Source: a virus
IMG/VR virus record: IMGVR_UViG_3300009537_000115
Location: 1-30,336 of that record
Direction: 5' to 3' (one strand)
DNA length: 30,336 nucleotides
Shown here: positions 1 to 30,336 of the stretch, piece after piece
Layout of the letters: every line of letters starts with the position of its first letter
Numbering within the stretch: the stretch's first letter is position 1
Position numbers and translations under genes: made by a program
The notes under the pieces: model-generated
What the model was told of the DNA's origin: nothing
The model's input: the letters and a program-made list of their open reading frames with translations, nothing else
Databases searched by the model: none

Positions 1-98
1 ATAAGGGTGTGATGTTCAGCAATGAGATCGTCGTTGAGTGTAGCACGGAGATAGCGTCCCTTGGAAAGTTCGAGTTGGATAAAGGGTTTAATATCCAT
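1..98 (-). CDS. Partial hypothetical protein (5' end only)
   Basis: An open frame begins at ATG 98-96 and runs off the left edge. Its 32 visible residues start MDIKPFIQLELSKGRYLRA. The start lies one base after the stop of the upstream 592-aa gene (TAG-C-ATG), so the two are almost certainly translationally coupled in the virion operon. The visible part is short, polar and without motifs. I do not recognise it; its place after a fibre-like gene suggests another tail or virion accessory gene, which is inference. Confidence 0.6.
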   Translation of the reverse strand, partial: MDIKPFIQLELSKGRYLRATLNDDLIAEHHTL

Positions 99-99
99 G

Positions 100-1878
100 C
101 TAGGTAATGTCAAAGAAATTCGTTCCATCGTAGGAAATCCATTTCTTATGAGCTCCGGCACCAATCGTGGTGGCCGTATCTACGCCGGCTCCCAAATCAT
201 CTCCTGATGCAGGGAACACTTGAAGCGTTTGTGCCCCATTGTTGATGATCGTTACCCACAGACCCGCTATTGCACTAGGGAGTGTGACCGTATCATTCGC
301 ATTCGCACAGGTGGATACTTCGTTCACTTCAGATGTGAGCGGTTGTTGTCCTTGCGTTTGGGTGGTCGAGGCCGTAATACCTGCTGTCACACTATGTCTG
401 ACAAAGCTCGTCGCACTCAGCACAATATCTCCACTATCCACTTCGATGGCTCGATAATCAGCCGCATTCGTCACCGTATGTGCAACATGAATGCCTCGTG
501 TAATGCCACTCCCTCCTCCGCTCTGGTCAATCTCACCATCAATCAATAACGAACTAAACGCATTGGAACCACTCGTTTGTGTAAAGTCATTTTCGTCATG
601 GAACGACGAAATTTCAGAGATTACCGTTGCACCTTTATCACTGCCTCGTGCCCAGAAGTCTGCAACGCTATGGGCTCCGCCTCGAACCTGCGTGAGATTC
701 GTGCCCGTCAACAATGACCGACAGTACACGTCTGCCCATCGACGACTTGATGAGCCAAGGTTAGCACCAAGGGGTGTTTGTGGGGCGATGGTTCCAGACC
801 CAGATCCCCCGTCCGTACAGTACACCACGCCCGCTCCCCCGTAGAGCAGTCCCGCATCACCCGAAGCCCAGGTAAACTGGGCGGTATCAGGAGCCACATA
901 GTTCCCATTACTTGTCACCACCCCTGCATTGGTCACATTAAATTGACTCGTACTGCCAACCCCTGCCCACAGGAGATAGCTGGTCCCAGGACTGGCCGTA
1001 TCGGTTTGAACAATGCGTAGTCCATAGTCATCCCCGCTGGTCGCTTTATTGACGGTATATTCAATATTTAAAGCATACTCATCACCTGTAGGATCACTGA
1101 GTGTTCCCGAAATAGTCACGGGTACGACTAATGAACTCGCCGTAATATTTCCAGCAATTAAATCTCCGAGTCCGGTACTTCCATCAGTAATTTTTAAAGT
1201 ATTCACCGAGTCACGTTCCATCCCTAAATCTTTGGCCCCAGTTTCCACAGTACTGGCTGACCAGAGAATTTGTTTCGCACTGCCAAAGGTCAAACCTGTA
1301 CTACGGAGCCCCCACGAAAGCACCGAAGCTTGGAGTACATCGTTTTGCGCTTTCACATTTCCAAAGGTAGTAATGTCATCGACACGAATATCGGCATACT
1401 CCACATCATCCCCGCGCCGAAAGGCGACTTCCGTGCCATTCTCAAAATCAATCCGCACGCCATCGCTACTTTCAGGGCCTAAAATCAAGGCGCCGAATCC
1501 CAGCGCATCATCGGTGAGGATTTGAAACTCTCCGGTATCGGGGAAGGCGAGCTGAGAACCTGTTGAATTATGCTGAAGATAGACCACATCAAAGGCAATA
1601 TTCCCCAAAGTCCCATGCGAGGTCGAGGACAGACGCAAGTTGCCACTGGCGCTATCACTCCCCGCAATGCGAGGCACGCGAAGATAGTTGCTGGTATCGT
1701 TCCAAAACAGATTGGCGTTATCTTGCGCCAGATCGGAAGACGCATCCACGAACAGGACCGACCCCGCCGTGCCGCTCCCAATAGGATCTCCAACGCTCAC
1801 CCCACTACCTGCAAGCGCGAAGGTCTGATCAAACAAATGCGGTTTCCCTTCCAGAAGATTGAGCGTGAACGTGGCCAT
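100..1878 (-). CDS. Putative tail fibre / virion structural protein (592 aa)
   Basis: A long Ser/Thr/Gly/Asp-rich beta-type protein with no transmembrane segment. Residues ~45-70 carry the pattern SVLFVDASSDLAQDNANLFW, often seen in predicted phage fibre proteins. The last ~75 residues (VTLPSAIAGLWVTIINNGAQ, then TLQVFPASGDD) match a small C-terminal beta domain that recurs in uncultured phage structural proteins. Low-complexity beta composition and position at the end of the structural operon support a fibre or decoration role. The start ATG is preceded by AACCT at 6 nt and no SD sequence. It lies 10 bp after the 100-aa coiled-coil membrane gene. The receptor or partner cannot be read from the sequence. 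Confidence 0.65.
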   Translation of the reverse strand: MATFTLNLLEGKPHLFDQTFALAGSGVSVGDPIGSGTAGSVLFVDASSDLAQDNANLFWNDTSNYLRVPRIAGSDSASGNLRLSSTSHGTLGNIAFDVVYLQHNSTGSQLAFPDTGEFQILTDDALGFGALILGPESSDGVRIDFENGTEVAFRRGDDVEYADIRVDDITTFGNVKAQNDVLQASVLSWGLRSTGLTFGSAKQILWSASTVETGAKDLGMERDSVNTLKITDGSTGLGDLIAGNITASSLVVPVTISGTLSDPTGDEYALNIEYTVNKATSGDDYGLRIVQTDTASPGTSYLLWAGVGSTSQFNVTNAGVVTSNGNYVAPDTAQFTWASGDAGLLYGGAGVVYCTDGGSGSGTIAPQTPLGANLGSSSRRWADVYCRSLLTGTNLTQVRGGAHSVADFWARGSDKGATVISEISSFHDENDFTQTSGSNAFSSLLIDGEIDQSGGGSGITRGIHVAHTVTNAADYRAIEVDSGDIVLSATSFVRHSVTAGITASTTQTQGQQPLTSEVNEVSTCANANDTVTLPSAIAGLWVTIINNGAQTLQVFPASGDDLGAGVDTATTIGAGAHKKWISYDGTNFFDIT

Positions 1879-1887
1879 GCGTGGAGG

Positions 1888-2190
1888 TTACGACAAAAAA
1901 CTTAACGCATCAGGAATCGTCATCCGCACCCCGACGAGCCCGACGAGGGCTGTGACGAGGAAGAGGACGGTGTAAAACAATACCTTGCGCATGAGGTCGA
2001 GGGAGATCAGGCTCTTGGAAATGTTATCAGATAATGTCAGACGAAAGGCCCCTTGTGCCGCTTCGTGATTTCGGAATCGTTCTTCCATCCGTGTGAGCAG
2101 TTCCGTTTGCTTCTCTAAGACGGACGCAATGCGTTCCGTGGAGTGCTGCGTACTTTCGATGTATTTGAGTAAGGCGGTGTCTTCGGCCAT
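1888..2190 (-). CDS. Small coiled-coil protein with C-terminal membrane segment (100 aa)
   Basis: From ATG 2190 (MAEDTALLKYIES) the protein has a polar heptad-like helix over residues ~10-50 (ERIASVLEKQTELLTRMEER) and one strong hydrophobic segment at ~69-88 (VLFYTVLFLVTALVGLVGV). The frame extends upstream to 2262, but that stretch overlaps the divergent plus-strand gene and its promoter, so I prefer 2190. The topology of an N-terminal coiled coil and a C-terminal anchor occurs in phage lysis and membrane-associated accessory proteins. No specific family is recognised. The next gene downstream is a fibre-like protein. Confidence 0.6.
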   Translation of the reverse strand: MAEDTALLKYIESTQHSTERIASVLEKQTELLTRMEERFRNHEAAQGAFRLTLSDNISKSLISLDLMRKVLFYTVLFLVTALVGLVGVRMTIPDALSFLS

Positions 2191-2195
2191 AGGGC

Positions 2196-2224
2196 TTGAC
2201 TGTGATATATGATTATGATAGGCT
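2196..2224 (+). promoter_or_regulatory. Sigma70-type promoter for the membrane-protein island
   Basis: TTGACT (2196-2201), a 17-nt spacer and TAGGCT (2219-2224) point toward the plus-strand gene at 2254. The spacer carries ATGATTATG at the same place as ATGACTATG in the promoter at 27481 and ATGAAGATG in the one at 29685. The predicted transcript starts about 25 nt before the ATG. Confidence 0.55.
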
Positions 2225-2253
2225 AGGAACGCTTTAGCATTAACGTCCAATGT

Positions 2254-2511
2254 ATGAAGCAATTATCGATTCGGTCCGCCCAGGTGGGCTTTTACTTGGC
2301 CTGTGCCTTTGCCGCAACCTCGATTTATGATGTCTTCTGGAATGAAGACGGGGCAGCGTTCGTCACCATGGCGATGGCGAGCCTCTTTCTCGTACATCTC
2401 TACCATGAGGCGGAGGTAACCACCTGGCCGTTCTGGACGGTGGCCTTACTCCTCCTTGGTCTGGGCATTTTTGCAGGGTTTCTCTTCACAATCATGGGCG
2501 CACTGCAGTGA
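2254..2511 (+). CDS. Small multi-pass membrane protein (85 aa)
   Basis: The protein has three predicted hydrophobic segments, at residues ~9-25, ~34-50 and ~59-82, with short polar loops. This size and topology fit a class I holin, but equally a superinfection-exclusion or other membrane accessory protein. It is on the plus strand inside an otherwise minus-strand virion block, behind its own promoter at 2196. That promoter resembles those of the replication/accessory region, which argues mildly for expression with those genes and not with the virion genes. No SD sequence is visible; AACGT lies 7 nt upstream of the ATG. No homology-based name can be given. Confidence 0.6.
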   Translation: MKQLSIRSAQVGFYLACAFAATSIYDVFWNEDGAAFVTMAMASLFLVHLYHEAEVTTWPFWTVALLLLGLGIFAGFLFTIMGALQ

Positions 2512-2580
2512 AAGATGCCATCTTATTTTACCATGTATGCGACTCATTCTTCTCATGATTAGCCTGATTAATTATCGTTT

Positions 2581-2730
2581 ATGTCAAGTTTCAAGGGGGG
2601 AGTGGAGAGGGGGAGTACAGGTATCGGATGGCTCATCCTTGGAATAATCCTTGGGATAGGACTACTGATGAGCTTGCATCAGGCCGAGGGGCCAGATATG
2701 TACCGTGAGTTTCAGAATCAACATTGGTAA
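2581..2730 (+). CDS. Small single-pass membrane protein (49 aa)
   Basis: The frame from ATG 2581 encodes a short basic start (MSSFKGGVERGSTG), one hydrophobic segment at residues ~15-31 (IGWLILGIIL then GIGLLMS) and a polar tail ending NQHW. It follows the 85-aa membrane protein on the same strand. Its TAA stop abuts the TAA stop of the convergent 961-aa gene, giving TAATTA at 2728-2733. That tight packing supports a real gene. No SD sequence is visible, and a different frame from ATG 2537 is also open to 2647, so the exact gene is uncertain. Function is unknown. Confidence 0.45.
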   Translation: MSSFKGGVERGSTGIGWLILGIILGIGLLMSLHQAEGPDMYREFQNQHW

Positions 2731-5616
2731 TTAGAACTGGGCGCGAAGGCTTTGCATAATCTCTGGATTGGTGAGTCCCTCATCCCAAAGTTCTTTCAAG
2801 AATGCCTTTCGGCCAGACTCAGACAGTGGGCGAATCACGTCTGCGATATAGGCCACACGTTCCTGGCCTTGTAAGGATTCGATTTGTTCCTTCGCTTTCA
2901 TGCGTCGAGAGGCCTCTTTGAGTTTGGCATGGACCTCTGGGGCTTGTTCGTAGAGGTTCTTCAGCACGGCACTGCGTTCCTCTTCTCCCATCTTACGGAT
3001 ATTCAGAATAAAATCCTCAGGATTGTTTTTAATTTTATTCAGCTTTTTCTTATTCAAGACCCCTTGATATTTCTCAATCTCCTCTGGTTTAAACTCTCCA
3101 ATCTGGAGTGGACTGACCAAGTTTAAAAACCGAAGCGGGCGGCGGCTGGGTTCACCCGTCCCGGTGCGATAGGGTTCCACTTGGAAACTGAGCCCAGGAA
3201 TACCCTTCTTTAAGTTATCAACAATCGCTTCCAATGACAGTTCTCGTTTGCCTTTCCGATAAATCGGGTCAAGACCTTGAGTCACCCAGCGTTGAAGCGA
3301 GGAGAGCGGGACGACCTGAGAGGGAAAGCCTGTAATCACTTTCTGGATGGCCCCTTCTTCACCGCGGAGAGCATCGACAAAATCACCCACTCCTTGAACA
3401 TACGATTGGTCGGAAAAGAACTCAGCGATGCCAGACAGCACCTTGGTGGTTTTCTCAAGTTGCGTATCGGTAACTGATTCAGGATTATCCTCGATGTAAT
3501 ATTTCACAGCCGCGGCCATCGCCATCGGATACGCGAGAGGGCCCAGTTTAGAGAAACTAATCCATTTATCACCTACCCGCACTGAGTACGGCTGCATCCC
3601 CGCATCAAAAAAGGCTTGTCGCTGTGAGGGATCAGTCGGAGTGGCCCAGGTCAATCGGTCATTAAAGGCCAGGATCGACGCGCCACCAAAGACCGTAGTG
3701 CCTACTAAGGCACGAGACAACTGTTCAATCTTGCGTGTACTCCCAGGTAGGGTCGCAAACCCCACCGGAGAGAATTCAATCCCTTGTTTGAAAATATTCA
3801 TCGGGGTTTGCACAAACGGGACGAACCACTTCATAGGACCCTTTCGCATTTTATAAAGTCCGCTGGTCATATCATCAATATAGGATAAGAGCCTCCCCTG
3901 TCCGGTCGCATTCTGCGGATCAAGGGCTTTCCGAAACACAAACTCTTGCGCAATCTTCTCCGCTTCATCTGCAATCTCTGTGAGATTGGGTGTCTTCCCT
4001 TGCTTGAGTGCCCGAAGCATCAATGCTTCTTTTTCCCCTCCACGAATCAGCGTGCGAAAGAAGACATCCCCCGCTTCCAGCGCGCGAGGAATGCGTTGAA
4101 ACGGCTTGAGAAATCTATTCCCTGTGGGGATATGCGCCACATCGGGACGCGCTAAGATCGTGTTGCCTTTATAAGCTTTCAACGCCCCAGTCCATGCCTC
4201 ATCGAGTGAGTTATAGAGTCCTTTATAATATGCCGGCACTTCAGAGGCATAGTATTGCTGTTCCTTGCCACTCAACTTGGAATAGACCTTATCGACCCCT
4301 CCCGAATACAGTTTGGTGGCGGGCCGTAAAACCGTAGTCTGTAACACATTGGAGAAGGCATTCACAATATGGGTCTTCGGAGACGATAAGAGGTTGATAT
4401 AGCGGAACTCATCAATGAGTTCTCCATAGGACGGTTTTACAAATGTGCGATAAAACTTGGTCACCTGTTCCGCATCGGTAAAGTCTACCCCTTTAGCTGC
4501 TTTCAAAATCTCATCAGTCTGGTCATCGAGGCGTGTGGCCAGGTCTTCAATCATCTTCAGTTTAAACCCAGCCGCCCCAGGCTCTGCCGTCGTTTGGAGG
4601 GCTTGGAGTTGTCGCCCAAGAGCCGTTTTTTCTGCCCGCACATTCTTCAGTAAGGCGACAAAATCATCTGTGACTTCTCCGCCCTCCGCCATCTTCGCCA
4701 GCTCTTGACGAGTCTTGAGCAGCGTGGCTTCTCGTCTCAGCGTATCAGCACGGGTCGTGGTTTTCCGAAGAATATCTGAGGTCTTCGCCGCCTGTAAGAC
4801 TTCATCCTTCGTGAGCGGTTTGCCTCGTAAAGCTTCCAGTTCTGGCTTGATATCGTCGATGACTTGGGTCAATTTCTTTTCCGCTTTCGGGGTCAGCTTG
4901 AGCCCTTTGATCGAGATGTCTTTTGTTTCTTTCGGAGCTGTGGAGACAAACTTCCCGCTGGATTTTTCAATTGCCCCCTTCACCACCTTCCGCTTTCCTC
5001 CGCCATAGAGTCCCATGATAAAGAGCGCCCCTTGTTCGGCCGTGGTGGCACGACGCTCAGCTCGTTGAGCCGCATCGTCCAGCGCATCTTGCGTCAGGGG
5101 CTCGCCAGACTTCTGGAGTTTCTCAATCTCGCGTTGTCGTTCGTTCTGTAGTTTTTCAAAGGTTTTCGGTGTCACTTCAAAGGGCCCCAACTTCTGGCCT
5201 TTCGTGAGAAAATCAATGGCTGCTGGAAACGCTTGGCCTTTCGGGGTAAAGGAGGGGCGAGCGGGTGCCCCTTTCCGAAACCGATTAAAGGCTTCCCCAA
5301 TACGCTGAGGAATCGAAAGTTTTCTGGTGCGTTCCATTTCAGCTTGGGTGCGGATTTCGGCTTGTGAAGGTTGCAAGAGCGACGGAGGACTGGCTTGTGG
5401 GGTGACCAGGCGTTGTCCAGAAAACTGTGGGGGGACCGCCGCAGAAGGTATCGCCGCTTTAAACGCTAACGGGACAGGGGACGATGCAGAACGAGCACGG
5501 TTCAAGATGTCTCGAATCGAGGCCCGCGCCACCCCACCTGCCCCACGACGGGTACGTGCCACGGGTTGCGCCTTCTCTCGTGCACGCTTGACAATGTCTC
5601 CAATAGAAATAGGCAT
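2731..5616 (-). CDS. Large internal virion / ejection protein (961 aa)
   Basis: Start ATG 5616 (MPISIGDIVKRAREKAQ) lies 4 nt after the preceding stop. The first ~150 residues are basic and Pro/Ala-rich. Residues ~150-380 are charged and helical, probably coiled coil. The region ~390-800 resembles a conserved segment of large phage internal proteins: LINLLSSPKTHIVNAFSN-like and WFVPFVQTPMNIFKQGIEFSP motifs, a hydrophobic stretch around ALVGTTVFGGASILAF, then GDKWISFSKLGPLAYPMAM. These proteins are thought to be packed in the capsid and ejected to help DNA cross the envelope; this is known of the class and inferred here. No lysozyme motif is evident. It is followed by the convergent plus-strand island. 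Confidence 0.65.
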   Translation of the reverse strand: MPISIGDIVKRAREKAQPVARTRRGAGGVARASIRDILNRARSASSPVPLAFKAAIPSAAVPPQFSGQRLVTPQASPPSLLQPSQAEIRTQAEMERTRKLSIPQRIGEAFNRFRKGAPARPSFTPKGQAFPAAIDFLTKGQKLGPFEVTPKTFEKLQNERQREIEKLQKSGEPLTQDALDDAAQRAERRATTAEQGALFIMGLYGGGKRKVVKGAIEKSSGKFVSTAPKETKDISIKGLKLTPKAEKKLTQVIDDIKPELEALRGKPLTKDEVLQAAKTSDILRKTTTRADTLRREATLLKTRQELAKMAEGGEVTDDFVALLKNVRAEKTALGRQLQALQTTAEPGAAGFKLKMIEDLATRLDDQTDEILKAAKGVDFTDAEQVTKFYRTFVKPSYGELIDEFRYINLLSSPKTHIVNAFSNVLQTTVLRPATKLYSGGVDKVYSKLSGKEQQYYASEVPAYYKGLYNSLDEAWTGALKAYKGNTILARPDVAHIPTGNRFLKPFQRIPRALEAGDVFFRTLIRGGEKEALMLRALKQGKTPNLTEIADEAEKIAQEFVFRKALDPQNATGQGRLLSYIDDMTSGLYKMRKGPMKWFVPFVQTPMNIFKQGIEFSPVGFATLPGSTRKIEQLSRALVGTTVFGGASILAFNDRLTWATPTDPSQRQAFFDAGMQPYSVRVGDKWISFSKLGPLAYPMAMAAAVKYYIEDNPESVTDTQLEKTTKVLSGIAEFFSDQSYVQGVGDFVDALRGEEGAIQKVITGFPSQVVPLSSLQRWVTQGLDPIYRKGKRELSLEAIVDNLKKGIPGLSFQVEPYRTGTGEPSRRPLRFLNLVSPLQIGEFKPEEIEKYQGVLNKKKLNKIKNNPEDFILNIRKMGEEERSAVLKNLYEQAPEVHAKLKEASRRMKAKEQIESLQGQERVAYIADVIRPLSESGRKAFLKELWDEGLTNPEIMQSLRAQF

Positions 5617-5620
5617 AGAT

Positions 5621-6427
5621 TTACAAGTCCCATGGGTCTGATGGCTCTTCATCCGAGCCCCCGATTGATGATCCTGACCCGCTACTACTAAAAGTCCCAC
5701 CAAGAAGTTCAATCTCGCGTTTCAAATCCGCTTCACTCAAGTCTGGCGCCACCGCTTTCAAATAGTTCAAGAACGATTTCGATTCATTCAGGAGTTGCGT
5801 GCCAGAGAGTGACCCAAAGTCTGGTGGCTCTTCATAGGATTTAACTTGAATGCCAACTTGCTCAAGGCCTGCTCGTTGCAATTCTTCCTTACTCTTGGGG
5901 ACATACTGTCCCCCAGAGACTTGATCAGCAAAGGCCATCGCATGACGTTGTCCGGCATCCGTAAGGGTACTACTCGCCCGTGAGAGTGCGGTATCGAGAT
6001 CAAGACCTTCGTCGAAGACATACCGTGTCATCAGCTTGAACGCTTGTTCCGCCGCAGGACGACTCTGCTTTGAAAGACTGGTCAGATAGCGAGGATCAGG
6101 TGGCTGAAGTTCGGGTACAGAAGGCTGTGGTGACACCTTGAACTGCTCACGAATCTCGGGGCGCTGGACCGCTTGCTGAAGGATGCGAGGCGCGTCTTGA
6201 GGCACAGACTGGAGGGTCGGAAATCTGGCGGGTGGCACAAACGGGGTTCTGGCTTCGGCAGAGGCCCGTCCCTGACGCAAGAGATCCGCGAGAACGCCAG
6301 GATTGGCTGGGCCTGGTTTACCGAGCGAGACGCGGCGACCGGTGGCCCCAGGTGCAATCCCAAGTGACTCAAGTGGTCCACGTTTGGCTTCTTGAAAAAG
6401 TTGCTGAAGAAACGCAGGAATGGGCAT
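5621..6427 (-). CDS. Putative internal/structural virion protein (268 aa)
   Basis: The protein starts MPIPAFLQQLFQEAKRGPLE and has a Pro/Ala/Arg-rich N-terminal half (~20-110), a helical middle (~115-180) and a Ser/Gly/Asp-rich acidic tail (SSSGSGSSIGGSDEEPSDPW). It lies 3 bp after the poly-Gly protein and 4 bp before the 961-aa internal protein, so it is probably a partner in the same internal-core assembly. The MPIP and MPIS starts of this gene and the next are alike. No enzyme motif or membrane segment is visible. I do not recognise a named family. Confidence 0.55.
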   Translation of the reverse strand: MPIPAFLQQLFQEAKRGPLESLGIAPGATGRRVSLGKPGPANPGVLADLLRQGRASAEARTPFVPPARFPTLQSVPQDAPRILQQAVQRPEIREQFKVSPQPSVPELQPPDPRYLTSLSKQSRPAAEQAFKLMTRYVFDEGLDLDTALSRASSTLTDAGQRHAMAFADQVSGGQYVPKSKEELQRAGLEQVGIQVKSYEEPPDFGSLSGTQLLNESKSFLNYLKAVAPDLSEADLKREIELLGGTFSSSGSGSSIGGSDEEPSDPWDL

Positions 6428-6430
6428 AGA

Positions 6431-7723
6431 TTAGAAGTTAAAGTACGGCTTAATGTATTTATCAAAGAGTCCTCCGAAGAACGATCCCCCTGCGGTACTC
6501 TGCGCTTTCTTGCCGGTCGGGATCGGGTTCTTGCCCAGGCCCACCCATTGCGGTTGCGGCTGATAGGAAATTGATTGATTCAATTGTGGGAAGAGATCGG
6601 CGGCACTCACTGGTTGCTGGAATTCTCCACCGCTAAAGGCTTGCTGAGCCGATGATGGGCCGTAGAGACTAGAGTAATCATAGCCACCACCACCTCCGCC
6701 ACCTCCACCTCCACCTCCTCCACCACCACCGGTCGCTTGACCGTAGAGATAGGGGAACAGGAAGCCGGCGGATTCTTGCCCATAGGTCCCAGGGTCGCCT
6801 GGCATCAGCCCAAGCCTGGCCCAATCCATTGGGGACCCTTGGAAGCCCAGATTAAACTGACGCTGGCCTTCGCCAAACTGCGCATAGTCGAGCCCTAACG
6901 ATTGGGCGAATTGCTGCGCTTGCTGCGCTTGCGCGTCGCGTTCCAAATCGAACCCTTGCTGCTGGAAGTAGGATTGAATGTCTTGGCCTCGGAGGCCCTG
7001 CGCGAGGCCGGCGAGCTGGAATTGCTGCTGGGCATACTGGGCTTCAATATCCGTTTCCGCCCCGAGTCGTTGCGCATCCAAGTTCTGCAACGCATTCACT
7101 TTCTGTTGCTGCGTCAGGAACCGGTTGTCCATAATATTTCTGACCGAATCTTGATACCCAATCTCAAACTCTTGGAGCTTCCTGGCCCGTTCGGCGAGGA
7201 GGTCTTGTTCGGCCTGGGCAAAGCCCACCGCTTGTTTGGTTTGCGTTTCCGCCGAGGCGGAGGATTCCAGAATTCCGCTTCTCGCGAGTTGGGCTTTCAG
7301 CGCATCCGTGCGCTCATCATACGTCCCTCGCGCTTCACGGAGCGCGCGTTCGTAGGGACTGCCGATATTCTCTCTCGCGAGCGGGGCTTCCGCTTCGTAC
7401 TTCTGGAGTTGCCGGTCCAGCGCCCGTTGGAGGCCTTCGTAGTAGGTATCAATGTTGCCTTTCCCTGCGCCATACTGCGCTTGCAACGCTTGCTGACTCA
7501 AGTCACGGAAGTCATTCCCCACCTGGCCTTGGAGCGCCTGATAGTAACTATTAAAGTCGCCTGGCTTCGTCGTGCCATACGAGGACGAGTAGGAAGAGGA
7601 GGACGGTCCCTGGTAGGAGGATGGCCCCTGAGAGGAGGGGCTCCCTCCAGAGGGGAGGTCTTTCCAGATCCCTGCGACGGAATCGTAGTAGCCTGGTTTG
7701 AAGGTGGGATTTTGACTGGGCAT
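6431..7723 (-). CDS. Coiled-coil internal virion-like protein with poly-glycine tract (430 aa)
   Basis: Residues ~25-60 are Ser/Tyr/Gly-rich. Residues ~60-290 form a long Gln/Ala/Glu-rich helical region with repeated QAQ/QQ runs (for example AQAQQAQQFAQSLGLDYAQF), a typical coiled coil. An uninterrupted run of 16 glycines follows at nt 6683-6730, then a Tyr/Ser/Gln-rich segment and a C-terminus ending in aromatic residues (YIKPYFNF). Gln/Ala-rich helical proteins upstream of a large ejection protein are typical internal-core proteins of podoviruses, so I infer that role. AACC lies 9-10 nt before the ATG in place of an SD sequence. Confidence 0.55.
   Translation of the reverse strand: MPSQNPTFKPGYYDSVAGIWKDLPSGGSPSSQGPSSYQGPSSSSYSSSYGTTKPGDFNSYYQALQGQVGNDFRDLSQQALQAQYGAGKGNIDTYYEGLQRALDRQLQKYEAEAPLARENIGSPYERALREARGTYDERTDALKAQLARSGILESSASAETQTKQAVGFAQAEQDLLAERARKLQEFEIGYQDSVRNIMDNRFLTQQQKVNALQNLDAQRLGAETDIEAQYAQQQFQLAGLAQGLRGQDIQSYFQQQGFDLERDAQAQQAQQFAQSLGLDYAQFGEGQRQFNLGFQGSPMDWARLGLMPGDPGTYGQESAGFLFPYLYGQATGGGGGGGGGGGGGGGGYDYSSLYGPSSAQQAFSGGEFQQPVSAADLFPQLNQSISYQPQPQWVGLGKNPIPTGKKAQSTAGGSFFGGLFDKYIKPYFNF
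6683..6730 (-). repeat. Poly-Gly codon tract (16 x GGN)
   Basis: Sixteen consecutive glycine codons mixing GGT, GGA and GGC make a low-complexity trinucleotide tract within the 430-aa protein. It is likely a flexible linker and may vary in length between relatives. The mixed codons argue against a simple slippage artefact. Confidence 0.9.
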
Positions 7724-7748
7724 AGAAAAAAATGGTTACGTCAGGATT

Positions 7749-8537
7749 TCAGCCCCAACAGATATATTGAAAATTGACTGCATGATTAATGGTTCCCCAA
7801 TTGATCGTAAAGCCGTCCGCATCGAGACTCGTGAGTGTGGCCAAAATCCCATCGGTGCCATCTTCTTCCTGAATCAAGACCAGATAGGTCCCGTCATTCT
7901 CTCCGGCGACCAAATGATGTTCTGATCCCGTGTCACGGCCCACCGCTTCGATGGCCTGTTCGGTCGTGGTCGAGGTCGCCCCGCCGACCGAGATCCCATA
8001 ACAGCCTGGCGCGGTGGAGGAATTGGCAATGGCAATGACTTTAATGAGCGACGGCGTAAACCCGACTCCCGTGATGGCCTGGTCACCGGTCGAGGTGGCG
8101 GCTCGTGTACTGTTCCCGACAAAGATCTCGTGCTGATGATCGGACCGAGCCGCCACCGTATCGTCGCCCTGGTTCGAGGCTGCATTCCCTGCGCTCGCCC
8201 CTGCCGTCACCAGGTTCGGTTTGGTCGCAAACTGGGTATCGGTATAACTTTCCAGATTCGCTTTCAAATCCTCCAGCAGCGTGGCCGTCATCTCTTGAGA
8301 CACGGTCACCCCATCCGCATGACTCACCGCCGTGGTCCCGCCTTGGGCTCTGGTCACGGTCAAGTCATTACTACTAATGCCGGAGACATACACAATCTCC
8401 ACACTATTGAGTGTGAGATAGGTATTGACGGTTAAGCCCGTCGCGTCCGTTACCGAGATGGTGGTTGCCCCAGCACCGATCCCCCCGTCCAGCGTGGTCG
8501 AGAAGAGGGTCGTGGGTTGTCCAAACGTATTAGCCAT
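7749..8537 (-). CDS. Fibre / receptor-binding-like protein, paralogue 3 (262 aa)
   Basis: Third of three tandem paralogues. N-terminal residues ~1-90 hold the shared module (MANTFGQPTTLFSTTLDGGI, later NSVEIVYVSGIS and TVTRAQGGTTAVSHADGVTV). A helical linker follows (TLLEDLKANLESYTDTQFATKP), then a variable 'SRSDHQHEIFVG' hinge, and a C-terminal beta domain with GVGFTPSLIKVIAIA and SLDADGFTINWGTINHAVNF, ending in YICWG. The layout is that of short fibre-like or adhesin proteins with a conserved attachment end. It overlaps the upstream paralogue by 8 nt. A receptor-binding role is inferred from architecture and position after the tail plug. Confidence 0.65.
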   Translation of the reverse strand: MANTFGQPTTLFSTTLDGGIGAGATTISVTDATGLTVNTYLTLNSVEIVYVSGISSNDLTVTRAQGGTTAVSHADGVTVSQEMTATLLEDLKANLESYTDTQFATKPNLVTAGASAGNAASNQGDDTVAARSDHQHEIFVGNSTRAATSTGDQAITGVGFTPSLIKVIAIANSSTAPGCYGISVGGATSTTTEQAIEAVGRDTGSEHHLVAGENDGTYLVLIQEEDGTDGILATLTSLDADGFTINWGTINHAVNFQYICWG

Positions 8538-9330
8538 AACAGATATACATAAAGGTACAGGTATGATTGATATACACCCAATTCACCGTAAACCCATCAG
8601 CATCGAGCGAGATAAGATCGGTTTCCACCCCGTCCGTCCCATCCTCTTCTTCGATATAGACAATTCGATTGCCCTTCGTTAAGGCACGCACTTCATGTTC
8701 GGCACCAGAATCAAAGCTGCAGAGAGCTTTACTAAAGCGATTGGAGGACGAGGTCCCTGATCCGTGGCTGATCCCATGACAGCCTGGCGCGGTCGCGGAG
8801 CCGACAACCGCGTAGATCATCACCATCTGTGGCGCAAACCCCACGCCCGTAATGGCTTGGTTGCCCGTGCCTTGGGCGGCGGTTCTCGTGGTTCGTGCCA
8901 CAAAGACCGGATGGGTGTGATCGGAACGAGACGCATCGGTCGCCGTCCCATTATTAGCGGCGGCCAGGCCATCGGTCCCCGCGGCCACGAGCGCGGGCTT
9001 CGTGGCCAGCGCGGTATCTTCGTAGGCTTCCAGATTCGCCTTCAGATCATCCAAGACACTGCTGACCAGCGGTTGGGTGATCGCCACCCCATCGGCATGC
9101 GCTTTCCCGCTCGTGTCTCCGATCCCCCGCGTGATCGTAAGCACAAGGCCGTTAATATTCGTGACATAGACGATCTCTTTATTCGCCCCCGAGGTCGGCT
9201 CAATCACTAAATACGTATTCACGACGAGACTGCCCACACTGGCCACCGTCATCGTGGTCGCCGCCGCGGTGATCGCGCCGTTCAAGGTGGTCGAAAACAG
9301 ATCAATCGGTTGTCCGTAGGTATTCGCCAT
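8530..9330 (-). CDS. Fibre / receptor-binding-like protein, paralogue 2 (266 aa)
   Basis: Middle copy of the triplet, with the same module order: MANTYGQPIDLFSTTLNGAI start, NKEIVYVTNINGLVLTITRG strand pair, helix VLDDLKANLEAYEDTALATK, SRSDHTHPVFVA hinge, then the C-terminal domain with GVGFAPQMVMIYAVV and SLDADGFTVNWVYINHTCTF ending in YICYG. It is closest to paralogue 3: both share APGCYGIS/APGCHGIS and EEDGTDG motifs that paralogue 1 lacks, which suggests the most recent duplication was 2/3. The stop overlaps the next start by 8 nt. Assignment as fibre or receptor-binding protein is inference. Confidence 0.65.
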   Translation of the reverse strand: MANTYGQPIDLFSTTLNGAITAAATTMTVASVGSLVVNTYLVIEPTSGANKEIVYVTNINGLVLTITRGIGDTSGKAHADGVAITQPLVSSVLDDLKANLEAYEDTALATKPALVAAGTDGLAAANNGTATDASRSDHTHPVFVARTTRTAAQGTGNQAITGVGFAPQMVMIYAVVGSATAPGCHGISHGSGTSSSNRFSKALCSFDSGAEHEVRALTKGNRIVYIEEEDGTDGVETDLISLDADGFTVNWVYINHTCTFMYICYG

Positions 9331-9340
9331 ACACTAAATC

Positions 9341-10153
9341 TTATCCAAGCGCGGTGTAATGCACCGTGGTATCTTGGGTCATCGTACTCCAATTGATGGT
9401 AAAGCCATCGGCATCCATCGAGACGAGAGTTGCTTGAGCCACAACGGTATCAGACACATTTATCCCGACAATAATATATCCAGGGCCAAAATCAGCCTTC
9501 AGGCGGTATTCGCTACTCCCTTGGTCATAGTTATGGAGATACATACACTCCCCCGTGGCCGCCGTCGCGGCACCAAGACTCACAAAATTAAGAAACGGGC
9601 TAATCGCTTCGCCATAATTGGCTTCAAACAGAATCAGCGTCGGTGTAAATCCCACCCCTGTCACGGCTTGGTTACCGGCCCCAGCCGCCGCCGTTCTCGT
9701 AAAGCTCCCCACTTTAAAGTGATGAATGTGGTCGGACCTGGAGGCACTAGTGGCCGTGCCTGGATTCCCGTCACTGGCCGGATTGCCCGCCGTCCCTGCC
9801 GTGGCTAGACTCGGGAGCGTCGCCACACTCGTATCTACATTCGCTTCGAGATTCGCTTTCAAGTCCTCAATGGTTTCGGCCACCACTGACCCCACGATCT
9901 TGTCCCCACTACTATGCGCCACGGCGGTGGTCCCGCCTTGGGCTCGCGTGACGGTCACCGATTTCGCGGACGTATTCACGGCGGTCACATAGACGACTTC
10001 TCGATTCGTGGTATCGCTGGGATCAATCGTCAGATAGGTATTCGCGGCCATGCGACTCGGATCGGCCACAAAGAGATTGGTGGCACTGGCGGTAACGTCA
10101 GCGGTTAAGGTCGTCGTAATGAAGTCGCCTGGGAGGCCGTAGGTATTCGCCAT
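9341..10153 (-). CDS. Fibre / receptor-binding-like protein, paralogue 1 (270 aa)
   Basis: First copy of the triplet, starting MANTYGLPGDFITTTLTADV immediately after the tail-plug gene, with start and stop adjacent. It has the same N-terminal module (NREVVYVTAVN, TVTRAQGGTTAVAHSSGD), linker helix (TIEDLKANLEANVDTSVATL), SRSDHIHHFKVG hinge and C-terminal domain (GVGFTPTLILFEA, SMDADGFTINWSTMTQDTTV, ending VHYTALG). The C-terminal core is the most divergent of the three and lacks the APGC and EEDGTDG motifs. Function as an attachment or receptor-binding fibre is inferred. Confidence 0.65.
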   Translation of the reverse strand: MANTYGLPGDFITTTLTADVTASATNLFVADPSRMAANTYLTIDPSDTTNREVVYVTAVNTSAKSVTVTRAQGGTTAVAHSSGDKIVGSVVAETIEDLKANLEANVDTSVATLPSLATAGTAGNPASDGNPGTATSASRSDHIHHFKVGSFTRTAAAGAGNQAVTGVGFTPTLILFEANYGEAISPFLNFVSLGAATAATGECMYLHNYDQGSSEYRLKADFGPGYIIVGINVSDTVVAQATLVSMDADGFTINWSTMTQDTTVHYTALG

Positions 10154-11710
10154 CTACGTAATTTTACTCTGATCAAAGTCGCTTTCCGCTTCCGCACTCA
10201 CATGCGCCGTCAGGCCCAGGAGCTGCATCTCTTCATCCAAATCATCATTACTCACGCGAAATTGAAAGTACTGGCCTCGGGTGAAAGGACTATGGCGCCA
10301 GTAGAGAAACTGTCCCGAGGAGGCAATGGCACTATCCGCGCCCCCATAAATCCCGGTGGCATCACCAAAATGCTGGGTGCCAAAGGTATAGCTCGCACTC
10401 GCATCGCCGACCGTACTCCCGAGCGACTGACTGGCCGTGGTACCCGTACTCGCAAAATCCGTTTTAATTTCAAGATCAATATCCGACCCCGTATTCAGTA
10501 AGGCGGTCGTATCCAAATGATTCAAGGTCTTTTCAAAATTCGGCACCCCAAAGTCATAGTACTTCGTTTCCACATAGGCCGGAATCGCGACCCCATTATC
10601 GTTGTAATTCGTCGTGAGTTGATGCACTTGGGCATCATTCGACGCGCCAAAGTAGACCGTGCCACTAAAAATATTCCAGCAATGCGGATGCCACCCCGTA
10701 TAGAGCGTCCAGGTCGCATCCTTCAAATCGTACACATACACCGTATCGTTCGCGGTCCCCGAACTCGTCACGGCCAGATAGTATTTCCCCCGATGATAGA
10801 GTCCCGCCGCTTCTTCAATATTCACGATCCCCTCTAAGTCTGGCCGAATATCATGCGAGAGTTCCTGTTCCGCCGCCCCTTCAGGATAGTTCGGGAGCTG
10901 TCCCAGAAACCGCACCCGTCGGTCCGCATCGAGAAAAATAATTGCTTGCCCCGCGCGCACCACTGAGCGCGGAGACACGGTCCCGATATTCGGAAACACC
11001 AAATCCCGTTGATAGGCCGGCGTGCCCAGCGTATCGTTATACCAGACCCGATGCACCGAGTTGTCTTTAAAAATTAACAAAAAGTCTTCCTTCCAGGCCA
11101 TGATCTGATTCACGGGTGTTCCATCATGGGAACTCACATCCAGAAATCCTCCTGGAGAGCTAAAGTCTTCCGGCGTGCCCGTTTGGGAATAGTAGACCCG
11201 ATAGGGCGGGACCGTCCCCGTGGCATCATGCGCGAGCCACATGCGGTCTTCGTAGACTTCGATGTATTTACACTTCACGGAGGCCGCGGGTTGACTCGCA
11301 ATCGCGGAACTATTCCCCGTTCCCGTCCACTTGCGGTACCCATTACTCCCGTCGGTGTGATAAAAAATATCCTGATAACTCACTCCCGCGAGTTCCGCAT
11401 TCGCCGTGAGTCCGGTCGCCAACGTAGTCCAGGTGCCGGCGACATCATAGTAATGACTCGTATTCCACGCCGCAATCTGAAACGCATCCCCGTCGCGCTG
11501 GGTGTAGGTATACAGCCCGTTAATCGAGCCAGTACCTAAGTCATTCCCATAGGGATCAGCCCCCGTGCGCTTCGTCACCACGCCGTTACTAAAGTCCACG
11601 TTCAAACAACTGGGGCACTGGTCGTCGGGTGTGTTCGACGGATGAACCCGAGTATTGAGTCCACGAGTAATCTTGGGAAGCTGGATGACTTGCTCACGCA
11701 GTCTGGGCAT
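10154..11710 (-). CDS. P22 gp10-like tail hub / packaged-DNA stabilisation protein (518 aa)
   Basis: The N-terminus has the features of the podoviral tail-plug class: MPRLREQVIQLPKITRGLNT, then CLNVDFSNGVVTKRTGADPY. It is followed by successive beta blades with aromatic/Gly motifs (TGTGNSSAIASQ, YIEVYEDRMWLAHDATG, RVYYSQTGTPEDF, WKEDFLLIFKDNSVHRVW). In P22, gp10 binds below the gp4 adaptor to close the portal channel. Here the gene follows a gp4-like adaptor by 5 bp, as in P22-like phages, and precedes the fibre triplet. No transmembrane segment is present. The assignment rests on motif memory and order, not a search. Confidence 0.7.
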   Translation of the reverse strand: MPRLREQVIQLPKITRGLNTRVHPSNTPDDQCPSCLNVDFSNGVVTKRTGADPYGNDLGTGSINGLYTYTQRDGDAFQIAAWNTSHYYDVAGTWTTLATGLTANAELAGVSYQDIFYHTDGSNGYRKWTGTGNSSAIASQPAASVKCKYIEVYEDRMWLAHDATGTVPPYRVYYSQTGTPEDFSSPGGFLDVSSHDGTPVNQIMAWKEDFLLIFKDNSVHRVWYNDTLGTPAYQRDLVFPNIGTVSPRSVVRAGQAIIFLDADRRVRFLGQLPNYPEGAAEQELSHDIRPDLEGIVNIEEAAGLYHRGKYYLAVTSSGTANDTVYVYDLKDATWTLYTGWHPHCWNIFSGTVYFGASNDAQVHQLTTNYNDNGVAIPAYVETKYYDFGVPNFEKTLNHLDTTALLNTGSDIDLEIKTDFASTGTTASQSLGSTVGDASASYTFGTQHFGDATGIYGGADSAIASSGQFLYWRHSPFTRGQYFQFRVSNDDLDEEMQLLGLTAHVSAEAESDFDQSKIT

Positions 11711-11715
11711 CGGAT

Positions 11716-12429
11716 TTAATTAGAAAGTCCACGTAATGGTTGTTCCACGGACCCAATATCGAGAATGAGTTCGACTTCTTGTTCTCGCTCCACGCGCGGA
11801 AGCTGCCGCAACATCGTCCCCAAAATCTCGTTATATTGCGCTTGATGTATTTGCACCATGTCGAGATCTTTCGTGCGCGTAAAGCACCGCACCGCCGCGC
11901 GCATCGGGATGGCATGGCGAAAGGGAATCGGCACAATCGGTTCATCAGAATCTTGGCTCATATCCGGTGGGAGATACTTATACCGAATCTGAATATTATT
12001 CGTCCGCGTGGCATCAGGAATCGGATAGAGCCCCAGGTTCCCTTGCCAGATATAGTAGTAGATCGGGTTCCCCGTACTCGTTTGATCGAAGACTTCCAGT
12101 TCCCGAAAGTCAATCGGGATCAGTTTCAACCATTGACTGGAGAGCGACAGCCACCGGACCTCATAGGGCCTCCCCACAATATCAGAGGGCAACGCATACT
12201 CTTGCGTATTCGCCGAGGTGCTATCGCGGATGGTAGACTCCGTGAATTTCCAGTGGGACGCATTACAGACATCTTTATACGCGAGATTGATCTGGCGTTG
12301 CTGTTGCGCTTGCGTCCAGGTACTAAAGGTAGTTTCCCCTAAATAAAACTGGAGATCGGTTTGCAAGTCTGCAAACTCATAATTGGTCGAGGATGTCGCC
12401 GGTGTACCCGACACGCCGCCTGTTGGCAT
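11716..12429 (-). CDS. Head-tail adaptor, P22 gp4-like (237 aa)
   Basis: Features of phage adaptor proteins are visible: FADLQTDLQFYLGETTFSTW near residue 20, the helix QAQQQRQINLAYKDVCNASH, then beta-rich QEYALPSDIVGRPYEVRWL, and GNPIYYYIWQGNLGLYPIPD followed by IQIRYKYLPPDMSQDSDEP. The C-terminal helices (IPMRAAVRCFTRTKDLDMVQ onward) would pack against the portal. Such proteins join the portal to the tail. AACCT lies 9 nt before the ATG in place of an SD sequence. The neighbour downstream is the tail-plug gene, the canonical P22-like order. Confidence 0.7.
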   Translation of the reverse strand: MPTGGVSGTPATSSTNYEFADLQTDLQFYLGETTFSTWTQAQQQRQINLAYKDVCNASHWKFTESTIRDSTSANTQEYALPSDIVGRPYEVRWLSLSSQWLKLIPIDFRELEVFDQTSTGNPIYYYIWQGNLGLYPIPDATRTNNIQIRYKYLPPDMSQDSDEPIVPIPFRHAIPMRAAVRCFTRTKDLDMVQIHQAQYNEILGTMLRQLPRVEREQEVELILDIGSVEQPLRGLSN

Positions 12430-12441
12430 CAGAGTAAAAGG

Positions 12442-14193
12442 TTAAGAAGCAGAAACAATTTCGGTATCAGGATTGGTAAAGTTATACCCTGCTTTCTTGG
12501 TCCAGAAGTAGTAGGTCGCGGGATCAAGGTAGAACGTCACTTCGCCCTGGGCATTCGTGGTACTGGTGCCCGCCACAATATTGGTCCCGCCAGAATCCGT
12601 CGTGACCCACACTTCCGCCCCGTCAATGGGTTGGTTATTCGAGCTATCCGTCACCGTGTACGTAAAGGCGACGGCCCCGGCCCCCGTATCCGTTAAGCTC
12701 ACTTTCTGGTCCAGATACGCGCCGTAGGTATCGGCTGTGGTATGATTCGCTTTCGCTTCATCCCACACCGCATCGGCAATGGTCGCGGCGCTGAGCCCGC
12801 CCGTAGAAATCAGCGAGGATTGCATGTCCAGATACAGCCCAAAGGTTCCCGCCGTGACATGCCCAGACTGCACTTCATCCCAAATCGCATCCACGCCTCC
12901 AGCACTTAAGCTATAGCCCGTCTTATCGTTATTGGTGGTGACCGTGACGCTGGTGGTATCGACCGCTTCCAGCGCTTCCCCATAGGTCCCTGCGGTGCCG
13001 TAGGTCGCCGTCGCCGCATTCCAGACCGCATCGGCAATCACCGCGTCTGAGGTCGCATCCGCAATCGAATAGCCGGTTTTATCGTTGTTGGTGGTGAGAG
13101 CGGTCGCGGTTGCCACGGTGCCGATTTCAGAGTTGGAGGCGTTATACCCTGTCCCATCAAAAAAGAGTTCGCAGTTATCCGCCGCCGTACTATCACCAGA
13201 AATCTTTGTCATATCCGCAGTAACCTCATTCGTCACGGTCGTCACGGTCCCCACGGTCGAGTTCGCGGCGTTGTAGCCCGTCCCATCAAAGAACGCTTCA
13301 AGATTATCAATCATCGTCCCGTTATCCCAAAAGTCTCTGGAATTCGAGCCACTCGTGGCACTCCCCCCCACAATTTCAAACGCTTCGACATAGCCAGTCG
13401 GGAACACCGCAAACACAGAGGTGGCATCAGGATTCGTGACCCAGTTGGGCTTCGTGCTCGCCACCTTGGAGGTGCCATTATAGGCTGTACAGAGCCGGTA
13501 TTGCCCAGCCCCTGTCCCAGACAGAATGGCAATATGTGTATTCAAATAATAATCATCTGACGCGGACGCGGATGCATCAAGCGTAATCGACCCTGCCGCC
13601 CCAGCTTGCGCCGTATTGCGTCGAAGATAGGATTTATAGCCGGTGCCATCGTATTCCGCTTCCAGATTATCAGCCGCCACGGAGTCTCCAGAAATCGCCG
13701 TCGCATTGGCCGTGACTTGATTGGTGACATCCGTAGTCGTGGCCACCGTCGTGGCGGAGAGACTCACCGTGGAGCCAGGGGTGCCCACATTCGCCCAGTC
13801 CACCCCCGCTTCCCCACCCGCACTCACATCCAGCGTGCGTCCAGCCGTGGTGGGACGAAGCGATGAGCGGTTTTGTAACGAAAAGGTGGCTACGACATAG
13901 CCCACCACCGAGGTGCCTCCGACGGTGCCCGTCGTAATCACCACACTAAAATCGGTGGCCGTCGAATAAAAGGTCCCATCGGCGGACGTATCAATGGCGA
14001 CGTTATTCAGCCCGGTCACGGAATTCAAATCCACCGTCAGCGTAATCCCGTCCGTATCTGGCGTGGCGGAGTTATCTTTAAAACATGAGATCGCGGGCGT
14101 GCCCGCGAGTTGTGTCGGGGCCCCCGTGGTGGTCACGGTCGTAAAATTAAAGTAAATCGTATCTGACGTGTTGTAATCGCCTAGGTAGGTCAT
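12442..14193 (-). CDS. Repeat-containing tail/fibre-associated protein with Ig-like C-terminus (583 aa)
   Basis: The N-terminal ~110 residues (MTYLGDYNTSDTIYFNFTTV and following) form a beta domain common in uncultured phage structural proteins. The middle is repetitive, with three copies of an (A/F)(Y/F)DGTGY(N/K) unit at ~183-330 and several AVWDEAKANHTTADTYGAYL-like units to ~480. The last ~85 residues (TYTVTDSSNNQPIDGAEVWV, then NAQGEVTFYLDPATYYFWTK) look like an Ig-like/carboxypeptidase-regulatory-like domain, often used for surface contact. The start codon forms an ATGA overlap with the stop of the frameshifted gene upstream. The role is probably tail or capsid decoration; the exact place is unknown. 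Confidence 0.65.
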   Translation of the reverse strand: MTYLGDYNTSDTIYFNFTTVTTTGAPTQLAGTPAISCFKDNSATPDTDGITLTVDLNSVTGLNNVAIDTSADGTFYSTATDFSVVITTGTVGGTSVVGYVVATFSLQNRSSLRPTTAGRTLDVSAGGEAGVDWANVGTPGSTVSLSATTVATTTDVTNQVTANATAISGDSVAADNLEAEYDGTGYKSYLRRNTAQAGAAGSITLDASASASDDYYLNTHIAILSGTGAGQYRLCTAYNGTSKVASTKPNWVTNPDATSVFAVFPTGYVEAFEIVGGSATSGSNSRDFWDNGTMIDNLEAFFDGTGYNAANSTVGTVTTVTNEVTADMTKISGDSTAADNCELFFDGTGYNASNSEIGTVATATALTTNNDKTGYSIADATSDAVIADAVWNAATATYGTAGTYGEALEAVDTTSVTVTTNNDKTGYSLSAGGVDAIWDEVQSGHVTAGTFGLYLDMQSSLISTGGLSAATIADAVWDEAKANHTTADTYGAYLDQKVSLTDTGAGAVAFTYTVTDSSNNQPIDGAEVWVTTDSGGTNIVAGTSTTNAQGEVTFYLDPATYYFWTKKAGYNFTNPDTEIVSAS

Positions 14194-14423
14194 CGCATGA
14201 GTCGGTTACGTTGATGGGAGAGAAGACCTCCAAAGCCGGATGGACCGGCTCCCGTGTCAGTGACCGCCAAATGTACGGCTGCCACATCATCAGACGTGGC
14301 ACTAAAGCCGATCGACCGGCTCCCTTGCCCGGCCGTCGTTTCATAGACCATTGCAGCCCCAAAAGCTCCAGGATCTAGACCGCCAAGCCAGGTTGAGTTT
14401 GCCCCTGCATAATCGGCACTGCA
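14190..14423 (-). pseudogene. Displaced C-terminal part of the gene at 14375-14902 (77 codons, -1 frame)
   Basis: In the -1 frame after the TTTT at 14426-14423 the sequence reads CSADYAGANSTWLGGLDPGA, then VYETTAGQGSRSIGFSATSD and DVAAVHLAVTDTGA, ending RNRLMR-stop. This completes the beta domain that the upstream frame abandons, and its TGA overlaps the next start (ATGA at 14193-14190), as other genes in this operon do. Joining residue 160 of the upstream frame to this segment gives 237 aa. The break is a one-base deficit in a T run. It could be a sequencing error, a real mutation or a programmed -1 frameshift. Confidence 0.7.
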
Positions 14424-14902
14424 AAATCCGCAATCCCACTATAAGCTCCTGCATAGCGCACCGAATTACTTCCTGGCGAGCCATCATCCACGCTTTGTTC
14501 CGCCAAGGCTTGATCTTCTTGCAGCAAGACGACCCCCGCCGTGGCCGTGTCTCCGGTTGCCGTCACCGTCGCACACAAAGCCCCCATGCGGCGCGTATTA
14601 TTCGTTCGATTCACCACCACGGTTTGCGCACCAGCAGGAACACTGGAGCCGAGAAACCAGGCCGTACACACCCCTGGTTCGGTCGCACTATCGACCGCGG
14701 ACCCCCCGACGACCGCCGTCATGGAAGATCCGCCATACGTCACACTTGTGGCATAGTCCGTCCCATAGAGCAAGACAAACGTAAACACGAGCACGCCCTT
14801 GGGTGTCCCCGATGGGGTGTGCGTCCAGCTAAAGGAGACTTCAGATTGCGAAATATTCGGATCAGTATGCGATTCGCTGAACGCATCATGCGCCACGGCC
14901 AT
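14375..14902 (-). CDS. Virion-associated beta protein, C-terminally frameshifted (175 aa as read)
   Basis: Start MAVAHDAFSESHTDPNISQS; the core is LVFTFVLLYGTDYATSVTYG, MTAVVGGSAVDSATEPGVCT, AWFLGSSVPAGAQTVVVNRT, MGALCATVTATGDTATAGVV. This matches a beta-sandwich family frequent in phage structural operons. Family members have a further ~60-80 residues with a 'DD(V/A)A' strand near the end. Here that part lies in the -1 frame (14190-14423). The tail in the native frame (residues 161-175, AVPIMQGQTQPGLAV) looks like out-of-frame filler. The start is 3 bp after the preceding stop. Probably a virion or tail component; a true 175-aa product is less likely than a 237-aa one. Confidence 0.6.
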   Translation of the reverse strand: MAVAHDAFSESHTDPNISQSEVSFSWTHTPSGTPKGVLVFTFVLLYGTDYATSVTYGGSSMTAVVGGSAVDSATEPGVCTAWFLGSSVPAGAQTVVVNRTNNTRRMGALCATVTATGDTATAGVVLLQEDQALAEQSVDDGSPGSNSVRYAGAYSGIADFAVPIMQGQTQPGLAV

Positions 14903-14905
14903 AGG

Positions 14906-15112
14906 CTACTGACGCACCCAGGAACTTAACGCGGTGACATTGCTCCCGGTGTACGTGATGGTTAAGATATATTGATCGCCAGACTCATGCGTGCGCGTAA
15001 TCGTCGTCGGATTACTGCCCGTGTAGGCGATGGTATAGGTCCACCCCGAGCCGTCGGAGCGATACGGTTCGTGAGTGGTTAACAGTTGATGTTCGCGATT
15101 GATTTGACTCAT
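14906..15112 (-). CDS. Small beta-rich protein (68 aa)
   Basis: Start ATG 15112 (MSQINREHQLLTTHEPYRSD) overlaps the TGA of the zinc-finger gene as ATGA, which sets the start. Residues ~23-65 hold two related strand pairs, WTYTIAYTGSNPTTITRT and YILTITYTGSNVTALSSW, an internal YTGSN repeat suggesting a small duplicated beta fold. It sits between the C2H2 protein and the frameshifted virion gene, so it is probably a virion or neck accessory. No named family recognised. Confidence 0.6.
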   Translation of the reverse strand: MSQINREHQLLTTHEPYRSDGSGWTYTIAYTGSNPTTITRTHESGDQYILTITYTGSNVTALSSWVRQ

Positions 15113-15405
15113 GCGTGACTTTTCAAATGACCACTGAGGCCAAAGGCATTTTTGAAAAACTTCTTGCACTGCGGACATTGGTGATCTGTGCGCGAGAGCG
15201 CCGATTCCCCTTCCGCTTCAGGCACCATGACACCCTTGAGCGCCAGCTCATCCGAGACAATCTGGAGCTCGGCGTTGTGATTCACCACATGCGCAGCTTG
15301 GGCTTCGGACAGATGCCGTTTCACTTGCCCTGCCGGAATAAAGACGACGTTCCCGTCGTAGTAGTGTTGATAATCCCGATCCATCGGGTTGTAGACATTG
15401 GCCAT
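15109..15405 (-). CDS. Virion-operon protein with C-terminal C2H2 zinc finger (98 aa)
   Basis: The N-terminal ~70 residues contain YQHYYDGNVVFIPAGQVKRH and a helix AQAAHVVNHNAELQIV. The last 22 residues are a textbook C2H2 finger: CPQC, then a 12-residue spacer with the expected aromatic F and L (KKFFKNAFGLSG), then HLKSH. This C-x2-C-x12-H-x3-H spacing should bind one zinc ion. The gene is within the structural operon, 21 bp after the 122-aa gene and ATGA-coupled to the 68-aa gene. A single finger may bind nucleic acid or act as a protein-docking module. Its role in the virion or in late regulation is unknown. Confidence 0.7.
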   Translation of the reverse strand: MANVYNPMDRDYQHYYDGNVVFIPAGQVKRHLSEAQAAHVVNHNAELQIVSDELALKGVMVPEAEGESALSRTDHQCPQCKKFFKNAFGLSGHLKSHA

Positions 15406-15426
15406 AAAGTGGACGTTAAAGGGTGG

Positions 15427-15795
15427 TTAGTACGAGTAGATTCTGTTCTTCGACCGTCGTTCGACGGCGTGGATGAGGTCCTCAGGATTCGCCTTGGCAG
15501 AGGCACTGATCCGCTCGTTATGGCGATCCATAGCGGCCAGATCAGGAGCTCCGTGTCGGACACTATCCAGGCGTTTCAAGGTCTCCAGGGTATCCTGGGA
15601 GGGAGGACGGAACCCGCCTTTGGTATCTTGGACGAGAAGCACGAGCGGGTCCCTCCAAGGATTTCGCCCCCCTCTGGATCGGGAGCGCTTAATTTCGAAG
15701 CGCTCCCGCCGTCCATTCCAGAGGAGGTAGAGCTGAGGATCACCCACTTCCTGGTGAAGGCGTTTGGTGAATGATCGTTCCAGCTCTGTGTACAT
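15427..15795 (-). CDS. Conserved phage-type protein of unknown function (122 aa)
   Basis: I choose ATG 15795 (MYTELERSFTKRLHQEVGDP); the longer frame to 15933 runs into the upstream 950-aa gene. The segment DPQLYLLWNGRRERFEIKRS resembles small phage proteins that begin with a 'DP.L.L.WN..RERWEI' strand motif and lie near capsid and adaptor genes. The remainder is basic and helical (TLETLKRLDSVRHGAPDLAA, then NPEDLIHAVERRSKNRIYSY). No catalytic signature or membrane segment is visible. Position suggests a head-completion or neck accessory; this is inference. Confidence 0.6.
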   Translation of the reverse strand: MYTELERSFTKRLHQEVGDPQLYLLWNGRRERFEIKRSRSRGGRNPWRDPLVLLVQDTKGGFRPPSQDTLETLKRLDSVRHGAPDLAAMDRHNERISASAKANPEDLIHAVERRSKNRIYSY

Positions 15796-15811
15796 AGTGA
15801 TTAGGACATTA

Positions 15812-18664
15812 TTACGCAAGTGCCGTCCAATTGGTCGTCCCGGTGCAGTAGTACGCCTTATTGCTATCACAATTGATGGCAATATCACCGGCGGTGCCGG
15901 TGAGCGCGGTATCGGGACTGGTTGTCCCATCACCCACCCAGACGTTGTTACTGTTCATGGCCAACACTTTGAAGAAGTTGGTCGCGGTCGGGGCATCTTG
16001 TGTGAAGGCGGCAATCGTGGTGCCCGTGGCACTGGCATGATCGTTCTTCACATTGAGCAAGGTACGCGTCCCCGTATCGGCAGAGTTCGTGACCAGGTTA
16101 ATCCCCGTGCCGGTGGTATGGGCGGTGTTATCACTGATATCCAGGATTGTCCCCGTCGTGACCGCGGCCGCCGAGAGGTTGAAGAGTTTTCCACCAGCTA
16201 ACGCATCTGAGCCTGTGACTTGGAACACCACCGTTTCATCATTCGCCGCTGAGGCGAATTCATTCAAGATGGCGGTCGATCCAGTCGTCCCCGTATGGTT
16301 AGAGTACAGGAGTCGTCCCGCCCCCGTAATGGCCGTCGCCGATGAGGCCAGATGCAAGCCAATCCCTGAGGTCAGGGCGTTGAGGTCACTGGCGTCAATC
16401 GCGGTGCCCGTCGTCATGGAAGACGCGGTCACATCGAGCGCGACACCGGCGGCTAACGCCGCAGAAGCCGTCACACGAAGGATCACGGTTTCGTCCGCGG
16501 CGGCTGAGGCGAATTCCGAAAGAATCGCACTCGAACCAGACACCCCAGTATGATCAACTCGTAAAATCCGTCCTGCACCGGTGATCGCGGTGGCACCCGA
16601 TTCGATACTCACGGCAATACCTGATGTCAGCGCATCGAGCGCATCCATCAAGATACCGGTTCCTGTAGTCATCGCATCAAGCCCAATGTCCATAAAGACA
16701 CCCGTGGTCAGCGACGCCGCATTGGCATCAATGACCCCCACCGTGCCGGTATAGGCCCCCGTGGTGGTGAGTTTCAAGACACTCCCATCTGTCGAGGCAC
16801 CGCCGGTGACATTCAAAACCCCACCAGAAGCGGTGACATTAGCCCCTCCACCCGTGAGTTCGGCGGCAAAGCCATCTGTCAATCCTGTTCCAGAAATGCG
16901 TAGCAGTCCCGTAGAAGTCGTTGCAGTATTCGCCACAATCGAGAGCACATCACCCGTGGTAACAATGGTGCCACTCGAAGTCAAGAGCATGGCGGTTCCC
17001 GTGGTCAAGGCATTCGCCGTGACGGTGACCGAGCCCGCCGATGTCGTACTTGATGCCACAACATCTAAGGAAACACCGGTCACATGAGGATTGGTAATTT
17101 GCACGGCATCACCTGATGAATCCACATCTTGGACCACTTCCAGCACAATGGTGCTATCAGTCAAGGTGCCGGCGGTCTGTGTGGCGACATTCTCAAATCG
17201 CGCGACCGAACCTGTACTCGTCAAGGTCCCCCCCGCACCATTTTGTACGGCGGTGCGAATGACTGAGAAGGCATCATAATCATCTGCCGTGGTGCCTGAC
17301 AATCGCGTACTGGTCCGACTGGAGACGATATCAATCAGTTGTCCGCTTTTGGCGGTCAACGTCGCACTGGACACCGTGTGATCCAGATTCAAGAGTTGGC
17401 CTGCGGCCAGTGCGGCCGAGGTCGACGTGAGCAGCAATCCAATTCCCGTCGTCAACCCATCGGCCGTCAGGTCCACCCCGTTCGCCGTGGTGATGGTATC
17501 AAGAATCAGATCGACCGCATCGGAGGTCGTGTCATCCGTGGTTAGGCTTAGTTCGCCAGACGAAATCGTCAGATCACCGTCAGTAATCACCAAGTCTCCA
17601 GTGGTATACGTGGCCACAGAGGTGCCTTCCGCACTGCCTGCGGAGGTCATATCGCCATTTTCTCGAATGGCAAAGATTTCCGTGACACCATCGTAAATGG
17701 CGAACGCCGCGCCGGCGGCGGTCATGGTCCCCGACACAATCGTAATCTTGAGAGCATCTCCCGATGTAATGGTGGAGCCGTCGATGTGCATCCCCACCCC
17801 CGTCGTGACCTTAGTGGTCAAGAGCATGGTGGTATCACCCGCATCCTGGGTCGTATCAACGGTTAAGACATCCGCCGCATCGCCGTTCTCACGAATCAAG
17901 AAGGCCTCGGCATGATCGATATCAATAATCTGCTTCACCTCCATCGTGCAGGTATCATCCCCCACGGTAAAGATATTCGTCGAGCCTTCTTGGATGGCGA
18001 GATAGTTCACACTGTCGCCCGTGGCATCCCCATCAATCACCACGCCATCGCCACCAGTCAGAGAATCAATATTAAAGATCATCCCATCCCCAGAGGTATT
18101 GGCCGTGGTCACCGAGAAGCCATTCGTGGTCGTGCGACCAGCCGCGGACACCGTAAAGTCCCCATCGGTAATGGTCTGCGAGCCGGTGGTCAGCATGATC
18201 GCATCGTCCGCATCCGCATTCATGGTAATCTCAAGCCCTTGCGGTGTCGTAGCCGATTCGGCCCCCATCGAGAGTTCGAGAAGTTTCAGGGTCCCCGTCG
18301 TATCATGCGCGCCCGTGCTATTAATGTGAAACACACTGGCGCTATTGGCGCCCGTGACGACCCCAGATTTCGTAATCAAGAGCCCGCCCGTGGTATCGGT
18401 TTGAGAATCAGTGAGGGTCACCGCGCCATTGTCCACCGTAATCGAACTCCCATTATCATAGGCCGAGTTCAGCGAATCTGATCCCCCGCCGCCCGCCAGG
18501 GCTGACCAGGTACTGCCACGATAATACTGGAGCACTTCGGTGGTTTCGTTCCAACGAATATCGCCGTCTTTGACAAAGTTGCTATTGAGATTAGATGATC
18601 GAAAGTCCAACTTATGCGCGGCGATTTTCGCATTATTGTCAATCGATCGATTTTTAATGGCCAT
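15812..18664 (-). CDS. Large repetitive fibre / decoration protein (950 aa)
   Basis: A Thr/Gly/Ala/Asp-rich protein built almost wholly of short beta strands of the type TTG(T/I)(A/G)(M/L)LL and LTTGIGLLLTS, consistent with a beta-helical or fibrous fold. Two consecutive 85-residue repeats are clear near the C-terminus. The N-terminus (IRWNETTEVLQYYRGSTWSA) and the C-terminus (DIAINCDSNKAYYCTGTTNW) are short W/Y-containing motifs typical of the ends of such phage fibres. It is the first gene after the major capsid protein and a UUCG hairpin. AACCT lies 9 nt before the ATG. Best guess is a long fibre or capsid decoration. Confidence 0.65.
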   Translation of the reverse strand: MAIKNRSIDNNAKIAAHKLDFRSSNLNSNFVKDGDIRWNETTEVLQYYRGSTWSALAGGGGSDSLNSAYDNGSSITVDNGAVTLTDSQTDTTGGLLITKSGVVTGANSASVFHINSTGAHDTTGTLKLLELSMGAESATTPQGLEITMNADADDAIMLTTGSQTITDGDFTVSAAGRTTTNGFSVTTANTSGDGMIFNIDSLTGGDGVVIDGDATGDSVNYLAIQEGSTNIFTVGDDTCTMEVKQIIDIDHAEAFLIRENGDAADVLTVDTTQDAGDTTMLLTTKVTTGVGMHIDGSTITSGDALKITIVSGTMTAAGAAFAIYDGVTEIFAIRENGDMTSAGSAEGTSVATYTTGDLVITDGDLTISSGELSLTTDDTTSDAVDLILDTITTANGVDLTADGLTTGIGLLLTSTSAALAAGQLLNLDHTVSSATLTAKSGQLIDIVSSRTSTRLSGTTADDYDAFSVIRTAVQNGAGGTLTSTGSVARFENVATQTAGTLTDSTIVLEVVQDVDSSGDAVQITNPHVTGVSLDVVASSTTSAGSVTVTANALTTGTAMLLTSSGTIVTTGDVLSIVANTATTSTGLLRISGTGLTDGFAAELTGGGANVTASGGVLNVTGGASTDGSVLKLTTTGAYTGTVGVIDANAASLTTGVFMDIGLDAMTTGTGILMDALDALTSGIAVSIESGATAITGAGRILRVDHTGVSGSSAILSEFASAAADETVILRVTASAALAAGVALDVTASSMTTGTAIDASDLNALTSGIGLHLASSATAITGAGRLLYSNHTGTTGSTAILNEFASAANDETVVFQVTGSDALAGGKLFNLSAAAVTTGTILDISDNTAHTTGTGINLVTNSADTGTRTLLNVKNDHASATGTTIAAFTQDAPTATNFFKVLAMNSNNVWVGDGTTSPDTALTGTAGDIAINCDSNKAYYCTGTTNWTALA
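16124..16633 (-). repeat. Two tandem 85-residue protein repeats (255 nt each)
   Basis: Units 16379-16633 and 16124-16378 each begin ALTSGI and share (S/G)ATAITGAGR(I/L)L, HTG, AIL-EFASAA-DETV, then ALA-G and TTGT. Period is exactly 255 nt. The resemblance at protein level is stronger than in the rest of the 950-aa protein, so this is the most recently duplicated part. Confidence 0.8.
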
Positions 18665-18672
18665 AGAGTGTA

Positions 18673-18684
18673 GAGGTTAACCTC
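18673..18684. promoter_or_regulatory. 12-bp perfect palindrome GAGGTTAACCTC
   Basis: A perfect 12-bp palindrome lies 9-20 nt before the ATG of the 950-aa fibre gene, in the gap after the capsid gene. It could be a protein-binding site or a small RNA hairpin. It includes the AACCT element seen before several other genes. Confidence 0.5.
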
Positions 18685-18707
18685 CCGAAGGATAGTGTTT
18701 CCCCCCA

Positions 18708-18723
18708 GGCCCCCGAAGGGGCC
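18708..18723 (-). terminator. C(UUCG)G tetraloop hairpin after the capsid gene
   Basis: On the transcribed strand this reads GGCCCC-TTCG-GGGGCC: a 6-bp all-GC stem closed by the extra-stable cUUCGg loop. It lies 28 nt after the major capsid stop. No U-run follows (TGGGGGG comes next), so it may be a leaky or partial terminator, or a 3'-end stabiliser that raises capsid mRNA relative to downstream genes. Confidence 0.6.
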
Positions 18724-18750
18724 CGAGGATACTTGCTAACCCGCTAAGAG

Positions 18751-19884
18751 TTATTGAACTTCTTTGAGCACACAGTGCCGATTACAGTTGTCGGCTCCAA
18801 GATTGCCATAGAAGGACACCACCGATTCGATGGCATCGACATTGGTCACCGGAACCATTTCACTAAAGGAGACATCTTTCAGCACATACAGCTTAATGTG
18901 TCGCTCGTCGATAAAGTACATGGTGTTCGCCGGAGCTTGACGATCCGGCACCACGGGAATCCCGTTATATTCGAGCGCCATAAAGCCGCCATCGAGGGTC
19001 ATGGTGTTTACGAACCGTTTATCGGACACCACAATTTCTCGATAGGCATCGCGAATGGCATGACGACAGAGGATGAGCGACACCATGCCGCCCTCTTCTT
19101 CCGCCGCGGTCAAGGACTGCTGCATCAGATCCAGAGTCAAATCGACATTACCAGACCCAGAATTATCCACCCGATTGGCATTCCACCAAGTATTGGTGGC
19201 ACGGGCCACACCTTGGAGGGTGGCCAGATTGGTACTGTCGTCCACAATACCTTCCAAGCCCATCATTTCGGTATTGGCCGTCTGGGCCCCCGAGTGATAG
19301 ATGCTTTCTCCGGTCGTGGTCGTCACCGACGCGGTGAGGGTAATTTGGGTCGCACTATCGACCGTACTGACCGTCCCCGTCGTAGCCGCCGTGCCGAAGT
19401 ATAAGACACGACCTGCGTAGAGATGGCTGGTATCACCCACGGTCTGGGTCGCACTGGCGGTCCCAGTCGTGACCGTGGTTAAGACACCGGTTCCAGAACC
19501 GAAAAATTGTCGGTTCATATCATGGGCCAGATCATCGGTGATCCGTTCCACTTCTCCCGTGAGCGCAGCCACGACCGCGCCACTGCCTTTCGAGGCGGCA
19601 ATGGTCGGACCGGTCACCCGCACGCGTCCATACGTCTGTTGACGAGAGATGGTGCTTTGGGTGTAGCGTTGATAATCCGCTGCCACTAAGGTGGCCCCAT
19701 CAGCGGCGGCCCCCACCGAGGGGTTTCGTCCGCTCCGGAGCACAATGACTTCCTGGTTCCCCGACATCGGGGCGCGCTTCAGGCGCTTCAAGAGCACCGT
19801 GGCGTTTTCAATTTGTTCGCGGACCGCGGGGAGATAATCATCCCGAAGCGCCGCACTAAAGGTACTAAGTGTTTGTTGTGCCAT
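18751..19884 (-). CDS. Major capsid protein (377 aa), HK97-fold type
   Basis: Start MAQQTLSTFSAALRDDYLPA, then AVREQIENATVLLKRLKRAP. Further marks are the E-loop-like region RQQTYGRVRVTGPTIAASKG, a spine helix region (EVERITDDLAHDMNRQFFGS) and a late P-domain/A-domain stretch (NTMTLDGGFMALEYNGIPVV, FIDERHIKLYVLKDVSF). Length and motif order fit HK97-fold capsid proteins of podovirus-like phages. It directly follows the scaffold gene (13 bp), the normal arrangement. Residues ~145-190 (TGVLTTVTTGTASATQTVGD and onward) are a low-complexity Thr-rich insertion, probably a surface domain. No protease gene is nearby, so maturation by cleavage is not suggested. AACCT lies 10 nt before the ATG. Confidence 0.8.
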   Translation of the reverse strand: MAQQTLSTFSAALRDDYLPAVREQIENATVLLKRLKRAPMSGNQEVIVLRSGRNPSVGAAADGATLVAADYQRYTQSTISRQQTYGRVRVTGPTIAASKGSGAVVAALTGEVERITDDLAHDMNRQFFGSGTGVLTTVTTGTASATQTVGDTSHLYAGRVLYFGTAATTGTVSTVDSATQITLTASVTTTTGESIYHSGAQTANTEMMGLEGIVDDSTNLATLQGVARATNTWWNANRVDNSGSGNVDLTLDLMQQSLTAAEEEGGMVSLILCRHAIRDAYREIVVSDKRFVNTMTLDGGFMALEYNGIPVVPDRQAPANTMYFIDERHIKLYVLKDVSFSEMVPVTNVDAIESVVSFYGNLGADNCNRHCVLKEVQ

Positions 19885-19897
19885 ACTGTATTAAAGG

Positions 19898-20560
19898 TTA
19901 TTCTGCTTCGAAGCGTTTTGCCGCGTGCAGCATGGCTTCCTGGAAGTTCTTCGGCGGTTTCTTCGAACCCGATGTATAGGTCGGGCCCGCTTTTTCCCCC
20001 GTGCCACTGGACCGTTTCTTGTCGAGGTCCGTGACATAATCCTCAATCGCTTGCTTCTTGAAGGTTTCCGCCGCCTGGTGGGCTTCGGCCGTGGCCTGCG
20101 CCACCGTCCACGACGGATGTTCAATCAGCATCGCTTTGACGACCTGATCTTGGGCCAAGGGATAGGATTGTTTGGCCACCGAAAGTTCTTCCTGAAAGCG
20201 CTGCATCAGCTGCTGACGCTTTAATTCCGCGATTTCTTCATTGACGACCTCGCGGACAAATCGTTTGGCTTCAGCCACTTCCGGATTGTCCTCGGCGGAG
20301 GAGCGGACTTCAGGGTGCTGAAGCTTCGTTTTGAGTTCAGACAGTTCTTGTTCCAGTTTCGTGAAGCGGTGTCCTTGATCGTAGTAGGACTTCTTCATAT
20401 CTTCTGGCGTTTTGAACTTGCCTGGTTCAAACCACTCTTGTTCCGGAGAGGCTGCCGTGGGTGTGGTGGTCTCTTGTTCCGTCGACTCCGAGGTGTCCTG
20501 ATCCTTCGGATCAGTCACTTGTTCCTCGTCGCCAGAGGAGACCAATTGGTCTTCGGCCAT
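19898..20560 (-). CDS. Scaffolding protein (220 aa)
   Basis: From ATG 20560 (MAEDQLVSSGDEEQVTDPKD) the protein has an acidic disordered N-terminus (~1-45), a conserved-looking junction (WFEPGKFKTPEDMKKSYYDQ), a long charged coiled coil (~60-140, including FTKLEQELSELKTKLQ and NEEIAELKRQQLMQRF), and a basic C-terminus (KKPPKNFQEAMLHAAKRFEA) of the type that binds capsid subunits. Highly charged helical content and position just before the major capsid gene are classic for scaffolds that direct procapsid assembly. No protease motif is seen. A few residues more upstream would need a TTG start. Confidence 0.75.
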   Translation of the reverse strand: MAEDQLVSSGDEEQVTDPKDQDTSESTEQETTTPTAASPEQEWFEPGKFKTPEDMKKSYYDQGHRFTKLEQELSELKTKLQHPEVRSSAEDNPEVAEAKRFVREVVNEEIAELKRQQLMQRFQEELSVAKQSYPLAQDQVVKAMLIEHPSWTVAQATAEAHQAAETFKKQAIEDYVTDLDKKRSSGTGEKAGPTYTSGSKKPPKNFQEAMLHAAKRFEAE

Positions 20561-20583
20561 GAGAAAAAACAATTAAAAAATAC

Positions 20584-20862
20584 TTAACTCGCTGGGGTCT
20601 CCTGCGACACCTTGGTTTGCAAGGCTTGGAGGGCTTCAATCAAATCCGTCACCGTCGCCGAAAAGGATTTATTGGTACTCATATACACATCTTGGGCGAC
20701 CTTGACGACCTGCATGACTTCATCAAACTCGTCCCGTTTCTTCGCCCCCATCGCTTGTTTCTCATACGTCGAGAGAATCAGATTTTCATTCCCTGAAAAT
20801 TCATCTTGATTCTTGAGTCGCGCTTCCATTTTTTCCGTAAGCTGCTGTTGATCGTAGGGCAT
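20584..20862 (-). CDS. Small helical protein between portal and scaffold (92 aa)
   Basis: Start MPYDQQQLTEKMEARLKNQD. The start overlaps the portal stop by one base (TAATG), which fixes it. The protein is predicted all-helical: NLILSTYEKQAMGAKKRDEF, DEVMQVVKVAQDVYMSTNKS, VTDLIEALQALQTKV. It has no cysteines, membrane segment or catalytic motif. Genes in this slot in podoviruses often encode portal- or scaffold-associated helpers. No named family is recognised. Confidence 0.6.
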   Translation of the reverse strand: MPYDQQQLTEKMEARLKNQDEFSGNENLILSTYEKQAMGAKKRDEFDEVMQVVKVAQDVYMSTNKSFSATVTDLIEALQALQTKVSQETPAS

Positions 20863-22868
20863 TAGAGTCCAAAGTTAGCAAATGGATTGGGCTGTTCCGC
20901 CGGAATCCCTTCCGCCGTTTGCGGCCCGACCGGTGTCGGCGCTTGCGGGAAGGGCGGTTGACCAGGAATCGGGCCGCCCGTACCTAACGGATTCGGCACC
21001 CGATTACCTTGCACCGGGGGCTGGTAGGGCTGGACGTTGCCGCGCATCTTGTCTTCTTTGCGAATCAAATCGAGCATCAACTTCTCTTCGCGCGTATTGG
21101 GTTTCAAATAGCCATTCAAAAAGGCGTAGTGACTCTGGAGGTGCGCTTCCACATCTTCGCGCCGCATCGGAAGAATCTCAGGACTTTGCCCTTGCGCGAC
21201 CATTTCGTTTTCCTGATCCGCTTGTCGGATCACGGTTTCTGGGTCACGGTCGAGCCCAATGGCATCGGATTCCACTTCGGAGATCACCCCTTCCAGTCCA
21301 AGCAGTTTGCGCACTTCATCCGGCCGGAGAATGCCCGCCTGCACCATTTGGAGATAAAAATCCATCTTCCCCACTTTGCTTTCCGGCAATTGACTTCTGA
21401 CGGTGAAGTACACGTCCACCCCCGACTTAATCGTGTCTTTCCCAATCGACCAAAATTGCACATCCTTATTCGCGCCAATCGTGCGGAACACGCGTCCCTT
21501 GGTAAATTTGAGCTGCATCATCCTCAAGAGATACCGCCCCACCTGACGGAGACTATCTTCAATTTTGAGTTTCTTATATTTCAAGGGCTTACTGGCCACA
21601 TCCCGATAGGCTTCCACAAACCGGCCCGAGATATTACTCTTCGTGAGACTGACCGGATCAATCGTAATCTGATTCGACACTTCATCGAGGAGTTTCCCGA
21701 CCCGATCGGCGGCGGCAAACATTTCCCCAGGCACCCCAATCCCTGGCTGAATCTGGGGCGGCGGGCCTTCAAAGCGCAGAATCGTGCCAAAGTCATTCGT
21801 GATGGGGGTTTTAAACGTGGTCGTCACATCCGCCAGAAGTTTGGGATTCCCCATCAATTCAATATTTCGAACAATCTGGGTATTGAGTTTATTATAGCGT
21901 TTCTGTAAATCGCGCACCCGTCGGCCTTCCCCAATCCCCCAGAACTTTTTCGGTTCGTAGTAATCGTAAAACGGCACAATGGGAAGCATCCCCATCTCAT
22001 TCTCTTCATCGCGCAGGAGCACGCCATTGGCGATCGTGGTCACACGATCCTTGGTCCAACACTCTTTCACCAACACATACCCATCGGCCACGTCGTCCGT
22101 GCTGGCCCGTTTCGCGACGGGGTCTTTCAGATCATCCCCGGCCGTCACATCCAGCTCCGACACGACGAGCATTTCCTCTTCACTACTCGCCGAGACATCA
22201 TTGTCCGGCTCGACCAGTTCGCCATACCGCTCAAAGACTTCTCGCACGTGGACCGGTTTGGCATGAATGACATACCGGGCATCGCGGATCGAGGTCGCCC
22301 GAGGATCGACAAACAGCTCCCAGGGGGAGAGCACCGAAAAATCAAAGCCCCCTTCCGTCACACGTTTGCCTCTCGACTCATCCATCCCGCCACGGCCGGT
22401 GTCAGGGTCCCAGAGAATTTTGAGGAAACTCGTCCCATAAATACTGGCCAGATAACAACAGTCCATGACATGCTGGCCCAGATCGTACTCATGCCAGAGA
22501 CTCTCAAACACTTTCCGAAGAATATGCGCATTCTGCCGATCCTGCGGTTCGTTGGTCGCGGGGAGAACTTGGAGACTGGGCACCTCGACCCCTAAGTCTG
22601 AGGCATTGTTAATCGTATAGGTCCAGATTTTATTCGTAATCAAATCATCCGGCCGCCGATTTTTGGGGGTGACCACAAAGAATTGATTCAGTTTCTCCGA
22701 CCAGCGAATATCTTGCCGGCCAATATAGTACTGATAATCAATCTTCCACTCTTGTTCGAGCCGATAGCGCGCCTGCTTGGCCGCTTCAAAGGATTGCGTC
22801 ACAAATTCGAGCGCGTGACGCGTCGATTCCTCAGACGGATTCGTCTGTTTCACGTTCTTTTTCGGCAT
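20862..22868 (-). CDS. Portal protein (668 aa), P22-like class
   Basis: Forms the dodecameric DNA entry/exit ring (family knowledge). N-terminal features: ALEFVTQSFEAAKQARYRLE, WKIDYQYYIGRQDIRWSEKL, then LITNKIWTYTINNASDLGVE. The wing/stem region holds DPDTGRGGMDESRG, a PWELFVDPRATSIRDARYVI motif typical of P22-type portals, PIVPFYDYYEPKKFWGIGEG and VRDLQKRYNKLNTQIVRNIE. Residues ~590-668 become Pro/Gln-rich (PYQPPVQGNRVPNPLGTGGP onward) and may enter the channel as a barrel or stay flexible. At 668 aa it is close to P22 gp1 in length. It follows TerL by 13 bp. Confidence 0.82.
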   Translation of the reverse strand: MPKKNVKQTNPSEESTRHALEFVTQSFEAAKQARYRLEQEWKIDYQYYIGRQDIRWSEKLNQFFVVTPKNRRPDDLITNKIWTYTINNASDLGVEVPSLQVLPATNEPQDRQNAHILRKVFESLWHEYDLGQHVMDCCYLASIYGTSFLKILWDPDTGRGGMDESRGKRVTEGGFDFSVLSPWELFVDPRATSIRDARYVIHAKPVHVREVFERYGELVEPDNDVSASSEEEMLVVSELDVTAGDDLKDPVAKRASTDDVADGYVLVKECWTKDRVTTIANGVLLRDEENEMGMLPIVPFYDYYEPKKFWGIGEGRRVRDLQKRYNKLNTQIVRNIELMGNPKLLADVTTTFKTPITNDFGTILRFEGPPPQIQPGIGVPGEMFAAADRVGKLLDEVSNQITIDPVSLTKSNISGRFVEAYRDVASKPLKYKKLKIEDSLRQVGRYLLRMMQLKFTKGRVFRTIGANKDVQFWSIGKDTIKSGVDVYFTVRSQLPESKVGKMDFYLQMVQAGILRPDEVRKLLGLEGVISEVESDAIGLDRDPETVIRQADQENEMVAQGQSPEILPMRREDVEAHLQSHYAFLNGYLKPNTREEKLMLDLIRKEDKMRGNVQPYQPPVQGNRVPNPLGTGGPIPGQPPFPQAPTPVGPQTAEGIPAEQPNPFANFGL

Positions 22869-22881
22869 AGCTTGGCGGCTG

Positions 22882-24321
22882 CTAGTTCCAGTCCAGATAG
22901 TCCATCACGGCCGGTTGGTCGAAGACGGGCTCTTGATCTGGATAGGCATAGTAATCATGTTCATACTTCACGAGTCGCTCGATCAAAGTCAAGGATTTCG
23001 GGGGACTTTTTAGGCGGTCACGGGTCGTCGGGCCGAGGAGCCACGTCACCAGGCCTAACGCGATGACACAATCGTCGTGAAACCCACTCGGCGCTTCGTA
23101 CTTCACGGTGGTCTCGGCCTGGTGGTAACTAAAGACTTCGAGTTCTTGGACTAAGGTCGGAATCCTTGGGAGCGAAATCCGTTGCTGGTCGATCGCCAGA
23201 CGCAGGTGTTCAATCAGATCCGCTTTCGTCGGCTTGCCCTGCTTACTAAAGCCCCGAAAGTGAAAGGGGGTAAGACTCACCCCGTCCCGACGCAACTGAT
23301 CGACCACCGGCACCCCCACGCCGGTACTATCAATAATGACTTTCGCGTGCTCATAGGTGGACCAGCGCGTAATCACGGTCTTGATGCGGCGGATTTGGGT
23401 CGGATAATCCAAACTGTTAAACCGATCCAGCGCCACCACATGGCCCGTCGTCAAGTCCATGACACAACAGGCGGTAAAATCTTCATATTTGGCCAAATCA
23501 ATGCCGATCCCATAGACCCGATCCTGACGCGGCACCTCGGTTTCGCCCCGAATCACCGGCGTTAAGATCGAGGCGGGGAAGACCGTCCCTCCCGATTCTT
23601 CAGGAATCGCCAGATGTTCTTGGTTAAAAATCTTCTCGGGCATCTGGGCTTTCGCGCGGGCTAACGCTTCCGGAGGATAGTACGGGCTACTGGATGAGGG
23701 GTAGTGATAGCTCTTATAGCCTTCGACCCCCTGCCGGCCTTTCAGCCATTCCTGATAAAACCAATTCTTGCCCCGAGGCGTACTAATCAAAAACGCCCAG
23801 CCCCCACGAATATCCAAGGTCGGATGGAGTTCGCCCCACCACATCTCCGGCGGAATCCGGGCCGCTTCGTCAATAATCAAGCCTGAGAGCGATTTCCCGA
23901 TCAAATTGCCCGATTCAATCGACTTACACTCCACGGTACTCCCATAGATCGATTTCATCGACAGGGTACTCTTATTCACCTGCACGAGGTCGGCAAAATA
24001 GGTCGACACCCATTTGTCCAGATAATCCCAAATTCTCCTGGTCAGATCATATTCCGGCGCGACAATCCAAATGGCTTGGTCTTTACTCAAGAGATGTTCC
24101 AGCGCCAGGGCGGCGGCCAGCATACTTTTCCCCAGCTGCCGCCCACACATGGCGAGATGGCGAGGGTACGTTTCAAACGCCTCGATGACCTCCACCTGCA
24201 AGGGATTGACTTTCGGCGTCCAGGGAGACCAGCCAATCGTCTTATAGAGACGCTGACGGTCGACCTTTCGTGGCATCTCGGAGGCGACGGCGCCACCGCT
24301 TCTGGATTGTTTTGAGGCCAT
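22882..24321 (-). CDS. terL: Terminase large subunit (479 aa)
   Basis: The packaging motor ATPase-nuclease. Walker A-like CGRQLGKS is at residues 59-66, Walker B with catalytic acid LIIDEA at 148-153 and the coupling motif ISTPRG at 179-184. The RNase H-like nuclease has acidic residues at GIDLAK (D275), IIDSTG (D331) and FHDDC (D416/D417). All motor and nuclease residues are present, and length is normal. ATG 24321 has a purine-rich AGAGAG about 6 nt upstream; MPRKVDRQ at 24276 is an alternative start that would reduce the 80-nt overlap with the 58-aa gene. TerS is about 1 kb away, separated by three small genes and a gap, which is unusual. Confidence 0.92.
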   Translation of the reverse strand: MASKQSRSGGAVASEMPRKVDRQRLYKTIGWSPWTPKVNPLQVEVIEAFETYPRHLAMCGRQLGKSMLAAALALEHLLSKDQAIWIVAPEYDLTRRIWDYLDKWVSTYFADLVQVNKSTLSMKSIYGSTVECKSIESGNLIGKSLSGLIIDEAARIPPEMWWGELHPTLDIRGGWAFLISTPRGKNWFYQEWLKGRQGVEGYKSYHYPSSSSPYYPPEALARAKAQMPEKIFNQEHLAIPEESGGTVFPASILTPVIRGETEVPRQDRVYGIGIDLAKYEDFTACCVMDLTTGHVVALDRFNSLDYPTQIRRIKTVITRWSTYEHAKVIIDSTGVGVPVVDQLRRDGVSLTPFHFRGFSKQGKPTKADLIEHLRLAIDQQRISLPRIPTLVQELEVFSYHQAETTVKYEAPSGFHDDCVIALGLVTWLLGPTTRDRLKSPPKSLTLIERLVKYEHDYYAYPDQEPVFDQPAVMDYLDWN

Positions 24322-24418
24322 GCGTCTCTCTTCGGAGATTACGAATCTCTTTCTGTACTGTGTCAAGGTCTTGCTGGAGCGGGGTCAGCCACATTTTCCT
24401 GATCCACTCCCTGATCAT
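24242..24418 (-). CDS. Small basic coiled-coil protein overlapping terL (58 aa)
   Basis: ATG 24418 (MIREWIRKMWLTPLQQDLDT) overlaps the stop of the 64-aa gene as ATGA. The protein is helical and basic (VQKEIRNLRRETHGLKTIQK, then RWRRRLRDATKGRP). It overlaps the terL start region by about 80 nt in another frame, so one of the two starts may be slightly wrong. The ATGA link makes it credible. Strong positive charge suggests nucleic-acid or terminase contact, which is inference. No family recognised. Confidence 0.5.
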   Translation of the reverse strand: MIREWIRKMWLTPLQQDLDTVQKEIRNLRRETHGLKTIQKRWRRRLRDATKGRPSASL

Positions 24419-24609
24419 GCCTCCCGCATGGTTTTCCGATACACGTTCTTTAGGGAGGACACCTGGCGACGACCCGAGACGGTGCGGGAGGCTTTCGCGC
24501 CCATCCGTCTCTTGCCCGTCCCGATCTTTTGGGACAGATTCTTCAGCGGGTTTCTGGTTTGGCCCGCCTTGTTCATCATGGGCCGTTTGTAGCCTAATCC
24601 TTTGGGCAT
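24415..24609 (-). CDS. Small, very basic protein (64 aa)
   Basis: ATG 24609 (MPKGLGYKRPMMNKAGQTRN) is preceded by AACCA at 8 nt. About a quarter of residues are Lys or Arg (LKNLSQKIGTGKRRMGAKAS, then RTVSGRRQVSSLKNVYRKTM), and there is no cysteine or hydrophobic core. Such composition suits a DNA- or RNA-binding or disordered protein. It lies between the RHH regulator and terL and ends in an ATGA overlap. No named family. Confidence 0.55.
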   Translation of the reverse strand: MPKGLGYKRPMMNKAGQTRNPLKNLSQKIGTGKRRMGAKASRTVSGRRQVSSLKNVYRKTMREA

Positions 24610-24644
24610 AGTGTGGTTGGTTAGAAAGTACGTATACGAACTTG

Positions 24645-24992
24645 TCACCCTCCGTACCGCTGAAAGGCCGGCGCAACATTGATCCCCTTCTCGACTTTCC
24701 CCGTGTACCAGTCCACGTACTCCTTCGAGACGGGACTATAGGCAAAGCTCCACCTGGAGGAGGGACACATCCGATCGACATTCCCTGTGGCCTTGATGAC
24801 GTGCTGTGTATTACACCGTGAGCATTTCTGGTCAGATTTTGGCAAATTCTGTAATACAGGGTCCTCGTGTAATACAGAGGGTTTCACGAGGTCCCGGATG
24901 GCATCAGATCGACTTTCGAGCTTCCTGTCGCGCACGAGGACATCAAGGGCGTTCATTTCTTCGTCCGTGAGTCTCACGGTAATGGTGGGCAT
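24645..24992 (-). CDS. Ribbon-helix-helix regulator with cysteine-containing C-terminal domain (115 aa)
   Basis: Residues 1-38 are a canonical RHH (Arc/MetJ/CopG) DNA-binding unit: the strand MPTITVRLTDEEMNALDVLV followed by a second helix with SRSDAIRDLV. Residues 39-115 add C57-x2-C60 and C76 (QKCSRCNTQ, RMCPSSRWSFAYSPVSKEYV), a possible partial metal site. RHH proteins bind DNA as dimers on short palindromes. Two copies of an 11-bp near-palindrome lie directly upstream, one abutting the ATG, and three more are inside the gene, so autoregulation is likely. A stop codon lies two codons upstream in frame, so the ATG is secure. No SD sequence. A TTGACA at 25030-25025 could be the -35 element. 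No toxin gene neighbours it. Confidence 0.8.
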   Translation of the reverse strand: MPTITVRLTDEEMNALDVLVRDRKLESRSDAIRDLVKPSVLHEDPVLQNLPKSDQKCSRCNTQHVIKATGNVDRMCPSSRWSFAYSPVSKEYVDWYTGKVEKGINVAPAFQRYGG

Positions 24993-25014
24993 GTATTACA
25001 CGTTCTGTATTACA
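24807..25014. promoter_or_regulatory. Five-site operator cluster TGTAATACA
   Basis: Exact copies of TGTAATACA (or its complement TGTATTACA) are at 24807-24815, 24850-24858, 24868-24876, 24992-25000 and 25006-25014. Flanks extend most to CTGTAATACAG or GTGTAATACAC, palindromic except at the centre base. Centre spacings are 18 bp for the middle pair and 14 bp for the pair at the gene start. A 9-mer is expected about 0.2 times per 30 kb on two strands; five fall within 208 bp. These are the natural candidates for binding sites of the RHH protein encoded here. Confidence 0.8.
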
Positions 25015-25362
25015 GGGATCATTCTGTCAAATATTGGCTTGTAGAAAAGAAAAATTGTGGAGAAGGACCTACGCTTTATAGAGGGGTTTGAACTTTGCCC
25101 GGTAGTCACCCCTCTTCCCCTGAGCCCTGAGCCTAGGGCTTCCCCTGGCCCTGCCTCCCCTGCTCCTCCTGCTCTCCTCACCCCCTCCACCGGCCGGTCT
25201 GCTTGTGGGACTCCAGGAGTCCTGGTCAGAATGGATGGGTTGTGTGAGCCCTGCATTGAGTCAACCCCTTGAGATTTGTGGGAACGTGTATGTGTAGCCA
25301 AATGGTTCTTCGCGGTATAGGGGAGTCCAAATCCTAAAGACTGCGTGAAGACTGATAAAGGG
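25015..25362. other. Gene-free gap between terS and the RHH gene, rich in inverted repeats
   Basis: No convincing gene is present. A polypyrimidine-rich tract on the plus strand (about 25105-25190) is flanked by inverted repeats: AGAGGGG 25080-25086 with CCCCTCT 25109-25115; AGCCCT 25123-25128 with AGGGCT 25135-25140; the palindrome ACCGGCCGGT 25189-25198; and GGACTCC-A-GGAGTCC 25208-25222. Position beside terS makes a packaging-initiation (pac or cos) site a reasonable hypothesis. A terminator or regulatory region is also possible. A TTGACA (minus strand, 25030-25025) may serve the RHH gene. Confidence 0.45.
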
Positions 25363-25830
25363 TTAAGACTTCTCCTCTTCACTCATTCCGTACAAATAGG
25401 CCGTCATCTGGAGGACATTCTGTTGCACCTGGGGGTGGTCGTCAGGGTACAGATCTAAGAGCTTGGCCCCTTCAATCGCCGCTTTGAGTTGGACTTCATG
25501 GGCGGGTGCGTCCTCATACGTTCGGGTTTGCATGTTCCATTTCTTCGTCGTGGCCTTGAGCTTATCCGAGAACGTATCAATCACCGTTTCGGGGGTGAGA
25601 CCTCGGAGTTTGCCATATTCTACCACCGCCTGACGAATCTGCGGTTTACTCATCAGCCCCGTGGCCTTGACACCCGCCGTATTATAGTTCGCATTCGGAT
25701 AGGCCATGCGATAGCTTTGGGTTTGATTACTAAACGTGGGACTGTTGGGATCGGCATAGTTCTTGACAAATCGCTGTTGTCGTGGGGTAACCCGTTGTCC
25801 CTTGGTGGATTTCTTTGGTGATTTCGCCAT
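25363..25830 (-). CDS. terS: Terminase small subunit (155 aa)
   Basis: Recognises the packaging site and loads TerL (family knowledge). The N-terminus is basic (MAKSPKKSTKGQRVTPRQQR), followed by FVKNYADPNSPTFSNQTQSY and AYPNANYNTAGVKATGLMSK, then PQIRQAVVEYGKLRGLTPET. This is the helix-turn-helix pattern of TerS proteins of the 'QRFV..Y...N.T.AA..AGY......A...G...L..P.I' type. A helical oligomerisation region follows (EVQLKAAIEGAKLLDLY), then a short acidic tail (MSEEEKS). It lies 29 bp after the acidic 81-aa gene and is followed by a 350-bp gap before the RHH gene and terL. Confidence 0.75.
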   Translation of the reverse strand: MAKSPKKSTKGQRVTPRQQRFVKNYADPNSPTFSNQTQSYRMAYPNANYNTAGVKATGLMSKPQIRQAVVEYGKLRGLTPETVIDTFSDKLKATTKKWNMQTRTYEDAPAHEVQLKAAIEGAKLLDLYPDDHPQVQQNVLQMTAYLYGMSEEEKS

Positions 25831-25859
25831 ACATCTACACGGTGTGAAGTGCTGCGTTT

Positions 25860-26105
25860 TCAGACGGTCGGGAGATCCTCTGGCCCCTCGCTACCTTCTT
25901 CCCCCTCTTCGCGCGTCTCAGGGCCTCCTATGAGGTCTGAGGGGGTGTCCTGGAGACCGGAGGCGTTTCGTTCAGACTCTTCACGGTCATGGATATCTTG
26001 GAGAAAGTCTCGAAGTTTCTGATAGGTGGGGGTATCACGGTGGATCAAGAACTTCTCGAAGAGATCGGTGCCGGTTGAGAGATCATGTTCAAGCTGGTGT
26101 TTCAT
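25860..26105 (-). CDS. Small acidic protein (81 aa)
   Basis: ATG 26105 (MKHQLEHDLSTGTDLFEKFL) gives a helical N-terminal half (HRDTPTYQKLRDFLQDIHDR) and a strongly acidic, disordered tail (GGPETREEGEEGSEGPEDLP). The start overlaps the end of the zinc-ribbon mini-gene by 17 nt. It precedes terS in the same unit. Acidic tails of this kind occur in DNA mimics and in assembly helpers; nothing specific can be claimed. Confidence 0.55.
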   Translation of the reverse strand: MKHQLEHDLSTGTDLFEKFLIHRDTPTYQKLRDFLQDIHDREESERNASGLQDTPSDLIGGPETREEGEEGSEGPEDLPTV

Positions 26106-26217
26106 CGGCAATGGTCATGGGGGCTCCGCACTTGATGCACGCATAGTCACGCGCCGAGACATCGAGCATCGCGGCCCAGTGACACACCTCGCATTGGTGC
26201 CAGAGATACCAGGGCAT
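26089..26217 (-). CDS. Zinc-ribbon mini-protein (42 aa), first gene of the minus-strand unit
   Basis: From ATG 26217 the protein is MPWYLWHQCEVCHWAAMLDV followed by SARDYACIKCGAPMTIADET. Two knuckles, C9-x2-C12 and C27-x2-C30, make a complete four-cysteine ribbon. Upstream ATG codons (26238) extend the frame but lie at or before the predicted transcription start of the promoter at 26237-26265, so the shorter form is preferred. It overlaps the next gene. Such minimal ribbons are common in phage accessory regions and often bind RNA or DNA. Function unknown. Confidence 0.5.
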   Translation of the reverse strand: MPWYLWHQCEVCHWAAMLDVSARDYACIKCGAPMTIADETPA

Positions 26218-26236
26218 AGGCAAAGAGTACACGGTC

Positions 26237-26265
26237 ATTGTCGCCGTGGAGACCCAGAAGGTCAA
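26237..26265 (-). promoter_or_regulatory. Sigma70-type promoter for the packaging/virion unit
   Basis: On the minus strand TTGACC (26265-26260), a 17-nt spacer and GACAAT (26242-26237) match -35 and -10 elements. Transcription would begin near 26230 and read the zinc ribbon, acidic protein, terS and onward. The spacer lacks the ATGA-NN-ATG motif of the plus-strand promoters. Confidence 0.45.
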
Positions 26266-26294
26266 GGAATTCACTGGAGTTTTTTTGGAATCTG

Positions 26295-26303
26295 TGCTAG
26301 GCT
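26295..26303 (+). promoter_or_regulatory. Possible extended -10 promoter upstream of the initiator gene
   Basis: TGCTAGGCT has a TGn extension and the same -10 hexamer (TAGGCT) as the promoter at 2196. A recognisable -35 is lacking (TGGAGT at 26275-26280, 17 nt away). If used, the transcript would start near 26310 and carry an ~84-nt leader including the interlocked repeats. Confidence 0.3.
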
Positions 26304-26337
26304 CGAGACAACATGGTGAAACATCCCCCGTTATAAA

Positions 26338-26389
26338 AGAACCGCTAACTTAAGGGGGGCTACGGGACTTAGCGGTTCTGGCCCCCCTT
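26338..26389 (+). promoter_or_regulatory. Two interlocked inverted repeats in the initiator leader
   Basis: Stem 1 pairs AGAACCGCTAA (26338-26348) with TTAGCGGTTCT (26369-26379), 11 perfect bp. Stem 2 pairs AAGGGGGGC (26352-26360, inside the loop of stem 1) with GCCCCCCTT (26381-26389), 9 perfect bp. The arms interlock in pseudoknot order. The 1-nt link between the two 3' arms makes both full stems together unlikely, so they are probably alternatives. Stem 2 is followed by TTTGTT and ends 4 nt before the ATG at 26394. It could therefore act as a terminator or block ribosome access. A third element, CCCCC at 26325-26329, could also pair with the G-run. Confidence 0.65.
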
Positions 26390-26393
26390 TGTT

Positions 26394-27122
26394 ATGCAAG
26401 ATGGCTATATCAAACTCCATCGCAAATCGCTGACCAGCTCAGCCTTCAAGAACCCAGCCACCTGGATGGTCTGGTCCTGGTGTTTACTGAAAGCGTGTCA
26501 CGAAGAGCAACAGTTCCCGTGGAATGGCTCAGACATCACCCTGAAGCCAGGCCAGTTTATCACGGGACATCACAAGGCCTTACAAGAACTACCCACTCTC
26601 ACACTTCAGACCCTCAGAACAGCCTGGGGGTACCTAAAATCAACAAACAGAATAACAATCAAATCAACGAATAGATTTAGCATCGTAACGGTCTTAAACT
26701 GGAAAGAGTACCAAGTACCAAACAAGCCTACTAACAAACCACTAACAAACCAGCAACAAACCACTAACAAACCACTAACAACATACAAGAATGATAAGAA
26801 GGTAAAGAATGATAAGAAAGAGATACCTAAAGGTATCAGTCGATCCAAGATCGACGAGGTTGTCTCCTGGTATGAAGCATGCTTTGACACCACGCTTCGA
26901 AGTCTCAGTAAAACTCGGAAGGCCAAGCTCCACGCTCGACTCACCACCTTTTCCATATCAGACATCAAGCAGGCCATTACCAATTTTTCCGCGGCGCCGT
27001 TTTACCGCGGCGAGAACGACCGTGGGTGGTGCGCTGACCTGGATTTTATCATTCGCTCGGATGAACAGATCGAGAAAGGGCTCAATCTCAAACCGCATTC
27101 CAATGTGCTACATATTACCTAA
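26394..27122 (+). CDS. DnaD-like phage replication initiator (242 aa)
   Basis: The N-terminal ~105 residues are a winged-helix replisome-organiser domain: MQDGYIKLHRKSLTSSAFKN, WMVWSWCLLKACHEEQQFPW, ITLKPGQFITGHHKALQELP, TLRTAWGYLKSTNRITIKST and FSIVTVLNWKEYQ. This is a well-known pattern of phage primosome initiators. A Lys/Asn/Thr/Gln linker follows (~106-140), encoded by the iteron region. The C-terminal domain ~145-235 (SRSKIDEVVSWYEACFDTTL, ITNFSAAPFYRGENDRGWCA, DLDFIIRSDEQIEKGL) matches the conserved C-terminal segment of these proteins, which recruits replication partners. It is the first gene of the plus-strand unit. No helicase or primase is visible in the window. Confidence 0.72.
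   Translation: MQDGYIKLHRKSLTSSAFKNPATWMVWSWCLLKACHEEQQFPWNGSDITLKPGQFITGHHKALQELPTLTLQTLRTAWGYLKSTNRITIKSTNRFSIVTVLNWKEYQVPNKPTNKPLTNQQQTTNKPLTTYKNDKKVKNDKKEIPKGISRSKIDEVVSWYEACFDTTLRSLSKTRKAKLHARLTTFSISDIKQAITNFSAAPFYRGENDRGWCADLDFIIRSDEQIEKGLNLKPHSNVLHIT
26730..26784 (+). repeat. Five tandem 11-bp iterons (candidate replication origin)
   Basis: Contiguous 11-bp units based on ACTAACAAACC occupy 26730-26740, 26741-26751, 26752-26762 (AGCAACAAACC), 26763-26773 and 26774-26784 (ACTAACAACAT). Three are identical. The unit is not a multiple of 3, so the repeat is not a codon-repeat artefact. An 11-bp period places sites on one face of the helix, like initiator-binding iterons. It lies inside the initiator's linker. 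Confidence 0.75.
26787..26818 (+). repeat. A-rich 14-bp direct repeat beside the iterons
   Basis: AAGAATGATAAGAA occurs at 26787-26800 and 26805-26818, with an 18-bp period, directly after the iterons. The strand is nearly all A and G. It is a good candidate DNA-unwinding element; it also encodes the duplicated KNDKK in the protein. Confidence 0.65.
26822..26854. repeat. Two adjacent short inverted repeats next to the A-rich element
   Basis: GATACCT-AA-AGGTATC (26822-26837) and TCGATC-CAA-GATCGA (26840-26854) are perfect inverted repeats separated by 2 bp. They complete a cluster of iterons, A-rich repeat and dyads that resembles a phage origin. Confidence 0.55.
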
Positions 27123-27134
27123 CCCCTTCATCTT

Positions 27135-27461
27135 ATGTGGGTCTTAAAGCTCCGGAGCGGAGATACCTATATCGTGTCCGATGCCGCCGCGGACTATATT
27201 TCAGAAGCGCCGAAGGGACAGTTTATCAGTCTGGATCAATACGGGATACGGATTAAGCCAGGAGAAATTGTGTCCCTCAAAAATCAACAGCACCAAAAAC
27301 AGTCCTTTGTGTACAAAGCCGTGTGTGAGAAGTGCCACGCCCGCTTCGACTTGAATGGCCCCGTCCATCGCTGTGAGCCTAGCGAAGCCACCTTTACCGC
27401 CTATGATTCCACCTGTGGCTGTGTACGTTGCGAAGCGGCGAGTTATACCAGAGTGGACTGA
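27135..27461 (+). CDS. Hypothetical protein with C-terminal zinc-binding cysteines (108 aa)
   Basis: The N-terminal ~55 residues form a small beta region (MWVLKLRSGDTYIVSDAAAD, FISLDQYGIRIKPGEIVSLK), somewhat SH3-like. The C-terminal part has C64-x2-C67, C80 and C94, C96, C99 (AVCEKCHARFDLNGPVHRCE, TCGCVRCEA), enough for one or two zinc sites. It follows the initiator by 12 bp; the initiator's TAA is part of the TAACCCC leader 9 nt before this ATG. No named family. Position suggests a replication or early accessory protein. Confidence 0.55.
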   Translation: MWVLKLRSGDTYIVSDAAADYISEAPKGQFISLDQYGIRIKPGEIVSLKNQQHQKQSFVYKAVCEKCHARFDLNGPVHRCEPSEATFTAYDSTCGCVRCEAASYTRVD

Positions 27462-27468
27462 CTTTCTC

Positions 27469-27509
27469 TTGACAAAGTACTTGACTTTAGTACATGACTA
27501 TGATAAGAT
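27469..27509 (+). promoter_or_regulatory. Promoter with duplicated -35 / operator repeat
   Basis: TTGACT (27481-27486), a 17-nt spacer and TAAGAT (27504-27509) form the promoter. Just upstream is a second, perfect -35-like TTGACA, as part of a tandem repeat: TTGACAAAGTAC (27469-27480) and TTGACTTTAGTAC (27481-27493). GTACT 27477-27481 and AGTAC 27489-27493 also make a dyad over the -35. The spacer carries ATGACTATG. The transcript would begin near 27516, about 23 nt before the next ATG. Confidence 0.65.
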
Positions 27510-27538
27510 TAGGACAGTAGTTTTAACCCCTACTCACC

Positions 27539-27715
27539 ATGTCCCTGCCACTCGAAGCCCAAGGCACCCGTGAAGATTTCGCGGAACATATCCAGTGGGC
27601 GGACTCCCTTGAGGAGTTACAAGATGTCTCCAAGAAGTTCTGGTCATGGATCGAAGCCGATCCGGAGCTCGAACAGTTGCTGCACCGCAAGCTGGATGAC
27701 TTGATGCGCACATGA
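27539..27715 (+). CDS. Small acidic helical protein (58 aa)
   Basis: ATG 27539 (MSLPLEAQGTREDFAEHIQW) follows the promoter at 27481 and the leader TAACCCC-N8-ATG. The rest (ADSLEELQDVSKKFWSWIEA, DPELEQLLHRKLDDLMRT) is a likely two- or three-helix bundle. It ends in an ATGA overlap with the next gene, so it heads a coupled set of five small genes. No family recognised. Confidence 0.6.
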   Translation: MSLPLEAQGTREDFAEHIQWADSLEELQDVSKKFWSWIEADPELEQLLHRKLDDLMRT

Positions 27716-27972
27716 AAACCTGTCCAAAGTGCCAGACGGAGAAGAGCCTTACAAGCTTTCACCGCAGGAGGGCGGCCAAAGATGGACGGCAAAGTTGGTG
27801 TAAAGACTGTTGCCTGGCTTACGATAACCTCCGCCTCGTCACCCCCAAACGGTCTCTAAGCGTTCGGACGGCCACGGTCCACGAGTCCATCGAATGGGTC
27901 GCCTGTCCGACGTGTCAGGCCCCGTGGAAGTTCCACACCCTCACCGATACAACCTTACACCATCCCCTATGA
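27712..27972 (+). CDS. Zinc-finger protein of HNH-associated type (86 aa)
   Basis: The start MKTCPKCQTEKSLTSFHRRR, then AAKDGRQSWCKDC, is the zinc ribbon (C4-x2-C7 ... C30-x2-C33) typical of the N-terminus of HNH endonucleases and their stand-alone relatives. Here it is followed by a second knuckle, C65-x2-C68 (VACPTCQAPW), and no H-N-H catalytic histidines, so nuclease activity is unlikely. Both ends are ATGA overlaps with neighbours. Likely a nucleic-acid-binding accessory protein. Confidence 0.6.
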   Translation: MKTCPKCQTEKSLTSFHRRRAAKDGRQSWCKDCCLAYDNLRLVTPKRSLSVRTATVHESIEWVACPTCQAPWKFHTLTDTTLHHPL

Positions 27973-28196
27973 GCCAAGCCCAACGTCTCCTCAAATTGCT
28001 CCGAGACGGGAAGCCGCACTCGACCCTAGAGATCCTCGACACCGTGTACGGATCAGCCCACCTTGGCCTGGCCCGCGTGGGGGCCAGGGTCTATGATCTG
28101 AAACAGCAAGGCTACCATATCCGTTCCTTTCGCGACCCACGAAACAAAGCCGTGTGGTGGTACCAACTCTTGACCCAACTAACCCTGTTCTCATGA
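27969..28196 (+). CDS. Small winged-helix DNA-binding-like protein (75 aa)
   Basis: ATG 27969 forms an ATGA overlap with the previous stop, which rules out the longer upstream frame. MSQAQRLLKLLRDGKPHSTL, EILDTVYGSAHLGLARVGAR and VYDLKQQGYHIRSFRDPRNK read as a winged helix: helix 1, a recognition helix near residues 33-46, then a beta wing with RDP..KAVWWY. This pattern is common in tiny phage DNA-binding proteins. It may regulate its own cluster. Confidence 0.6.
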   Translation: MSQAQRLLKLLRDGKPHSTLEILDTVYGSAHLGLARVGARVYDLKQQGYHIRSFRDPRNKAVWWYQLLTQLTLFS

Positions 28197-28381
28197 TGAA
28201 TACCCATGCCGATACCTTTCTCCTCGCCCTTTTCAAGGATTACTACCAGGCCAAGAGTTTAGAAGCCTTTTATGAGGCCCTCACGCCGAAGCAAGTCAAG
28301 CTCATGCAAGCGCTGGGATTTGGCGATGTCATGCGCAAATTGGATAAGATGCAGTGGAACGCGCTGAATCATGGAAATTAG
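28193..28381 (+). CDS. Small helical protein (62 aa)
   Basis: The start ATGATG at 28193 overlaps the previous stop (ATGA), giving MMNTHADTFLLALFKDYYQA, then KSLEAFYEALTPKQVKLMQA and LGFGDVMRKLDKMQWNALNH. It is entirely helical and amphipathic with no cysteines. The 3' end overlaps the next gene by 11 nt. Tight coupling supports it as real. Function unknown. Confidence 0.55.
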   Translation: MMNTHADTFLLALFKDYYQAKSLEAFYEALTPKQVKLMQALGFGDVMRKLDKMQWNALNHGN

Positions 28382-28577
28382 AATCTTCCAACAGTCCCCC
28401 AAGGCTCGACACCCCCTGCGTGAGTGTCCCGTGTGTCACCATGTGAGCGATACGGTGCTCATGATCCAGAAGCTCCCGCCCTACGATGGGGAATATTGCT
28501 TCAAATGCTTAGCCAAAGTCTTAAGTGCGCACGTCCCCAAGGTTCAACCCTACAGGAAAATCCCCCCACATAAATAA
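28371..28577 (+). CDS. Zinc-ribbon protein (68 aa)
   Basis: C19-x2-C22 (RECPVCHHVSD) and C43-x2-C46 (GEYCFKCLAKVL) make a complete four-cysteine ribbon with a 20-residue linker. The tail is basic (HVPKVQPYRKIPPHK). It is the last member of the coupled small-gene set before the lysis-like genes. Likely nucleic-acid-binding; no specific name. Confidence 0.55.
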   Translation: MEIRIFQQSPKARHPLRECPVCHHVSDTVLMIQKLPPYDGEYCFKCLAKVLSAHVPKVQPYRKIPPHK

Positions 28578-28588
28578 CATCAACACCC

Positions 28589-28708
28589 ATGCCCACCTAC
28601 AAACTCATTATTAGTTTCCTGTTTCTCTCGACCGTCTTCGTCATGGTCCTCGCACTCGCCAGAGCGGCCGTCCACATGTTCGTCACCGCTGGCGGAGCCC
28701 TTCTATAA
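28589..28708 (+). CDS. Tiny single-pass membrane protein (39 aa)
   Basis: MPTYKLIISFLFLSTVFVMV then LALARAAVHMFVTAGGALL has one hydrophobic segment at about residues 6-24 and a short amphipathic C-terminus. It lies 11 bp after the zinc-ribbon gene and 17 bp before a membrane-anchored lysozyme-like gene. That setting suggests a small holin/pinholin-like or lysis-regulating role. The size is below most gene-calling cut-offs. The frame and spacing support it, but function is inference. Confidence 0.5.
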   Translation: MPTYKLIISFLFLSTVFVMVLALARAAVHMFVTAGGALL

Positions 28709-28725
28709 CCTCTTAACACCAAACT

Positions 28726-29397
28726 ATGCAAACCAAACAGGTATCACGTTATCAATTGATAACCCTTTTGCTGGGTATCCTGATTCTCCTGGTCCCCCTC
28801 CTCGTCTCCTTTCTCCCGCCCTGGTCCCAACCTAAACTCGAACGCTTAGAACACCTGCGTCTCCAACGTGACGCTCTTGGCGCAGAGATGTCTGCGCTCA
28901 AAGAACAGATGACTGTCGAAGAACTCCGAGGCGCGTGTACGCAGAATCCTTTGAACCTGCCCATTGATATGGCCTGTGCGCATGAGGGGCCGAGCTTTAC
29001 GCACACCCCTGAGCCGGTGCAGACCTTCGAAGTCGTGCGAGACACGCTTGATCCCGAACTCCTGCAACTCATGATTGCGATTGCGACTCACGAAGGCTGG
29101 GGGAATCCTAAAAATCTGGTCCGACGCTACAACAATCCAGGCGCGATGAAAGCCGTCGACTGGTGTGCGTACCAAGAAAAAGGTTATCGCAACTTTATGA
29201 TCTTTGAGACTGAAGATGAGGGCTGGCAATGTTTGGCCGAAGCGCTCAGACGCTACCGTGACAAAGGGGCCACGATTTCGAGTCTCATTCATCGCTGGGC
29301 TCCCTCGAGTGACCGGAACAACCCCAGTCGGTATGCCGCGACGGTCGCCAAAGACTTGGGCGTGTCCGTACACACGAAGCTCAGTGAGCTCTTCTAA
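28726..29397 (+). CDS. Membrane-anchored lysozyme-like peptidoglycan hydrolase (223 aa)
   Basis: Residues ~10-30 (LITLLLGILILLVPLLVSFL) are a signal anchor. Residues ~37-66 are a charged coiled-coil stalk (LERLEHLRLQRDALGAEMSA). The catalytic-type domain is ~108-223: AIATHEGWGNP with candidate acid E123, RRYNNPGAM (NNPG 136-139), F160, EGWQ 165-168, then HRWAPSSDRNNPSRYAATVA. This is the conserved order of a lysozyme/transglycosylase-like family with 'E..G.p.....NNPG.l...F....GW..L...W.....N....Y'. C71 and C84 lie between stalk and domain. It would act on cell-wall peptidoglycan at lysis or during infection. The N-terminal anchor could make it a SAR-type endolysin. Confidence 0.7.
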   Translation: MQTKQVSRYQLITLLLGILILLVPLLVSFLPPWSQPKLERLEHLRLQRDALGAEMSALKEQMTVEELRGACTQNPLNLPIDMACAHEGPSFTHTPEPVQTFEVVRDTLDPELLQLMIAIATHEGWGNPKNLVRRYNNPGAMKAVDWCAYQEKGYRNFMIFETEDEGWQCLAEALRRYRDKGATISSLIHRWAPSSDRNNPSRYAATVAKDLGVSVHTKLSELF

Positions 29398-29415
29398 CTA
29401 TTAAGAATCAAATTG

Positions 29416-29661
29416 ATGAGTAATTGGAAGTTTTATCAAGGTGATCTGATTGTCCATAAAGCGACGGGAGAGAAAGTGGTCGTGCTTGAGAGCTTGGCAG
29501 GGGGAAAAGTAGAAGAGGATAGCTATCTGTTGAGTCGCCGCGCTTCAGAGTATTCATTCATGACAGGTGCTATTTTCGTCGGAAAATCTGCTGTTGAGGC
29601 ACTCTACGATAAAGTTCCATCAAAAGCTAAGAAGCCCAAGAAGAAACGAAAGATTAAATAG
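29416..29661 (+). CDS. Small beta protein with lysine-rich tail (81 aa)
   Basis: ATG 29416 gives MSNWKFYQGDLIVHKATGEK, then VVVLESLAGGKVEEDSYLLS and RRASEYSFMTGAIFVGKSAV. The first ~55 residues look like a small SH3-like barrel ('GDLIVHKATGEKVVVLE'). The C-terminus (VPSKAKKPKKKRKIK) is a strongly basic tail suited to nucleic-acid contact. It follows the hydrolase by 18 bp and is the last gene before the promoter at 29685. Function unknown. Confidence 0.55.
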   Translation: MSNWKFYQGDLIVHKATGEKVVVLESLAGGKVEEDSYLLSRRASEYSFMTGAIFVGKSAVEALYDKVPSKAKKPKKKRKIK

Positions 29662-29684
29662 TTGAACCTATAAGACGAAATTAC

Positions 29685-29713
29685 TTGACGATACGGTATG
29701 AAGATGCTACCCT
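29685..29713 (+). promoter_or_regulatory. Sigma70-type promoter, third member of the shared-motif set
   Basis: TTGACG (29685-29690), a 17-nt spacer and TACCCT (29708-29713). The spacer holds ATGAAGATG at positions 8-16, the same place as in the promoters at 2196 and 27481. The leader then contains GACCC 9 nt before the ATG at 29754. Confidence 0.55.
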
Positions 29714-29753
29714 GTCTGTGTTGATCCAATCTGCTTCCTGACCCCTTTCCTCC

Positions 29754-29918
29754 ATGCCAAAGACCATGCTCCTCCCCGTCCTCAAATGCCTCCGATGTGG
29801 GTGGCAATGGGTCCCACGGAAAACACAGGTGACGGTGTGCAGTAAATGCCATTCGCCGTACTGGAATCTTCCGAAGAAACAGTCACGTAAGAAACCTTCC
29901 GATGGACCCACGTCTTGA
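29754..29918 (+). CDS. Zinc-ribbon protein (54 aa)
   Basis: MPKTMLLPVLKCLRCGWQWV, then PRKTQVTVCSKCHSPYWNLP, with C12-x2-C15-G and C29-x2-C32 and the typical W-x-P-R and SPYW context. This is the compact ribbon found in many small bacterial and phage proteins ('C.RCG..W.PR......C..C.SPYW'). The C-terminus is basic (KKQSRKKPSDGPTS). It is the first gene after the promoter at 29685 and overlaps the next gene by 17 nt. Confidence 0.65.
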   Translation: MPKTMLLPVLKCLRCGWQWVPRKTQVTVCSKCHSPYWNLPKKQSRKKPSDGPTS

Positions 29919-30063
29919 GGTTCGATGCTTGCGATGTTTTGCCCCCTGTCATGGCGAGAGTCTCTACTGTCTCCCGCACCTCGCAGAAGAAATCGGCGCG
30001 TATGATCACTCAGCAGAGCCGGCCATTCAGAGCTATCACGACCACTTATCATCCCAGTTATGA
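29902..30063 (+). CDS. Small cysteine/histidine-rich protein (53 aa)
   Basis: The frame from ATG 29902 (MDPRLEVRCLRCFAPCHGES) continues LYCLPHLAEEIGAYDHSAEP. C9-x2-C12, C16-H17 and C23-x2-H26 look like a zinc cluster. It overlaps the previous gene by 17 nt, and its TGA overlaps the next ATG (ATGA at 30060), which supports translation of this frame over the two others. Function unknown. Confidence 0.5.
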   Translation: MDPRLEVRCLRCFAPCHGESLYCLPHLAEEIGAYDHSAEPAIQSYHDHLSSQL

Positions 30064-30336
30064 ATCTTGATGAGTACCCCCAGAAAATCTTTGACGCGGG
30101 CGAAGCCTGGACGAAGGCGGTCACCGTTCACGATCTGAAGAAGCTCGAACTGGAAGGCCATCAAGCCAGTAAGTATCTCCGCTTTAAAGCCAGTGACCCC
30201 AAAGCCTCGATCCCCCAACTCGAGGCCATGATCGACAGTGATGAGTCCAACATTGCACTCGAGACGGCGCTCATTCATTGCAAGGCGGATGTCGAACTGG
30301 CCAAGCTGAAGTACGAGTTCCTGGCCCACTACTACG
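30060..30336 (+). CDS. Partial helical protein (5' end only)
   Basis: ATG 30060 overlaps the previous stop (ATGA). The visible 92 residues (MNLDEYPQKIFDAGEAWTKA, then KYLRFKASDPKASIPQLEAM and ALIHCKADVELAKLKYEFLA) are helical and charged; the gene leaves the right edge. Small early phage proteins of this look often accompany recombination or single-strand-binding genes, but I cannot assign it. Confidence 0.6.
   Translation, partial: MNLDEYPQKIFDAGEAWTKAVTVHDLKKLELEGHQASKYLRFKASDPKASIPQLEAMIDSDESNIALETALIHCKADVELAKLKYEFLAHYY

Follow-up and report, generated by a model that had tools for sequence, protein, structure and literature searches.

Two long stems are interlocked directly in front of the start codon of a phage replication gene, and the question raised by this locus is whether they form a regulatory leader in the messenger RNA, act as a site in the DNA, or stand there by chance. 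The coordinates of the features discussed are collected in Table 1.

Table 1. Features of the divergent region and the replication gene, in window coordinates.
Feature	Coordinates	Strand	Remarks
Divergent intergenic region, leftward late / rightward early genes	26239..26393		up to 155 bases
Candidate -10 box TATAAA	26332..26337	+	no recognisable -35; predicted +1 at 26344
S1 5' arm AGAACCGCTAA	26338..26348	+	
Extended S2 hairpin	26344..26397	+	minimum-free-energy fold, 22 bp, encloses start codon; z -4.4
TAAC	26346..26349	+	sole plus-strand copy in divergent region; just 5' of S2
S2 5' arm AAGGGGGGC	26352..26360	+	within S1 loop
S1 3' arm TTAGCGGTTCT	26369..26379	+	
S2 3' arm GCCCCCCTT	26381..26389	+	4 nt from ATG
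DnaD-like phage helicase loader / replication initiator	26394..27122	+	without Shine-Dalgarno
Tandem 11-mer AACAAACCACT	26721..26781	+	5.5 copies, inside replication gene

Genome setting and the interlocked stems

The window, by which we mean the whole stretch of DNA analysed, is a linear virus record of 30,336 bases. Genes for terminase, portal, and an SU10-type capsid protein lie to the left of the divergent region and are all oriented leftwards, and rightward orientation starts at 26394; the divergent region shrinks to a start at 26275 if the leftward open reading frame uses its first GTG. A ribbon-helix-helix regulator with a cysteine-containing C-terminal region is encoded leftwards at 24645-24992, and is a candidate binder of the divergent region. 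The same genome also codes for a 993-residue protein (2731-5712, leftwards) with partial-length kinship to T7-like internal virion or core proteins, its relatives being found in cyanophages and Desulfovibrio phage ProddE.

The first rightward gene encodes a DnaD-like helicase loader. Its product matches PHROG 2514 (E 2e-29) in an alignment that runs from residue 1, and good support for the ATG at 26394 comes from homologous proteins, which share the same N-terminal position (MQDGYIKLHRK here, and MNTGYIKLYRK, MSYGWVKLHRQ, MTGWIKLHRK, and METGWIKLHRK in homologues). The tandem 11-mers within the gene sit in a protein linker that is repetitive in homologues as well, and may be origin iterons of the sort present in other phage initiator genes.

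The stems are as the sequence-only reading described them, with exact coordinates: S1 has 11 perfect base pairs and the G/C-rich S2 has nine, the arms follow one another in the interlocked order S1-S2-S1'-S2', and S2 ends in front of a TGTT that leads into the ATG, completing a short T run (TTTGTT, 26388-26393). Its claim that the full stems are probably incompatible also holds, because the single nucleotide (26380) that links S1' to S2' is too short to cross an 11-bp helix. We have rejected a full H-type pseudoknot on this same geometry, the folding model used being one that cannot represent pseudoknots. An attC-like recombination site was also considered and set aside; a core-like GTTATGC is present, with no other sign of integron cassettes.

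Folding, start signals and transcript start

The minimum-free-energy fold of the leader is an extension of S2 on both sides, which the sequence-only reading did not include, into a hairpin with three stems: an outer GCTAAC/GTTA(T)GC, S2 itself, and an inner CGGGACT/GGTTCTG containing G-U pairs. The segment 26338-26400 has a minimum free energy of -30.6 kcal/mol, which none of 200 shuffles equalled (z -3.8), and the replication start is the most structured of the 33 start regions in the phage, the next one being weaker by 5 kcal/mol. Over positions -20 to +3 of the replication gene the probability of pairing is 0.89, although that of the start codon is only 0.64. Within the window as a whole, 26341-26400 ranks 13 of 12112 among 60-nt segments, and others fold equally well. 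The hairpin segment 26344-26397 folds at -29.1 kcal/mol as plus-strand RNA versus -19.8 kcal/mol as minus-strand RNA, a gap that 2.6% of segments match or exceed, and a role in plus-strand RNA is therefore mildly favoured over one in DNA. A known riboswitch was rejected, as Rfam covariance models gave no match in the window at the gathering threshold and, with E allowed to rise to 5, none at the leader.

The two folds are far from balanced. When S1 is forced to form, the best fold reaches -22.2 kcal/mol, compared with -32.0 kcal/mol for the extended S2 hairpin, about 10 kcal/mol worse, and the share of S1 at equilibrium is approximately zero. In a scan of transcript lengths the probability of S1 is 0.65-0.97 with the RNA ending at 26379-26384, that of S2 is at least 0.6 from 26386 on, and that of S1 is about zero past 26386. 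The scan thus passes from an early S1 to a more stable S2 that covers the start, in a model of equilibria that requires the RNA to begin at or before 26338.

Shine-Dalgarno sequences are nearly absent from this phage. The 20 bases preceding 33 curated starts include GGAG, AGGA, AAGG, and GGGG zero times and GAGG once. In their place, 14 of the 33 starts (1878, 2254, 6427, 7723, 12429, 14193, 15405, 18664, 19884, 20862, 24609, 27135, 28196, and 28726) have TAAC, usually within TAACC or TAACT, at -12 to -16, most often -15, where 0.9 are expected (P 1e-13); among the 32 starts of an automatic gene set, 11 do (P 1.7e-12). None of about 90 other phage loci has comparable enrichment, and literature searches for the motif as a start signal returned no match. 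A sigma-70 -10 box is an unlikely identity for TAAC, with C at position 4 in all 14 cases, a weak T at position 6, and no conserved -35. By its position the motif looks like a non-Shine-Dalgarno initiation signal, and if it is one, it would be a sequence-specific signal in a system without Shine-Dalgarno sites; a genome-wide search of such systems reported no conserved sequence motif (PMC3121790). The replication gene is among the starts without TAAC at -12 to -16, and the one plus-strand copy in the divergent region pairs in both folds, its TAA in S1 and the whole motif in the outer stem of the extended hairpin.

The position of the transcript start is the main uncertainty for a reading of the leader as RNA. 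A sigma-70 scan of the plus strand of the region found no promoter at 9/12 or better. The +1 predicted from the candidate -10 box is also where the extended hairpin begins; an RNA starting there would miss most of the S1 5' arm, and one starting at 26345 or later could not form S1. With a +1 at 26344, S1 would therefore be active solely as DNA.

Readings of the stem pair

The reading that we tentatively favour, while holding it at somewhat short of even, is that the modelled fold belongs to the 5' leader of the replication-gene mRNA and restrains translation of that gene. One long hairpin would bury the region from -20 to +3, the ATG in part, and so may keep synthesis of the helicase loader low. 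During transcription S1 would form first and leave the ATG briefly free until S2 displaces it, and a protein, the ribosome, or polymerase pausing might prolong S1; S1 would otherwise be a transient fold or a dyad in the DNA. Genes without a Shine-Dalgarno sequence generally lack structure at their starts (PMC3121790), and a hairpin in this position would thus be expected to reduce initiation. The leader sequence is known from a single genome. Control of DnaD- and O-type phage replication initiators is mostly thought to act at the promoter, and if the reading is true, commitment to replicate would have a post-transcriptional brake as well, in the form of a leader that folds over the start codon.

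The sequence-only reading had proposed a two-state leader acting as an attenuator or a translational switch. What stands of this is the exclusiveness of the stems and a mild preference for plus-strand RNA; the energies do not support a switch between two balanced states, and with S1 near zero at equilibrium any switching would depend on kinetic control or on some stabilising factor. Between its two mechanisms, translational occlusion fits better than attenuation because S2 seems a poor terminator, with a 20-nt apical region and a weak tail. Attenuation, in which S2 and TTTGTT form an intrinsic terminator and the first-formed S1 an antiterminator, is accordingly quite improbable. The order of the arms, by which S1 is complete before S2, would suit it, as would the G/C-richness of S2 with its flanking A/T tract and T-rich tail, but termination would then occur right on the start codon, S1 is outcompeted at equilibrium, and S2 was not flagged by a terminator scan, which allows loops of 3-8 only.

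A rather unlikely alternative, to which we give weight because the predicted +1 would leave S1 out of the RNA, is that S1 is a DNA operator for a phage repressor, an 11-bp inverted repeat overlapping the putative -10/+1, with S2 either a part of the operator or a 5'-terminal RNA hairpin starting exactly at +1. The arms of S1 are perfect Watson-Crick complements at a spacing of 31 bp, roughly three turns of the helix, TATAAA lies directly before them in a divergent control region, and the ribbon-helix-helix regulator gene (24645-24992) is nearby; however, the window contains no other copy of an S1 arm at up to one mismatch, the 20-bp gap between the arms is long for one dimer, and a strand asymmetry in folding is unexpected for a DNA site. 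It is unlikely that the pair is without function, with S2 arising from a chance match of G6 to C6 and S1 from a commonplace 11-bp repeat. Either stem by itself is ordinary for a window of this size, since a shuffled window contains on average 5.8 stems of 9 bp or longer and 0.29 of 11 bp or longer, and genes of the window contain further stems of 11-12 bp; the pair is, moreover, one finding picked among many. S1 and S2 are the sole interlocked pair in the window (both stems at least 9 bp, span up to 80), and dinucleotide-shuffled windows contain such a pair in 5 of 400 cases and, in a separate run, 23 of 1800 (1.3%). Against chance, a pair that includes a stem of at least 11 bp was found in only one of the 1800, and when S2 was kept fixed in 40000 shuffles, its loop paired with its 5' flank over at least 11 bp in 8 of them. 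It is the combination that is unusual, lying as it does in a short divergent region with its end at a start codon, and chance does not readily account for it.

Very improbable, in our estimate, is that the phage starts its genes with a TAAC signal in place of a Shine-Dalgarno sequence and that the leader is a switch for this signal, with S1 hiding TAAC and a looped-out S2 presenting it. The arrangement is attractive in that TAAC, 44 nt upstream, would be brought to about 6 nt plus the width of a helix from the ATG, where 8-12 nt is usual, and its support is confined to this spacing.

Relatives and known systems

Neither relatives of the leader nor close relatives of the phage were found in IMG/VR, GTDB genomes, or INPHARED, where the IMG/VR queries were DnaD, TerL, portal, a further structural protein, and the major capsid protein, the GTDB queries were DnaD and the capsid protein, and a DNA pattern covering both arms of S1 was used as well. 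The sole relatives returned by these searches are capsid relatives at 28-39%, several of whose phages have clear Shine-Dalgarno sites, and a search of the records of capsid relatives (L002-L010) and of the L011 stretch found no relative of the replication protein. Alignment gathered 80 relatives of the replication protein, and the leaders of 30 were checked. None of the 30 shares S1 and S2, and about 28 have no comparable leader, most being unstructured and many having a Shine-Dalgarno sequence.

The closest relative of the replication protein (L016, 48% over 125 aa) is preceded by a very stable RNA with a three-way junction (approximately 3302-3391, rightwards; z -6.1), which closes about 10 nt before the gene's ATG; this start has no Shine-Dalgarno sequence in a phage that otherwise shows such sites. 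The L016 leader is unlike that of the window in sequence, matches no Rfam family at the gathering score, and has no relatives that we found; its region also has a T run, with promoter-like sequence upstream. We note separately that in L089 a 13-bp hairpin at about 5944-5995 holds the Shine-Dalgarno sequence of a DnaD-like gene (z only -1.5). Strong leaders ahead of this replication gene thus occur, but are rare and have no common sequence. In our analysis the L016 leader, strong, unrelated, and before a start without a Shine-Dalgarno sequence, is counted as a point that would favour a brake on translation, and as a second such case it renders the idea testable.

The window's leader can be set beside several known systems. 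It resembles attenuator leaders in that its stems exclude each other and the second of them is G/C-rich with Ts after it, but differs in its weak T tract, in a stem that ends at the ATG, in having the 'terminator' as its ground state, and in the absence of any recognised leader peptide or ligand site. Interlocking stems also lie upstream of the replication initiator in the repZ leader of IncI and IncB plasmids, where a pseudoknot forms and activates, whereas in the window's leader the full pseudoknot is sterically excluded. T4 gene 38 is an example of a nonlinear ribosome-binding site, and a hairpin between a putative initiation signal (the TAAC at 26346-26349) and the ATG could similarly bring the two together, although here the predicted fold pairs TAAC itself, whose role is putative, with the ATG region. 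The MS2 maturation-gene leader and the hok and aapA3 mRNAs are metastable leader structures (PMC6733600 and works cited there), and the likeness is that of an early transcriptional hairpin replaced by a stabler fold that closes the start region. The differences are that this is a DNA phage, with no Shine-Dalgarno sequence to sequester, a hairpin of only 54 nt, no antisense RNA seen, and kinetics that are only modelled. On the modelled folds, the leader may work in the manner of this metastable kind, of which it is a candidate member.

Follow-up and report, generated by a model that had tools for sequence, protein, structure and literature searches.

The window, the whole stretch of DNA that was analyzed, is the 30,336-bp linear virus contig IMGVR_UViG_3300009537_000115 (46% A+T). 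Pfam and PHROGs searches showed that its leftward genes are packaging and structural genes, including those for a terminase, a P22/SU10-type portal, and an SU10-type capsid protein. The gene at 26394-27122 (+ strand) is the first of the rightward region. It encodes a putative initiator of 242 amino acids, delineated by its open reading frame, PHROGs matches, and an AlphaFold2 model, which consists of a winged-helix domain, a disordered linker, and a helical C-terminal domain. No helicase or helicase-loader gene was recognized in this linear 30,336-bp record, which may be incomplete. When the initiator protein alone was used as the query against viral and genome contigs, no relatives were obtained, and searches with the window terminase and capsid proteins returned distant phage relatives only.

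Several other features of the record were observed along the way. Directly 5' of the initiator ATG, at 26338-26388, lie two interleaved inverted repeats (GAACCGCTAA...TTAGCGGTTC and AAGGGGGGC...GCCCCCCTT) that could form an H-type pseudoknot or two mutually exclusive hairpins; this segment had no Rfam match, and its nested fold gave a z of -1.8. Farther into the rightward region, two open reading frames, 27712-27972 (endonuclease VII/Lar-like) and 27894-28196 (winged-helix, HTH_39), overlap by 79 nt in different frames. Among the structural genes, three successive leftward genes of about 265 amino acids each (7749-8537, 8530-9330, and 9341-10153) look similar, share the N terminus MANT[FY]G, and are probably tandem paralogues. 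Finally, about 15 glycine codons in a row (a CCA/CCT-type repeat on the + strand) were found at 6684-6730, within a leftward 430-amino-acid open reading frame (6431-7723).

A first-pass annotation, made from the sequence alone, had called the initiator DnaD-like. Residues 1 to 143 did match phrog_2514 ("DnaD-like helicase loader"; E = 2e-29), and residues 2 to 223 matched phrog_345 ("replication initiation O-like"; E = 1e-14). However, a Pfam search of the protein returned no family at an E value of ≤0.1, the DnaD/DnaB_2 and RepA_N domains both being without a match, so that the label stands as a PHROGs family name and is otherwise a loose one. The AlphaFold2 model, built with a 61-row alignment, placed a winged helix-turn-helix DNA-binding domain in codons 1 to 107 (26394-26714, +), with pLDDT block means of 88 to 98 across residues 11 to 100. 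In this model, the recognition helix spans residues 71 to 83 (codons at 26604-26642, +), and the wing is a hairpin of residues 87 to 100 with strands at 87 to 91 and 96 to 100. The linker, from about residue 121 to residue 143, was modeled with very low confidence and is predicted to be disordered. It is followed by a helical C-terminal domain (codons 150 to 227, 26841-27074, +; model helices 150 to 227) that resembles the C-terminal parts of phrog_10469 and phrog_16167 and is presumed to recruit the helicase or its loader. The best PDB fold neighbors of the DNA-binding domain included the N-terminal domains of plasmid initiators (4pql, Z = 9.0; 4pt7, Z = 8.8; 5kbj, Z = 8.4), with rmsd values of 5.0 to 5.7 Å, and CRP-type winged helices tied with them. 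A PDB sequence search with the same domain gave no match at a useful E value.

The linker-coding part of the gene carries a repeat array. Tandem Repeats Finder reported AACAAACCACT, with a period of 11 and 5.5 copies, at 26721-26781, and its score of 92 was the highest of all arrays in the 30,336-bp record. The first-pass annotation had described five 11-bp tandem iterons at this place; these are present at 26732-26786, the fifth being degenerate, and a further degenerate copy precedes them at 26721. On the + strand, the register thus runs from degenerate iteron 0 (AACAAGCCTAC, 26721-26731, also covered by Tandem Repeats Finder) through iterons 1 (TAACAAACCAC, 26732-26742), 2 (TAACAAACCAG, 26743-26753), 3 (CAACAAACCAC, 26754-26764), and 4 (TAACAAACCAC again, 26765-26775), all four of which were supported by register and matrix scan, to degenerate iteron 5 (TAACAACATAC, 26776-26786, placed by register), where the array joins an A-rich tract. 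When the array's own matrix was run over both strands of the whole record, the four good iterons were the four best matches. Consecutive iterons 0 to 5 occupy reading frames 0, 2, 1, 0, 2, and 1. The period-11 match was attained in none of 2,000 synonymous-codon shuffles that preserved the protein, and none of 1,000 shuffles of codon order attained the match at any period from 7 to 30.

The adjoining tract (26787-26819, +), delimited by composition and stability, is A-rich and 9-bp periodic (AAGAATGAT AAGAAGGTA AAGAATGAT AAGAAA). The segment 26787-26820 is 74% A+T, versus 46% for the record, and among 45-bp places in the record, that at 26787 ranks third for low stability. Within the periodic tract, a perfect 14-bp repeat (AAGAATGATAAGAA) occurs at 26787-26800 and 26805-26818 with a spacing of 18, exactly as the A-rich direct repeat had first been described. 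From its composition and stability, the tract is a probable DNA unwinding element.

Two inverted repeats that had also been counted as part of the origin, GATACC-TAAA-GGTATC (26822-26837) and GTCGATC-CAA-GATCGAC (26839-26855), neither assigned to a strand, are both present, and nowhere else in the record do two such repeats lie side by side. Taken singly, inverted repeats of this size abound there (110 rows with arms of at least 6). In relatives, inverted repeats were hardly enriched (20 of 71, versus 13.4 expected); they are not a conserved feature of the family, their role is doubtful, and they were dropped as a component of the origin. Cumulative GC skew, which had been proposed as a check, showed neither a turn nor a minimum at 26.8 kb in this record, the curve falling on both sides of the array, and was likewise dropped as support for an origin.

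Conservation of the array was first assessed in 12 phage initiators that are 22 to 32% identical to the window initiator overall and 28 to 41% identical over the domain and linker. They came from phages of Staphylococcus, Enterococcus, Listeria, Bacillus, Vibrio, Shewanella, Pseudoalteromonas, and Pseudomonas, together with gut phages. An 11-bp array of different sequence was found at the same place in the linker in 11 of these 12 genes, mostly followed by a 9-bp array (for example, AAGAATGNN or AATAATGNN), and array/tract junctions like that of the window (ACAAC...AAGAATG) recurred in relatives. The wider sample consisted of some 590 loci from seven viral-contig scans and one genome-contig scan, and the representatives of the first set were 75% clusters. 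The match spectrum of codons 100 to 140 in 94 first-set representatives had peaks at 11, 22, and 33 nt; the match at 11 nt fell from an observed 0.471 to 0.380 after protein-preserving shuffles, and the synonymous-shuffle test gave a P value of <0.05 for 76 of the 94 genes. At a fixed score threshold, strong 11-bp arrays occurred in 66 of 97 initiator genes versus none of 357 flanking 700-bp pieces.

Across both sets, which together comprised 165 divergent initiator genes, 11-bp-family arrays with differing repeat sequences occupied the same place in the linker of 142; 9 carried a 12-bp linker array, and no linker array was detected in 11. Hence, the period and position of the iterons are kept in relatives while their sequence varies. 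The first-pass annotation had held that relatives retaining the linker and losing the 11-bp periodicity would speak against an origin, and the reverse was found: the repeat sequence changes, taking the linker amino acids with it, and the 11-bp period stays in its place. In GC-richer relatives, moreover, the A+T fraction climbs to 0.72 directly after the array, compared to a gene mean of 0.57. Among individual relatives, 12-bp linker repeats replace the 11-bp repeats in loci L142, L252, and L256, and in L256, 12-bp repeats are also present upstream of the linker. Two database records carry questionable labels. Dulem virus 31 (PP511318.1, locus L012), which is 35.8 kb long and carries genes for a replisome organizer and an exonuclease, is recorded under Microviridae, a placement that fits neither its size nor its genes, and phage vB_LmoS_C996 (MZ361826.1, locus L008), which bears a Listeria-type name, has Hydrogenophilus thermoluteolus as its recorded host, probably a labeling error.

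In approximately 110 relatives, the iterons were found to change in step with a single predicted DNA-reading amino acid, residue 72 (Gln72 in the window, codon at 26607-26609), which predicts the iteron class. In 71 genes whose iterons could be placed in register, the alignment column of Gln72 stood out by the mutual information that it shared with the bases preceding the iteron's core C (z = 10.2), and the value rose to z = 17.9 when both sets were combined. Gln occurred with AAC, Arg with GAC, and Lys with GGC, Ser being mixed; the window, with Gln72 and TAACAAACCAC, fits this rule. These pairings are in line with common protein-DNA contacts, in which adenine is read by Gln and guanine by Arg or Lys. 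An independent second set comprised 46 representatives, each <75% identical to every first-set protein. The trinucleotide class, by which the first-set table became a rule and which was applied to both sets at once, was correct in the second set for Lys with GGC (5/5), Arg with GAC (8/8), and Gln with AAC (23/28), and AAC was present as well in the remaining five Gln iterons. A motif-based class, set after the second-set output had been seen, was correct for 38 of 41 genes (permutation mean, 19.9; maximum in 20,000 permutations, 29). The two classes agree in outcome.

Disjoint closest pairs of genes that differed at residue 72 differed in iteron class in 33 of 33 cases, compared to 8 of 47 closest pairs sharing the same residue, and the residue 72 rule was still correct in 44 of 48 cases at <60% identity outside the helix. 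In leave-one-out prediction, residue 72 reached 0.87, versus 0.69 for the next best column and a baseline of 0.64. Tree-based independent pairs, restricted to supported branches, numbered 3 to 4, too few for significance alone, and none was contrary. Wing residues 93 and 94 were linked more weakly with the distal end of the iteron (position 9, z = 7.3). Some 120 bp separate the residue 72 codon from the array downstream of it, so shared nucleotides cannot account for the covariation. Together with the synonymous-shuffle tests, covariation with a recognition-helix residue encoded that far away bears out the earlier suggestion that the array is under selection at the DNA level, and because the iterons change with residue 72, the protein and its origin apparently evolve together, as a single unit.

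Iteron-like sequence was not confined to the linker. In relatives, the segment 48 to 93 bp before the array, which encodes the wing, matched the iteron of its own gene far better than the iterons of other genes (mean Z = 1.38; permutation standard deviation = 0.106). The segment adjoining the array also scored (0.82), and segments farther upstream and all segments downstream were near 0. In the first set, the wing segment was above the synonymous null mean in 64 of 65 genes, with a P value of <0.05 in 30; in the second set (Z = 1.40), it was above that mean in all 43 genes, with a P value of <0.05 in 16. The corresponding DNA of the window (26637-26693, +), coding for the last residues of the recognition helix and for the wing, is the fourth least stable place in the record and contains iteron-like sites at a 12-bp spacing, at 26640 (TCAACAAACAG), 26652 (ATAACAATCAA), and 26664 (TCAACGAATAG). 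These sites are weak, the best ranking 50th in the record by matrix scan, and were therefore listed as degenerate; despite the strong signal in the family, they were not counted as good copies of the iteron.

From these sequence comparisons, the segment at approximately 26721-26819 is very probably a phage replication origin that lies inside its own initiator gene, with iterons that would be bound by the winged-helix domain encoded by that gene. The candidate origin put forward by the first-pass annotation is thereby supported, and replication would presumably start at this place. In the mechanism that we propose by analogy with lambda O, the Stx phages, SPP1, and the origin proposed for 80alpha, the iterons would be bound by the winged-helix domain; with a length of 11 bp, roughly one helical turn, consecutive iterons would lie on one face of the DNA, and the binding of several copies might strain the adjoining A-rich, 9-bp-periodic tract until it opens. 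The C-terminal domain would then bring in the helicase or helicase loader. Gln72, located where the recognition helix begins, may read the AA before the iteron core C; in relatives, GA is found with Arg and GG with Lys at this residue.

Autoregulation is known for some initiators, for example, plasmid Rep proteins. We therefore considered the possibility that the array is an autoregulatory operator through which the initiator blocks transcription of its own or downstream genes, the true origin lying elsewhere. All of the evidence that points to binding by the initiator suits an operator equally well. However, the sites are deep inside the coding region rather than at the start of the gene, they abut an unstable A+T-rich tract in the window as well as in GC-richer relatives, which an operator does not need, and known phages with such a layout use it as an origin (PMC6316719, PMC7466680). 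An operator in place of an origin is thus unlikely, and the two roles are in any case compatible with each other. Even less probable is a reading in which a host protein such as DnaA, and not the phage initiator, binds the array, or in which the array functions in partition or packaging, because a host factor would not explain why, among close relatives, the iteron changes with the recognition-helix residue of the same gene (the 33 of 33 pairs described above). The linker is predicted to be disordered and its amino acids carry part of the periodicity (synonymous null of 0.38 at 11 nt, versus about 0.32 at most other periods), but the notion that the repeats have no function at the DNA level and arose through replication slippage or from a low-complexity Thr/Asn/Lys/Gln linker has very little left to recommend it, given that the period, 11, does not coincide with the codons and is found in phages of several phyla, that synonymous codon choice is biased toward keeping it, that the repeat covaries with a distant DNA-binding residue, and that matches to a gene's own iteron recur in wing-coding DNA and are absent from other parts of the gene.

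Returning to the origin, we also found indications that its parts travel together. Among the matches listed, those of the window protein ended at residues 121 to 131 in all 60 phage relatives, and the C-terminal parts match different families, the C-terminal two-thirds of lambda O matching the C-terminal part of phrog_2514. With matches ending in the linker and C-terminal families that differ, the binding domain, iterons, and A-rich tract look like one exchangeable module. In the case of lambda O (locus L607), the match of its C-terminal part to that of phrog_2514 had an E value of 3e-37, and the window domain matches the N-terminal part of the same family, which suggests that domains have been exchanged close to the iteron linker. 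On the comparative evidence, we consider it likely, with somewhat less assurance than for the window origin itself, that members of this initiator family, in phages of several bacterial phyla, carry the origin in their own gene, that residue 72, in the first turn of the recognition helix, forms a code in which Gln, Arg, and Lys correspond to AA, GA, and GG before the core C, that extra cognate sites lie in the wing-coding DNA, and that initiator and origin form a self-contained, coevolving unit. The specificity of such a unit would be legible from sequence, and the unit could be combined as a module with different C-terminal domains.

Origins inside initiator genes have been described for SPP1 (PMC6316719) and for lambda and Stx phages (PMC7466680) and proposed for 80alpha (PMC5499656). 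The likeness to lambda O that had been noted at first holds for the layout, since iterons and an A+T-rich tract lie within the initiator coding sequence of the window, as they do in the middle of lambda gene O and its Stx phage variants (PMC7466680; NC_001416 annotation). Both proteins match phrog_345, and the fold of the window domain resembles that of a phage "O protein" (TM = 0.88 by target, 83 columns). In contrast, lambda (NC_001416) has four annotated 18-bp sites spaced 20 to 24 bp apart, whereas the sites of the window family are contiguous and 11 bp long, and hhalign, with which the profiles of lambda O and this family were compared directly, gave no match (probability of 0.1). In SPP1, which was compared by its published description rather than by sequence, gene 38/oriL likewise has direct repeats and an AT-rich unwinding element inside the initiator gene, and gp38 binds there (PMC6316719); unlike the window, SPP1 has a second origin, oriR, elsewhere.

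ORF20 of staphylococcal phage 80alpha is also an initiator gene with an annotated putative rep_origin inside, and ORFs 20 and 21 together are enough for replication to proceed autonomously (PMC5499656). However, ORF20 belongs to phrog_428 and has 30-bp and 15-bp repeats, and the window initiator belongs to another family with 11-bp repeats. The initiators of RepA_N plasmids and PLE satellites are, through their N-terminal domains, among the best PDB fold neighbors of the window domain, tied with CRP-type winged helices. RepA_N proteins bind iterons, which are mostly semipalindromic around a poly-A tract (PMC7145576) and so differ from those of the window, whose initiator lacks a Pfam RepA_N match. 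A literature search found no report of the residue 72 code, of 11-bp linker iterons, or of wing-coded sites, which is weak evidence of absence as most subscription journals were outside its scope. The 11-bp architecture and the one-residue code thus look new, and the idea of an origin in an initiator gene is old.

If this interpretation is correct, the origin of a widespread initiator family would be locatable from sequence alone; to our knowledge, the origins of most phages are unknown. Protein-DNA specificity would, moreover, be predictable from one residue, with more than 100 natural initiator-origin pairs available for testing. The interpretation also offers a reason for the repetitive linkers of "DnaD-like" proteins, in that the linker amino acids would follow from the iterons and not the reverse. 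The family would also be a clean system for studying joint changes in the specificity of an initiator and its origin.
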